Shown here piece by piece: positions 1-46,698 of a stretch of 46,698 nt of DNA. Below the pieces are notes generated by a model. It did not search any database and was not told where the DNA came from. It was given only the letters and a program-made list of their open reading frames with translations. Where the stretch lies: assembly GCA_030018355.1 (NCBI GenBank), contig JASEFN010000002.1, positions 1 to 46,698 of the forward strand. The letters run 5' to 3'. The first letter of the stretch is position 1; the number at the start of each line of letters is the position of its first letter. The stretch comes from Caldisericia bacterium (GTDB lineage: Bacteria > Caldisericota > Caldisericia > B22-G15). A program made the translations under genes and the position numbers.

Positions 1-264
1 AAAAATTCTATTTTCTGAAAAGAATACAACTTTAATTAAATTTCCTTCTCTATCAAAAATTTCAGAACTTTGTGGAGGATCATATTGTATCTCTTTAAGA
101 TCTGGAAGAGAGTTAGAGATTTCAAAATAATATAATAAAATTGGTGTTAAAAAAATAGTAATTGTTATAAATAAAAAGAAAAGGAAAATTTTAAAAAATT
201 TTATTTTCTTTATTTCTTTTTTTGTCTCTTTTCTTTTAGAGACTATCTTTCTTGGGTAAAACAA
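1..264 (-). CDS. Class A penicillin-binding protein, N-terminal part (partial)
   Basis: The reading frame runs off the left edge. It encodes a basic cytoplasmic tail rich in Lys and Arg, one hydrophobic segment (FLFFLFITITIFLTPILL) and then SLPDLKEIQYDPPQSSEIFD followed by REGNLI. The pattern 'short linker, LPD.., P..S.I.DR.G..I' is the usual entry to the transglycosylase domain of PBP1A-type peptidoglycan polymerases. No catalytic motif lies inside the window, so the call rests on this N-terminal pattern. The start is uncertain. A TTG at 262-264 gives a frame overlapping the end of speE by 29 nt; there is no ATG or GTG closer to the hydrophobic segment. The gene follows speE on the same strand and is probably co-transcribed with it. 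Confidence 0.6.
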   Translation of the reverse strand, partial: MFYPRKIVSKRKETKKEIKKIKFFKIFLFFLFITITIFLTPILLYYFEISNSLPDLKEIQYDPPQSSEIFDREGNLIKVVFFSENRIF

Positions 265-1159
265 ATGGCTTCTCTTCTTCTATGGGTTCAACCTTAACAC
301 TTAAAATTTTTCTTATATCTTTTGGAAGTAAAAATAGTTTTTTATGTGTCTCACCATCATAAAACTTAAGTTCTCCATCTATTCTTTCATTTATCCTTTT
401 GTCAATTTCTTCAATTTCAAATTTTTTTGGATTTAAACTATTTGAGGAGAAGATAAAACTCCAAGTTGTATCAAAACTGGGGACATATGAATAATATGAA
501 AATGTGTTTTTAAAACTTTCTTTTAAAGTCCAATATATTTTTCTATGCATCTCATATGTTACGCATCTTAACATTGAGGCTTGAAGAACAAAAACTCCAT
601 CCTCTTTTAAAATTTCACTTATCTTTTTAAAATAGTTTTTTGTAAAAAGAAAATATGAACTACCACCCTCAAAAGGTTCAGTAACATCCTGAATTATTAC
701 ATCAAAACTTTTCTCTTTTATATCTTTTATATATTCTCTCGCATCTTTTATAATTAAAGTCAACTTTTCTGAATCAAAACTACCCTTGTGCCATTCATAA
801 AGATGTTCTTTTGCAAATTCAATCATCTTTGTGTCAATATCAACCATTATAACTTCTTTTATATTCTTATGTTTTAAAACCTCCCTTAATGTAGCGCCTT
901 CTCCTCCGCCAATTATTAAGACTTTTTCTGGATTTCTATGAGTTATCATTGCTGGATGGACAAGAGATTCATGGTATATATATTCATCTTTTTCAGTTGA
1001 CTGTACATCTCCATCAATAATTAACATTTTTCCATAAAAAGGAGAGTAGATTATCTCAATTTTTTGATAATCTGTTTTATATCCTACAATATATTTTGTA
1101 AAACCATGAAGGTGTTTTTCTGTTGGTTCAAAATTATCGTGAAACCACATCCAACTCAC
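236..1159 (-). CDS. speE: Polyamine aminopropyltransferase (spermidine/thermospermine synthase family)
   Basis: This 307-residue enzyme transfers the aminopropyl group of decarboxylated SAM to a polyamine or agmatine acceptor in the cytoplasm. The N-terminal beta domain is followed by the signature QSTEKDEYIYHESLVHP, the dcSAM-binding loop LIIGGGEGATLREVL and the motif QDVTEPFEGGSSYFLFTK. The last motif replaces the common D-S-S-D-P gate with a D-x-x-E-P-x-E-G-G pattern that recalls thermospermine and branched or long-chain polyamine synthases, so the acceptor may not be putrescine. The start is GTG at 1159, 9 nt behind AAGGAG; an ATG at 1150 is the alternative. The gene overlaps the end of speD by 26 nt, so the two are probably translationally coupled. 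Family assignment is secure; acceptor specificity is inference. Confidence 0.93.
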   Translation of the reverse strand: MSWMWFHDNFEPTEKHLHGFTKYIVGYKTDYQKIEIIYSPFYGKMLIIDGDVQSTEKDEYIYHESLVHPAMITHRNPEKVLIIGGGEGATLREVLKHKNIKEVIMVDIDTKMIEFAKEHLYEWHKGSFDSEKLTLIIKDAREYIKDIKEKSFDVIIQDVTEPFEGGSSYFLFTKNYFKKISEILKEDGVFVLQASMLRCVTYEMHRKIYWTLKESFKNTFSYYSYVPSFDTTWSFIFSSNSLNPKKFEIEEIDKRINERIDGELKFYDGETHKKLFLLPKDIRKILSVKVEPIEEEKPFVLPKKDSL

Positions 1160-1565
1160 TTTCTTTTTCTCCTTCTGAAACTACTGTTTTTTCTATTTTG
1201 TGTTTGTAAATACCATCTTCAAATTCACCCCTCTGAAGGGAGGTTAAATAAATAATTTTTGCTTTAAATTTTCTTTTTATATATTCATACGCTTCCCATG
1301 GCATTGTATGTTTGCCACAGGTATATATATCTATTGCAGCATAATTTTTCTCAGGCCATGTATGAATTGATAAATGAGACTCAGAAATTACAACAACTCC
1401 ACTCACACCTTGAGGAGAAAATTTATGAAACACAGTTTCTAAAATTTCAGCATTTGCTACAATAGCTGCTTCAGTGAGAATCTTTCTCACTTGATCCAAA
1501 TCATTAATAATCTCTCTCTCACAACCTGAGAGTTCTAAAATGAGATGCATCCCTTTTGTTTCCAT
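1134..1565 (-). CDS. speD: S-adenosylmethionine decarboxylase proenzyme
   Basis: SpeD makes decarboxylated SAM, the aminopropyl donor used by the adjacent SpeE. The protein is 143 residues, normal for prokaryotic class 1 SpeD. The self-cleavage site is visible as SESHLSIHTWPE: cleavage between Glu62 and Ser63 would turn Ser63 into the pyruvoyl cofactor. IDIYTCG supplies the conserved catalytic Cys. The start is ATG at 1565, directly behind GGGAGGTGAA. A frame open further upstream to 1634 has no such site. The gene overlaps speE by 26 nt. A short CCTC-TTTG-GAGG hairpin sits at the Shine-Dalgarno and could affect access to it, but that is speculation. Confidence 0.95.
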   Translation of the reverse strand: METKGMHLILELSGCEREIINDLDQVRKILTEAAIVANAEILETVFHKFSPQGVSGVVVISESHLSIHTWPEKNYAAIDIYTCGKHTMPWEAYEYIKRKFKAKIIYLTSLQRGEFEDGIYKHKIEKTVVSEGEKESELDVVSR

Positions 1566-1589
1566 TTCACCTCCCTCCAAAGAGGAGTA

Positions 1590-1616
1590 ATTATATAAAT
1601 ATAGTATAGTTTTCAA
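1590..1616 (-). promoter_or_regulatory. Possible sigma70 promoter for speD-speE
   Basis: On the minus strand, TTGAAA (1611-1616) and TATAAT (1590-1595) are separated by 15 nt. The spacing is shorter than ideal. The leader to ATG 1565 would be about 20 nt and contains the Shine-Dalgarno. Confidence 0.4.
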
Positions 1617-2005
1617 TCTTTTAAAAAATAGCACATTTATTTATAAAATAAATTTAATATTTGTCAATACCTTTTGAAGATTTTTTATTAAAATTTTATA
1701 AATTTTTCTAAAAAATTTTTGTAAACTAAACTTTATTAGAATTAAAATAATTAAAATTGTTAATATTTAACGATTTTAATATTTCTCAGACATAGACAAG
1801 ATAAATTTGATAATATGTTTTAAAAATTTTAATTAAATAAACTTTTTTAATAAATAAATTAATTGTTAAAATTCTTTTTATTTTTAAGTTTTAATTTTAA
1901 CAATATAAAATGAAAATTTTTATGTAATGAAGAAATTTTTATTTACATCAAATAAATTTAATGTTTGAAAAAAAATATTTATAAATTATAATTTTAATTA
2001 AATGG
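1617..2005. other. AT-rich intergenic region with two long AT palindromes
   Basis: No coding frame is supported here. There are two perfect or near-perfect hairpins. ATTAAAATTGTTAA (1750-1763) pairs with TTAACGATTTTAAT (1767-1780) through one G-U pair. ATTGTTAAAATT (1862-1873) pairs with AATTTTAACAAT (1893-1904). Both contain the TTGTTAA core. The region separates divergently transcribed speD and tRNA-Gln. The hairpins have no GC clamp, so they are poor terminators. A protein-binding or replication-related role cannot be excluded. Confidence 0.4.
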
Positions 2006-2079
2006 TGGGGAGTCGTCCAATGGTAGGACAGCGGACTCTGGATCCGTTAATCGGGGTTCGAATCCCTGCTCCCCAGCCA
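2006..2079 (+). tRNA. tRNA-Gln (anticodon CTG)
   Basis: The cloverleaf folds completely. The acceptor is TGGGGAG/CTCCCCA, the D-stem GTCC/GGAC, and the anticodon stem GCGGA/TCCGT with loop CTCTGGA (anticodon CTG, reading CAG). The T-stem CGGGG/CCCTG-type arm carries the loop TTCGAAT. The discriminator is G and the CCA end is encoded. SRAP starts 17 nt downstream. Confidence 0.96.
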
Positions 2080-2095
2080 ATCTATTTTTTTAAAA

Positions 2096-2782
2096 ATGTG
2101 TGGTAGATTCATTTTTTTTGAAGTTGATAAAATAGAGGAGAGATTTGATGCAATAATCGAAAAAACACTCAATTTTTCCCCAAATTATAATATTTATCCT
2201 GGTCAAGAGGTGCCTGTGATTATAAAAGAGGAAAATTTTAATAAAGTAAAATTAATGAAATGGGGTTTAATACCACATTGGGTCAAAAATTTAGATGAAT
2301 TTAAACCATTTATAAACATTAGAAGTGATTCACTATTAACAAAACCAAATTTCTATAATTTTTTAATTAATAGAAGATGTATAGTACCATCAAATGGATT
2401 TTATGAGTGGAAAAAAGTAAAGAAAACAAAAATTCCATATTTTATTTCCATTGAAAATAACAGACTTTTTTCTTTTGCTGGTATATATGATATTTATAAA
2501 AATAATGAAAGAGAAATATTAAGTTTTGCAATAATAACAACAGAGCCAAATGAAAAAATAAAACAAATCCATGAGAGAATGCCAGTTATTTTAGATAGAG
2601 AGGGTGAAAAAGCATGGCTAGATACAGGTTATGAAAATCACAAAAATTTAATAAAATTTTTTAAACCATTTCCTGAAGATTTAATGAATATATTTGAAAT
2701 TTCAAATTTAGTAAATAATCCAGAAAATAATTTTGAGGAATTAATTTTACCTTATAAAAAAGAAAAAGGAGAGTTGTTTTAA
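2096..2782 (+). CDS. SRAP (HMCES/YedK-type) abasic-site DNA-protein crosslink protein
   Basis: This 228-residue protein of the SOS-response-associated peptidase family forms a thiazolidine crosslink with abasic sites in single-stranded DNA and protects them. It begins Met-Cys-Gly-Arg-Phe, so Cys2 becomes the N-terminal nucleophile after Met removal. The active-site Glu104 lies in SNGFYEWKK and His159 in IHERMPVIL; MKWGLIPHW and NIRSDSL complete the family signature. No Shine-Dalgarno precedes the ATG. The gene sits 17 nt behind tRNA-Gln, so it is read either from the tRNA transcript or from a weak TATTTT box 7 nt before ATG as a leaderless message. The umuDC genes at 13-15.7 kb give the window a second DNA-damage-tolerance function. 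Confidence 0.93.
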   Translation: MCGRFIFFEVDKIEERFDAIIEKTLNFSPNYNIYPGQEVPVIIKEENFNKVKLMKWGLIPHWVKNLDEFKPFINIRSDSLLTKPNFYNFLINRRCIVPSNGFYEWKKVKKTKIPYFISIENNRLFSFAGIYDIYKNNEREILSFAIITTEPNEKIKQIHERMPVILDREGEKAWLDTGYENHKNLIKFFKPFPEDLMNIFEISNLVNNPENNFEELILPYKKEKGELF

Positions 2783-2816
2783 AAAAATTTAACTATTTAA
2801 ATTTTTAGAGAATTAA

Positions 2817-2822
2817 TATAAT
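2817..2822 (+). promoter_or_regulatory. -10 box for the first subtilase gene
   Basis: TATAAT lies 31 nt before ATG 2854, followed by AAGGAGGA (2841-2848) as ribosome binding site. No good -35 box is visible. Confidence 0.4.
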
Positions 2823-2853
2823 AAAAATATAACTATTAAAGAAGGAGGATTAG

Positions 2854-5800
2854 ATGACAAAAAAATTTTTATTATTAACTTTAATCTTTATACTGTTTAT
2901 TTCGTTTTTACCTTTGTTAAAAGTTAATGCAGATTCTCAAGAAGTGCTTGTAATAGTCCAACTAAAATCACCATCATATTCAGAATTTTTATCTAATAAA
3001 CGAAATTTGCCAATGTCAAATTTTACAAAGAATTCATATTTAAATTTACTTCAAAAAGAACATCAAAATTTCTTATTTTCAATTTTAAACAGTAAAATTT
3101 ATTTTAAAGAGAGATGGCACTATTTTTTATCTTACAATGGCATCTCTGGCGAGGTTAATAAAGAAGATATTGAAAAAATAAAGAAAAACCAATTTGTAAA
3201 AGATATCTTTATCGCAAAAACTCATAAACTAAATACAGATATTTTTGTTCCTCTTTTAAAAGCACCTCAAGTTTGGAAAATGAGTGATCAAAATGGGCTT
3301 CCTGTAACAGGAAAGGGAATGTTAATTGGTATTATTGATACAGGAATTGATTATAACCATCCAGATTTAGGTGGTGGAATTGGAAAAGATTTTAAGATTA
3401 AAGGTGGGTATGATTTTGCAGATAAAGATTCTGATCCACGTGATGTGGAGGGACATGGTACAGCAGTTGCAGGAATTGTAGCAGGAAATGGTAAGGTTAA
3501 GGGTGTAGCACCAGATGCAAATCTTATGGCTTATAAAGTTTTTCCAGATGGAGGAGAAGGGGCAAGCGATGCTGATATTATTGCAGCAATTGAACAAGCA
3601 TTAAAAGATGGTTGTACTGCAGTTAATTTATCTTTAGGTTCACCAGGTGGAAAAAGTGAAGGAGATGATGAGACAAATCAAATTAATAATGCAGTTAATT
3701 TAGGTTTAATTGTTGTTGCAGCTGCTGGAAATGATGGATTAAGAAGTAAAGAACTTGGTTGGCCAATAAGCGCACCATCAAGTGCGAAAAATGCAATATC
3801 TGTTGCTGCAAGTGATGAGGGTGGGGGAACTGTAAATATAGTTTATCCTTCAGGATATGAAGATAAATTTATACCATTTACATATGGAGAAGGAGTTCCT
3901 GAATTTCCTGAGGGAAAAGAGTACGAACTTGTATATTGTGGGTATGGTAGAGAAAAAGATTTTGAAGGTAAAGATTTAAAAGGAAAACTTGCTTTAATTC
4001 AAAGAGGACCACTTGCGCCAGAGTCAGCACTTTTATTTGAAACAAAGTATTTTAATGCCCTTTCTTATGGTGCTGAAGGGGTTATTGTTTTTAATACTGC
4101 TCCTGGACCCAATGTAATTATGGCTCTTAATGTACAGAATCATCCCGGGGTAGAATTAAAACCAGCAGTTTTTATTATGGAAGAGGATGGATATCTTTTG
4201 AAATCATTAATAGAACAAGGTGTTAGAGTTTCATTTACAAGAAAGTTAAGAAAAGAAAACTTAGTTGCTGATTTTTCATCACAAGGACCAACACCAGATG
4301 ATGTATTTAAGCCAGAAGTTGCAGCACCTGGAACAAATACATTTACAACTGCACCTCAAAATCAATATACCTATGGATTTGGAGGAACATCAGGAGCAAC
4401 ACCTTTTGTTTGTGGATCAACAGCGCTCCTTAAACAACTTCACCCAGATTGGACTCCATTTGATATAAAAACAAGTTTAATGAATAATGCATTTATTTTA
4501 ATTAATCCAAATAATAATCTTCCTTTCTCTTGGACAGATCAAGGATCTGGAAGAGTAGATGTTTTTGCTGCAGCAACCACACCTCTTTTAATAAAACCTT
4601 ATTCAATTTTTATAAAAGATAAAGAGGGCGAAATATCAATAGTTGTAAAAAATGTAACAAAAGATAAAGTAGATTTTAAAGTCAGTTCTAGCGTTATAGG
4701 TAATATATCAGGAATTAATTTTGATTATATAGACAAAGAAGAAAGTTTTTCAGTTGATAAAGAAAGTGAATTGACAATTAATTTCAAATATAGTATTGAT
4801 GATAAATTATCAGAAGGATATTATGATGGAATAATATATTTTAAACTTTCTGATAGAACACTTCATGTTCCAATAATAATTAAAAAAGGAATTCCTAAAG
4901 TACCAACAAAAGTTTTAGAAGTGCTTTCAGTTGAGCCAAAAATTTTATCCCCAGATGGTGACGGGATAAATGATTTTATTAATTTTAAATTTAAATTAAA
5001 TTATGGTGAAAAGGGTTTAAGAGATGAAAAATCATATAGAAGTAGAGTTGGTGGAGTTATAATTGACATTTTTGACGAAAAAGAGACAACAAAATTAGGA
5101 ACAATTTACAAAAAAGTTTTAATGAATGGTTCCTATGAGTTTGTTTGGGATGGGAAAGATTATGATGGAAAATATTTTTTGGATAATGGAAATTATAAAT
5201 ATAAAATTTACACAGTTACAATCCAATCAGGAGACACTTTAAAACTTGTTGAGGAGGTTGGTTTAACAGGAGATTTTAAAATTGAAAATGTTAAAATTCC
5301 ATTTTCAAAATTTATCTCTCTTGATAAATATAGCAAAGGAGCAATTTTTAATATCGAATTACATGCTAATAAATTAAAAAATATTAAGGAATTAAGATAT
5401 ACAATTGAATATGATCCTCAGCATCTTTCAATTTTAGAAGTTAATCTTGGAGATTTTATAATTAGAAATGATAATAATGCAAAAATTGAAACTAAAATAG
5501 ACAATAAAAACGGAATTATAGATGTAAAAATTTCAATTACCTTAACAGATGGCATATCAGGTGAAGGCACTATATTAAAATTAAAATTTAATTCCATAAA
5601 AGATGGTGGAGTAAAATTAACACAAACATATGCATATGGTTTTGACATTAATAAAATTAAAATTGAATTTATTAAAATTGATAAAATAATAATTATTACT
5701 CCCTTACAAGGAGATATAAATGGTGATGGAAAAGTAGATTCTGAAGATTTGATTATTTTTGCAAAAGCATTTGGAACTAAATTAGGAGACCCAGATTATA

Positions 5801-5889
5801 ATGAAAAATGTGATCTGAATGGAGATGGAAAGGTTGATGCAGAAGACCTTCTTCTTTTAGCCCAAAACTTTGGAACACAAGCACCTTAA
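2854..5889 (+). CDS. Secreted subtilisin-like (S8) protease with PA, FlgD-like, cohesin-like and dockerin domains
   Basis: This is a 1011-residue extracellular serine protease. Order: signal peptide (1-27, ending KVNADS); an I9-like propeptide; the S8 catalytic domain with Asp162 (IIDTGIDYNHPDL), His201 (GHGTAVAGI), oxyanion Asn293 (AAGND) and Ser513 (GGTSGATPF); a protease-associated insert near 350-470; an Ig-like region; a FlgD-like motif (LSPDGDGINDFI and FVWDGKDYDGKY, about 695-795); a cohesin-like domain at about 815-945; and a dockerin-like pair of Ca-binding loops (DINGDGKVDSED and DLNGDGKVDAED, about 953-1007). Layout resembles lactocepin-type proteases. AAGGAGGA precedes the ATG. 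A protease carrying both cohesin-like and dockerin modules could join surface assemblies; that is inference. Confidence 0.93.
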   Translation: MTKKFLLLTLIFILFISFLPLLKVNADSQEVLVIVQLKSPSYSEFLSNKRNLPMSNFTKNSYLNLLQKEHQNFLFSILNSKIYFKERWHYFLSYNGISGEVNKEDIEKIKKNQFVKDIFIAKTHKLNTDIFVPLLKAPQVWKMSDQNGLPVTGKGMLIGIIDTGIDYNHPDLGGGIGKDFKIKGGYDFADKDSDPRDVEGHGTAVAGIVAGNGKVKGVAPDANLMAYKVFPDGGEGASDADIIAAIEQALKDGCTAVNLSLGSPGGKSEGDDETNQINNAVNLGLIVVAAAGNDGLRSKELGWPISAPSSAKNAISVAASDEGGGTVNIVYPSGYEDKFIPFTYGEGVPEFPEGKEYELVYCGYGREKDFEGKDLKGKLALIQRGPLAPESALLFETKYFNALSYGAEGVIVFNTAPGPNVIMALNVQNHPGVELKPAVFIMEEDGYLLKSLIEQGVRVSFTRKLRKENLVADFSSQGPTPDDVFKPEVAAPGTNTFTTAPQNQYTYGFGGTSGATPFVCGSTALLKQLHPDWTPFDIKTSLMNNAFILINPNNNLPFSWTDQGSGRVDVFAAATTPLLIKPYSIFIKDKEGEISIVVKNVTKDKVDFKVSSSVIGNISGINFDYIDKEESFSVDKESELTINFKYSIDDKLSEGYYDGIIYFKLSDRTLHVPIIIKKGIPKVPTKVLEVLSVEPKILSPDGDGINDFINFKFKLNYGEKGLRDEKSYRSRVGGVIIDIFDEKETTKLGTIYKKVLMNGSYEFVWDGKDYDGKYFLDNGNYKYKIYTVTIQSGDTLKLVEEVGLTGDFKIENVKIPFSKFISLDKYSKGAIFNIELHANKLKNIKELRYTIEYDPQHLSILEVNLGDFIIRNDNNAKIETKIDNKNGIIDVKISITLTDGISGEGTILKLKFNSIKDGGVKLTQTYAYGFDINKIKIEFIKIDKIIIITPLQGDINGDGKVDSEDLIIFAKAFGTKLGDPDYNEKCDLNGDGKVDAEDLLLLAQNFGTQAP

Positions 5890-5917
5890 GTTTTTAATAT
5901 ATTGTCAAAAAAGTGTA

Positions 5918-5945
5918 AAGGAGGGCGATTTGCCCTCCTTTTTAT
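5918..5945. terminator. Bidirectional Rho-independent terminator
   Basis: AAGGAGGGC (5918-5926) pairs with GCCCTCCTT (5932-5940) around a 5-nt loop and is followed by a T run. It lies between the convergent subtilase and ATP-grasp genes and can serve both. Confidence 0.85.
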
Positions 5946-6896
5946 TTACATATATCTTTTTATTGCAATCTCAATGATTTTTAAAATAAAATCATCATAA
6001 GTAAATCCAGCTTTTTCTGCCATTTTTAAAATATCAGAATATCCTGGTACAAGAAGAGGAAGAGAGTTTACCTCTAAAATATAATATTTTCCATTTTTAA
6101 TTCTTATATCCATTCTTGTATAATCCCTTAAATTTAGTACTTTATATGCCTTAACAACACCCTCCTTTAAAGATTCTTCCTCATCTTTTAAAAGTCTTGC
6201 AGGACAGTAATATTTCACTTCTTCTATCTCATTTTTTACCCTATAAGAGAAAAATCTTTCAATGCCATCTGGAAGTGAATAAAAATCAATTTCAAGAAAT
6301 GGTAACACTTCTATTTCATCTCCATTTCCAATTATTCCGCAAGTTATCTCTCTACCTTCTATAAATTCTTCTACAATGGCAGGCTCAGAGAACTCCTTAT
6401 GAATTTTATTTGCCTCTCTTTTTATTCCTTCTATATCATAAACAATCGAGTCTTTTGTTAGACCAAAAGCACTTCCCTCTCTTACTGGTTTAACAATAAC
6501 AGGAAAAGAAAGATTAAAATTTTTTTCAAATGAGTTTATTTCATATTCTTTAATAAGTGTAAATTTTGGAGTTGAAATTCCATAAAAAGATAAAATAAGT
6601 TTTGTAATAAATTTATCAAGACAAATTGTATGAACAAAAGCAGAGGAGCCAGTGTATGGAACTCCTAATATATCTAAAATTGCTGGAACATGAATTTGTC
6701 TTCCTTCTTTTCCTCCGCTTGTTGCTAAATTAAAAACAAAATCAACATTTTTTATATTTTCAAAAAAGTTTTCATCAAATGGAATTTTAATTGCATCATA
6801 TTTTTTATTTAATGCATAAAAAACAGAATCAACCATTTTTTGTTTATTTTTGTCAAGAATTTTATCATGAACAACACCAATTATTTTTATTTTCAT
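5946..6896 (-). CDS. D-Ala-D-Ala ligase-like ATP-grasp protein
   Basis: This 316-residue protein has the D-alanine-D-alanine ligase fold. It has an N-terminal domain with FNLATSGGKEGRQIHVPAIL, where Ddl usually has an NEG/EDG loop, then GVPYTGSSAF, the ATP-binding segment FPVIVKPVREGSAFGL, EEFIEGREIT and the metal-binding end YYILEVNSLPLL. It lies 18 nt behind the B12 mutase-like gene and is clearly in its operon, without mur, van or other cell-wall genes. It may therefore ligate a non-standard amino acid made by the neighbours instead of D-Ala. Known of the family: ATP-dependent carboxylate-amine ligation through an acyl phosphate. The substrate is unknown; true Ddl activity remains possible. 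Confidence 0.8.
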   Translation of the reverse strand: MKIKIIGVVHDKILDKNKQKMVDSVFYALNKKYDAIKIPFDENFFENIKNVDFVFNLATSGGKEGRQIHVPAILDILGVPYTGSSAFVHTICLDKFITKLILSFYGISTPKFTLIKEYEINSFEKNFNLSFPVIVKPVREGSAFGLTKDSIVYDIEGIKREANKIHKEFSEPAIVEEFIEGREITCGIIGNGDEIEVLPFLEIDFYSLPDGIERFFSYRVKNEIEEVKYYCPARLLKDEEESLKEGVVKAYKVLNLRDYTRMDIRIKNGKYYILEVNSLPLLVPGYSDILKMAEKAGFTYDDFILKIIEIAIKRYM

Positions 6897-6913
6897 AAAA
6901 TTTCACCTTATAC

Positions 6914-8539
6914 TTAAAATCCTAATTTTTTTAATCTATCCTTTTCTTTTAAAATTTTCCCGTTCTCATCAACAGCATAATTTGCTCCATTTATTACTTC
7001 ACATCTTATCTCCCCTCTTGCAACTGAAAAACCAACTAATCCTGGTGCATCAAGAATTCCAGTTTTAACTGCAATATATAGAGTTTCTGGATCTAAAAGT
7101 GGATCCTCCCTTCCTTTTCCTAATTCTTTAATTTTTTCAACAAGGAAGAGTGCCTCATCTTTTAACTCTTGAACCCTATTTTTTATGTCTTTATCTTGAT
7201 AAAAATCTGGGAGACCAGAATCTGCTACAAGATATGCTCTTTTTACCATTTTTACACTTTCAATTATCTCTTTACTTGTTGCTCTTTTTATCGCTTCAGT
7301 ATAAGCAACAACATGAATTATATCTGGCTTCAAATATGAGCCATAAAACATTGATGAAACAAGTTGGCCCATTGCTTGATATGGATCAGATGGATAAGAA
7401 AGAAGTCCTGTTCTTATCATAGTGTAAACTTTAAAATTTTCATCTTGAAGTGATTCAACAAGTTCTTTTCTTGCTAAACTTTTTGCAATATCCATTTTTG
7501 GTGAAAGGTTAGGTGGTGAGTTTAACATATATTGTTGAATATAATGTTTTACTCCGAGTTTTTTTGCAATGTATGCAACAAGAAAAGAGTCTGCTACCGC
7601 AAGTGTATCATGAGCATTTCTTAACTCCCATTGATGAGAGTCATTTACCTCAACTGGTACTCCATTTTCTGCGTTCCATTTTATTCCTTCCATGTTTTCT
7701 TTTATTGCAGATAGAAGTTCTCTATCGCTCCTTCTGTCAAGTTCAGAATACCAAAATATTGGAATAGCTGCCCATGCATTATTTATAGTTTCCTTGAGTA
7801 ATTTCGAAAATTTTACAATATTTCTTGTCCCAGAATAGCATCTTACAAGTGGATAGTTTCCTCTCCTTGATGCTTCATATAATTTTCTAAAATCATCCTC
7901 TGTTCTTATAGGAGCACCACCTGCTCCAGATAACTTTTCGTCCATTTTTTCTTTTTCAAAAAAATAACTTTGACAATTTTGATCTGGAGCAATAGAAATT
8001 ATGTCGAGTAGCATACTTTCTGCAAGTTTTTTAATCTCCTCTATAGTTTCTTCTAATGTTTGAAGTCCAATATGGTGTCTTATAAGTGGATATGGTTTTT
8101 TAAATTCTACTCTCTCCCATAAAGTTTGAGGATAATCCTCTTCCTTAATTATTTTCTCTCTTCCCTTTAAAAAATTTAAAACTTCTTCTATCTCTTCGCT
8201 TCCATCAAAAACTCTATCAAAAATTTTATACTCCTTTGCTACTTTTCCTGTTTCAATTGTTCCACCAAAAACAAATTTTATATTTTTATTTTTTATATTT
8301 TTAATTTTTTCAATTAGTTCATTTAAAAGATTTCTTAAAGGTTCTTCACCTAATCTATAACTAATTGCTACAATATCTGGATCAACTTCAACAATTGCTC
8401 CAAAAAGTTTTTCAATTGGAACCGCTCCTCCAAGATAATGTATTTCATATCCCTCCTTTTTTGCTAGATTTAAAAAATTAAGAAGCCCTGCAACATGTAT
8501 ATCATTTCCTATTGCTGCACCCACAACCTTTTTATTCAT
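6914..8539 (-). CDS. Fused B12-dependent glutamate mutase-like enzyme (MutS-like plus MutE-like domains)
   Basis: The 541-residue protein begins with a cobalamin-binding Rossmann domain (about 1-130). It has the base-off motif GNDIHVAG (Asp13, His15, Gly18), an S-x-L-like AISYRLG and the GG of FVFGGTI. From about 150 onward it resembles the TIM-barrel large subunit of glutamate (methylaspartate) mutase, for example YPLVRCYSGTRNI, VEVNDSHQWELRNAHD, QQYMLNSPPNLSPKMD and RTGLLSYPSDPYQA. The classical clostridial enzyme has these as separate S and E subunits; here they are one chain. The expected reaction is a radical carbon-skeleton rearrangement with adenosylcobalamin. It overlaps the opine-dehydrogenase-like gene by 8 nt and lies downstream of the B12 uptake operon. 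The exact substrate is not readable from sequence. Confidence 0.82.
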   Translation of the reverse strand: MNKKVVGAAIGNDIHVAGLLNFLNLAKKEGYEIHYLGGAVPIEKLFGAIVEVDPDIVAISYRLGEEPLRNLLNELIEKIKNIKNKNIKFVFGGTIETGKVAKEYKIFDRVFDGSEEIEEVLNFLKGREKIIKEEDYPQTLWERVEFKKPYPLIRHHIGLQTLEETIEEIKKLAESMLLDIISIAPDQNCQSYFFEKEKMDEKLSGAGGAPIRTEDDFRKLYEASRRGNYPLVRCYSGTRNIVKFSKLLKETINNAWAAIPIFWYSELDRRSDRELLSAIKENMEGIKWNAENGVPVEVNDSHQWELRNAHDTLAVADSFLVAYIAKKLGVKHYIQQYMLNSPPNLSPKMDIAKSLARKELVESLQDENFKVYTMIRTGLLSYPSDPYQAMGQLVSSMFYGSYLKPDIIHVVAYTEAIKRATSKEIIESVKMVKRAYLVADSGLPDFYQDKDIKNRVQELKDEALFLVEKIKELGKGREDPLLDPETLYIAVKTGILDAPGLVGFSVARGEIRCEVINGANYAVDENGKILKEKDRLKKLGF

Positions 8540-9617
8540 ACCCCTCCTCCAGATATTTTATAATCTCCTCTGGAGTTTTTCCTTTTAAGCCCAATTTTTC
8601 AACTGTTCTACCAGACTCAAAATAGTTTTCACCCATCATAACATTTGCTAAATGAATTATTGAATCTATGATTTGTGTTTTTATATCAAACTCTTTTCCA
8701 AATGAAGAGATTGGAACTAAACTCATTGGAACATCCTCTGTTATGTATCTATTATCAATACTTGGTGGGGCTATTATTCCTTGATATCCACTGTTATTAT
8801 GAATTGCTTCATAAAGGTTTTTACCTGTTACATCATATGCATATTTTAACCAATTAAGAGAGGTTAAAGGTTCGACTCCAAACTTTTTCATAACAAGACA
8901 TCTTTCTTCGTCAACTTTTTCAAGAATTTTTGCAACCGATTGTGTTATTCCCTCTAAGTAAAACTCAAATTTTCCTGCAGTTGATTCAATTCTCGCAGCA
9001 TTAAGAATTAAAGTTGCTGGATGAAAAACAGCACCAATGTTATTAAAACTTGTATAAATTGTATTTGGAACTACTTCAAACTCAGGCATTACCTCATTCA
9101 TAATTTCTTTAAGTTCATCATTTCTTTTCGCTGGAATCGCTGAAATTGGAACAGCATTTTTAATTCTAAAAATTTTTACAACTCCTGGATTTGACATACG
9201 AGACGCAAAAATAAAAGTTTGCGCTTCTGCAATTAATACATCTTTTTTAACTCCTTTTAACTTAAAAACATTTTTAAATTCGAGTGCACCACAAGTTCTA
9301 CCAGGATTTAATAAAATTATTTGTCCATCCTCTACAAAAGGGGCAATTCTTTCGGCAATTTCTCTATGAGCAAATGCAGGAACAACCACCATTATAAGTT
9401 TTCTTCCTTTTATTGCTTCTTCTAAATTTGTTGTTGCAAGTGAAATTTCAAAAACTCCTTTTACTTCGCCTTCGACTTTTATTTTTTTGCTTTCTATAAT
9501 AGGTTCTATTCTCCATCTGCTTCTATTGTATAAAGATACATCGAAATTTTTCATAGCAAGGTAGGCGCAAAGAGCTTGCCCCCCATTACCTGCACCAATA
9601 ACAGCAATTTTAATCAT
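8532..9617 (-). CDS. Opine (octopine/nopaline) dehydrogenase-family oxidoreductase
   Basis: This 361-residue protein starts with a Rossmann fold (IAVIGAGNGGQAL, Gly8-x-Gly10) for NAD(P). It contains LNPGRTCGALEF and, in the C-terminal helical domain, NNIGAVFHPATLILNAARIE, which carries the family's conserved His. Opine dehydrogenases reductively condense an amino acid with a 2-oxo acid. The start is ATG 9617 behind GGAGGTGG. It is the first gene of the three-gene B12-enzyme unit and overlaps the mutase gene by 8 nt. The substrate is inferred only loosely: an amino acid formed by the mutase, or its oxo-acid, is the obvious candidate. Other ketopantoate-reductase-like dehydrogenases share this fold, so the opine label is a family name and not a proven reaction. 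Confidence 0.82.
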   Translation of the reverse strand: MIKIAVIGAGNGGQALCAYLAMKNFDVSLYNRSRWRIEPIIESKKIKVEGEVKGVFEISLATTNLEEAIKGRKLIMVVVPAFAHREIAERIAPFVEDGQIILLNPGRTCGALEFKNVFKLKGVKKDVLIAEAQTFIFASRMSNPGVVKIFRIKNAVPISAIPAKRNDELKEIMNEVMPEFEVVPNTIYTSFNNIGAVFHPATLILNAARIESTAGKFEFYLEGITQSVAKILEKVDEERCLVMKKFGVEPLTSLNWLKYAYDVTGKNLYEAIHNNSGYQGIIAPPSIDNRYITEDVPMSLVPISSFGKEFDIKTQIIDSIIHLANVMMGENYFESGRTVEKLGLKGKTPEEIIKYLEEGYE

Positions 9618-9649
9618 TACTTACCACCTCCGTTTTGGGACTTTTTTTA

Positions 9650-9660
9650 ATTATACCATG
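9650..9660 (-). promoter_or_regulatory. Extended -10 promoter of the B12-enzyme unit
   Basis: On the minus strand TGGTATAAT forms an extended -10 whose TG is the end of the REP palindrome at 9658-9690. It gives the three-gene unit its own promoter and a leader of about 30 nt with GGAGGTGG. No strong -35 is visible. Confidence 0.5.
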
Positions 9661-9690
9661 TTACAATGGTGTCAGACACCTTTGTAACAT
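9658..9690. repeat. REP palindrome copy 1
   Basis: This is a 33-bp palindrome with arms ATGTTACAA/TTGTAACAT and core GGTGTC-A-GACACC. One nucleotide separates it from the btuD stop codon (9692-9694). Confidence 0.9.
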
Positions 9691-9691
9691 G

Positions 9692-10426
9692 TTAGAAAAT
9701 AAAGGGGATATTTTCTTCAAAAAGGTTTATAATTTCTTCTATTTTGACTAAATTTTTTACTTCTCCATATTTTTCCAAAACCCCATTTTTAAGTAAAATT
9801 ATTTTATCACATAAATATTTTATTGAATTTATTTCATGAAAAACAGAGATGATCGTTTTTTGTGAACTTTTAAGTTCTTTTAATAAATTTAATATTTTAA
9901 TTTTAAATTTCAAATCAAGATGTGTTAATGGTTCATCAAGAATAATTATTTCTGTTTCTTGAATTAATGTTCTAATTAAAGTCAAAAGTTGTTTTTCACC
10001 TTCTGATAAAATTTGAAAATTTATATCTTTAAGATGAGTTATATTAAATTTTTCCATCCAATATAAAACAATCTCTTTATCCTCTTTTTTTACAAATCCA
10101 TCAATATAAGGAGCCCTTCCAGTTAATAGGTAATCAAATGTTTTTAATGGGAAAAATATGTTTACTTTTTGAGGAACATAAGAGAAAATTTTACCCCTCT
10201 CTCTTTCACTTATTTTAAAAATATCAATTCCATTAAAATATACACCCCCCTTTTGTGGTTTTAAAATACCCAAAATAACCTTAAGAAGTGTGGTTTTTCC
10301 ACTTCCATTTGGTCCAAAAATTGATATACTTTCTCCCTTTTTAACAGTAAAACTTATATTTTTTAAAACCTCTTTATTCTTATATGAAAAAGAGACATTT
10401 TTTATTTCAAGATAACTTTTATTCAT
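9692..10426 (-). CDS. btuD: Cobalamin ABC transporter ATP-binding protein
   Basis: This is a 244-residue FecE/BtuD-type ATPase. Walker A is GPNGSGKT (38-45), the Q-loop lies in FSYVPQK, the signature is LSEGEKQLL, Walker B is IIILDEP, and the H-loop His is in SVFHEIN. It drives import through the adjacent permease. I start it at ATG 10426, where the permease stop and this ATG overlap as TAATG behind AAGGTG. A frame open to 10447 lacks a better site. The riboswitch at the head of the operon supports cobalamin as substrate over iron-siderophore. The stop codon abuts REP copy 1. Confidence 0.88.
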   Translation of the reverse strand: MNKSYLEIKNVSFSYKNKEVLKNISFTVKKGESISIFGPNGSGKTTLLKVILGILKPQKGGVYFNGIDIFKISERERGKIFSYVPQKVNIFFPLKTFDYLLTGRAPYIDGFVKKEDKEIVLYWMEKFNITHLKDINFQILSEGEKQLLTLIRTLIQETEIIILDEPLTHLDLKFKIKILNLLKELKSSQKTIISVFHEINSIKYLCDKIILLKNGVLEKYGEVKNLVKIEEIINLFEENIPFIF

Positions 10427-11403
10427 TAAAACACCTTCTCTTTCCATAATACATATAAAAAAAATGGAACACCTAAAAATGAAGTAATAGTTGCAACTGG
10501 TATCTCATTTGGATAAAATATTGCTCTTCCAAATAAATCTGAGAGAGTAAGAAGAAGACCACCGAAAAAAATTGAAAGAAAAAGAAGTTTTATATGTTTT
10601 AAGCCAAAAATTTCTCTTAATATATTTGGGACCATAAGACCAACAAATCCTATTATTCCAGAAACATAAACGCTTATTCCAGTTAAAATTGAAATTAAAA
10701 TAAGAGTTAAAGTTTTAAGTAAATTTGTATTAATTCCAAGAGTTTTTGCTTGATCTTCTCCAAGAGAATAAACATCAAGATTAAAACTTAAAAATATTGA
10801 AGTTATAAAAGATGGAATAAAAATAAGTACCAAAAAAAGAAATTTATTCATATCAACATTTGAGAAACCCGTTAAAGACCAAAACACAGATTTATTTAAA
10901 ACATCTCTTCCCCATATGATAAGAAATGTTGAAAGGGAAGAGAAAAGATAATTAATTGCAATACCAGAAAGAAGTAAATTAAGAGGTGTTATTTTCCCCT
11001 TTATTTTACTTATTAAATATATTATTGAGACAGAAAAAAGAGCACCTAAAAAAGAGAAAAAAGATAATGAGAATTTAAATAAAGCATCAAGACCTAAAAA
11101 GAGAGACAGGGTTACAAAAAAATTTGCACCAGAAGATATTCCAAATAAAAATGGATCTGCGAGAGGATTTAAAAATAGAGTTTGTGAGAGAAGGCCTGCA
11201 ATTGAAAGAGATGCGCCAACAAATAAAGAAGCAAAGACTCTTGGAAATCTTATTTTTACAAATAATTCATCACTATTTTTGAAATTAAAAATAAAATTTA
11301 TTATCTCCTGAAAAGTGTATCTTTTTGCTCCAAATGATAAAGATAAAAAAATTGAGATAATAAGTAAAAAAATTATTATTATAATAAAAATTTTTTCTCT
11401 CAT
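10426..11403 (-). CDS. btuC: Cobalamin ABC transporter permease (BtuC/FecCD family)
   Basis: This 325-residue inner-membrane permease of the FecCD family has many hydrophobic helices. The family hallmarks are RFPRVFASLFVGASLSIAG, NPLADPFLFGISSGAN, LLLSGIAINYLFSS and the coupling region VSGIIGFVGLMVPNILR. It overlaps the upstream binding-protein gene by 4 nt (ATGA) and the downstream ATPase gene by one base, so the three are one translationally coupled operon. Cobalamin specificity is inferred from the riboswitch and not from the sequence of the permease. Confidence 0.9.
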   Translation of the reverse strand: MREKIFIIIIIFLLIISIFLSLSFGAKRYTFQEIINFIFNFKNSDELFVKIRFPRVFASLFVGASLSIAGLLSQTLFLNPLADPFLFGISSGANFFVTLSLFLGLDALFKFSLSFFSFLGALFSVSIIYLISKIKGKITPLNLLLSGIAINYLFSSLSTFLIIWGRDVLNKSVFWSLTGFSNVDMNKFLFLVLIFIPSFITSIFLSFNLDVYSLGEDQAKTLGINTNLLKTLTLILISILTGISVYVSGIIGFVGLMVPNILREIFGLKHIKLLFLSIFFGGLLLTLSDLFGRAIFYPNEIPVATITSFLGVPFFLYVLWKEKVF

Positions 11404-12731
11404 CTTATAAATAGGGAGGAGAGTCTCTCCTCCCTTAGAGATTGTGATAGTTCATCTTTGTGAATAAGTTTAAAAAGCTCCTCCATTCCATCAATTATTC
11501 TTGGCCCTAATCTAAAAATTAAATCCTCTTTTTCAAATATATAAACTCTTCTATTTTTAACAGCATCAATGTTTTGCCATCCCGGCCTTTTCAAAATATC
11601 ATCTATATTTTGTCCCATATATGTAATTATTATGACTTCAGGATTTTCGTTTATTATAAACTCTTGTGAAAGAATTGGCCAATCACCGGTTGCTTTGCTA
11701 GCTATATTAATTCCTCCAACTTCTTCTATTATCTCATTTAAATATGTATTTTTCCCAACTGACATATAAGGATTATTCCATATTTCAAGATAAACCTTTC
11801 TTTTTTTCAATTTTTTAGCCTCTTCTAAAATTTTAAATCTTCTTTCATTTAAATTTTTAACAAGTTCTTTTGCCTCTTCTCTTTTATCTACAACTTTTCC
11901 AATAGTTAAAATCAAATTAAATAGATCGTCAAGACTTTTTGGATCAAACGCAAGATTTTTTATGTTTAATTTTTTAAGATTAATAAATAGATCAATTGGA
12001 TTTCCTCTAATACCAAAAACAAAGTCTGGTTTTAGAGAATAAATTTTTTCAAGATTTGGATTTGAAAAACCGCCTATTTTTTCTTTCTTTTTTGCCTCTT
12101 CAGGATAATTACAAAATTCAGTTACTCCAATAATTTCATCTTTTAAACCAAGTGCAAAAAGAATTTCTGTGTTTGATGGGGCAAGAGAAATTATTCTTTT
12201 TGGTTTTTCATAAAATGTTACTTCATTGTAAAGATCATCTTTTATTGTTATTTTAGGATAGATATATCCAGAAAGAAGCACTCTTTTATTCTTTCCATCC
12301 CAAATAAGATTTAAGTCAAAAATTTTACTTATATCTCTTACTGAAATAAAAGTTAAGTTTTTAAATAAAACTGGTTTAAAAAGAAATTCTTTTCTTGTTC
12401 CATCAAAAGTGTAGAATCCCTCTTTGACAAAAATTTTAATATCCTTTTTATTAAACCCAAAACTTATGCTTTTTTCCATCTCATTCCACTTATATTCTAT
12501 TTCAGAAGCATTAAGGAAGTCTCTAAGTGGAATAAAAACTCTTCCATTTAATACTAAAGGCTTCTCAGTAAAATTTAAAATCTCTCCATTTTTTAGAAAA
12601 CTTTTTGACTCAAGAGTAAATGAAAAATTTAAATTAAATGAATAAGTTAAATTGATTGATTTAAGATAAGATGAAAAAAATAAAATAAATAATAGAGTGA
12701 CTAAAAGAGTAAATTTTAAAAATTTTTTCAT
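11400..12731 (-). CDS. btuF: Cobalamin-binding protein (BtuF-like) with N-terminal copper-amine-oxidase-N-like domain
   Basis: This 443-residue exported protein has a signal or anchor segment at 1-25. About 45-155 is a two-repeat domain of the Cu_amine_oxidN1 (stalk) type (LNGRVFIPLRDFLNASEIEYKW; FKNLTFISVRDISKIFDLNLIW). From about 165 it is a periplasmic-binding-protein type III fold with the BtuF-like entry PKRIISLAPSNTEILFALG and GVTEFCNYP. Usual BtuF proteins lack the N-terminal domain. The same stalk-type domain closes the S-layer-like protein of this window, so it may hold the receptor at the wall; this is inference. RBS AAGGAGGA precedes ATG. It is the first gene of the riboswitch-controlled operon. 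Confidence 0.9.
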   Translation of the reverse strand: MKKFLKFTLLVTLLFILFFSSYLKSINLTYSFNLNFSFTLESKSFLKNGEILNFTEKPLVLNGRVFIPLRDFLNASEIEYKWNEMEKSISFGFNKKDIKIFVKEGFYTFDGTRKEFLFKPVLFKNLTFISVRDISKIFDLNLIWDGKNKRVLLSGYIYPKITIKDDLYNEVTFYEKPKRIISLAPSNTEILFALGLKDEIIGVTEFCNYPEEAKKKEKIGGFSNPNLEKIYSLKPDFVFGIRGNPIDLFINLKKLNIKNLAFDPKSLDDLFNLILTIGKVVDKREEAKELVKNLNERRFKILEEAKKLKKRKVYLEIWNNPYMSVGKNTYLNEIIEEVGGINIASKATGDWPILSQEFIINENPEVIIITYMGQNIDDILKRPGWQNIDAVKNRRVYIFEKEDLIFRLGPRIIDGMEELFKLIHKDELSQSLREERLSSLFIR

Positions 12732-12745
12732 CTTGATCCTCCTTT

Positions 12746-12766
12746 CCTTCCCGCGAAGGCGGAAGG
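12746..12766 (-). promoter_or_regulatory. Hairpin between riboswitch and btuF start (expression platform candidate)
   Basis: On the minus strand CCTTCCGC and GCGGGAAGG pair with one bulge around CTTC. The hairpin lies between the aptamer and AAGGAGG of btuF. The CCTTCC strand could alternatively pair with the purine-rich Shine-Dalgarno region, which suggests translational control. Confidence 0.5.
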
Positions 12767-12779
12767 TAAAATTTGATCA

Positions 12780-12917
12780 GGCAGGTCTCCTGGCTTGTGG
12801 GCGCTGTCTCTTTTCTTTAGACCTTCCCAGTTTCCCAGTGGCCTAAAGATAAAGGAAGATACCCACTCACAGTTGCGGGGCAGCGAGGGATTTTCACCCT
12901 CTTCCCTACACCTGACC
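12780..12917 (-). promoter_or_regulatory. Cobalamin (AdoCbl-type) riboswitch
   Basis: The minus strand shows the conserved cobalamin aptamer. It begins with the GGTCAGGTG-like start of P1, followed by GGGTGAAAATCCC, then CGCTGCCCCGCAACTG, the GCCACTGGG segment and the B12 box GCCAGGAGACCTGCC at 12780-12794. It precedes btuF and should lower B12 uptake when cofactor is plentiful. Two spurious ORFs overlap it. Confidence 0.95.
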
Positions 12918-12923
12918 ACTTTA

Positions 12924-12951
12924 ATTTTACCACAATTCTTTTTACTAACAA
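12924..12951 (-). promoter_or_regulatory. Promoter of the btu operon
   Basis: On the minus strand, TTGTTA (12946-12951) and TAAAAT (12924-12929) are 16 nt apart, with TGG before the -10 box (extended -10). The transcript would begin just ahead of the riboswitch aptamer. Confidence 0.55.
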
Positions 12952-12983
12952 TGTTAAAAATGTGTCAGACACCATTGTAACAT
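12951..12983. repeat. REP palindrome copy 2
   Basis: ATGTTAAAAATGTGTC-A-GACACCATTGTAACAT is a 33-bp imperfect palindrome of the same family as the other copies. It abuts the btu promoter and shares 2 bp with copy 3. Confidence 0.85.
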
Positions 12984-13014
12984 GTTAAGAAAGTGTCAGA
13001 CACATTTGTAACAT
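12982..13014. repeat. REP palindrome copy 3
   Basis: The core GTGTC-A-GACAC has degenerate arms (ATGTTAAGAAA/ATTTGTAACAT). Its right arm contains TTGTAA (13006-13011), which is placed correctly to be the -35 box of umuD. Confidence 0.8.
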
Positions 13015-13034
13015 CATGTTAAAAAATTTATAAT
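13006..13034 (+). promoter_or_regulatory. umuD: Promoter for umuD, leaderless
   Basis: TTGTAA (13006-13011), a 17-nt spacer and TATAAT (13029-13034) end 6 nt before ATG 13041, so transcription should start at or next to the start codon. No Shine-Dalgarno is present. The -35 box lies in REP copy 3. I see no convincing LexA operator. Confidence 0.6.
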
Positions 13035-13040
13035 AAAATT

Positions 13041-13448
13041 ATGGGAAGGAAAAAGAAAAAGTTAAAACTTCCTCTTTATTCAAGTAAAGTTTCAGCAGGA
13101 TTTCCATCTCCAGCAGATGATTTTATTGAAAAAACCTTAGATCTTAACGATCTTCTTATAAAACACCCACAAGCAACTTTTTTTGTTAGAGTATTAGGTA
13201 ATTCAATGATCAATGCAAATATAAGGGATGGAGATATTTTAGTAGTAGACAAAGCGCTTGAGCCAAAAGAAGGCGATATTGTTATTGCAAATGTTGACGG
13301 TGAATTTGTTTTAAAAAGAATAAGAAAAAAAGATGGAAAACTTTATCTTTTTCCTGAAAATTCAGACTTTAATCCGATAGAGATAAAAGAGGGAATGGAG
13401 TGCGAAATTTGGGGAGTAGTAACCTATGTTATTCACAAAATCCTATAG
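13041..13448 (+). CDS. umuD: UmuD-like S24 autoprotease (DNA polymerase V subunit)
   Basis: This 135-residue protein of the LexA/UmuD family is the normal size for UmuD. It has the classical cleavage region VSAGFPSPADDF, with the scissile Ala19-Gly20 bond, the nucleophile Ser55 in GNSMINA and the general base Lys92 in EFVLKRI. RecA-stimulated self-cleavage would give UmuD', which binds UmuC. It has no N-terminal DNA-binding domain, so it is not LexA. The partner umuC begins 970 nt downstream, with a RAYT gene in between. The start follows a TATAAT box by 6 nt. Confidence 0.93.
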   Translation: MGRKKKKLKLPLYSSKVSAGFPSPADDFIEKTLDLNDLLIKHPQATFFVRVLGNSMINANIRDGDILVVDKALEPKEGDIVIANVDGEFVLKRIRKKDGKLYLFPENSDFNPIEIKEGMECEIWGVVTYVIHKIL

Positions 13449-13481
13449 ATGTTACTATGGTGTCTGACACCATAGTAACAT
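13449..13481. repeat. REP palindrome copy 4 (perfect, left flank of RAYT)
   Basis: ATGTTACTATGGTGTC and its exact complement flank a single T. It starts at the base after the umuD stop codon and lies 20 nt upstream of the transposase ATG. Confidence 0.95.
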
Positions 13482-13501
13482 TTAATGTATTGAGGTGAAA
13501 A

Positions 13502-14347
13502 ATGGGTAGAGAAAGAAGACTAAATATTGAAAATGGTTATTTTCATGTTATTTCTAAATCTGTTGAAGAGACAAATCTTTATAATGATGATGAGGATTAT
13601 GAAAAATTTTTAAAAATTTTAAATGAAGAGAGATTAAAACATAATATTTCTATTTTTGCTTTTTGTCTTATGCCAAATCACTATCATATTTTGTTAAAAA
13701 CAAATAATTCAAATTTATCATATTTTATGAAATATTTAAATCATAGATACTCCTTATATTTCAATAATAAAAATTTTAGATTAGGCCATCTTTTTATGGA
13801 TAGATTTAAAAGTTTTTATATCAATAGTGATGGATATTTCTTGAATGTTTCAAGATATATTCATTTGAACCCTCTTGAAGCAAATCTTATCGATAAACCT
13901 CAAAACTACAATTGGAGTAGTTACAAATTTTATTATTATGATATTGAAAATTCACTTATAGATAAAAATTCTTTTTATGAAATAATCTCTTTAAAAAAGG
14001 AAGATTATATCTATTATGTGAATAATTTATATGAGAGTCTCATCTCCTCAGGAAGTGAAATAAATCATATTAACTCAATTAATGGGAATCCACTAAGAAT
14101 TTCTGAAGTTATTAAAAATTTGGAGAAAGCCTTTTCTAATATAGATAAAAAAATTTTTAGAAATTTAATTATATTTTATTTGTTAAACAAAAATTTCAAT
14201 GTAGATGATATAGCAGATTATTTTGACATTTCCAAAACCCATCTATATAGAATCGCTAACAAAATTGAAAGCGAAATGAGAAAAAATCCAAATATTGTTA
14301 AATTTTATAATGAAATTGAGAAGTTAGCACCTTTATATGAAGAATAG
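13502..14347 (+). CDS. REP-associated tyrosine transposase (RAYT, Y1/HUH family)
   Basis: This 281-residue single-strand DNA transposase is related to IS200/IS605 TnpA. The HUH motif is HYH (His60, His62) in FCLMPNHYHILLK. The catalytic Tyr candidate is Tyr119 in SRYIHLNPLEA, followed by the family motif NYNWSSYKFYY. A C-terminal helix-turn-helix (VDDIADYFDISKTHLYRI, about 240-265) is typical of RAYTs that bind their palindromes. GAGGTGAAAA precedes ATG. It is bracketed by REP copies 4, 5 and 6 and placed inside the umuDC operon without breaking either gene. RAYTs are usually single-copy and domesticated, unlike ordinary IS elements. Confidence 0.93.
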   Translation: MGRERRLNIENGYFHVISKSVEETNLYNDDEDYEKFLKILNEERLKHNISIFAFCLMPNHYHILLKTNNSNLSYFMKYLNHRYSLYFNNKNFRLGHLFMDRFKSFYINSDGYFLNVSRYIHLNPLEANLIDKPQNYNWSSYKFYYYDIENSLIDKNSFYEIISLKKEDYIYYVNNLYESLISSGSEINHINSINGNPLRISEVIKNLEKAFSNIDKKIFRNLIIFYLLNKNFNVDDIADYFDISKTHLYRIANKIESEMRKNPNIVKFYNEIEKLAPLYEE

Positions 14348-14378
14348 GTTACTATGGTGTCTGACACTTTTGTAACAT
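14346..14378. repeat. REP palindrome copy 5
   Basis: This imperfect copy (AGGTTACTATGGTGTC-T-GACACTTTTGTAACAT) overlaps the RAYT stop codon. It shares two bases with copy 6, forming a tandem pair. Confidence 0.85.
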
Positions 14379-14409
14379 GTTACTATGGTGTCTGACACCA
14401 TAGTAACAT
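14377..14409. repeat. REP palindrome copy 6 (perfect, right flank of RAYT)
   Basis: The sequence is identical to copy 4. It lies 9 nt before the umuC ATG, so the hairpin would occupy the umuC ribosome-binding region on a read-through transcript. Confidence 0.95.
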
Positions 14410-14418
14410 TGTGGAAAG

Positions 14419-15696
14419 ATGAAAAGAAAAGTTTTTGCACTTGTTGATTGTGACAATTTTTATGTATCTTGTGAAAGAGTTTTTAATCCAAAACTTAAGG
14501 GTAAACCTGTAGTAGTTTTGTCAAATAATGATGGCTGCGTAATTTCAAGATCAGATGAAGTTAAAGAAATAGGAATTCCAATGGGTGCCCCAATCTTTCA
14601 ATATGAGAATTTAGTTAAAAAATATAAGATAGAACTTTTATCATCAAATTTCACACTTTATGGAGATATGTCAAGAAGAGTTATGGAGACAATTAAAACA
14701 ATGTGTCCTGATATAGAAATATATTCAATAGATGAAGCTTTTCTCTCTTTTGATAGATTTAAATATCATAACATTAATGAATATATTAAAAAAATAAGAG
14801 AAAGAGTTTTAAAGTGGACTGGAATTCCAATTTCAATTGGTGTTGGAGAAACAAAAACACTTGCAAAAATTGCAACAAAAATAGCAAAAAAGGATAAAAG
14901 TTTAGGTGGTATATTTAATCTTTTAGAGAGGAGTGATGTAGATGAATTTCTTAAAAAAATTGAGATAAGAGATGTTTGGGGAATTGGTCCTTCCTTTGAA
15001 GAATTCTTAAAGAAAAATGAAATTATAACAGCATATGATTTTAAATATTTACCATATGAATGGGTAAAAAAACATCTTAAAACATTAGGATTAAGGATTC
15101 TTCTTGAATTAAATGGAATTCCATGTATTGAAATGGAGTTTGAGGAAAAACCTAAAAAATCAATTTCAACATCAAGGTCTTTTGGTAAAGATCTTACTGA
15201 TTTCAAAGATCTTAAGGAGGCCATTTCATCATTTATAACAATTGCAGCAGAAAAATTGAGAAAGGAAAAACAACTTGCTTCTATTGTTACAGTTTTTTTA
15301 ATGAGTAATCCATTTAAAGAAACAGAAAAATATTTTAAAACATCATCTTTTTATTTTCCAAGACCAACTGCAAATACAAGCGAAATAATTGAAGGAGGAA
15401 TTAATGAACTTAAAAAAATCTATAAAAGTGGAATTTTATATAAAAAAGCAGGAGTAATATTACAAGGATTAATTCCAGAAGAAGAGAGCCTTTTTTTCTT
15501 TTTCGATCCAATTTATAAAGGAAGTAGAGAAGAAATGTTAATGAAGACGATTGATACAATAAATAAAAAATTTGGAAGAGATACAATAAAACCACTTTCA
15601 AATGGAATAAATAAACCATACATGATGAGGCAACTTAGAAGATCAAAAAATTATACAACAAGGTGGGACGAAATTCCAATAGTTAAATCTGGTTAA
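14419..15696 (+). CDS. umuC: Y-family translesion DNA polymerase UmuC
   Basis: This 425-residue protein is the expected length for UmuC, the catalytic subunit of error-prone polymerase V. Metal ligands are Asp10 in ALVDCDNFYVSCERVF and Asp105-Glu106 in YSIDEAFLSF. VVVLSNNDGCVISRSDEVK marks the fingers, and ISIGVGETKTLAKIATKIAKK is the family motif. The thumb (RDVWGIGPSFEEFL) and little-finger regions follow, and a UmuC-specific C-terminal tail is present. The gene begins 9 nt after REP copy 6 with only a weak GGAAAG site. It was presumably once directly behind umuD. Confidence 0.95.
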   Translation: MKRKVFALVDCDNFYVSCERVFNPKLKGKPVVVLSNNDGCVISRSDEVKEIGIPMGAPIFQYENLVKKYKIELLSSNFTLYGDMSRRVMETIKTMCPDIEIYSIDEAFLSFDRFKYHNINEYIKKIRERVLKWTGIPISIGVGETKTLAKIATKIAKKDKSLGGIFNLLERSDVDEFLKKIEIRDVWGIGPSFEEFLKKNEIITAYDFKYLPYEWVKKHLKTLGLRILLELNGIPCIEMEFEEKPKKSISTSRSFGKDLTDFKDLKEAISSFITIAAEKLRKEKQLASIVTVFLMSNPFKETEKYFKTSSFYFPRPTANTSEIIEGGINELKKIYKSGILYKKAGVILQGLIPEEESLFFFFDPIYKGSREEMLMKTIDTINKKFGRDTIKPLSNGINKPYMMRQLRRSKNYTTRWDEIPIVKSG

Positions 15697-15702
15697 ATTT
15701 GA

Positions 15703-15708
15703 TAAAAT
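15703..15708 (+). promoter_or_regulatory. Candidate -10 box for ttuA
   Basis: TAAAAT ends 8 nt before ATG 15717 and there is no Shine-Dalgarno. This fits the leaderless pattern seen at other genes here, but umuC read-through is also possible. Confidence 0.35.
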
Positions 15709-15716
15709 TTTTGTAT

Positions 15717-16631
15717 ATGGCAAAGTGTGTAAGATGTAAGAGAGAAGCAACAATTTTTATTGATAGTTTAAGATTCTGTGATGATTGTTTTAAAATATAT
15801 TTTGAAAATAGTTTTTTGAGAGCAATAAATGGTGAGGGATTAAAAAAGAAAATGCTAAGAAAAAATGAGAGGGTTCTTGTTGCTGTTTCTGGGGGAAAAG
15901 ATAGTATGTCTTTATGGTATTTACTAAAAAAATATGAATTTGATGCAACAGCAGTACATATTAACTTAAATTATGGTGAATTTTCAGAGAAAAGTTTAGA
16001 TATAGTTAATGAATTTTCTAAAAACAACTCTTTTCCATTAATGATATTTGATTTAAAAAAAGATTTTGATATTGATATGCAAGAGATTTTTTTAAGAAAT
16101 AAAAATAGAGAAGCATGTTCTGTTTGTGGTTCAATAAAGAGGTATTTATTGAATAAAATTGCTTATGATTATAAATTTGATGCAGTTGCAACTGGACACA
16201 ACCTTGATGATGCTATAGCAATAATTTTTAAGGCTTTTTTAAATTGGGATATTGAAACTATTTCAAGAAATTTTCCAATTCTTGAAACAAAAAATGAGAA
16301 ATTAATTAAGAAAATCAAACCACTTTATAGACTACAAGATAAAGAGATCAAGATTTATGCAAATTTAATGGGTATCCCACATACAGATTTTGTTTGTCCT
16401 TATAAAAGAGGAAAAGTAACATTAACTAAAACAAAAGAAGTTATCGATTTTATAGATAAAAATTATAAAGGTATAAAAAGAACATTTTATTTTGGTTTTT
16501 TAAGGAATAAAGATTTTTTCAAAATAGAAGATGTAGAATTAAAAGAGTGTAAAATATGTGGAATGCCAACAACAAATGAGGAAATTTGTAATTTTTGTAA
16601 ATTAACAGGAAGAAAAGTAAGTGAAGTTTAA
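15717..16631 (+). CDS. ttuA: tRNA-5-methyluridine(54) 2-sulfurtransferase (TtuA-like)
   Basis: This enzyme makes 2-thioribothymidine at position 54 in the tRNA T-loop, a heat-stabilising modification of thermophiles. Sequence features: an N-terminal zinc finger (Cys4, Cys7, Cys21, Cys24), the PP-loop VAVSGGKDSMS (58-63), the internal cluster ligands EACSVCG and FVCPYKRG, ATGHNLDDAI, and a C-terminal zinc ribbon CKICGMPTTNEEICNFC. The two zinc fingers separate TtuA from TilS and TtcA. I begin at the Met of MAKCVRCK (304 residues); a frame six residues longer has no site. It overlaps trmI, which modifies A58 in the same T-loop, by 11 nt. The sulfur carrier TtuB is not in the window. Confidence 0.88.
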   Translation: MAKCVRCKREATIFIDSLRFCDDCFKIYFENSFLRAINGEGLKKKMLRKNERVLVAVSGGKDSMSLWYLLKKYEFDATAVHINLNYGEFSEKSLDIVNEFSKNNSFPLMIFDLKKDFDIDMQEIFLRNKNREACSVCGSIKRYLLNKIAYDYKFDAVATGHNLDDAIAIIFKAFLNWDIETISRNFPILETKNEKLIKKIKPLYRLQDKEIKIYANLMGIPHTDFVCPYKRGKVTLTKTKEVIDFIDKNYKGIKRTFYFGFLRNKDFFKIEDVELKECKICGMPTTNEEICNFCKLTGRKVSEV

Positions 16632-17400
16632 AGAAGGTGATTTAGTTGAGATAATTGATAAGAAGGAGAGGAAATTCATTTTAAAACTTAAAAAAGGTGA
16701 GAAATTTCATTTTCATTATGGATATATAGAACATGACCAAATAATTGGAAAAAGTTATGGATCTATAATTCAAACTTCAAAAGGTTTTTTAGTTTTTGTT
16801 TTTCCAGTAAAAAAATCTGATTATATACTTTGTATGAAAAGGGGTGCACAAATTATTTATCCAAAAGATATAGGACAAATTTTAATTTATGGAGATATCC
16901 ATGCTGGTTTAAAAATTTTTGAGGTAGGTGGCGGAAGTGGTGCTCTTTCAATTTATCTTGTATCAATTATTGGAAAAAGAGGTAAACTCGTAACATATGA
17001 AATAAGAGAAGATTTTTTAAATATACTTAAAGAAAATGTAGAGAGATTTTTTGGCGAATTACCCAAAAATTTCATTTTAAGAAAAAGAGACATTTACACT
17101 GAAGGTCTACATGAAGATGATAAAAATTTTGATAGAGTGATTCTTGACCTTCCTGAACCATGGAATGCCTTAAAAAATGTTAATAATGGATTAAAAAAAG
17201 GAGGAATTCTTATCTCATATAATCCAACAATTCAGCAAATTATAAAATTCAAACTTGAATTAGATAAATTTAAAAATTATTATTTTGAGGGGATGTATGA
17301 AATACTTGAGAGAAGATGGAAAATTGAGGAAAATGCAACAAGACCTCTTGATAGAATGGTCGCTCATACAGGTTTTATAATTGTTGCAAGGAAAATTTAA
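16621..17400 (+). CDS. trmI: tRNA (adenine-N1-)-methyltransferase TrmI (m1A58)
   Basis: This 259-residue SAM-dependent enzyme has a small N-terminal beta domain (FKEGDLVEIIDKK) with FHFHYGYIEHDQIIG. The Rossmann methyltransferase domain follows: motif I FEVGGGSGALSIYL, where most homologs have EAGTGSG; VTYEIREDF; and the catalytic segment VILDLPEPW. The ending EENATRPLDRMVAHTGFIIVARK matches TrmI (RP...MVAHTGFL). The start is GTG 16621, inside the last codons of ttuA, so translation is coupled. In thermophiles m1A58 and s2T54 act together to stabilise the T-loop. tRNA-Glu follows 29 nt downstream. Confidence 0.93.
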   Translation: MKFKEGDLVEIIDKKERKFILKLKKGEKFHFHYGYIEHDQIIGKSYGSIIQTSKGFLVFVFPVKKSDYILCMKRGAQIIYPKDIGQILIYGDIHAGLKIFEVGGGSGALSIYLVSIIGKRGKLVTYEIREDFLNILKENVERFFGELPKNFILRKRDIYTEGLHEDDKNFDRVILDLPEPWNALKNVNNGLKKGGILISYNPTIQQIIKFKLELDKFKNYYFEGMYEILERRWKIEENATRPLDRMVAHTGFIIVARKI

Positions 17401-17406
17401 TTTATG

Positions 17407-17412
17407 TATAAT
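17407..17412 (+). promoter_or_regulatory. -10 box for tRNA-Glu
   Basis: TATAAT lies 17 nt before the mature tRNA 5' end. The -35 region overlaps the end of trmI and is not distinct. Confidence 0.4.
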
Positions 17413-17429
17413 TTATTTTGAAATTGGGT

Positions 17430-17504
17430 GGCGCCATAGAACAATGGTTAGTTCGGAGGGCTCTCAATCCTCAGATCGGGGTTCGATTCCCCGTGGCGCT
17501 ACCA
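17430..17504 (+). tRNA. tRNA-Glu (anticodon CTC)
   Basis: The acceptor is GGCGCCA/TGGCGCT (with one G-U pair), the D-stem GAAC/GTTC, and the anticodon stem GAGGG/TCCTC with loop CTCTCAA (anticodon CTC). The T-stem CGGGG/CCCCG carries the loop TTCGATT. The discriminator is A, with encoded CCA. A 69-residue ORF across this tRNA is spurious. Confidence 0.96.
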
Positions 17505-17554
17505 AATTTTATAAAGCACACCGTTCTCTTAGAGAATAATTTCCATATTTCAAC

Positions 17555-17587
17555 ATGTTACAAAAGTGTCAGACACCTTTTTAACAT
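17555..17587. repeat. REP palindrome copy 7
   Basis: ATGTTACAAAAGTGTC-A-GACACCTTTTTAACAT lies about 50 nt behind tRNA-Glu and 59 nt before the reductase gene. Confidence 0.85.
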
Positions 17588-17646
17588 AATTTTTGATAAA
17601 ATTTTATTGATTTTAAATTTTAATTAATAACAAGAAAGGAGAGAGT

Positions 17647-20076
17647 ATGAAGGTAATTATAGTTGGTGGAGTTGCAGGTGGAGCGACCTGTGCAACAAGG
17701 ATTAAAAGATTAAAAAGTGATGCAAATGTTAAAATTTTTGAGAGAGATTATTACATTTCTTATGCAAATTGTGGGATTCCATATTATATTGGTGGTCTTA
17801 TACCAAGAGAGCGCCTTTTTGTTACAAATCCCCAGGAGATGAAGAAAAAATATGGTATTGATGTTTATGTTAGACATGAAGTTTTAAAAATATTTCCTCA
17901 AGAGAAAAAAATTTTAGTAAAAAATCTTGAAACTCAAGAAGAATTTGAAGATAGCTATGATTTTCTTGTCTTATCTCCAGGTGCATCTCCTATAAAACCA
18001 AAAATTCCAGGAATTGAATCTTCAAAGATTTTTACTTTAAGAACAGTTGGAGATGCAGATAATATTATAAAAGAAATTGAGAGTGGAAAAAGAGAGGCTA
18101 CAGTGGTTGGGGGCGGTTTTATAGGAATTGAAGTAACAGAAAATTTAGTAAGAAGAGGGATTAAAGTAAATCTTGTAGAAGCACTTCCTCAAGTTTTATC
18201 TTTCCTTGATAAAGATTTAATATCTTACATTCATGATGAGTTAAAAATAAATGGAGTAAATCTTTATTTAGGTTCTGCTGTTAAAGAGTTTAAAGAAAAA
18301 GAAGATAAAATTGAGACAATTTTAGAAAATGGAACAAGTATTTCAAGTGATTTTGTTGTCTTTTCAATTGGTGTTAAGCCAGAAATCACCTTAGCAAAAG
18401 AGGCAGGACTTAAAATTGGTGAAACAGGTGGAATTTTAGTTGATGAGAATATGAGAACATCAAACCCAAATATTTTTGCAATTGGTGATGCAGTTGAAAT
18501 CGAAAATTTTATTACAAAAACAAAAACAAGAATTCCTCTTGCAGGTCCAACACATAAACAAGCGAGAGTAGCAGCAGATACAATTTGTGGAATCTCTTCA
18601 AAATATCTTGGGTCTATTGGAACAGCAATTGTTAAAGTTTTTAATATAACAGGAGCAGCAACTGGATTAAACTCAGTGAGTTTAGAAAAGTTAGGAATAA
18701 ATTATAAATTTGAGTGCCTTTCCACCTTTAACCATGCAGGTTACTATCCAGATGCATATCCACTCTATATTAAAGTTTTTTATGATGCAAATTCTGGGAG
18801 AGTGTTAGGGGGTCAAGCAGTTGGTTTTGATGGTGTTGATACAATTATAAACTCTCTTGCAACAGCAATAAGATTTAATGCAAAAGTAACAGAACTTAAA
18901 GATATTGATTTTGCATATTCACCTCAATATGGTCATGCAAAAAATCCACTAAATATCATTGGAACAATGGCAGAAGATGATTTATCAGGTCTTGCGCCTA
19001 AGGTAACAATTTTTGAGGTTGATGATTTGGTTAAAAAAGGTGCAGTTTTATTAGATATAAGAGAAAGAGAAGAGACTTTAACAAATAAAATTGAAAATTC
19101 AATTAATATTCCTTTAAGTGAATTAAAAGATAGATTTAATGAACTTGAAAAAGACAAACTTTATATTGTTTGTTGTGGTAAAGGACAAAGAGCATATAAT
19201 GCTGTAAGATTTTTAATTGATAATGGATATAATGCAAAATACCTTGCAGGTGGTTTAACATTTTATTCATCTTGTTTTGGTGGAGAAAAAGAATTGCAAT
19301 CAAAAAAAGTTGAAGAAAAAAGAGAGAGTGTTGATTTTATAAAAGAAAATGAAATTGTAAAGATAGATGCAAAAGGACTCTCATGTCCTGGACCTCTTAT
19401 GAAATTAAAAGAGGCCCTTGATAGGGTTTCTTCTGGAACAATAATAGAAATTGAAGCAACAGATCCTGGATTTTATAATGATATTCAATCTTATGCTAAA
19501 AGCAAAGGTTTATCTCTTCTTTCACTTGAGAAAGGAAAAATAATAAAAGCACTTCTTAAAAAAGATACTCAAAGTGAGAGGTTAAAAGAGAGTGTAGAGA
19601 AAAAAAGTGACTCAGTTTCTATTATTCTTTTTTCAAATGATTTTGATAGAGTTATGGCATCATTAATTATTGCAAATGGCGCTCTTTCTATGGGTAAAAA
19701 AGTTAGTATGTTCTTTACCTTTTGGGGTCTCAATGTTTTAAGAAAAGATTATAAAGTAGAAGTTAAAAAGAATTTTATTGAAAAAATGTTTGGTTTTATG
19801 ATGCCAAGGGGTGCAAAACGCCTAACCTTATCAAAAATGAATATGCTTGGAATTGGAACAAAAATGATCAAAGGAATTATGAAAAAATATAATGTTTTAC
19901 CACCTGAAGAACTTCTTAAAACTTTTATAAAAAATGGTGGAAGAGTTGTTGCGTGTAGAATGACAATGGATCTTATGGGAATAAAAAGAGAAGAATTAAT
20001 TGATGGAATAGAAGAAGGAGGAGTTGGTACATATCTTTCTTTTGCTGAAACTTCAGGAATAAACTTATTTATATAA
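17647..20076 (+). CDS. CoA-disulfide/persulfide reductase fused to rhodanese, TusA and DsrE-like domains
   Basis: This 809-residue cytoplasmic protein carries four sulfur-handling modules. Residues 1 to about 445 form a flavin disulfide reductase of the CoADR/NADH-dependent persulfide reductase type (FAD loop VGGVAGGATCATRI, single active Cys42 in SYANCGIPYYIGG, NAD loop VVGGGFIGIEV). About 455-550 is a rhodanese domain with loop CGKGQR (Cys510). About 565-640 is a TusA domain (GLSCPGPL, Cys580). About 655-809 is a DsrE/DsrF-like domain with LFSNDFDRVMASLIIANGALSMGKKV. Together they could pass persulfide sulfur between Cys residues and reduce it with NAD(P)H. GAAAGGAGAGAG precedes ATG. Known relatives have the first two or three domains. 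Confidence 0.9.
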   Translation: MKVIIVGGVAGGATCATRIKRLKSDANVKIFERDYYISYANCGIPYYIGGLIPRERLFVTNPQEMKKKYGIDVYVRHEVLKIFPQEKKILVKNLETQEEFEDSYDFLVLSPGASPIKPKIPGIESSKIFTLRTVGDADNIIKEIESGKREATVVGGGFIGIEVTENLVRRGIKVNLVEALPQVLSFLDKDLISYIHDELKINGVNLYLGSAVKEFKEKEDKIETILENGTSISSDFVVFSIGVKPEITLAKEAGLKIGETGGILVDENMRTSNPNIFAIGDAVEIENFITKTKTRIPLAGPTHKQARVAADTICGISSKYLGSIGTAIVKVFNITGAATGLNSVSLEKLGINYKFECLSTFNHAGYYPDAYPLYIKVFYDANSGRVLGGQAVGFDGVDTIINSLATAIRFNAKVTELKDIDFAYSPQYGHAKNPLNIIGTMAEDDLSGLAPKVTIFEVDDLVKKGAVLLDIREREETLTNKIENSINIPLSELKDRFNELEKDKLYIVCCGKGQRAYNAVRFLIDNGYNAKYLAGGLTFYSSCFGGEKELQSKKVEEKRESVDFIKENEIVKIDAKGLSCPGPLMKLKEALDRVSSGTIIEIEATDPGFYNDIQSYAKSKGLSLLSLEKGKIIKALLKKDTQSERLKESVEKKSDSVSIILFSNDFDRVMASLIIANGALSMGKKVSMFFTFWGLNVLRKDYKVEVKKNFIEKMFGFMMPRGAKRLTLSKMNMLGIGTKMIKGIMKKYNVLPPEELLKTFIKNGGRVVACRMTMDLMGIKREELIDGIEEGGVGTYLSFAETSGINLFI

Positions 20077-20078
20077 TC

Positions 20079-20106
20079 TTGACAATTCGTGATTTAATAT
20101 TATAAT
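20079..20106 (+). promoter_or_regulatory. Sigma70 promoter of the second subtilase gene
   Basis: TTGACA (20079-20084), a 16-nt spacer and TATAAT (20101-20106) match both consensus hexamers perfectly, just after the reductase stop codon. The leader to ATG 20146 is about 33 nt. Confidence 0.8.
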
Positions 20107-20145
20107 TTGAATAAAAATATAAAAATTGAGTTTAAAGGAGGAGTT

Positions 20146-23100
20146 ATGAAAAAGATTACAGTAATTATTCTTATCATGTTATTATTTCTTTTTCTACATG
20201 GGTTTACCACAAAAGCCTTTTCACCTCCAGAACCAGTTTTGGAGTTAACAGAAGAAGAGGTTTTACCACAAAATCGTGAAAAGCCTGATATTACTAAAGG
20301 CATCCCTATGATATCAAATTATGTGTACATTGATGGAGTAAAAATTCCAAAATATTATGCAGAATTACCAATTGTAAGAGAAGAAGGAAAAATTAGATTA
20401 ATTCTTACTCTTCAAGAACCTCCATTGGTAAATAAAGGAAAAGAGTGGAGAATTAAATATCAACAAAATGAAGTAATTAAGTACCTTGAGACAAAGAAAA
20501 TCAACTTTAAAGTTGTTACAAAAACTCAATACCTTTACAATCAAATAACAATTGAGATTCCAATAAAAGAGTTTAATAATTTAGGAAAAATTCCTTATGT
20601 AAAAAGAATCTCTTTTCCAAGAGTTTGGAAAATAGAGCTTATTTACTCTGTTCCTTTAATTCAAGGAGGTGCTCCTTCTGGTGGTTTAGGTTATACTGGA
20701 AATGGTTTAGTTGTAGGAATTGTTGACACTGGGATCGATTATAATCATCCTGATTTAGGTGGTCCAGGATTTCCAAATTCAAAGGTAATAGCAGGATATG
20801 ATTTTGGCGATTGGGATTCTGATCCTATAGATTGTAATGGGCATGGTACACATGTGGCTGGAATTGTAGCAGCAAATGGAACCATACAAGGTGTTGCAAA
20901 AGATGCAAAACTTGTTGCTGCAAAAATTGTCAGTGGATGTCTTGATTATGCAACTAGTGAATCAATTATTGCTGCTTTTGAATATTTAACAAATTTAGGT
21001 GTAGATGTAATTAATATGTCATTTGGCTCAGATTATGGTTTTAATCAACCAGACGATCCAGAGCAAATTGCAATATCAAATGCTGTAAATGCTGGAATAA
21101 CAGTTGCAATATCAGCAGGTAATGCTTATTATCAATATTATCCTTATATTTGGATAGATCAATTTGGAAATGGAAAGTATAGTATGATTTATCCAGATAT
21201 TGGAGTTGTAGGAGACCCATCAACAACCCCTGTAGTAATTTCTGTTGCATCATCAGATAACTCTTATATGACAGTACCCTATGCACTTGAAACAAGTCAA
21301 ACTCCAAACCAAGTTTTAGAATATTTTGTAGGGAGCCCATCTCCTGATCCAGTTCAAGTTCTTGGTACAACTAATGAATATGATGTTCAATTTGTAGGAT
21401 ATGGGAATAGCCCTAGTGACTTTTCAAGTTTTGTTCCTGGAAGAATTGCTTTAATGGAGAGAGGCGGACCTGGTGATCCAACTTTTGTTAATAAAGTGAG
21501 AAACGCTCAAAATGCAGGTGCTATTGCAGCAATTGTACATAACCATGCAAGTGGCGGTAATGCTTTAGTTGTTATGTCATTAGCAAGTGATATTACAATC
21601 CCTGCAATATTTATAGGTTATTCAGATGGAATTTATTTAAGGGATCTTTCCTCCCCTAAAATAAGATTTACAGGAGATTTAACTAGTATTCCAGTTTCAA
21701 CTGTGGATACACCCTCTTCATTTACTTCTTGGGGATTAACTCCGTTTATGGAAGGAAAACCTGAAGTTTCTGCACCAGGTGGATATATTTATTCAACTGT
21801 TCCAGATGGTGGCTATGCAGTTAAGTCCGGTACTTCTATAGCATCTCCTCATGTTGCAGGTGCTGCAGCCATAATGTTAGAAAAAGATCCAACACTTAAA
21901 CCATATGAAATTAAAAATATACTAATGACAACTTCAAAGATCTTAACAGTATCTGGCTATCCATATTCACCAAGATTACAGGGTGCTGGAAGGATTGATA
22001 TGGTTAATGCATTAAACGCTCTTGATTACAAGGTTTTAGTTTATGGAAATAATCCAAATTCTCCATGGATTACTGGAGATAGTGAAGGTTCTTCAATATT
22101 TAGAGAAAAAATAAAAGTTGTTAACAAATCTTCAAGTGATTTAACATACAACCTATCAGGTTATAAAACGATTTGGTTTGTAAGGACGTTATATTCTGCT
22201 AGTACCACAGGATTTACTTTTAGAGATCTTTCACTTAATCCAATAACATCAATTACAGTTCCAGCAAATGGTGTAGTTGAATTTTATATGGAATTAGATA
22301 TGAGTTCATTTGCATATTTTGAAAATGTTTTTGTTGATGGATTTATCTATTTGAATTCAACTGGTTCTCAACCAAATTTACACCTTCCATTTTCAATCCT
22401 TCATGGTGATTGGCAAGATGTATCTTATGATTATGAAAATCAATGGTATACACACAATCCAGTAATAGATCCTGTGGCCTTTGATCCTAATGAACGGTGG
22501 TGGTGGTTTGGTTATACATGGCTATATTATCTTGATGGTACAACATTTTATCCACTTGGAGAAGATTTCTATGGTGATTTATATAGAAGTAAAATTGCAA
22601 TTTCACCAAACGCTGATGGAATTAAAGATGAAGTTTGGGCAGTTCTTTCCCTTTTAAGAGGAACAAAGGAAATTCAATTTCAAGTATTAAATAGTTCAAA
22701 ACAAAAATTATTAACCCCAATAATTGATACTTATGTAAGAAAAAATGGATTACAACCAAATTGGTATCAATATTGGTATGGATGGAATTATGATTGGGTA
22801 TGGGATGGAAAAGATTCATCTGGAAATGTTTTACCCGATGGAAACTATTACTTTAGAATTCAAGCAGAGGCTGGCTCAGATCCAACAGGTGGCGCTAAAA
22901 CATATGACATAAAAGATTTTCCATTAATTATAGATACAATATCTCCAATTGTTACATGGAGTGTTAGTGAAAACAGTGGTAATACATTTATAAATTGGAA
23001 TGCGACAGATGAAAGAAGTGGTATTTGGGGATTTAACATTTATATGGATGGAGAATTGATTGATAGTGTAAGTCCATCAACATCATCATATACAATATCT

Positions 23101-23445
23101 GGCTCACCAATAGGTCATAGCTTCTTAGTCGAAGCTATAGACTTTGCTGGAAATTCAAGTTTAACTCTTCCAACTGTAACAAATAGGTCAAAAGGATACT
23201 TCTTCCAGATTAATCCTTCAACAAAGATGTGGAGATTTATGTGGCCAAGTAAAAATCTATATACACCTTGGTATCCAACAACAAGATTTGAGTTTGACAC
23301 TCAGACAGGAAAAGGATTTGTTGTTTATGCTGATGGAAACACAAACCTTGTATTTGATGGAAACTTCTATACTCAATCATTTAGAATTCTACTTAATATG
23401 AAGAAGGAGAAGGTTATCATTCACGAAGTTGTTGGAAGACCATAA
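20146..23445 (+). CDS. Secreted subtilisin-like (S8) protease with PA domain and C-terminal beta modules
   Basis: This 1099-residue exported protease starts at ATG 20146 behind AAGGAGGAGTT. The TTG at 20107 would lie at the transcription start and is rejected. Order: signal peptide MKKITVIILIMLLFLFLHGF; a propeptide of about 125 residues; the catalytic domain with Asp194 (GIVDTGIDYNHPDLGG), His233 (GHGTHVAGIVAA), Asn326 (ISAGNAYY) and Ser564 (SGTSIASPHVAG); a PA insert (RIALMERGGPGDPTFVNKV, near 440-510); a FlgD-like module (ISPNADGIKDEVW ... WDGKDSSGNVLPDGNYYFRI); and a Trp-rich C-terminal region without dockerin. It probably digests external protein for peptide uptake. It differs from the 2854-5889 protease in its ending, so the two are not a recent duplication. 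Confidence 0.93.
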   Translation: MKKITVIILIMLLFLFLHGFTTKAFSPPEPVLELTEEEVLPQNREKPDITKGIPMISNYVYIDGVKIPKYYAELPIVREEGKIRLILTLQEPPLVNKGKEWRIKYQQNEVIKYLETKKINFKVVTKTQYLYNQITIEIPIKEFNNLGKIPYVKRISFPRVWKIELIYSVPLIQGGAPSGGLGYTGNGLVVGIVDTGIDYNHPDLGGPGFPNSKVIAGYDFGDWDSDPIDCNGHGTHVAGIVAANGTIQGVAKDAKLVAAKIVSGCLDYATSESIIAAFEYLTNLGVDVINMSFGSDYGFNQPDDPEQIAISNAVNAGITVAISAGNAYYQYYPYIWIDQFGNGKYSMIYPDIGVVGDPSTTPVVISVASSDNSYMTVPYALETSQTPNQVLEYFVGSPSPDPVQVLGTTNEYDVQFVGYGNSPSDFSSFVPGRIALMERGGPGDPTFVNKVRNAQNAGAIAAIVHNHASGGNALVVMSLASDITIPAIFIGYSDGIYLRDLSSPKIRFTGDLTSIPVSTVDTPSSFTSWGLTPFMEGKPEVSAPGGYIYSTVPDGGYAVKSGTSIASPHVAGAAAIMLEKDPTLKPYEIKNILMTTSKILTVSGYPYSPRLQGAGRIDMVNALNALDYKVLVYGNNPNSPWITGDSEGSSIFREKIKVVNKSSSDLTYNLSGYKTIWFVRTLYSASTTGFTFRDLSLNPITSITVPANGVVEFYMELDMSSFAYFENVFVDGFIYLNSTGSQPNLHLPFSILHGDWQDVSYDYENQWYTHNPVIDPVAFDPNERWWWFGYTWLYYLDGTTFYPLGEDFYGDLYRSKIAISPNADGIKDEVWAVLSLLRGTKEIQFQVLNSSKQKLLTPIIDTYVRKNGLQPNWYQYWYGWNYDWVWDGKDSSGNVLPDGNYYFRIQAEAGSDPTGGAKTYDIKDFPLIIDTISPIVTWSVSENSGNTFINWNATDERSGIWGFNIYMDGELIDSVSPSTSSYTISGSPIGHSFLVEAIDFAGNSSLTLPTVTNRSKGYFFQINPSTKMWRFMWPSKNLYTPWYPTTRFEFDTQTGKGFVVYADGNTNLVFDGNFYTQSFRILLNMKKEKVIIHEVVGRP

Positions 23446-23470
23446 AACAAGGTATAAAGGAAAGTTATTT

Positions 23471-23502
23471 AAAAAGCCCTGGGGCATTTCCCAGGGCTTT
23501 TT
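23471..23502 (+). terminator. Rho-independent terminator of the second subtilase
   Basis: AAAAAGCCCTGGG (23471-23483) pairs with CCCAGGGCTTTTT (23490-23502) around GCATTT, followed by ATTTTTA. Confidence 0.93.
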
Positions 23503-23521
23503 ATTTTTAATCCTCTCAAAA

Positions 23522-23554
23522 ATGTTACAAAGGTGCCTGACACCATTGTAACAT
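23522..23554. repeat. REP palindrome copy 8
   Basis: ATGTTACAAAGGTGCC-T-GACACCATTGTAACAT lies 20 nt behind the terminator. The core has one substitution (GGTGCC). Confidence 0.85.
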
Positions 23555-23709
23555 GTGTAAAATTTGCACAGTGGTGTGAAAATTGGAAACAGAGAAAAGT
23601 GAATGATTATATTAATATTTTTAAGAGGTGTGAAAAAAATTAAACAAAAATTTTTTAATTTTTATTTTCAAAATTTTTAAAAAGCGCTTTATAAATCTTA
23701 TTTTTAATT

Positions 23710-23737
23710 TTGGCATAAAATTTGCATATTATATTTT
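23710..23737 (+). promoter_or_regulatory. Promoter of the S-layer-like gene
   Basis: TTGGCA (23710-23715), a 16-nt spacer and TATTTT (23732-23737) are followed almost at once by the first strand of the structured leader. The leader to the S-layer ATG would be about 235 nt. The stretch 23555-23709 shows nothing else. Confidence 0.5.
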
Positions 23738-23740
23738 GGA

Positions 23741-23817
23741 GTTTGAGAATTGGCAGTAACTCCAAACCGCTGGGTAAAAACCAGAGTGGGTAGGAGACGC
23801 CAAGAGTTTTCTCAAAC
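23741..23817 (+). promoter_or_regulatory. Nested multi-stem RNA structure at the 5' end of the S-layer-like mRNA
   Basis: Four nested stems are visible. GTTTGAGAA (23741-23749) pairs with TTCTCAAAC (23809-23817). TTGGC (23750-23754) pairs with GCCAA (23799-23803). CTCC (23760-23763) pairs with GGAG (23793-23796). CTGG (23770-23773) pairs with CCAG (23781-23784). I do not recognise a known riboswitch core (not cobalamin, c-di-GMP-I, SAM, THF, lysine or fluoride). It could be a 5' stabiliser, a protein-binding site or an unclassified sensor. Confidence 0.65.
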
Positions 23818-23849
23818 TCAAATTCAAAGAAAGGAGGTGAGAGTAAGAG

Positions 23850-23984
23850 GTGAAAAAGAAGAGGTTTCTTATCCTAAAGGTTAGGGAGGATAAGAAACAT
23901 AACTTTTTAATTAAGACCCTAACCCCGCTTGAGGACGGATTCCTCAAAAAATTTATAAAAAAGGAGGTTTACGCTTATGCGTAA
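23850..23984 (+). CDS. Putative 44-residue basic leader peptide overlapping the S-layer-like start
   Basis: A GTG at 23850 lies 9-10 nt behind AAAGGAGGTGA, a stronger Shine-Dalgarno than most here. It opens a frame of 44 codons rich in Lys, Arg and Phe, beginning MKKKRFLILKVREDKKH and ending KKEVYAYA. The stop TAA (23982-23984) overlaps the S-layer ATG as ATGCGTAA, a classic translational-coupling arrangement. It contains AGG, CTA, ACC and CCG codons that are rare in this AT-rich window, as expected if RNA structure constrains the sequence. Nothing resembles a known protein. It may be a cis-acting leader whose translation opens the hairpins in front of the S-layer ribosome site, or a chance frame. 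Confidence 0.4.
   Translation: MKKKRFLILKVREDKKHNFLIKTLTPLEDGFLKKFIKKEVYAYA
23864..23947 (+). promoter_or_regulatory. Hairpin, possible pseudoknot and second hairpin before the S-layer-like ribosome site
   Basis: GTTTCTTATCCT (23864-23875) pairs perfectly with AGGATAAGAAAC (23887-23898). Its loop holds GGTTAGGG (23879-23886), which is exactly complementary to CCCTAACC (23917-23924), so an H-type pseudoknot is possible. TTGAGGA (23929-23935) and TCCTCAA (23941-23947) form a further hairpin with loop CGGAT. AAAAAAGGAGGT follows. Confidence 0.7.
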
Positions 23985-26900
23985 AATTTTAGCATTTATT
24001 TTAATTACATTAATGGCCCTCTCCTTTGTCCCATTCAGAACGACAAAAACAGTTTCAGCACAATCTGCCAAAAATGCAACAATGATTGTAAATGCATTAT
24101 GGAGTGTAACATTTAATGCTCCTCCAACTAGAAGCACTGTTAATTCAGATCTAAGACCTTATTCTTTCTTATGGTATGTTACTGGTTATACACCATTTTT
24201 AGGAACAGATGTTTATTTAACAGTTATTTCTGATGCAGCTGGATCAAAATTATTAGATCGATATTATGCAATAGTAGCTATTGATGGCAATAATGGTTTA
24301 CACCTATTTCTTGATCCAGATACAACCTTTGAGACACCAGCGACAACAAATAATACAAGAAGATATGGACCATTTCCACTTGGAAGCACACTATCAGATT
24401 GGACAATTGTAGTTAGTGGAAGAAACTTTGTTTTAAACTTCTTAGATAATGATTATTATGATGATTTAAACGAAGGAGATGGACTTGTTTTATTTGAAGT
24501 TTTACAAGCATCATGCTGCGGTAATGAAGTAGTTTATGATATAGCAGTTGAATCTGATATGGAACCTGCCTACTGGACAGAAAATCTTCCAAGAAACCCA
24601 ATTATTGCAGCAAGATTGTCAAAAGGAACAGGAACTGATATTTTAACTCCAATTTCTCAACAACTTTCATGGTCAGTTGCACAAAAAGTTGCAACCACAG
24701 TTTTCCATAATATAAAATTAACAAACAGAGAATTTCTTGACCTTGAAATTTGGTTTGATGACGGTTATGATAATATTACCGCAGATGATTATACATTAAT
24801 TTCTCACAACACATCTGATGATTATGTACCATTAACACAAGGAGAACTATGGTTTGGTGCACTTGGTGGAAACTATGGTGATTTACCTAACCAAGGTCAA
24901 GTAATTAGATACACCGATGTTTATGGAAATACACAATATTTCTTAGATGATGGTGATAACATTGTTGAACCTGGCGAATTCCTTTTAGAACCTATTGAAG
25001 ATGAACTTTATTTTAAAGTAAAAAAACAAATCGATATTGTAGATTCTACCGTATGGACAGGTACACCATATGTACCTATCGCAGATGTTAATGTAATTGA
25101 TATCGATGGAGATACTTCTATTTCAGCAGGAGATACAGTGGTTGCAAATGATACTTTTTATTATGAAACTCCACTTTTATATACTGGATTAACATTAAGA
25201 TTTGGTGATTTTAGAGGTTTTGATATACCAGTTCTACCAGGAAAAATGAATCTTGATGTTAAAGTTTATGAAACATACCCAGATGGAAATGTAGTTGATA
25301 AATTAAGAGTAGAAGAAACTTACACAGTGGTTGTTTCTTTGCCTGATGATTGCACATTACCACCTGGAGCAAGAGTACATGTTTTAGCACAGGTTCCAGG
25401 TTATTATCCAGTTAATTTAGGAAATGCTCCTAATCCACCATTTGTTGAAGGTTATGAAACAGTGCTTCCTGGTGGAGATTTCTATCTTAGTGCATCACAA
25501 AAGAGTTATAGATTTGAAGTTACACCATGGAGAGGTTCACTTGCAAAAACAATGAAACATGACTACCCACAATTTAGAATTTCAGCATATGCAGAAATTT
25601 GTGGAGCAATCGGTCCAGAAGATGGAACATATGGAAATATTGTTGTTCCATTCCCTGCAGATGCTTATGTTCAAAATGACCCTGATGACGATTATCTATT
25701 TGTAAATGGTGTATTTAGAAATATGTATGATTGCTGGTTTGAAAAGTATTATCCAATCGAACCAGAAGTAATTGTTGCAACTGGTGATAGAGATTGTATC
25801 TCTTATCTTGATCAAAGATTTCCAAACTTTGGAATCTATCTTGAAAATATTGATAACCCAATAGATGTTGATGATCCATCTGGACCATTCAATCCAGCAG
25901 AAGAAGAGTATCTTTACGCCTATGTAAATGCAAGTGGCGGTGGAATATTATGGTATGCTCTTGTAAAAGATGCAAATAATAATCTTTACATCTTACAGAA
26001 AGGCTCATCTGTTGATTATCTATGGCTAATGGATGACACTGCTGGACCTCTAACCAATGTTTATGATTGGAGTCCAAACAACGAAATTCTTAATAGTACA
26101 CCAATTTCTGTTTCTCCAGCAATGACATTTGTTGATTCAACAAGTGCACCACTTAAGAACGGAATTCCAGATCCTGGAGAAACTGTTGGAACAACAGGAA
26201 CAACATATACAATTGTTGACTATCCACTTCCAGTTGGAATAGTTAATAGTATGGTTATGGTTCCAGTCAAACCACCAACAAAAGAGTGCGATGAAATTAA
26301 ATTTACAGTATTTACTACAACAAATTACTGGAATATTCTCTATCCACTTGAGAACACCTATGTTCAAGAAAATAATTTAGATACAAGAGATAGTTATTGG
26401 TATGATTATCCAACCTTCCCATTAAATCTTGACTTCCAATTAATTGATTACATGACAAAAGAGCCAGTGACTGTAAAAACAGCAAAAATTTATGATATCA
26501 ACTTTGCAGAGTTTGAAATTGTAGATGAAGGCTTAAGAAATTCTCCATTTGGAAATCCATATCCTCCATATGGACCAGCAGCAAATCAATTCCCATGGGT
26601 ATTAAGAAACTTAACAATGGAATTAAGATCTTATCCAGGTGGTCAATCTAACCTTCCAGGCTCAGGTTGGGGATATAACTGGCAAGGACAACCAAATACA
26701 GGACCAGTAGGTGCATCTAATCCATCTGTTCTTTTACCAAATGGATTTAATTCAAGACATGCACAATTTAGAAATGTATTCTGGAAACTTGGTACAGAAT
26801 ACTATCCATTAACAAATTATACAATAAGATTTATTCTAAAAGATAAATATGGATATCATTTAACACCAACAAAAGTAGTTGTGGAAGGAATCAAAGCAAG

Positions 26901-29900
26901 TCCAGATGGACAGCCAGTATTTATGGTTGGACCATATAATGGAGCATATACATATAATACAACTCCTAACCTACCAAAGTCATATAAATACTTTAATTAT
27001 TGGAGTGTGACTTCATTTGGTTCAATTTGGTATCCAGAGTTACCAGGTGGTTATATTGTTGATGAGTTTGAGTATGAAGATGGTTGGGTATTAGAGGATG
27101 TTGTGTTATTACAAGGAATAATACCAACTGGCCCAGGATATATTAAAGTAACTGCTTATTATTATGACGCAGAAGCTGGAAAAACTTATTCAGTAACATA
27201 TAAATATTGCACTTCTTGTATGGATACACCAGAAAATATTCCAGTTCATGCAGTTGAACTTGTAACAGATAAGAATGAACTTGAAGTTGATGCAGACAAT
27301 ACTCTTAAAGTAACAGCAAAAGTTTATCCATTTGACAAAGATACAACACCATATGGTGAAACAACAATCACAACAAAACAACCACTTGCAAACAATGTTG
27401 TTATGTTCTTGTGGCAAGATAGAGGAATTCTTGATCCAGTAAGACCAGAACTTGGAACAAGATATGGTGTAGGTGATGGATGGATTTCAGGACAAACACC
27501 AAAGGGTGGCACAAGACTTAATGTTGCAAATGATTTAACCAATAACCCACCTGTTTTAAGCCCTGTATACAATGGATTTGATTTTACAGGCGATGGAAAG
27601 ATCTCATTTAAAGATTATGAAACTGAAATTGTTGGTACATATGACATTGCAACAAGATCTTGGAATGGCGGCTTTATAAGTTATACTGCACTAACAACAA
27701 ACATTAACCAAGGTGAATACGTATTTAATTTGATTTCAGCTTTCGGAGCACAACTTAACGAAATTGGATTTGATTTTGATAGAAATGGAATCCTATTAGA
27801 TAATGAAGTAATTCCAGTAAGATTAACTTCATATGTATATGGTGATGATGGTATCAATCCAAGAGTAGCAAACAAATATACTGGAAATATTGATGATTGG
27901 GAAGTCTATCTTGCAGGTCAAAAGGAGTTGAAGGTAGTTGGAAAGAAAGATTATAATGTTGAAACAAAGCCATGCTTAACTGCTGGAGTTGTTCCAGAAT
28001 ATAATGGAAGTGATCCATTAACATTTGTTGTAACAGACGCAGATGGGAATCCAGTTGATCTTTCTAAAGGAGTTAATGGCGTAACAATTACTGATTACTC
28101 ATTAATTCAAAACTATCTCTTTAGACCAAATGATGGCGTGAATAACTGGGTAAGAGTATTACTAAATTCTACAGTTGATGATAATGTATGGAATTCAACA
28201 ATTTTTGCAATTAGAGATTTCACAGGAATAGCATCTGGTGTCTATAAATTCCTTGGATTCACAGCAAATGATAAAGGAAAATTCCTTGTTCAAGTCTATT
28301 CACCAGATAGAAAGCACTATGGTGAAGTTGAAGTTGTAGTTGAACTTCCAAAAGTTAAATGGGAAATTGTAAACCTTGAAGATCCAAATGGAACAGTGCA
28401 TGAAGTACCAGGAGATCCAGACTTTGTTATGACAGTTGGTGACTTAAGATTCTATAAAGTTACAGTTACTGCAACAGATTGCAATGGAAATCCAATAGGT
28501 GGGCCCGGTAAACCAGCTGATATTTGTGCACCAGAAATTGAAGGAGTATATGCTGGATTCTTACCATATGTTGCATATACACCTCATTACTTTAACCTTG
28601 TTGCAACAAGTTATGATGAGGCAGGAAGAGTATATAGTTTCTATGAACCAAGAGAGCCAGAATTTGGTTATGGATTCACAAAATTTGATGTATTTGGTGA
28701 TACAGTAGTTGATGGTGTACCAAATCCACCAGATGAAGGTTGGTGGACAAACAATGCAATATACAACAATGATTACAACTATGATAAGTGGAATTGGGGT
28801 CAACTATTCCCAGATCTTTCTGGCACACCTGAGGACGAGTGTCCAGTAATAAATCTTGATGATACCATACCACTTGATGAAAATGGACAAGCAACATTCT
28901 TTGTAATTACAACAGATATTGGTGCTCTTTCTGGTATTCTTGGTAAGAATCTGTACAATGATGATGATATAAATGGCGATGGTGCATTCTATCTTGATTG
29001 GTATGCAAATGCTGACACCAAAGTTGATATTAACTTCTTGAGATTTGAAGTTCTTGATGGTGAGACACATCTTGAACTAAGTAAAGATATTTTCAATCCA
29101 AATTACTATGACTTGACATATGGACTTGAGAATCATCTTGTTGTACATGCATTACCTGCAGATGAAAGAGATCTACCAGCAAGACCAGGTGTTCAAGTAC
29201 AACTTGTTGGAAATGTTGAAGTTTGGGCTTATGGTACACTTGATGAAAACTCTATGGCTACACTTAACTTTAGACCTCGTGGAACAGGAACAAAGGTTGC
29301 ATACCTTGCTGTTGTAAATCACTATGGTGATGATTTCTTCTGGATGAAAGATATGACTTGGCCATGGTGGGCTGATTATACATCACCAGGTGAACCACTC
29401 TACTGGACATATGATGATAGAGCACCAGATTTCACATCAGAATATGTATGTGGATATCCAAAAGAATATTATGGCACTGTTAAACCATATGGTCATGACC
29501 TTGCAGATGCAAGAAAACTCACAAGAATTTCACCACCAGTTGGTAATGCAAGTTGGCCACTTCCATACTTTGACTCAGCAAAAGGTCTCGGCCTCTCACT
29601 TAAAGGTGACCTTGTAGTTGGAGTTGAGACAGAAGTAGTAGTAAAAGTAACTGAGGCTGGTCCAAACTTCCCAGTTGCAGGAGCAAGTGTTACACTTTAT
29701 GGTGCTGGAGTTGATCTATCTGGTGTAACAGATGCAGATGGTGTTGCAAAATTCATGGTTAAACCAACAGAAGCAGGAGAAATTCTTGTTTCTGCATCAA
29801 AAGATGGATATGTTCCAGGAAAGGTTGTAGTTGTTGTTGGTGCTGATACAATTGCACCAGAACTTTCAGTTGATAAACCAATTTCCCCAACAAATAAACC

Positions 29901-30741
29901 AACAGTAACAATTACAGGAATCGCAACAGATAATGCTGGAGTTCCAACAGTTATGGTTAATGGAGTTGAGGCAACAGTTGGTGCTGATGGAAAATTCTCT
30001 GCTGAAGTTACACTTAAAGAGGGAGAGAACGAAATTGTTGTTGTTGCAAAAGATAAATCTGGAAACAAGACAGAAAAAGTAGTAAAAGTAGTTCTTGATA
30101 CAATTCCACCAGAAGTAACAGTTATGGTTCCACCTGGACCAATCACCACAACAAAGGTTAAACTCACAGGTTACGTTGAAGCAGGAGCAAAAGTAGTTGT
30201 TAATGATAAACCAGCAACAGTAACATATGACGATTGGGAAGTTGAACTCACACTTAATTATGGCGAAAACTTGGTTACAGTTGTTGCAACAGATGCTGTT
30301 GGTAACTCTAAGAAAGTTGAAGTTAAAGTTGTTGTATTTAGAAAAACAACACTTGAACTTCAAATTGGTAATCCAACACCAAAAGTAAATGGTGTATATG
30401 GTGATCCACTTGAGGCAGCTCCATTCATCCAGAACGGAAGAACAATGGTTCCATTGAGATTTATCGCAGAAGCATTTGGCGCTAATGTTGAATGGATTCC
30501 AGAGACAAAGGGAATCAACATAACACTTCAACTTAAATCAGCAGTTCACACAATTGGTCTCCAAGTTGGCAACCCAACAGCAATTGTTGATGGACAAGTC
30601 GTAACACTTGATGTTGCTCCAGTAATTGTAAATGGAAGAACATTCGTTCCACTTAGATTTGTAGCAGAAGCATTTGGTGCCAAAGTTGACTGGAATTCCC
30701 TCTATCAAACAGTAACAATCGAATTCCTCTGGTATAACTAA
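23977..30741 (+). CDS. Giant S-layer-like surface protein with C-terminal copper-amine-oxidase-N-like stalk domain
   Basis: This 2254-residue exported protein has a signal peptide (MRKILAFILITLMALSFVPF..., cleavage near TVSA-QS) and a long beta-rich, Asp/Tyr/Pro-rich body with several DGD/DGN calcium-type turns and few Cys. A carboxypeptidase-regulatory-like repeat (PVAGASVTLYGAG...) lies near 1910-1950, two Ig-like modules (TIAPELSVDKP, TIPPEVTVMVPP) at about 1955-2115, and a duplicated Cu_amine_oxidN1-type domain (GRTMVPLRFIAEAFGANVEW; GRTFVPLRFVAEAFGAKVDW) at about 2120-2254, a likely wall or layer contact. There is no SLH domain. A strong ribosome site, long structured leader and terminator suggest very high expression. 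S-layer identity is inferred from size, composition and context; a giant adhesin is the alternative. Confidence 0.8.
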   Translation: MRKILAFILITLMALSFVPFRTTKTVSAQSAKNATMIVNALWSVTFNAPPTRSTVNSDLRPYSFLWYVTGYTPFLGTDVYLTVISDAAGSKLLDRYYAIVAIDGNNGLHLFLDPDTTFETPATTNNTRRYGPFPLGSTLSDWTIVVSGRNFVLNFLDNDYYDDLNEGDGLVLFEVLQASCCGNEVVYDIAVESDMEPAYWTENLPRNPIIAARLSKGTGTDILTPISQQLSWSVAQKVATTVFHNIKLTNREFLDLEIWFDDGYDNITADDYTLISHNTSDDYVPLTQGELWFGALGGNYGDLPNQGQVIRYTDVYGNTQYFLDDGDNIVEPGEFLLEPIEDELYFKVKKQIDIVDSTVWTGTPYVPIADVNVIDIDGDTSISAGDTVVANDTFYYETPLLYTGLTLRFGDFRGFDIPVLPGKMNLDVKVYETYPDGNVVDKLRVEETYTVVVSLPDDCTLPPGARVHVLAQVPGYYPVNLGNAPNPPFVEGYETVLPGGDFYLSASQKSYRFEVTPWRGSLAKTMKHDYPQFRISAYAEICGAIGPEDGTYGNIVVPFPADAYVQNDPDDDYLFVNGVFRNMYDCWFEKYYPIEPEVIVATGDRDCISYLDQRFPNFGIYLENIDNPIDVDDPSGPFNPAEEEYLYAYVNASGGGILWYALVKDANNNLYILQKGSSVDYLWLMDDTAGPLTNVYDWSPNNEILNSTPISVSPAMTFVDSTSAPLKNGIPDPGETVGTTGTTYTIVDYPLPVGIVNSMVMVPVKPPTKECDEIKFTVFTTTNYWNILYPLENTYVQENNLDTRDSYWYDYPTFPLNLDFQLIDYMTKEPVTVKTAKIYDINFAEFEIVDEGLRNSPFGNPYPPYGPAANQFPWVLRNLTMELRSYPGGQSNLPGSGWGYNWQGQPNTGPVGASNPSVLLPNGFNSRHAQFRNVFWKLGTEYYPLTNYTIRFILKDKYGYHLTPTKVVVEGIKASPDGQPVFMVGPYNGAYTYNTTPNLPKSYKYFNYWSVTSFGSIWYPELPGGYIVDEFEYEDGWVLEDVVLLQGIIPTGPGYIKVTAYYYDAEAGKTYSVTYKYCTSCMDTPENIPVHAVELVTDKNELEVDADNTLKVTAKVYPFDKDTTPYGETTITTKQPLANNVVMFLWQDRGILDPVRPELGTRYGVGDGWISGQTPKGGTRLNVANDLTNNPPVLSPVYNGFDFTGDGKISFKDYETEIVGTYDIATRSWNGGFISYTALTTNINQGEYVFNLISAFGAQLNEIGFDFDRNGILLDNEVIPVRLTSYVYGDDGINPRVANKYTGNIDDWEVYLAGQKELKVVGKKDYNVETKPCLTAGVVPEYNGSDPLTFVVTDADGNPVDLSKGVNGVTITDYSLIQNYLFRPNDGVNNWVRVLLNSTVDDNVWNSTIFAIRDFTGIASGVYKFLGFTANDKGKFLVQVYSPDRKHYGEVEVVVELPKVKWEIVNLEDPNGTVHEVPGDPDFVMTVGDLRFYKVTVTATDCNGNPIGGPGKPADICAPEIEGVYAGFLPYVAYTPHYFNLVATSYDEAGRVYSFYEPREPEFGYGFTKFDVFGDTVVDGVPNPPDEGWWTNNAIYNNDYNYDKWNWGQLFPDLSGTPEDECPVINLDDTIPLDENGQATFFVITTDIGALSGILGKNLYNDDDINGDGAFYLDWYANADTKVDINFLRFEVLDGETHLELSKDIFNPNYYDLTYGLENHLVVHALPADERDLPARPGVQVQLVGNVEVWAYGTLDENSMATLNFRPRGTGTKVAYLAVVNHYGDDFFWMKDMTWPWWADYTSPGEPLYWTYDDRAPDFTSEYVCGYPKEYYGTVKPYGHDLADARKLTRISPPVGNASWPLPYFDSAKGLGLSLKGDLVVGVETEVVVKVTEAGPNFPVAGASVTLYGAGVDLSGVTDADGVAKFMVKPTEAGEILVSASKDGYVPGKVVVVVGADTIAPELSVDKPISPTNKPTVTITGIATDNAGVPTVMVNGVEATVGADGKFSAEVTLKEGENEIVVVAKDKSGNKTEKVVKVVLDTIPPEVTVMVPPGPITTTKVKLTGYVEAGAKVVVNDKPATVTYDDWEVELTLNYGENLVTVVATDAVGNSKKVEVKVVVFRKTTLELQIGNPTPKVNGVYGDPLEAAPFIQNGRTMVPLRFIAEAFGANVEWIPETKGINITLQLKSAVHTIGLQVGNPTAIVDGQVVTLDVAPVIVNGRTFVPLRFVAEAFGAKVDWNSLYQTVTIEFLWYN

Positions 30742-30755
30742 GACACCTACAGGAA

Positions 30756-30790
30756 CCACAGGGGACTCCTTATCATGGGGTCTCCTGTGG
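30756..30790 (+). repeat. Stem-loop behind the S-layer-like gene
   Basis: CCACAGGGGAC (30756-30766) pairs with GTCTCCTGTGG (30780-30790) through one G-U pair. There is no T tract, so it is more likely a 3'-end stabiliser than a terminator. Confidence 0.65.
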
Positions 30791-30810
30791 GGATTTGGGT
30801 TAAAAAGATA

Positions 30811-30842
30811 AAAGGGCTGGAGTTACTCCAGCCCTTTTTCTT
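30811..30842 (+). terminator. Rho-independent terminator of the S-layer-like gene
   Basis: AAAGGGCTGGAG and CTCCAGCCCTTT surround a 3-nt loop (TTA), followed by TTCTTTT. Confidence 0.93.
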
Positions 30843-31250
30843 TTAAAAAATTTTTTTAATTAATATAAACTTTCTAATGCAGTAACTTCAGCATCTGTTG
30901 TGTATATATATTAATTAATATTTCACATATGATTCTATAACATGAAGTTCTTACTAAGAAAAATTATCAATTACCGTATTAGTAAAGTTGATTTTGATCC
31001 TAATATATATCATCAGCTAATTTAACTTATACAATTTGGTAAGCAAATATCGAACATATCCATACATATCGAATATAGATAACTACAGAACAGAAATTAA
31101 CATGACTCTCACTAGAAGTTCTGCATTTAATTAAATATCTTGTATATTACATATAAAAACATAATTAATTTTCATTCAATTCATGCAATATTTTTCTTCA
31201 AAAGCATTACAATATATAATCAATGCAACAGAAAATGAGGGGGTGAAACG
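30843..31250. other. Intergenic region with unusual base texture
   Basis: About 400 nt carry no supported gene. The texture differs from other spacers here, with alternating A/T and few long T runs, plus short direct repeats: ATATCGAA at 31049-31056 and 31068-31075 approximately, and GAAGTTCT twice. A TATAAT at about 31216 may serve the small ORF that follows. I see no foldable RNA or known element. Confidence 0.3.
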
Positions 31251-31358
31251 ATGATCCCATTTGAAAATTTTGGTTTAACAATTGGGAATTTAATAAATTA
31301 TTCCTTTGGTATTTTGTTGGTTTTAATAGGTGTTACTCTCATAAACAACTTCATATAG
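31251..31358 (+). CDS. Small single-span membrane peptide (35 residues)
   Basis: ATG 31251 lies 6 nt behind GAGGGGGTGA, one of the strongest ribosome sites in the window. The frame encodes a short N-terminus (MIPFENFGLTIGNLIN) and one hydrophobic span of about 16 residues (YSFGILLVLIGVTLI), ending NNFI. It was found by reading the spacer and lies alone between the S-layer-like and PHP genes. The Shine-Dalgarno and clean hydrophobic segment support a real gene. Function is unknown; small membrane proteins of this size often regulate transporters or act as toxins, but nothing here decides. Confidence 0.55.
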   Translation: MIPFENFGLTIGNLINYSFGILLVLIGVTLINNFI

Positions 31359-31614
31359 TAAGATAGAACCAATATTATGATAAGACAAAACTTTTTTGAC
31401 TGTTTTAAGATAGACTTTTAGTTTAAAAGTGGTTTTTGAATTAAAAAGAAAAGCAAAACTCTCATTACTCTTTTTGCTTAAATATTAAGCATTTCATTAA
31501 TAAATAAAAACTCAAACTTTAAATTAAATCTTGAATCCTAACTATTTTTAAATTTATGTTTAAATTTGTTAAATGTTTTTAATTTTTGAAAAAAGTAAAA
31601 AGATTTATACAAAA
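31359..31614. other. AT-rich spacer
   Basis: No coding frame or RNA is supported. A weak stem (AAGCAAAA near 31451 with TTTTTGCTT near 31472) followed by A/T sequence could end the small-peptide transcript. Confidence 0.3.
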
Positions 31615-31623
31615 TGCTATAAT
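31615..31623 (+). promoter_or_regulatory. Extended -10 promoter of the PHP-domain gene
   Basis: TGCTATAAT is a perfect extended -10. The -35 is weak. The leader to ATG 31673 is about 43 nt and holds ACGGAGGTG. Confidence 0.6.
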
Positions 31624-31672
31624 GTTAATATGAATGCTTTGAACAAAAATAATAGTTTAAACGGAGGTGTAA

Positions 31673-34600
31673 ATGTCAAAAAAATTTCTTACTCTTATTC
31701 TTTTGGCATTATTAATTTTAAATTTATTTCCAAAGATCTCTAAGGCCGAAACTGTTAAACTTCCTTTTGGTTATTACTTTTATCCATTTGATGGAACTTC
31801 AACAGCAGGTACTCCATTTGGAGTATTTGTAAATTTATCTGGTGGTCAACCTAATACAGATTATTATGTAACTGGTTACTTTTATTACTCTACAACTTCA
31901 TCTGGTTATATATGGCATTTACAAAACAATTCTTGGTTTGCTACACCTGGAAGCACATCTTTAAGACCTAAAATTACAACAGATGGTAATGGAAATTGGA
32001 AAGGTTGGTTAGTTTTTAAAACAAATAGTTCAACTAACTTTGGTGGTCCTGTTAATTTCAGAGTAAGAATCACATTGGGTAGTACAAATTATGATGCCAC
32101 TTTATATACAGTCAATTTAATGAATATGAGCACATCAGGAAATGGAGGTTGGATTGAGGGATATGCTTATTTAGATGGAAATCCTGCTCAAGGAAAAATT
32201 GTTGTTGTTAAAGACTCTAATAACACAATTGTTGGTATTTATATGACTGAAGATAATGGTATTAATGAAAATTATGGAGGTGGTGCAGGATATTTTAAAG
32301 TCGCTTCCCCAGTAGGTTGTAATTTAAAAGTTGAATTATGGGATCCAGTTACAAATGTTGTTTATGTTAATGGAACAGTTGAAAATATTTGTGTTAATGC
32401 TGGACAAACCACATCCGGAATTAACATTAATGCTTTCACAAACAATCCACCTGTTCTAGAATGGACAGGAGAAAGTGGTTATGAAAATGATGGTGTTGAA
32501 CCAGATGGTGGCAATGTTTCAACAACATTTGAATTTAGAATAAAATATGTTGATCAAGATAATAACCCACCTTTAAGTGGTTATCCAAAAGTTCATATTT
32601 TAAAAGAAGGAGCTGAAATTACTGGAAGCCCATTTTCTATGGAAGAGGTTGATTCAAACGATACAGATTATACAGATGGAAAATTATATAAATTTTCAAC
32701 TAATCTATCAGCTGGAAACTATTCATATTATTTTGAGGCAAAAGATGAACATAATGCAAATGCAACTGGAGAACCAACTAACTTAAAAAGTGGACCAATT
32801 GTTGAAGGCGAAACTATACCACCAGTTATATATGAATTAACTCCGCCAAGGTTTTCATCAAATTACAATAAAAAACCAACAATTTCTGCGAAATATTATG
32901 ATCCTGAACCTTCAAGTGGAATTGATACATCTAATATTTATTTAAAAATTGATGGAATTGATTTAACTTCAGATGCAACAATTACAGAAACACAATTAAC
33001 TTATACTCCAACAAACGATTTATCTATTGGTAAACATAGTGTTGAAATTGGAGTAAAAGATTTATCTGGAAATCAGAATATAGTTAATTACTATTTTTAT
33101 ATAATAGAAGAACTAACAACTCCAAACTTTTATTTTGGTGTTCCTCACGCTCACACATCATATTCAGATGGAGCTTTGACTCCTCAAGATGCTTTCACAT
33201 ATGCAAGAGATGTAGCTAATATAGATTTTCTTGCAATTACAGATCATTCAAACTGGTTGGATGCAAATGAGTGGACAGACACTTTAAATCAAGCAGAAGC
33301 TTTTACTCAAGATGGTATTTTTGTTGCTTTAAGAGGCTTTGAATATACTCATACAACACAAGGTCATATAAATGTTTATAATACAGATACCTTTGTTTCA
33401 AGGAATGATCCAAATTATGATACATTGGAAGAGTTTTATGCATGGTTAAAAACTCAACCAAATGCAATAGCACAATTTAATCATCCATTTACTCTTGATG
33501 ACTTTAATGGTTTTGCATACGATGAGATACTTGATTCAATAATAACTCTTCAAGAAGTTGGAAATGGATCACCTCCATATTCTTATGCAAGGCTTGAAAA
33601 TGCATATATTTATGCACTTGATAAAGGTTGGCATGTTGGAGCAACAAATGGACAAGATAACCATACTACAAACTGGGGTTATCCACCAAATAATTTAACT
33701 GGAATTATTGCAAACAACTTGACAAAAAACAATGTTCTTGATGCTTTAAAAATGATGAGAACTTATAGCACAGAAGATAGAAATTTAAGATTAAGTTTTA
33801 AAGCAAATAACTATTTTATGGGCTCAACAATTCCAGTTTTAAATGGCGAAGATATTCAATTTGAAATTTATGCATATGATCCTGATAGTAGTGAGAAAAT
33901 CGTCAAGGTTGAAATTATAACAAATGGTGGATATATTCTTAAATCTTGGACAAACAATTCGCAAATTTTTGAAACAACATATACAATTAATTATCAAGGT
34001 GGTAGTGCATGGTATTATTTAAGAATATTAGAAGAAGATGGTGATATTGGTATAACTTCACCAATTTGGACTCCACCTTCTGATATTGATTTAAAAGTTA
34101 TAAGTTTAAGTTATTCACCAAAAGCGCTTTTTCCTAATAAACAAGTAACACTTAAAGCAACTTTAAAAAATTATGGCTTAATTTCATTTTCAAATCTAAC
34201 TGTTAAATTTTATGAAGGTGATCCTCAATCTGGTGGAGTTTTAATTGATACAAAAACTGTTAATTTACCATCTGGCTCTCAAATTGAAACTTCAACAACT
34301 TGGACACCAATTTCTTCGGGATTATACACAATTTACGCTATATTAGAACCACCACAAGGTGATCCAGAATTTGATAATATGCAAAAAATTACATTTAGGG
34401 TTCTTGAAAGTTTAGGTAAGAGAGTTTTAATTGATAGATATCACAAAAACGATTATACATCAACAACTGGTTTATATAATCTCTCAGAATTTGCAGATTT
34501 ATTAACCTACAATGGATATGAAGTTATTGATTCTTATCAAGAGATAACAGATCAATTACTTAATGGAATTGATTTGCTCGTAATAACTTATCCACAAAGT

Positions 34601-36289
34601 GGAACAGGAAAAAGAGATATTTCTGATTCTGAAAAACAAGTAATTAAAAATTTTGTACAAAATGGTGGATCACTCTTATTTACTGCAAAATCAAATTATA
34701 ATGAAGACCCAACAAGATATAATGATTTTCTTGTATATCTTGGATTAGGAATAAACATAAATCATGATAATATTTATGATGATGTTAATAATTATGGTTA
34801 TCTTTGGGGTGTAAATTTATATAATTTTCCTGAAACTGAATCAAAAATTTGTGAGGGAATAAAAAATATAAGATTCTTTAGTGGTGCATCTTTAATAAAA
34901 CCAGATAGAACTCCACTAGTTTCAGATCCAATAAATAAAATTGAAATCCTTGCATATGCAAACCAAACAAGTTATGATGAAGATGATGTTGGTGGCGCAA
35001 ATAACCATGTAGGTCCAGGTTACTACATTTATAGTTATCGCTCTAACCCAAATGGATCAAATATGCCTGCAATGGCAGTTCAGACACTTCCAAATGGAGC
35101 AAGAGTTGCTGTTTTAGGAAGAGCAGTATTTTCAAATTATGAATTAGGAAATTGGGTTGAGGGTCAAGCTGCTTGTAATAATGATGCATTTACCCTAAAT
35201 CTTGTTGATTGGTTATGTAAAGTTGATAGAGTTATGCCAATAGCTGAGGCTAGAAAAGATGTTGATAATAACAATGTACCAGATAGATTGGGAGAAAGAG
35301 TAACAATAAGAGGTGTTGTTACTTCAGGTTCAGGGAAATTTTTTGATGTAATTTATTTACAAGATGAAACTGGAGGTATAACAGTATTTGGTAGTTTTCC
35401 AACTGATAAAATAATACCTGAAGGTGCTATTTTACAAGTAACAGGAATAATTGATCAATATAATGGAGATACAGAGTTACAATTTGATGATTTTTATAGA
35501 GATTTCTTATGGATTGGATGGACAGATGTACCTCAAGCAAAATATTTTAGAACAGGCGAACTTAATTTAGAACAAAATGAAGGTTGGCTTGTTAAAACAG
35601 AAGGATTCGTCACAGAAATAATTGATTCAGGAACATGTAAAATTGATGATGGAAGTGGAGAAATAATTGTATTTATTGATGGGTATATAGGAACTCTTCC
35701 TCAAGGATTGAAAGTAGGAGATTATCTATATGTTATAGGTTTATCAGGTGAATATAGTGAAGGTCATAGAATAAGAGTTAGAAGTCCAAATGATATTTCA
35801 TTCACCCCAATTTATTATGATATTAATTTATCTATAATTGGTAATGGCAATGTTATAATAAATCCACCATCAGGTCCATATAATCCTTATACTCAAATAA
35901 CCTTAACTGCAATACCAACATCTGGTTGGTATTTTGTAGAATGGAGTGGTGATATTGCTTCAACTTTAAATCCTTTACAGATAAATATAACAAAAAATTT
36001 AAATATTAAAGCTCTTTTTGTTAATAGTTTTGTTGAGAAAAACATAGGAGCAATTATTCTTTTAGACCTTGTATCCAATTATTCACCACGTTGGAGAGTT
36101 ATTATTTCTTCAAAAAATTATGATACAGGCTGGATGAGATTTAATAGATATAAAATTACAGGTAGTTCTTTTTGGGGAGAATATGCAGATAAAAGATACC
36201 ATTTAGGAATTGATTTTACACAACCGAGTAGATACCATATTATTTTTGATGACAGAATAACTAAGATTTCAATTAAAATTTCAAATTAA
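31673..36289 (+). CDS. Secreted multi-domain PHP-type metallo-phosphoesterase
   Basis: This 1538-residue exported protein has a signal peptide (MSKKFLTLILLALLILNLFPKISKAE), beta-rich N-terminal modules and an Ig-like linker. The PHP domain begins with HAHTSYSDGALTPQDA (His492, His494), then AITDHSNW (Asp524, His525) and AQFNHPF, giving the usual metal-binding set. After it come a CARDB-like module (DLKVISLSYSPKALFPNKQVTLK, from about 805), a ThuA/DUF4350-like segment (about 920-1170), two OB-fold-like repeats (GERVTIRGVVTSGSGKFF; GWLVKTEGFVTEI) and an INPPSGPYNPYTQITLTAIPTSGW repeat. Secreted PHP plus OB folds suggests extracellular nucleic-acid or phosphoester degradation; that is inference. 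A TATAAT promoter and ACGGAGGTG precede it. Confidence 0.85.
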   Translation: MSKKFLTLILLALLILNLFPKISKAETVKLPFGYYFYPFDGTSTAGTPFGVFVNLSGGQPNTDYYVTGYFYYSTTSSGYIWHLQNNSWFATPGSTSLRPKITTDGNGNWKGWLVFKTNSSTNFGGPVNFRVRITLGSTNYDATLYTVNLMNMSTSGNGGWIEGYAYLDGNPAQGKIVVVKDSNNTIVGIYMTEDNGINENYGGGAGYFKVASPVGCNLKVELWDPVTNVVYVNGTVENICVNAGQTTSGININAFTNNPPVLEWTGESGYENDGVEPDGGNVSTTFEFRIKYVDQDNNPPLSGYPKVHILKEGAEITGSPFSMEEVDSNDTDYTDGKLYKFSTNLSAGNYSYYFEAKDEHNANATGEPTNLKSGPIVEGETIPPVIYELTPPRFSSNYNKKPTISAKYYDPEPSSGIDTSNIYLKIDGIDLTSDATITETQLTYTPTNDLSIGKHSVEIGVKDLSGNQNIVNYYFYIIEELTTPNFYFGVPHAHTSYSDGALTPQDAFTYARDVANIDFLAITDHSNWLDANEWTDTLNQAEAFTQDGIFVALRGFEYTHTTQGHINVYNTDTFVSRNDPNYDTLEEFYAWLKTQPNAIAQFNHPFTLDDFNGFAYDEILDSIITLQEVGNGSPPYSYARLENAYIYALDKGWHVGATNGQDNHTTNWGYPPNNLTGIIANNLTKNNVLDALKMMRTYSTEDRNLRLSFKANNYFMGSTIPVLNGEDIQFEIYAYDPDSSEKIVKVEIITNGGYILKSWTNNSQIFETTYTINYQGGSAWYYLRILEEDGDIGITSPIWTPPSDIDLKVISLSYSPKALFPNKQVTLKATLKNYGLISFSNLTVKFYEGDPQSGGVLIDTKTVNLPSGSQIETSTTWTPISSGLYTIYAILEPPQGDPEFDNMQKITFRVLESLGKRVLIDRYHKNDYTSTTGLYNLSEFADLLTYNGYEVIDSYQEITDQLLNGIDLLVITYPQSGTGKRDISDSEKQVIKNFVQNGGSLLFTAKSNYNEDPTRYNDFLVYLGLGININHDNIYDDVNNYGYLWGVNLYNFPETESKICEGIKNIRFFSGASLIKPDRTPLVSDPINKIEILAYANQTSYDEDDVGGANNHVGPGYYIYSYRSNPNGSNMPAMAVQTLPNGARVAVLGRAVFSNYELGNWVEGQAACNNDAFTLNLVDWLCKVDRVMPIAEARKDVDNNNVPDRLGERVTIRGVVTSGSGKFFDVIYLQDETGGITVFGSFPTDKIIPEGAILQVTGIIDQYNGDTELQFDDFYRDFLWIGWTDVPQAKYFRTGELNLEQNEGWLVKTEGFVTEIIDSGTCKIDDGSGEIIVFIDGYIGTLPQGLKVGDYLYVIGLSGEYSEGHRIRVRSPNDISFTPIYYDINLSIIGNGNVIINPPSGPYNPYTQITLTAIPTSGWYFVEWSGDIASTLNPLQINITKNLNIKALFVNSFVEKNIGAIILLDLVSNYSPRWRVIISSKNYDTGWMRFNRYKITGSSFWGEYADKRYHLGIDFTQPSRYHIIFDDRITKISIKISN

Positions 36290-36314
36290 AAGTAAATTTA
36301 TTTGCATAAACAAA

Positions 36315-36352
36315 ATATTAAAGGGCTACCAAAATTGGTAGCCCTTTAATAT
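36315..36352. terminator. Bidirectional terminator (perfect 18-bp palindrome)
   Basis: ATATTAAAGGGCTACCAA and its exact complement flank AA. The palindrome lies between convergent genes, with T-rich flanks on both strands. Confidence 0.93.
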
Positions 36353-36361
36353 TACATAGAT

Positions 36362-36760
36362 TTACTTTTTGAACTTTGGGGTTAAGATTTCTTTAAAAAT
36401 TATTCCTTTTAAAATATCACTTTTTGAAAAAGAGAGAACTTTTTTTAATTTGGATGGAAGCTCCTCATGTTTAATAGGTAAAAATTCTTTTTCTTTATAT
36501 AAAGGAGGTTTTTGTTCAACTTCCTCTTTTAATATTTCTTCTTTAACCTCTTGAACAAACTCTTCTTCAAGTTTTTCTTTTTGGTAAATTTTCTCTGGTG
36601 CCTTTTCTATTTTAAATTGCTCTTCTAAAACTTCTTCTTTTTTAACCTTTTCTTTAATTGAAATCTCTTCTTTTCTTTTTCTTTCATTTATTGCACTAAC
36701 TATTGTTAAAATAAAATAGAGAACTATATAAAGAATTATAATTATTGTGAAATAACTCAT
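36362..36760 (-). CDS. Small membrane-anchored, charge-rich protein linked to floA
   Basis: The 132-residue product has one N-terminal membrane span (YFTIIIILYIVLYFILTIVS) followed by a Lys/Glu-rich stretch (about 25-90) likely to be helical or disordered, and a more conserved-looking end (PSKLKKVLSFSKSDILKGIIFKEIL). I do not recognise a family. It starts at the nucleotide next to the floA stop codon (TAAATG), so it is translated with FloA and could be a partner in flotillin microdomains. This is inference from position and topology only. Confidence 0.7.
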   Translation of the reverse strand: MSYFTIIIILYIVLYFILTIVSAINERKRKEEISIKEKVKKEEVLEEQFKIEKAPEKIYQKEKLEEEFVQEVKEEILKEEVEQKPPLYKEKEFLPIKHEELPSKLKKVLSFSKSDILKGIIFKEILTPKFKK

Positions 36761-37747
36761 TTATTTTTCTTCCTCTTTTTTCTCTTCTTCTGAAATTTTT
36801 GAAATTGATTCTCTCATTGTTGTATCTGCTTGAATATTTCTTAATTGATAATAATCAAAAACTCCAAGTTTTCCCTGTCTTAATGCTTCTGCAATTGCTT
36901 TTGGAATTTCTGCTTCTGCTTCAACAACTTTTGCTCTCATCTCTTGAGTTAATGCTTTCATTTCTTGTTCTCTTGCAACTGCCATTGCTCTTTTTTGTTC
37001 AGCCATTGCTTGGTATATTCTTTTATCTGCTTCTGCCTGATCAATTCTTAATTTTGCACCAATATTTTGCCCAACATCTACATCTGCTATATCAATTGAG
37101 AGTATTTCAAATGCAGTTCCAGTATCAAGTCCTTTTTCTAAAACAGTTTTTGAGATTCTATCAGGATTTTCTAAAACCTCCTTATGTGTTTCTGCAGAAC
37201 CTATTGTTGTAACAATACCTTCACCAACTCTTGCAATAATTGTTGCTTCTCCTGCACCACCCACAAGTCTATCAATGTTTGCTCTAACTGTTACCCTTGC
37301 CTTCGCCTTAAGTTCAATTCCATCTTTTGCAACTGCTGCAACAACCGGTGTTTCAATTACTTTTGGATTTACACTCATCCTAACTGCTTCTAAAACATCT
37401 CTTCCTGCAAGATCAATTGCTGCTGCTCTTTCAAAGGTAAGAGGAATTCCTGCTCTTTCTGCTGCAATCCATGCATCAATAACTCTATCAACATTTCCTC
37501 CTGCAAGGTAATGTGCTTCAAGTTTATCAACAGAAACAAAAAGACCTGCCTTTGTTGCTTTTATTAATGGTAAGACTATTTTCGCAGGAACTACTCTTCT
37601 TAACCTCATTCCTATTAAATTAATTAACCCAACAGGAACACCTGCTGCAATTGATGCAATCCATAAACCAATTGGAATAAATGAAAAAAGAATTATTAAT
37701 AACACTACAATTAAAAGCACTATGAACCAAACTCCTAAACCAAACAT
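36761..37747 (-). CDS. floA: Flotillin-like protein FloA
   Basis: This 328-residue membrane scaffold protein of the YqfA/FloA family organises functional membrane microdomains. An N-terminal hydrophobic segment (about 1-45) is followed by the family block [54 protein letters not shown], the SPFH-like core ([35 protein letters not shown]) and a coiled C-terminus rich in Ala, Glu and Gln ([24 protein letters not shown]). AAGGAGGTTTAAG precedes ATG. It follows nfeD, with a REP palindrome between. NfeD-FloA pairing is the standard arrangement. Confidence 0.95.
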
Positions 37748-37773
37748 CTTAAACCTCCTTTAATTTTTATAAT

Positions 37774-37806
37774 ATGTTAAAAAGGTGTCTGACACCATTT
37801 TAACAT
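37774..37806. repeat. REP palindrome copy 9
   Basis: ATGTTAAAAAGGTGTC-T-GACACCATTTTAACAT lies 1 nt behind the frame-restored nfeD stop codon and 26 nt before floA. Confidence 0.88.
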
Positions 37807-37807
37807 G

Positions 37808-39089
37808 TTAAAGTTTTTCTACTATAATTTTGTTACCTTCAATTTTTACAACTTTCACTCTTGAATCTTTTTCAATGAACTCTCCAAGAGAAATTGCATC
37901 ATACCTTTTTCCATCAATTTCAATTGTGCCAGATGGTCTTAATGTTGTTATAACTTTTCCCCTCTTTCCCGATAAGTTCTTCAAGAGGAGTAAATGTTGT
38001 ATAACCTTTTTCTGTTTTTAAACTCTCTTTTAATCCAAGTTTATTCCATATCGGAAGTTTTGGAAAAAGTACAAGAAGGATTATAAATAAAATTAAAAGA
38101 ATTGCTGCAACAACTCCAATTGAGTAAAGTGCTCTTGTGCCTCCACCAAGTGTAAAGAAAATTGAGATGAAAATTAAAATAATTCCTGAAATTCCAGTTA
38201 AACCAAAACCTGGAATTAAAAATATTTCAATTAAAAGAAGAATTACTCCTATAATAAATAATCCAACATATAACCAATTTCCAAGCCCTGCAATCATATG
38301 ACCTCCAAAAAATAATGCAAGGGAAATTAACCCCATTGTCCCTGGCACTCCAAAGCCAGGTGTTGTTGCTTCAATTAATAGTCCTAAAAAACCAATAATG
38401 AGCAAAATTTCTCTAACTATACTTTGAGTTATAAAACGAGCAATTTTTTCAGTAAAAGTAAATTTTATGTCAACTACTTCATAATTTTTTAAATTAAATT
38501 CATTCAAAATCTCTTCAAGTGAATTTGCTTCAAAATCAAGAAAGTGAGTTTTCTTTGCTAATTCTTTTGAGAGAGTTAATATTTCTCCTTTTTTAACAAC
38601 TCCTTCAATTTCTATCTCCTTATCAACCATTGCAGCGCCAATAAGTGGGTCTCTTCCATTTGCTTCGCATGTTGACATAAATTCACCTTTGAGCGCTGAA
38701 ATAGTTTTTTCAGTTGCAGGAATTGGCTCTGCAGCACCAATACTTCCTCCAGATGAGAAAACAATTTTTTTGGTTGCAAGAGTAATTAGTGCACCTGCAG
38801 ACCAGGCTCTTCCTTTTATCCAACCAATTGTAAGAATTCCCTTTGAATTTAACTCTAAAATCTTATCTTTTATCTCTGTTGCTGCATTTAACTCTCCACC
38901 AAATGTATCAACAATAAAAATTATTGCTTTAACATTTTCTAAATCACTTAATGCTCTTTGAACATATTTTGAAAGTCCTAACTCAATCTCTCCTTCTATA
39001 TGTATAATTAAAATCTTTTCACTTTTAGAATAAGTTAAGTTTAAAATAAATGATAAAAATATTAGAGTTAATATAATAATTTTTTTCAT
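37808..39089 (-). CDS. nfeD: NfeD-family membrane serine protease, with a frameshift near the C-terminus
   Basis: NfeD of the long type has a signal segment (1-21), a ClpP-like protease domain with nucleophile Ser in GRAWSAGALI and the SSGGSIGAAEPI loop, then 5-6 membrane spans and a C-terminal OB-fold. As read, the frame ends at 37920 with a foreign tail (KSYNNIKTIWHN). Skipping one base in the run TTTTCCCC (37955-37962, plus strand) restores a typical NfeD ending that begins KVITTLRPSGTIEIDGKRYD and stops at 37808-37810, next to REP copy 9. This is a single-base insertion or a read error in a homopolymer; a programmed shift is unlikely. A TATAAT box sits 7 nt before ATG, without Shine-Dalgarno. 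Confidence 0.88.
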
Positions 39090-39096
39090 TAATTTA

Positions 39097-39102
39097 ATTA
39101 TA
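39097..39102 (-). promoter_or_regulatory. Leaderless -10 box of nfeD-floA
   Basis: On the minus strand TATAAT ends 7 nt before the nfeD ATG (39089). Confidence 0.5.
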
Positions 39103-39181
39103 ACACTTATAAATTTTATGATAAAATTTAAGATATCATTGGATGGAATTTAGAGAGATATTAAATAAATTTTAATAAAAT

Positions 39182-39919
39182 TTAGTCATAAGGAGTTCTA
39201 ACTTTAAGATTTTTAAAAAATTTTTTAAGTGGTATAAGGATTTCTTTTGGGATTGGTTTTTTCCAAGGATATCTTGTAGGTGTATTTAGATGAACTTCGT
39301 CTGGTTTTATTTCATCTACAAAATTTGCAATTTTCTCAATTTCATTTATGTTTATTTGAGTAACCATAATTTGAATATGTAGTTTACCCTTAAAATTTTC
39401 TTTTAATTTTCTAATTCCAAAAAGGTTTTTATCTATTGTTATTCCATTAGTTGGCCTATTTACTTTTTTAAAACTTTCTTCGCTTATTGCGTCAATTTTT
39501 GCATCAATTATATCAAAATTTAATATATCTTTTATTACTTCATCTAAATAGAGAAGAGATGAGTTTGTAAGTAAAACAAGTGGTTTTTCAGGCTTCAACT
39601 CTTTTATTTTTTTTGAGGTCTCGCCTATATTTTTTGCTAAAGTTGGCTCTCCTGCCCCTGAAAATGTTATAACATCAAAATCAAAATTTAAAAATTTTTT
39701 AAACTCATCAATTATGATTTCAGTCTCAACAAAAATTTCTCTATTTGATCTATATAAATCTTTTATCTCTTTAACCTTAAAGGGTCCAAGTTCACAATAA
39801 ATGCAAGAGAATGTGCAAATTCTTTTTGTTTTTCCTAAAAGGTTTATTCCAAGAGATTTTCTATATCTCCAAGAAAGGACAGGTCCATAGACAATTTCTC
39901 TTACATCTCTCTCTTCCAT
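39182..39919 (-). CDS. Radical SAM protein of unknown substrate
   Basis: This 245-residue protein has the radical SAM cluster motif CTFSCIYC (Cys35, Cys39, Cys42), the SAM-binding SGAGEPTL and a substrate-barrel segment VLLTNSSLLYLDEV. The opening YGPVLSWRYRKSLGINLL matches a widespread group of small uncharacterised radical SAM proteins (COG0731-like, related to the wyosine enzyme family). No second cluster is seen. It is divergent from ftsY, with which it shares a symmetric promoter. The reaction is unknown; tRNA modification is only a guess from family relationship. Confidence 0.85.
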   Translation of the reverse strand: MEERDVREIVYGPVLSWRYRKSLGINLLGKTKRICTFSCIYCELGPFKVKEIKDLYRSNREIFVETEIIIDEFKKFLNFDFDVITFSGAGEPTLAKNIGETSKKIKELKPEKPLVLLTNSSLLYLDEVIKDILNFDIIDAKIDAISEESFKKVNRPTNGITIDKNLFGIRKLKENFKGKLHIQIMVTQININEIEKIANFVDEIKPDEVHLNTPTRYPWKKPIPKEILIPLKKFFKNLKVRTPYD

Positions 39920-39927
39920 CTATCAAT

Positions 39928-39937
39928 ATGATATCAT
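39928..39937. promoter_or_regulatory. Self-complementary -10 box shared by divergent genes
   Basis: ATGATATCAT reads TATCAT on both strands. On the plus strand it ends 6 nt before the ftsY ATG; on the minus strand 8 nt before the radical SAM ATG. Neither gene has a Shine-Dalgarno, so both messages may be leaderless. Confidence 0.5.
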
Positions 39938-39943
39938 TTAATT

Positions 39944-40762
39944 ATGAATCTTTTCAAATTTTTTGAATTTATAAAAGATAGAAGAGAAGATCTTGAGAGT
40001 TTCGAAGATTTTTTGCTTCTATCAGGCTTTGGAATTGATTTTTCTCAAAGATTAATGAAAATTTATAAAAAGGGTGGAATGGATGATGTTAAAAAAAGTT
40101 TGTATGAAATTTTAGAGGGAAGTGAGAGAGATTTAAAAGTATGTGAGACCTCAATTTATCTCTTTTTAGGAGTTAATGGAGGTGGTAAAACAACATCAAT
40201 TGCAAAATTGGGTAATTATTTTAAAGAAAAAGGAGAAAGGGTTCTTTTTATTCAAGGTGATACATTTAGAACTGGTGCAAATGAACAACTTAAAATTTGG
40301 GGAGAAAGGATTAAAGTAGAAGTTTTTAGTGGAAGAAGAGGAGATGATCCTGGAAGTGTGATATATGATGGATTAAATTTTGGATTAAATAGAGGATTTA
40401 ATAAAATTTTTATTGATACAGCAGGAAGGTTAGAGACAAAAAAGAATTTAATTCTTGAACTTAAAAAGATAAAAGGAGTGATTGAGAAAAATTTTATGGA
40501 GATAACAGAAACAATTCTTATTATTGATTCAACAGAAGGAGAAAACATTTACTCTCAAGTTGAAAAATTTAATGAGGCAATGAATGTAACAGGATTATTT
40601 ATAACAAAAATTGATTCAACAATAAAGCCTGGAATTCTTTTTCCAGTTTATGAAAAATATAAAATTCCAATTCTATTTTTATCTTATGGAGAAGATTTGA
40701 GAAGTTTTGAGAAATTTGAAAGAAAAAAATTTATAGAAGCGATTTTTAAAGACTTTTCTTAA
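39944..40762 (+). CDS. ftsY: Signal recognition particle receptor FtsY
   Basis: This 272-residue NG-domain GTPase docks SRP-ribosome complexes at the membrane. It has a helical N domain, the P-loop GVNGGGKTTSIAKL (usual GVNGxGKTTTxGKLA), QGDTFRTGANEQLKIW (usual DTFRAAAxEQL), IDTAGRLETKKNL and FITKIDSTIKPG. The last replaces the usual TKLDGTAKGG, so the G4 and closing loops diverge. There is no acidic A domain, as in many minimal FtsY proteins. It ends in a 4-nt convergent overlap with the next gene. The start follows a -10-like box by 6 nt. FtsY fits better than Ffh because no M domain is present. Confidence 0.9.
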   Translation: MNLFKFFEFIKDRREDLESFEDFLLLSGFGIDFSQRLMKIYKKGGMDDVKKSLYEILEGSERDLKVCETSIYLFLGVNGGGKTTSIAKLGNYFKEKGERVLFIQGDTFRTGANEQLKIWGERIKVEVFSGRRGDDPGSVIYDGLNFGLNRGFNKIFIDTAGRLETKKNLILELKKIKGVIEKNFMEITETILIIDSTEGENIYSQVEKFNEAMNVTGLFITKIDSTIKPGILFPVYEKYKIPILFLSYGEDLRSFEKFERKKFIEAIFKDFS

Positions 40763-41667
40763 ATATATTGAATTAACTCTTCTTTAAATCCTAACGCCCT
40801 CATATATTTTAAAACTTCTAAAAATTCCTCTTTTGTAATTCTTCTTCCCAATTCTTTATCACCAAGAGTTTTAAAACAAGGATAATATTGTGTCATAAGA
40901 GATATGGTTAAAGCATTTCCTATATTTTCATAAAGTGCTTTAAGAACTAACTTTGAATTCTCTACATTATTTGGTAATATTAGATGCCTTACAACAACAC
41001 CTCTTTCTATAATACCCTCTTCATTCAATTTCATAAATCCAACTTGATTTACCATCTCTTTTATTGCTTTTATATTTATTTCTGGATAATTTTCTGCATC
41101 AGAATATCTTTTTGCTAAATTTCTATCTTGATATTTTGCATCTGGAAGATAGATATCAACAATTCCATTTAAATATTTTAAAATTTCAACTTTTTCATAT
41201 CCAGATGTGTTATATAAAATTGGAATTTTAAGTCCCATCTCTTTTGCAATTGAAATTGCAAGAATAATATGAGGAGAATAGTGGGTTGGAGTAACTAAAT
41301 TTATGTTGTGTGCTCCAAGATCTTGAAGGTGAATCATCATTTTTGCAAGATCCTCTATTTCATATTCATCACCTTCTCCAAGTTGGCTTATTGTATAATT
41401 TTGACAAAATTTACATCTTAATGAACAATTTGTGAAAAATATTGTACCAGAACCACTAAAACCTGAAATCGGTCTTTCTTCTCCAAAATGAAGAGAATAT
41501 GTGCTTATTTTTAATTTATAGTCACCACCACAATATCCCTTTCTTCCTAAAATTCTATTTACCCTGCACTCTCTCGGACATAAATCGCAATGTGAAAGTC
41601 TTGTAAAAAGTTCAAATCCTCTTTTTTTAATTTCTTTTGTTGATAAAGAAAAATACGAGGGCTTCAT
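40759..41667 (-). CDS. PflX-like radical SAM protein (pyruvate formate-lyase activase related)
   Basis: This 302-residue protein of the COG1313 type has four Cys at the N-terminus (CDLCPRECRVN, then GYCGG: Cys27, Cys30, Cys34, Cys46) likely to bind metal or a cluster. The radical SAM motif CSLRCKFC (Cys81, Cys85, Cys88) follows in FTNCSLRCKFCQNYTISQ. Further family blocks are INLVTPTHYSPHI, ILYNTSGYEKVE, DIYLPDAKYQD and VVRHLILPNN. Substrate unknown; no pyruvate formate-lyase gene is nearby. It lies 4 nt behind mscS and overlaps the end of ftsY by 4 nt from the opposite side. Confidence 0.88.
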   Translation of the reverse strand: MKPSYFSLSTKEIKKRGFELFTRLSHCDLCPRECRVNRILGRKGYCGGDYKLKISTYSLHFGEERPISGFSGSGTIFFTNCSLRCKFCQNYTISQLGEGDEYEIEDLAKMMIHLQDLGAHNINLVTPTHYSPHIILAISIAKEMGLKIPILYNTSGYEKVEILKYLNGIVDIYLPDAKYQDRNLAKRYSDAENYPEINIKAIKEMVNQVGFMKLNEEGIIERGVVVRHLILPNNVENSKLVLKALYENIGNALTISLMTQYYPCFKTLGDKELGRRITKEEFLEVLKYMRALGFKEELIQYI

Positions 41668-41671
41668 AAAT

Positions 41672-42475
41672 TCATTTTTCTTTATCTTTTAGATACACTA
41701 TCAATCTATTATATGGAATCTCAATTTTTTCTTTATCGAAAATTTTTTTAATCTCTTCTAAAAATTTTCTTCTTGCACTCCACCTTTTTTCTTTATCAAT
41801 TTTCATTTTAACAAGAATTGAAATTGATGATTCTCCAAGTTGATTTACTCCCATTATTTGAGGTAACTCAATGATCTCATTTTGAGAGAGAAGCAACTCT
41901 CCGACTTTTAAAATAGCCTCTTTTGCTTTATCTAAATCTACTTCATAAGAAATTGGAATATCGATCCATAAAAATTGATCCCCATAACCATATTTAATAA
42001 CCTTTCTTATCTCTCCATTAGGAATATAAAATAGTTTACCTTCATAATTTCTTATAATTGTAGTTCTTATTCCAATTTCTTCAACTGTGCCCAAAATGTT
42101 ATCAATTTCAATCATATCTCCAACTGAGTAGTAGTTTTCTAAAATCAAAAAAATTCCCGAGATAGCGTCTTTAAAAAATGTTTGTCCAGCAAAACCAATT
42201 GCAATTCCTACAATTCCACTTGCTGCAAGAAGTGGTGTCGTATCTATATTAAAAATCTTAAGAAGATACCATATGAAAAGAAAAATTAAAAAATAATTTA
42301 AGACAGAAAAAATTAATTTTACAAGAGTTAGTCTCTTTTTATAAATCTCAACTTTCTCATAAAATTTTATAAGGTTTCCCTTGATTATATTTAAAAATAT
42401 TTTAATTAACAAAAAAATTGAAATTAATAAAATCAATTTTAAAAAATACTCTACATATTTTGATAAGAAATTCAT
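41672..42475 (-). CDS. Small-conductance mechanosensitive channel MscS family
   Basis: This 267-residue channel is near the E. coli MscS length. Three N-terminal membrane spans end in the pore helix LLAASGIVGIAIGFAGQTFFKDAISGIFLILENYYSVGD. The beta domain (GDMIEIDNILGTVEEIGIRTTIIRNYEGKLFYIPNGEI) and a mixed C-terminal domain follow. It releases solutes on hypo-osmotic shock. TATAAT at 42482-42487 (minus) ends 6 nt before ATG and there is no Shine-Dalgarno, so the message is probably leaderless. The radical SAM gene downstream is only 4 nt away and shares this promoter. Confidence 0.93.
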   Translation of the reverse strand: MNFLSKYVEYFLKLILLISIFLLIKIFLNIIKGNLIKFYEKVEIYKKRLTLVKLIFSVLNYFLIFLFIWYLLKIFNIDTTPLLAASGIVGIAIGFAGQTFFKDAISGIFLILENYYSVGDMIEIDNILGTVEEIGIRTTIIRNYEGKLFYIPNGEIRKVIKYGYGDQFLWIDIPISYEVDLDKAKEAILKVGELLLSQNEIIELPQIMGVNQLGESSISILVKMKIDKEKRWSARRKFLEEIKKIFDKEKIEIPYNRLIVYLKDKEK

Positions 42476-42481
42476 AATTAA

Positions 42482-42487
42482 ATTATA
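42482..42487 (-). promoter_or_regulatory. Leaderless -10 box of mscS
   Basis: TATAAT on the minus strand is followed by TTAATT and ATG (6-nt spacing). Confidence 0.55.
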
Positions 42488-42510
42488 ACATTTATCATTG
42501 TAGAGGAGGT

Positions 42511-42906
42511 TTAAAAATATTTGCTTAATTTTTCTTTAAGGTCAAAGATGTCTTTGTATCTTATTAAAGTTATATCAGGATTTCCATTTATCATTGCAGA
42601 AAGGTTAACATTTTCTTTTGCAAAAGCAATTACTTTAATTTTTTTATTTATAGCATGAGCAATCTCATATCCAACACCAAGAGATGGATTGTTAACATCA
42701 GCAAGTAAAATATCTGATTTTTCAAGAGCATCTATGTCTCTTTTAAAAATATCAAAATCACTCAAATATTTCTCTTTTGATGAAGAGATTATATTAAATT
42801 CAGTTGATATTTCATTCCCTTTATTTTTTAAGAAATTGTAAATTTCTAAAATTAAGCCAAAATCACTTCCTTCTCCTCTTATTGAAAAAGCAAAATAGAT
42901 TTTCAT
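42511..42906 (-). CDS. Nucleoside 2-deoxyribosyltransferase / DNPH1-like N-glycosidase
   Basis: This 131-residue protein of the nucleoside 2-deoxyribosyltransferase fold begins MKIYFAFSIRGE, the usual phosphate/sugar loop. It carries ADVNNPSLGVGYEIAHA, where the Glu of GYE is the catalytic nucleophile. The ADVxxPSLGVGYE pattern is typical of DNPH1 (RCL), which hydrolyses 2'-deoxynucleoside 5'-monophosphates and may act in nucleotide sanitation or salvage. It has a GGAGAAGAATAA leader before ATG, unlike the neighbouring leaderless genes. It is divergent from the UspA-like gene and shares a symmetric -10 box with it. Confidence 0.85.
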   Translation of the reverse strand: MKIYFAFSIRGEGSDFGLILEIYNFLKNKGNEISTEFNIISSSKEKYLSDFDIFKRDIDALEKSDILLADVNNPSLGVGYEIAHAINKKIKVIAFAKENVNLSAMINGNPDITLIRYKDIFDLKEKLSKYF

Positions 42907-42932
42907 TTATTCTTCTCCATAAATTCTATTTT

Positions 42933-42942
42933 ATTATATAAT
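42933..42942. promoter_or_regulatory. Self-complementary -10 box between DNPH1-like and UspA-like genes
   Basis: ATTATATAAT contains TATAAT on each strand. The plus-strand box (42937-42942) ends 6 nt before ATG 42949. The minus-strand box gives a leader of about 20 nt to ATG 42906. Confidence 0.55.
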
Positions 42943-42948
42943 ATTTTT

Positions 42949-43767
42949 ATGAACAAATTATTTAATAAAATTTTAGTTTCAATTGAACCTTCAAAAGAAT
43001 GGAAAATTTTTTTAAATTACATTACTTCACTTTTTCCTGATTCAACTTTTTATATTTTATCAGTAATAGATACAACAAGATTTCTTGGCAGAGGAATGAA
43101 ATTGTATGAGGATTACATATCTCAATTAATTGATAAATCTTTAGAGGAATATAAAGATATTTTGAACAAAAAAGGGGTAAAATATGAAATCTTTATAAGA
43201 AAAGGAATGGTTGTTAATAATGTTTTTGATATAGTAATTAATGAAAATATAGATTTAATAGTTATAGGAAGTCACTCCGCCCCAGGAGTTAAAAGGTTAA
43301 AACTTGGGGGTATTGCAAAAATTATCTTAGTAAATTCGCATAAACCAGTTTTAATAATGAATTCACTTGTTGAACCACCAAAAAATCCAAAGATACTAAA
43401 TCCGACAACAGGAAGTCCTTTTTCTTATGAGGCTTCAATTTTTGCTTTAAATTTTGCAAAAAAATTTAATGGTATTTTAACTATTTTATATTTAATTAAA
43501 AATGAGAGCGAGGCTTATAAATATTTAAATAAAATTAAAAGTGAAGGAGAAAAATTGAATGTTCCTATTAACTTTAAAATAGCAGAAGATGACTCTCTTA
43601 AATCAATTTTAGATAACTTAAAAGAACATGATTTAATTATAGGAAGTAGAGGATATAAAGGATTTAAATATAAATTGAGATTTTTAATAAAGGAGTTTTC
43701 TCTTGATTATATTGTAAGAAGCACAATTACATTAGCAGAAAAACCTATACTACTCATCTGTGATTAG
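42949..43767 (+). CDS. Tandem universal stress protein (two UspA domains)
   Basis: This 272-residue protein has two Usp folds. The first (1 to about 140) has KILVSIEPSKEWKIF and the nucleotide-binding ending IVIGSHSAPGVKRLKLGGIAKIILVNSHKPVLIM, matching the G-x2-G-x9-G-S/N pattern of ATP-binding Usps. The second (about 148-272) ends IIGSRGYKGFKYKLRFLIKEFSLDYIVRSTITLAEKPILLIC and is more degenerate. The transporter gene begins 9 nt downstream, so the Usp may sense nucleotide and regulate transport, as suggested for other Usp-transporter pairs. Translation probably starts leaderless, 6 nt after TATAAT. Confidence 0.9.
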   Translation: MNKLFNKILVSIEPSKEWKIFLNYITSLFPDSTFYILSVIDTTRFLGRGMKLYEDYISQLIDKSLEEYKDILNKKGVKYEIFIRKGMVVNNVFDIVINENIDLIVIGSHSAPGVKRLKLGGIAKIILVNSHKPVLIMNSLVEPPKNPKILNPTTGSPFSYEASIFALNFAKKFNGILTILYLIKNESEAYKYLNKIKSEGEKLNVPINFKIAEDDSLKSILDNLKEHDLIIGSRGYKGFKYKLRFLIKEFSLDYIVRSTITLAEKPILLICD

Positions 43768-43776
43768 GAGGAAAAA

Positions 43777-45033
43777 ATGACAAATGAAATTCTCCCTATA
43801 TTAATTTTTTTATTATCTTATATTTTTATAATATTTGATATTTTACCTAGAACAATAATTGTTTTCTTCTCATCTTCTATTCTTATATTATTAAAAATTA
43901 TTACACCACATGAAGCGCTTACCTTTGTTAATTGGGAAGCAATAACACTTCTTTTTGGGATGTTTACTCTTGTCATTACTTTAAAAGAGGTTAATTTTTT
44001 CAAAATTTTAGGTAATAGAGTAGTGAGAATCTTTGGCAAAAATATTTTGCTTTTATTTATAGTTTTACCAATTTTAACCGCCTTTCTTTCTGCTTTTATG
44101 GATAGTATCACTGTGATGATGTTTTTATCAACTTTAACAATTGAGGTCTCGCAAGTTTTAGGTTTTAATCCTGTTCCTTTTATTTTAGCTGAAATTACAT
44201 CATCAAATATTGGAGGGAGTGCTACAATGGTTGGTGATCCACCTAATGTAATAATTGGAACATCTCTTGGTTTTTCATTCATAGATTTTTTAAAAAACGT
44301 TGCACCAATTTCAACTATTATTTTGATTTTTAATGTAATTTACTTTTTATTGATATTTAAAAAAGATTTGAAAATGAACAAAAAAGAGGCTGTTGAAATA
44401 AAAGAGATTAAAATAGAGAATAAATATAATTTTTATATCTCAATTTTCGTATTTTTGTTCACAATTGTACTTTTAACCCTTCATAAAAAATTTAATATTT
44501 CAGTAGGTACAATAGGATTAATAGGAGCCTCCCTTGCTCTATTTTTAAATGGGAATAAATTCAGAAATATATGGGATAAGATGGATTGGGATACTCTTTT
44601 GTTTTTTATTGGTCTTTTTGTTTTGGTTGGAACATTAGAAAAAATTGGATTTTTAAAGGAAATTTCAAATTTAATAACTAAATTTATTAAAAATGATAAA
44701 ATCTTACCATCTGGCATACTTATTTTTTCAGGAGTTTTATCCAGTGTAATTGATAATGTTCCTCTTGCATTTTCAATGGTACCAATAATTAAAAATATAA
44801 GTTTAAACAAATCAATGTCTTTAAGTCTTCTTGCATGGTCACTATCTCTTGGTACTGATTTAGGTGGAAATGGAACTCCAATAGGTGCTTCAGCAAATGT
44901 TGTTGCTTTATCTATTCTTGAGAAAAGTGGAATAAATGTGTCATGGGGATATTATATTAAAAAAGTTACTTTAGGCGTTGTATTTTCATTAATTTTGTCA
45001 GCACTTTTATTAACTCTATTTCATGGAATGTAA
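43777..45033 (+). CDS. ArsB/NhaD-type (ion transporter superfamily) membrane transporter
   Basis: This 418-residue integral membrane protein has about ten spans. The IT-superfamily marks are NWEAITLLFGMFTLVITLKEVNFF, FMDSITVMMFLSTLTIEVSQ, SSNIGGSATMVGDPPNVIIG and, in the second half, SSVIDNVPLAFSMVPII and GTDLGGNGTPIGASANVVAL. The inverted repeat of T/S-x-P-type hairpins suits sodium, arsenite or dicarboxylate transport; the sequence does not say which. RBS TAGGAGGAAAAA precedes ATG. It is in an operon with the Usp gene and overlaps the convergent glycosyltransferase gene by 13 nt. Confidence 0.88.
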   Translation: MTNEILPILIFLLSYIFIIFDILPRTIIVFFSSSILILLKIITPHEALTFVNWEAITLLFGMFTLVITLKEVNFFKILGNRVVRIFGKNILLLFIVLPILTAFLSAFMDSITVMMFLSTLTIEVSQVLGFNPVPFILAEITSSNIGGSATMVGDPPNVIIGTSLGFSFIDFLKNVAPISTIILIFNVIYFLLIFKKDLKMNKKEAVEIKEIKIENKYNFYISIFVFLFTIVLLTLHKKFNISVGTIGLIGASLALFLNGNKFRNIWDKMDWDTLLFFIGLFVLVGTLEKIGFLKEISNLITKFIKNDKILPSGILIFSGVLSSVIDNVPLAFSMVPIIKNISLNKSMSLSLLAWSLSLGTDLGGNGTPIGASANVVALSILEKSGINVSWGYYIKKVTLGVVFSLILSALLLTLFHGM

Positions 45034-46409
45034 AAATAAATAAAAATTGGATATTCTGAATAAATTCCAAAAAGAATTTTTGAATTTGATTTTTCTTCAA
45101 GGTATTTTTTAATTTTTCCCTTTGGGTCATAGATACTTAAAAGATCACTTCCTAATTGAGAATAAACAAAAATGAATGGTTTTTTCTCATTTTCAATAAA
45201 ATTTATTGCATATTCAATTTTTTTTGATGTATCAAATGTGAAATTATTAAGAGGAAGATCAGATATAAATTTAAAATCTCCATTTATATTGAATGTGTAT
45301 CTATACATCTCATATCTATTTAAAAAAACTACTTTTTTTCCATTTAAAAGATTTTTTATTTGAGGAATCTCTGGGTATCCTTTAATAAAACTAAACGGAG
45401 TAAATACAAAAAGAAAAATTATTAAAAAAATTAAAATCTTCTCCCTGTGTTTTTTAAAGAAAAATACACCTTCAACCAATAAATAGTATGAAGGTATGAT
45501 AATAAGTGATATGTAATGGAAATAGAGTGAGCCCAAAATTTTTGTTATAATTAGAAACATTAAAAAGTATGAAAAGAAATAAAATAATATAAAAACCTTT
45601 TTATCATTTTTATATTTTATAAATCCTAAAATTAAAAGGAATATAAAAAATAGTATTAATAAAAAGTGAGTTCCCTTTGAATTAAAAAAAAGAAATGAAA
45701 AGAAATCAGAAAAAAAGTTTTCAAGTGTTATGTTTCCCCATCCCCTTTGTAGTCCAAGTCTTCTTTTAAGTTGAATTAAAAAAATATATGAAAATGGTGA
45801 ATAAAGTGCACCACAAATAACTGAGGTTAGAACTAAGTGCCATTTTTTCTTAATTAGAAAATAAAAACTTTCTATAAAGAATAGAGGAATTGTTAAGTGA
45901 TGTGTTAACATCATAAGAATATTTGATATTATAAAATGAATTTTATATTTTCTCTCTTCATTTAAAATTTTAAAAAAGAAAAAAAGTGAAAGAGAAGAAA
46001 GTAACAATGCAAGTGAATACATTCTAACAATTGTGGTAATATAAAGAAAAAATGGAGAACAAGTAATTAATATTGAAAGATATTGAGCCTCCTCTTCACC
46101 TAAAAATTCATTCAATTTAAATAAAATTATATATAAAGTCAATACTCCAAAAATAATTGAAAGTATTTTTAACAAAATTTCATTTGAAGGGAATATATAA
46201 AGAAATAAAGATAATATTAAGTGATATAAAGGAGGATGAAAATCATTAAGCGAATTTTGGATACTTGAAAGAAAACCCATTGATGATATTTTTGCAGACC
46301 ATGCTTCATCTCCAAATATAAATTTTGGAACAAAAATTAAAAAATTTACAATTATAAAAACAATTAACAATAAAAACATGATTTTCTTTTTATCGAAAAA
46401 TGTTTTCAT
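45021..46409 (-). CDS. GT39/ArnT-like membrane glycosyltransferase
   Basis: This 462-residue protein has about eleven membrane spans. The first extracytoplasmic loop carries FGDEAWSAKISSMG (Asp34-Glu35) and FHPPLYHLIL, the typical acidic and HPP motifs of GT-C enzymes that use polyprenyl-phosphate sugars (GT39/GT83, ArnT, YfhO-like). A long C-terminal periplasmic segment follows. The likely role is glycosylation of surface protein or lipid, possibly of S-layer material, although the gene is 15 kb from the S-layer-like gene. TATAAT ends 6 nt before ATG, with no Shine-Dalgarno. Confidence 0.8.
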   Translation of the reverse strand: MKTFFDKKKIMFLLLIVFIIVNFLIFVPKFIFGDEAWSAKISSMGFLSSIQNSLNDFHPPLYHLILSLFLYIFPSNEILLKILSIIFGVLTLYIILFKLNEFLGEEEAQYLSILITCSPFFLYITTIVRMYSLALLLSSLSLFFFFKILNEERKYKIHFIISNILMMLTHHLTIPLFFIESFYFLIKKKWHLVLTSVICGALYSPFSYIFLIQLKRRLGLQRGWGNITLENFFSDFFSFLFFNSKGTHFLLILFFIFLLILGFIKYKNDKKVFILFYFFSYFLMFLIITKILGSLYFHYISLIIIPSYYLLVEGVFFFKKHREKILIFLIIFLFVFTPFSFIKGYPEIPQIKNLLNGKKVVFLNRYEMYRYTFNINGDFKFISDLPLNNFTFDTSKKIEYAINFIENEKKPFIFVYSQLGSDLLSIYDPKGKIKKYLEEKSNSKILFGIYSEYPIFIYFYIP

Positions 46410-46415
46410 GTTTAA

Positions 46416-46421
46416 ATTATA
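46416..46421 (-). promoter_or_regulatory. Leaderless -10 box of the glycosyltransferase gene
   Basis: TATAAT on the minus strand is followed by TTTAAC and ATG (6-nt spacing). Confidence 0.55.
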
Positions 46422-46442
46422 TAATATTTTAAATTTTAATAT

Positions 46443-46471
46443 TTGAAAAATTTTTTCAATTATGATATACT
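46443..46471 (+). promoter_or_regulatory. Promoter of the OsmC-like gene
   Basis: TTGAAA (46443-46448), a 17-nt spacer and TATACT (46466-46471) are followed by AAGGAGG (46478-46484) before ATG 46490. Confidence 0.6.
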
Positions 46472-46489
46472 TATTATAAGGAGGTTATT

Positions 46490-46698
46490 ATGAAAGACTT
46501 AATATTTGAGGCAAGTGTTGAATTAAAAGAGGGTTTAACATTTGAAGCAAAAGCAAGAAATTTTTCTCTTATAATTGATGAACCAGAAAACTTAGGAGGT
46601 AAAAATTTAGGACCAAACCCAGTTGAATACCTTTTATTTGCTCTTGGAGGATGTCTTGGAATTGTAATTCAAGTTGTTGCTAATGAGATGAATTTAAA
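46490..46698 (+). CDS. OsmC/Ohr-family protein (partial, 5' part)
   Basis: The first 69 residues are present and the gene runs off the right edge. The N-terminal beta strands (DLIFEASVELKEGLTFEAKARNFSLIIDEP) and the helix opening LGPNPVEYLLFALGGCLGIVIQVVANE match OsmC-like proteins. The Cys of GGCLG is the peroxidatic Cys of thiol-dependent peroxidases that reduce organic hydroperoxides. The second Cys lies outside the window. It has a complete sigma70 promoter and strong Shine-Dalgarno. Confidence 0.85.
   Translation, partial: MKDLIFEASVELKEGLTFEAKARNFSLIIDEPENLGGKNLGPNPVEYLLFALGGCLGIVIQVVANEMNL

What the first reader, a model, noticed from the sequence alone, without database searches (positions are those of the whole stretch)
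5946..9617. Undescribed-looking B12 pathway: opine dehydrogenase-like, fused glutamate mutase-like and D-Ala-D-Ala-ligase-like genes in one unit
Seen: three genes with 8-nt overlap and 18-nt spacing and their own extended -10 promoter. Known: glutamate mutase rearranges the carbon skeleton of glutamate using AdoCbl, opine dehydrogenases condense an amino acid with an oxo acid, and ATP-grasp ligases join a carboxylate to an amine. Inferred: the trio could make a branched amino acid, reductively N-alkylate it and ligate it, giving an opine-like or dipeptide-like product. No methylaspartase or fermentation gene and no cell-wall gene accompanies them, so neither glutamate fermentation nor ordinary Ddl function explains the set. 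The mutase is also fused in one chain, unlike classical MutS+MutE.
Basis: partly seen in the sequence, partly recalled or inferred. Interest (0 to 1): 0.82.

Follow-up and report, generated by a model that had tools for sequence, protein, structure and literature searches.

The report
B12 mutase–opine dehydrogenase osmotic-stress pathway
A widespread but uncharacterised trio of enzyme genes (a vitamin-B12 mutase, an opine-type dehydrogenase and an ATP-driven ligase) is controlled in many relatives by an RNA switch that senses the salt-stress messenger c-di-AMP, so it probably makes a still unidentified small molecule that protects cells against osmotic stress.

Summary
In detail: opine-dehydrogenase-like (ODH), B12-mutase-like and D-Ala-D-Ala-ligase-like genes form one unit with its own conserved extended -10 element. 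ODH adjoins the mutase in 74 of 80 loci from bacteria and archaea. The third gene is an interchangeable ATP-dependent ligase: Ddl-like in 19 loci, asparagine-synthetase-like (mostly lacking the glutaminase Cys) in 14, never both. Each enzyme keeps its chemistry core but not all specificity features of its namesake: ODH keeps the opine catalytic residues; the mutase fold is closest to glutamate mutase but lacks its arginine claw; the ligase keeps ATP/Mg residues and loses Glu15, Glu68 and Tyr216 of Ddl. The decisive new clue is regulation: a c-di-AMP riboswitch lies immediately upstream of ODH in 18 of 66 loci scanned, and nowhere else in 1.0 Mb; one locus has alkali-cation (nhaA-I) riboswitches; some are followed by Na+/H+ exchanger or mechanosensitive-channel genes. 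Best reading: an AdoCbl-dependent pathway for an amino-acid-derived compatible solute, not glutamate fermentation or cell-wall synthesis. Substrate and product remain unknown. The pair was noticed in 2009 (Halothermothrix), role unknown; I found no description of this regulatory link, but the key c-di-AMP riboswitch papers were not readable here.

The parts
8532..9617 (-). Opine-dehydrogenase-like enzyme (ODH), first gene of the unit; 361 aa
   Evidence: PF02317 E=1.4e-46; N-(1-D-carboxylethyl)-L-norvaline dehydrogenase 1bg6 E=2e-75 full length; H199, R290, D295 invariant in 35 sequences
6914..8539 (-). Fused B12-dependent mutase: N-terminal cobalamin-binding domain (residues 4-118) + glutamate-mutase-type TIM barrel; 541 aa
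   Evidence: PF02310 E=7e-12; AlphaFold model pLDDT 93.7, best PDB match glutamate mutase E chain E=1.2e-17; H15/G18 invariant in 62 sequences
5946..6896 (-). Ddl-like ATP-grasp carboxylate-amine ligase, third gene; 316 aa
   Evidence: PF07478 E=4.4e-34; ATP/Mg/catalytic residues kept, D-Ala1-site residues E15, E68, Y216 replaced
9650..9658 (-). Extended -10 element TGGTATAAT of the unit's own promoter
   Evidence: sequence; conserved in L003, L031, L009
9657..9691 (-). 35-nt imperfect palindrome (hairpin) abutting the -10 element; in this species it carries a REP-like GGTGTCAGACACC core
   Evidence: congeners have a hairpin of different sequence at the same place
5917..5941 (.). Bidirectional terminator-like hairpin ending the unit
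9692..12731 (-). Adjacent upstream ABC transporter of the B12/iron type (ATPase 9692-10447, FecCD permease 10426-11403, binding protein 11400-12731); probably supplies cobalamin, may read through into the unit
   Evidence: Pfam; homologous ATPase fragment also upstream in congeners L003/L031/L009
12763..12930 (-). Cobalamin riboswitch heading the transporter operon
   Evidence: RF00174, 98.6 bits, E=1.6e-23

Best explanation
The unit encodes a biosynthetic pathway for an amino-acid-derived compatible solute (osmoprotectant). Shown by sequence: a two-gene core of an opine-type dehydrogenase and an AdoCbl-type fused mutase is conserved across bacteria and archaea; an ATP-dependent ligase (ATP-grasp here, asparagine-synthetase-like elsewhere) is the common third enzyme; in many relatives the operon starts with a c-di-AMP riboswitch, or rarely an alkali-cation one. 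Inferred: the ODH reductively joins an amino acid to a 2-oxo acid (or acts on a related imine); the mutase rearranges a carbon skeleton by the AdoCbl radical mechanism with a substrate pocket different from glutamate mutase; the ligase then amidates a carboxylate or couples it to an amine, lowering charge. The order of the steps is not established; gene order suggests ODH -> mutase -> ligase. c-di-AMP, high when cells are not osmotically stressed, would shut the operon off. In the window species, which has no ydaO riboswitch, control must be by another element.
For: ODH adjacent in 74/80 loci, and adjacent or present in genomes that first seemed to lack it. 18 c-di-AMP riboswitches in 66 scanned ODH-mutase loci, all on ODH's strand and directly upstream of it (aptamer end about 3-205 nt from the start where measured), and no other RF00379 hit in about 1.0 Mb. 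One of them (L131) precedes the full ODH-mutase-ATP-grasp trio in the window's order. Complete promoter-aptamer-terminator leader in Thermoanaerobacter wiegelii L065. nhaA-I riboswitches upstream of both ODH-mutase and the separate ligase gene in L099. CBS + Na+/H+ exchanger (L132, L099), MscS in L132, and a mechanosensitive-channel-type TM protein after the operon (L102; weak in L084, L093). Host has a diadenylate cyclase. Precedent: Na+-I and c-di-AMP riboswitches control ablA, and Na+-I controls eam, for the osmolytes beta-lysine and beta-glutamate (PMC9337991). Adjacent B12 transporter and cobalamin riboswitch in the window.
Against: No c-di-AMP riboswitch anywhere in the window's own genome, so the osmotic role is transferred from relatives. 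ydaO riboswitches also control cell-wall genes. Most riboswitch-bearing loci are Firmicutes; the Thermotogae, Halanaerobiales and archaeal loci scanned lack it. No substrate, product or expression data. An ATP-grasp or AsnB-like ligase is adjacent in only 33 of 80 loci, though unlinked close relatives exist in some genomes.
Confidence: 0.68

Rival explanations
1. The unit makes a modified D-amino acid or dipeptide for the cell wall; the Ddl-like ligase and ydaO control reflect cell-wall remodelling.
For: ydaO riboswitches also control cell-wall genes (PMC5575661); the ligase is Ddl-related; an ornithine-racemase-like gene lies in the L080 operon.
Against: D-Ala1-site residues E15/E68/Y216 lost while the genome keeps a canonical Ddl; the module occurs in Thorarchaeota and Theionarchaea MAGs, which are not expected to have peptidoglycan; ligase replaced by an AsnB-like enzyme; antiporter/MscS and cation-riboswitch links.
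Confidence: 0.1
2. Catabolic: a branch of amino-acid fermentation (glutamate, ornithine or lysine) alongside the host's other B12 mutases.
For: Host has OrtAB/OraSE-like and lysine-fermentation-type gene clusters by inspection; the mutase is of the glutamate/ornithine mutase superfamily; the L080 operon has an Orr-like racemase.
Against: No methylaspartase; PLP lysine of OraE replaced by Ala26 (alignment); claw not conserved; an ATP-consuming ligase and osmotic riboswitches do not fit a degradative route.
Confidence: 0.1
3. A B12-based analogue of pyrrolysine synthesis: mutase = PylB-like carbon-skeleton step, ATP-grasp = PylC-like ligation, dehydrogenase = PylD-like oxidation, giving a pyrroline-type amino acid.
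For: Same three reaction classes (established knowledge of PylB/C/D); ligase of the Ddl/PylC superfamily.
Against: PylC/PylD models are not among the best NCBIfam matches shown; ligase often absent or of another family; ODH carries opine-dehydrogenase features; osmotic control. Presence of PylS/tRNA-Pyl was not tested.
Confidence: 0.04
4. An opine-type metallophore or other secondary metabolite unrelated to turgor.
For: Opine dehydrogenases make staphylopine-type metallophores (established knowledge); transporter of the FecCD type next door.
Against: The transporter is under a cobalamin riboswitch and was seen there only in congeners; no exporter or receptor is conserved with the core in the 89 loci clustered.
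Confidence: 0.07

Closest known systems
Hore_09740/Hore_09750 operon of Halothermothrix orenii (PMC2626281, 2009)
   Same: Described as an octopine dehydrogenase + cobalamin-binding protein operon shared with Thermoanaerobacter, Petrotoga, Thermosipho and others; by description the same two-gene core
   Different: Authors left the role unknown ('adaptations to hot anaerobic environments'); no mutase fold, third ligase, archaeal spread or riboswitch link in the passage read. I did not retrieve these two sequences.
Glutamate mutase (MutS/MutE, GlmS/GlmE)
   Same: B12 domain plus TIM barrel of the same fold; whole-barrel profile alignment (E about 1e-6)
   Different: One chain with the B12 domain first; claw R66->H156 and R100->Q190 in all 62; R149 not confidently aligned
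D-ornithine 4,5-aminomutase OraE / lysine 5,6-aminomutase
   Same: Same AdoCbl superfamily; OraE B12 domain is the best sequence match in the PDB
   Different: B12 domain N-terminal instead of C-terminal; the position of the PLP-binding Lys is Ala26
N-(1-D-carboxylethyl)-L-norvaline dehydrogenase / octopine dehydrogenase
   Same: Fold and catalytic His/Asp/Arg
   Different: Nearly always paired with a B12 mutase; substrate unknown
D-Ala-D-Ala ligase
   Same: ATP-grasp fold, ATP/Mg and catalytic residues
   Different: First-substrate pocket rebuilt; E68 becomes Arg/Lys in 11 of 20
[quoted passage not shown]
   Same: Mutase-based osmolyte synthesis controlled by Na+ (ablA also by c-di-AMP) riboswitches (PMC9337991)
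   Different: Those are aminomutases of the radical-SAM class (established knowledge); here a B12 mutase with opine DH and ligase

Membership tests
Glutamate mutase | AdoCbl-binding domain with DxHxxG-type motif | tested here: met
   PF02310 above cut-off; H15 and G18 invariant, Asp variable
Glutamate mutase | TIM barrel of the MutE fold | tested here: met
   Foldseek best hits 6h9e_B/1cb7_B, TM 0.66-0.67 by target
Glutamate mutase | Arginine claw R66, R100, R149 (PMC9545868) | tested here: not met
   R66->His 62/62, R100->Gln 62/62 in two alignments; R149 gapped or near Y235
Glutamate mutase | Separate S and E subunits; methylaspartase partner in the fermentation pathway | tested here: not met
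   single 541-aa chain; no MAAL in genome
PLP/AdoCbl aminomutases (OraE, KamDE) | PLP-binding Lys in the B12-domain loop | tested here: not met
   OraE Lys (residue identity from memory) aligns with Ala26, a nearly invariant Ala in the family
Opine dehydrogenase | Rossmann + Octopine_DH domains and catalytic His/Asp with substrate Arg | tested here: met
   H199, R290, D295 invariant; roles of these residues from established knowledge
Opine dehydrogenase | NAD(P)H-dependent reductive condensation of amino acid and 2-oxo acid | not testable with these tools
   needs enzyme assay
D-Ala-D-Ala ligase | ATP/Mg and transition-state residues (K97, K144, R255, D257, E270, N272) | tested here: met
D-Ala-D-Ala ligase | D-Ala1-site residues E15, Y216 (and E68) | tested here: not met
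   replaced by L14, N222, R66; the genome's canonical Ddl keeps them
c-di-AMP-controlled osmolyte operon | ydaO riboswitch upstream | tested here: inconclusive
   met in 18 relatives' loci; not in the window's genome
Compatible-solute pathway | Product accumulates in the cytoplasm on osmotic upshift | not testable with these tools
   needs metabolomics
Pyrrolysine biosynthesis PylBCD | Homology to PylC/PylD; PylS and tRNA-Pyl in genome | not tested
   only noted that PylC/PylD models are not among the best NCBIfam matches shown

The most novel reading that the evidence does not exclude
A new AdoCbl-dependent biosynthetic route, shared by anaerobic and thermophilic bacteria and archaea, makes a structurally unknown opine- or branched-amino-acid-type compatible solute: a B12-dependent osmolyte pathway under c-di-AMP and alkali-cation riboswitch control, with a new substrate class for the glutamate-mutase fold.
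Probability: 0.5. Interest if true: 0.9.

Novelty: new variant of a known kind. Interest (0 to 1): 0.78.

Why it matters
It assigns a testable physiological role to a B12-enzyme family with over 500 relatives in the genome collection whose role was left open in 2009. If true, it connects vitamin B12 to osmotic homeostasis and c-di-AMP signalling, points to an unknown osmolyte in cultivated thermophiles such as Thermoanaerobacter, and provides a glutamate-mutase fold with a rebuilt active site.

Tried and rejected
Search of viral contigs and plasmids with the mutase: nothing. Weak extra MutE-model hits in Thermotogae (G101:C38, G103:C9, G108:C1) proved, by inspection, to be methylmalonyl-CoA-mutase-type genes. 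My first neighbourhood table undercounted ODH because long antisense ORFs hid it; recounted with HMMs. Phylum-wide search around Neomarinimicrobiota: only 2 of 149 genomes carry the full mutase, the rest are B12-domain matches. Considered and rejected: ordinary Ddl, classical glutamate mutase, PLP aminomutase. Literature searches for the enzyme combination found no description. Nelson 2013 (c-di-AMP riboswitches) is not held; the structured-RNA survey I looked up is not held either.
Full report
Observation. The overlap is 8 nt and the second gap 17 nt. An extended -10 element TGGTATAAT precedes ODH and is conserved with its A-rich downstream sequence in congeners L003/L031 and L009, each with a hairpin just upstream. 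Immediately upstream on the same strand sits an ABC transporter of the FecCD/BtuC type headed by a cobalamin riboswitch. The host genome has no methylaspartase and keeps a canonical Ddl elsewhere.

A conserved module. A genome scan with a 10-sequence profile confirmed 517 relatives and held the 80 best, from Thermotogae, several Firmicutes classes, Bacteroidales, Neomarinimicrobiota, Omnitrophota, Theionarchaea, Thorarchaeota and others. An HMM recount finds ODH on the same strand and adjacent in 74 of the 80; one of the remaining six mutases starts within 200 nt of a contig end. In 15 genomes in which ODH first seemed not to adjoin the mutase, ODH matches are present in all, most of them strong, several in fact adjacent. 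The third gene varies: Ddl-like ATP-grasp in 19 loci, asparagine-synthetase-like in 14, never both. Of the 14 AsnB-like proteins, at least eight start with another residue in place of the glutaminase Cys2, as in beta-lactam synthetase-type enzymes (related chains 1q15 and 1jgt). Some genomes hold a close relative of the ATP-grasp gene elsewhere; three archaeal genomes with an adjacent AsnB-like gene hold none. A NAD-synthase family gene sits between mutase and ATP-grasp in Theionarchaea, an ornithine-racemase-like gene in the Neomarinimicrobiota operon and a D-glutamate-cyclase-like gene in L064. These are single-lineage hints that amino acids, perhaps D-forms, are involved.

The enzymes. ODH matches N-(1-D-carboxylethyl)-L-norvaline dehydrogenase over its full length, and the His/Asp pair and Arg are invariant. 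The mutase model (pLDDT 93.7) is closest to the glutamate mutase E chain, then ornithine and lysine aminomutases. Glutamate mutase holds its substrate with R66, R100 and R149 (PMC9545868). At the first two positions all 62 family members have His and Gln; R149 falls in a poorly aligned strand near invariant Y235, with invariant R154 and R233 two residues upstream of H156 and Y235. The PLP lysine of OraE is Ala26 (alignment). So this is, by inference, an AdoCbl-type carbon-skeleton mutase with a different substrate. The ligase keeps the equivalents of K97, K144, E187, K215, R255, D257, E270 and N272 but replaces E15, E68 and Y216.

Function from regulation. Rfam scans of 66 ODH-mutase loci, about 1.0 Mb in all, found 18 c-di-AMP (ydaO) riboswitches. 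Every one lies upstream of ODH on its strand: L048-L053, L056, L059, L060, L062, L065-L067, L069, L100, L103, L104, L131. L131 controls the complete ODH-mutase-ATP-grasp trio, with the aptamer ending at the ribosome-binding region. L065 shows promoter, aptamer, terminator, ribosome site and ODH in order. In L099 an nhaA-I riboswitch precedes ODH-mutase-CBS-Na+/H+ exchanger and a second one precedes the AsnB-like ligase about 2 kb away. L132 has ODH-mutase-CBS-exchanger-MscS. [quoted passage not shown] PMC5575661). nhaA-I RNAs sense Li+, and some variants Na+ (PMC9646797; PMC9337991). The most economical reading is synthesis of a compatible solute.

Limits. The window's own genome has a diadenylate cyclase but no ydaO riboswitch, so the role is inferred from relatives. 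Substrate, product and step order are unknown. The rival most consistent with ydaO control, cell-wall modification, is weakened by the archaeal members and the lost Ddl specificity residues. The 80 loci are the most similar of 517, related loci are not independent, and the riboswitches are concentrated in Firmicutes. The gene pair itself was noted in 2009 with unknown role (PMC2626281); I could not read the primary c-di-AMP riboswitch papers, so earlier mention of this association cannot be excluded.

Noticed in passing
window 9668-9680, 12961, 13459, 14356, 14387, 17565, 23532, 37784; gene 13502-14347: GGTGTCAGACACC palindromes (12 strand matches at up to 1 mismatch, 0.03 expected) together with a Y1 (IS200-like/RAYT-type) transposase gene: a probable REP family, one copy forming the hairpin before ODH.
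   Followed up: partly
window 2854-5889: Secreted subtilase with PA domain and a C-terminal dockerin type I domain; similar protease genes sit near the trio in L137 and L142.
   Followed up: partly
G000:C3:135265-135981 (L112): 663-aa fusion of a methyltransferase-like domain and a Ddl-like ATP-grasp domain, 34% identical to the window's ligase; function unknown.
   Followed up: no
L138 (G000:C1:242000-258000) and L139 (G000:C2:214000-230000): Apparent OrtAB-OraSE ornithine and Kam-type lysine fermentation clusters in the host, i.e. other AdoCbl users (by inspection).
   Followed up: partly
window 17647-20076: 809-aa fusion of a pyridine-nucleotide-disulphide oxidoreductase with rhodanese, TusA and DsrE-like domains.
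   Followed up: no
L080 4256-9401: Neomarinimicrobiota operon mutase-ATP-grasp-ornithine-racemase-like (NF040742, 422 bits, cut-off 480)-ODH: the best available hint to the substrate.
   Followed up: partly

What the first reader, a model, noticed from the sequence alone, without database searches (positions are those of the whole stretch)
23741..23976. Elaborate structured RNA leader of the S-layer-like gene
Within 235 nt there are four nested stems (23741-23817), a perfect 12-bp hairpin whose loop GGTTAGGG is exactly complementary to a downstream CCCTAACC (pseudoknot potential), and a 7-bp hairpin just before the ribosome site. The GC-rich pairing elements stand out in an AT-rich region. I cannot match this to a known riboswitch. 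It may stabilise a very abundant mRNA, sense envelope state, or autoregulate through surface-protein binding.
Basis: partly seen in the sequence, partly recalled or inferred. Interest (0 to 1): 0.75.

Follow-up and report, generated by a model that had tools for sequence, protein, structure and literature searches.

The report
Sigma-54 mRNA with protective-looking folded leader
A giant surface-protein gene of an uncultured Caldisericota bacterium appears to be switched on by the alternative sigma factor 54, and its message seems to begin exactly at the foot of a strong hairpin followed by a ribosome-site decoy and a pseudoknot; this leader most likely keeps an abundant mRNA alive, but it is found in no other genome we could search, so its function is inferred rather than shown.

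Summary
No Rfam family matches. The new evidence lies just upstream. Bases 23711-23726 form a sigma-54 promoter (TGGCA-N6-TTGCA). The genome encodes RpoN, an AcoR-type activator beside an aco operon with the same kind of promoter, and an NtrC-type two-component pair. This promoter puts the transcript start at about 23737-23738, so the mRNA would begin 1-2 nt before the first stem. The leader also holds a perfect Shine-Dalgarno sequence (23830-23840). The 44-codon ORF after it does not look coding. Other giant surface-protein genes in the sampled genome have less structured upstream regions. Best reading: a sigma-54-driven, single-gene mRNA with a 5' stem plus ribosome-binding stabiliser, like the ompA, aprE and cry3A leaders. 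Riboswitch or surface-protein autoregulation has no positive evidence. Function remains inferred.

The parts
23470..23503 (+). intrinsic terminator of the upstream S8-protease gene; separates it from the surface-protein transcript
   Evidence: 15-pair stem with T tail; 14-bp perfect inverted repeat
23573..23582 (+). candidate upstream activator half-site 1, GGTGTGAAAA (speculative)
   Evidence: direct repeat 54 bp apart; only 3 copies in 1.03 Mb, two of them here
23627..23636 (+). candidate upstream activator half-site 2, GGTGTGAAAA (speculative)
23711..23726 (+). sigma-54 -24/-12 promoter TGGCATAAAATTTGCA, exact GG-N10-GC spacing; predicted TSS 23737-23738
   Evidence: only exact match in the window; rpoN present; same core before a 68-aa membrane protein gene, and a near-identical site before the aco operon next to an AcoR-type activator
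23739..23819 (+). hairpin A: 5'-terminal long stem with four nested inner stems
   Evidence: z -5.7; basal stem stable at 65 C
23830..23840 (+). perfect Shine-Dalgarno sequence AAAGGAGGTGA not followed by a coding-like ORF; STAB-SD-like candidate
   Evidence: sequence; ORF analysis
23850..23984 (+). 44-codon GTG ORF overlapping the surface-protein start by 8 nt; probably not a gene
   Evidence: GC3 50% against 13.5% in genes, codon score in the lowest 0.6% of genes; no family, no homolog
23864..23898 (+). hairpin B (12 bp), stem S1 of the pseudoknot; loop strand 23879-23886
23917..23924 (+). CCCTAACC, 3' strand of pseudoknot stem S2
23929..23947 (+). hairpin C, 7 bp, upstream of the ribosome binding site
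23961..23967 (+). ribosome binding site (AAAAAAGGAGG, core) of the surface-protein gene
   Evidence: sequence
23968..23985 (+). 7-bp hairpin TTTACGC-TTAT-GCGTAAA with the start codon at its loop
23977..30741 (+). 2254-aa secreted surface protein with Ig-like domains and two C-terminal Cu_amine_oxidN1 domains
   Evidence: Pfam
30742..30850 (+). 3' hairpin and intrinsic-terminator-like stem AAAAGGGCTGGAGTTACTCCAGCCCTTTTT after the gene
   Evidence: sequence printed; approximate coordinates, by inspection

Best explanation
The leader is the 5' untranslated region of a sigma-54-transcribed, single-gene mRNA. RNA polymerase with RpoN starts at about 23737-23738, so the transcript begins 1-2 nt before the 11-bp basal stem of hairpin A. 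The buried 5' end should slow 5'-end-dependent decay. A Shine-Dalgarno-like site just after it can hold a 30S subunit without making a protein (STAB-SD-like), and the pseudoknot and hairpin C form further roadblocks and keep the real ribosome site in a single-stranded A-rich spacer. The net effect is a long-lived message for an abundant giant surface protein, under on/off control by a sigma-54 activator. Shown: the sequence elements, their unlikeliness by chance, rpoN and activators in the genome, the promoter match. Inferred: the TSS, the pseudoknot, the stabilising effect and the identity of the activator.
For: Exact sigma-54 consensus with GG-N10-GC spacing, only exact hit in the window; TGGCA-N6-TTGCA occurs 5 times in 1.03 Mb of the genome against 0.64 expected, 3 of them directly upstream of genes; RpoN DNA-binding domain E 1.5e-48; two clear activators, one AcoR-type next to an aco operon with this promoter, one NtrC-type beside a membrane histidine kinase. 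Predicted TSS coincides with the foot of hairpin A. Strong structure, stable at 65 C. SD-like site with non-coding ORF. Other surface-protein genes over 1000 aa in the sample have weaker upstream structure. C-ending codon use 0.228, rank 4 of 410, near GroEL at 0.253, mean 0.114. Precedent: a hairpin or ribosome site near the 5' end stabilises long downstream mRNA in Bacillus (PMC3997798); STAB-SD in cry3A (PMC4113751); an L. acidophilus S-layer promoter directs stable mRNA (title cited in PMC6176008).
Against: No RNA data: TSS, half-life and translation of the 44-codon ORF are unmeasured. No homolog of the leader, so no covariation test. The GTG after the SD-like site is at good spacing and its ORF overlaps the real start by 8 nt, as in coupled genes. 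An RNase J was not recognised in the 73% of the genome sampled by a simple motif scan, so the 5'-3' decay pathway is assumed. High C-ending codon use could also reflect acquisition from elsewhere.
Confidence: 0.45

Rival explanations
1. The leader is a regulatory RNA: a ligand, temperature or protein (perhaps the surface protein itself) changes the fold, for example between pseudoknot and hairpin B or at the start-codon hairpin, and so sets translation.
For: S1 and S2 of the pseudoknot are nearly equal in energy as alternatives; the start codon lies at the loop of a 7-bp hairpin; a second possible 5' pairing TTTGGAGTT/AACTCCAAA exists.
Against: No Rfam match, no second copy or relative in 49 genomes of the class; the pseudoknot does not overlap the ribosome site; the alternative 5' pairing has zero predicted probability.
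Confidence: 0.2
2. The 44-codon ORF is a translated leader peptide or small protein coupled to the surface-protein gene through the 8-nt overlap; the hairpins lie inside its coding sequence.
For: Perfect SD with good spacing, no stop for 44 codons, typical 8-nt overlap with the next start.
Against: GC3 50% against 13.5% for genes; codon score at the 0.6th percentile of gene N-termini and indistinguishable from off-frame; no homolog or family.
Confidence: 0.15
3. The promoter is an ordinary sigma-70 one and the structure is incidental: a lineage-specific leader with no strong function.
For: A weak sigma-70-like match TTGGCA-N16-TATTTT overlaps the site; the leader is not conserved in any searched relative.
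Against: The sigma-70 match is 9 of 12, a level that shuffled sequence also reaches, whereas the sigma-54 match is exact; the structure ranks third of 63 leaders and the pseudoknot occurs in 1 of 4000 shuffles.
Confidence: 0.15
4. The pseudoknot is a -1 frameshift signal (AAAAAG, 5-nt spacer, 12-bp stem).
For: The geometry resembles dnaX/IS-type signals (sequence).
Against: No coding-like ORF enters it and the surface-protein frame has a TAA about 20 nt before its ATG, so no fusion to that protein could result.
Confidence: 0.02

Closest known systems
Bacillus subtilis aprE leader (5' stem-loop plus ribosome binding; reference 109 in PMC3997798)
   Same: hairpin at the 5' end followed by a ribosome binding site
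   Different: here an extra SD-like site, a candidate pseudoknot and a 239-nt length; no half-life data
STAB-SD of cry3A (PMC4113751)
   Same: SD-like sequence near the 5' end that need not start translation
   Different: here it follows a long hairpin and a GTG sits at a usable distance
E. coli ompA 5'-terminal stem-loop (references 92, 95 in PMC3997798)
   Same: stem with few unpaired bases at the predicted 5' end
   Different: sequence unrelated; TSS only predicted here
Lactobacillus acidophilus S-layer gene leader (Boot 1996, cited in PMC6176008)
   Same: S-layer gene whose promoter gives stable mRNA
   Different: no shared sequence known; primary paper not read here
Sigma-54 control of the bacterial exterior (Francke 2011, PMC3162934)
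   Same: sigma-54 promoter in front of a gene for the cell exterior
   Different: the main text of that survey does not mention S-layers

Membership tests
Sigma-54 promoter | -24 GG and -12 GC exactly 10 nt apart within TGGCAY-N5-TTGCW | tested here: met
   23711-23726, 0 mismatches
Sigma-54 promoter | RpoN and an enhancer-binding activator in the genome | tested here: met
Sigma-54 promoter | RpoN-dependent transcription from this site | not testable with these tools
   no expression data
5'-terminal stem-loop mRNA stabiliser (ompA/aprE type) | stem within a few nt of the 5' end | tested here: inconclusive
   met for the predicted TSS (1-2 unpaired nt), TSS not mapped
5'-terminal stem-loop mRNA stabiliser (ompA/aprE type) | loss of the stem shortens half-life | not testable with these tools
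   bench test needed
STAB-SD | SD-like sequence near the 5' end that binds 16S rRNA but does not start translation | tested here: inconclusive
   perfect SD present; following ORF not coding-like but a GTG is at usable spacing
Rfam riboswitch or leader families | match at the curated gathering score | tested here: not met
   none at gathering score in the leader; weak hits are chance-level
Widespread riboswitch class | conserved core in several genomes | tested here: not met
   single copy, no relative in 49 genomes of the class, plasmids or phages
Leader peptide / coupled small gene | codon use like genes of the genome or a conserved peptide | tested here: not met
S-layer protein | secreted, abundant, self-assembling array with wall or membrane anchor | tested here: inconclusive
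   signal peptide-like start, Ig-like and Cu_amine_oxidN1 domains, no SLH domain, no abundance data

The most novel reading that the evidence does not exclude
A lineage-specific RNA device with a 5' stem, ribosome decoy site and H-type pseudoknot that acts as a block to 5'-to-3' decay or as a switch on a sigma-54-driven S-layer-like mRNA, with no relative among known RNA families.
Probability: 0.2. Interest if true: 0.65.

Novelty: new variant of a known kind. Interest (0 to 1): 0.42.

Why it matters
If true, an uncultured lineage controls a giant surface protein by sigma-54 at the promoter and by a folded leader at the message. That would extend sigma-54's link with the cell exterior to S-layer-like proteins and give a compact natural leader for testing how 5' stems, decoy ribosome sites and pseudoknots protect mRNA in AT-rich bacteria.

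Tried and rejected
Ortholog leaders for covariation: none. DNA, protein and covariance searches of the family and class, genome contigs, viral contigs, plasmids and phages gave no second copy. Leaders of 16 distant homologs in two other families of the class share no sequence or fold. The only same-genus blastn hit is just the RBS/signal-peptide region. The 14-bp dyad at 23522-23554 was first taken as an activator site; it is a dispersed intergenic palindrome with about a dozen copies, so rejected as specific. The 44-aa ORF as a gene: rejected on codon use. Its weak hits in relatives overlap other genes on the opposite strand. Frameshift signal: rejected because of the TAA just before the ATG. 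Synteny: the neighbouring downstream protein in two relatives lies at or near a contig end, so the equivalent leader is not available.

Full report
Observation. The stretch between the S8-protease gene (ends 23445) and the 2254-aa surface-protein gene (starts 23977) was read directly. Hairpin A spans 23739-23819: an 11-bp perfect basal stem and nested stems of 5+2, 4, 5 and 3 bp. It folds at -36.6 kcal/mol, z -5.7, and none of 200 shuffles is as stable. The basal stem keeps a pairing probability of 0.94 at 65 C. Hairpin B is a perfect 12-bp stem (23864-23875/23887-23898). Eight bases of its 11-nt loop (23879-23886) are the exact complement of 23917-23924. Hairpin C (23929-23947) has 7 bp. The 301-nt stretch as a whole has z -4.5.

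Chance. Of 4000 dinucleotide shuffles of the leader, one holds a stem of 9 bp or more with an 8-base loop partner within 60 nt. In 627 kb of the same genome the few comparable places have loop partners that are entirely or mostly A+T. Among 63 long leaders sampled from the genome, this one is the third most structured by z-score. Among genes for giant secreted proteins in the sample, its upstream 220 nt has the lowest folding energy: -58 kcal/mol, the next being about -44. The pseudoknot geometry (L1 3 nt, no junction nucleotide, S1 12 bp, S2 8 bp, L3 18 nt rich in A and U) is that of an ordinary H-type pseudoknot. In a fold without pseudoknots, however, S1 and S2 compete on equal terms, so the pseudoknot is a prediction.

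Bases 23711-23726, TGGCATAAAATTTGCA, match the sigma-54 -24/-12 consensus with exact GG-N10-GC spacing; it is the only exact match in the window. The genome encodes RpoN. It has an AcoR-type activator directly before an aco/pyruvate-dehydrogenase-like operon, whose promoter TTTGGCACAAATTTTGCATAT is of the same kind. It also has an NtrC-type response regulator next to a membrane histidine kinase. The identical core TGGCATAAAATTTGCATATTA precedes a gene for a 68-aa membrane protein with weak PspB similarity, E 5.8e-4, below cut-off. The core TGGCA-N6-TTGCA occurs five times in 1.03 Mb, against 0.64 expected, and three of these lie directly before genes. The overlapping sigma-70-like match is weak. 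A strong terminator at 23470-23503 isolates the unit from the protease gene.

What follows from the promoter. Sigma-54 starts about 12 nt after the GC (established knowledge), that is at 23737-23738. The basal stem starts at 23739. The mRNA would therefore begin with one or two free bases and then a long stem, which is the arrangement known to slow decay that starts at the 5' end (PMC3997798, and references there).

Middle of the leader. Bases 23830-23840 are a perfect Shine-Dalgarno sequence. A GTG at 23850 opens a 44-codon frame that overlaps the surface-protein start by 8 nt, which looks like a coupled small gene. Its codon use argues against that: GC3 is 50% where genes have 13.5%, and its score lies in the lowest 0.6% of gene N-termini and is typical of off-frame sequence. 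It has no family, and the weak hits in relatives overlap other genes on the opposite strand. A Shine-Dalgarno sequence near the 5' end that serves mRNA life rather than translation is known as STAB-SD from cry3A (PMC4113751). The true ribosome site (about 23961-23967) lies in an A-rich single strand, and the start codon sits at the loop of a 7-bp hairpin.

The gene. Pfam finds two Cu_amine_oxidN1 domains and Ig-like domains. No S-layer family model matches, so 'S-layer-like' remains an inference. The share of C-ending codons is 0.228 (rank 4 of 410 genes; mean 0.114), near GroEL at 0.253. This agrees with high expression but could also reflect acquisition from elsewhere. A hairpin and a terminator-like stem follow the gene (sequence).

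Relatives. The genome is a Caldisericota one, placed by a relative named as such. The N-terminal third of the protein has no ortholog in its family. Distant homologs occur in two other families of the class, with unrelated leaders. The leader itself was found nowhere else: not in the family by blastn beyond chance, not in 49 genomes of the class by covariance model of hairpin A, not in plasmids or phages, not twice in its own genome sample. Rfam has nothing. Absence of homologs speaks against a widespread riboswitch but not against a lineage-specific leader.

Judgement. The structure is real. The sigma-54 promoter is likely (about 0.85 in my estimate). The function as an mRNA-stabilising leader of an abundant transcript is the best single explanation but rests on architecture and precedent only (0.45). 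A regulatory switch or protein-binding role is possible (0.2), and a translated leader ORF less so (0.15). Candidate activator half-sites GGTGTGAAAA at 23573 and 23627, 54 bp apart, are speculative.

Noticed in passing
window 9659, 13450, 14378, 23523, 37775 (approx.); L164 11024 and 16635; L168 11175 and 16179; L153 12098; L159 12318 (approx.): A dispersed intergenic palindrome TGTTACAAAGGTGYCTGACACCATTGTAACA, about a dozen copies in the sampled genome with variation in the arms; REP-like or mobile in origin, unexplained.
   Followed up: partly
L162 10986-11229 (G000 C2:290986): A 68-aa membrane protein gene with weak PspB similarity directly behind a sigma-54 core identical to that of the surface-protein gene; possible envelope-stress member of the same regulon.
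   Followed up: partly
L167 633-5640: AcoR-type sigma-54 activator followed by a sigma-54 promoter and an aco-like dehydrogenase operon.
   Followed up: yes
window 12763-12930 (-): Cobalamin riboswitch, 98.6 bits.
   Followed up: no
window 31250-31400 (approx.): Small ORF MIPFENFGLTIGNLINYSFGILLVLIGVTLINNFI after GAGGGGGTG in the long gap behind the surface-protein gene; small hydrophobic protein (sequence).
   Followed up: no
L105 and L106, about 100-150 nt upstream of the start codon: Surface-protein leaders of another family hold a strong hairpin (ATGAAGTCACAGATTCATGGTGTGGCTTCGT type) that differs between the two by apparent paired changes.
   Followed up: no
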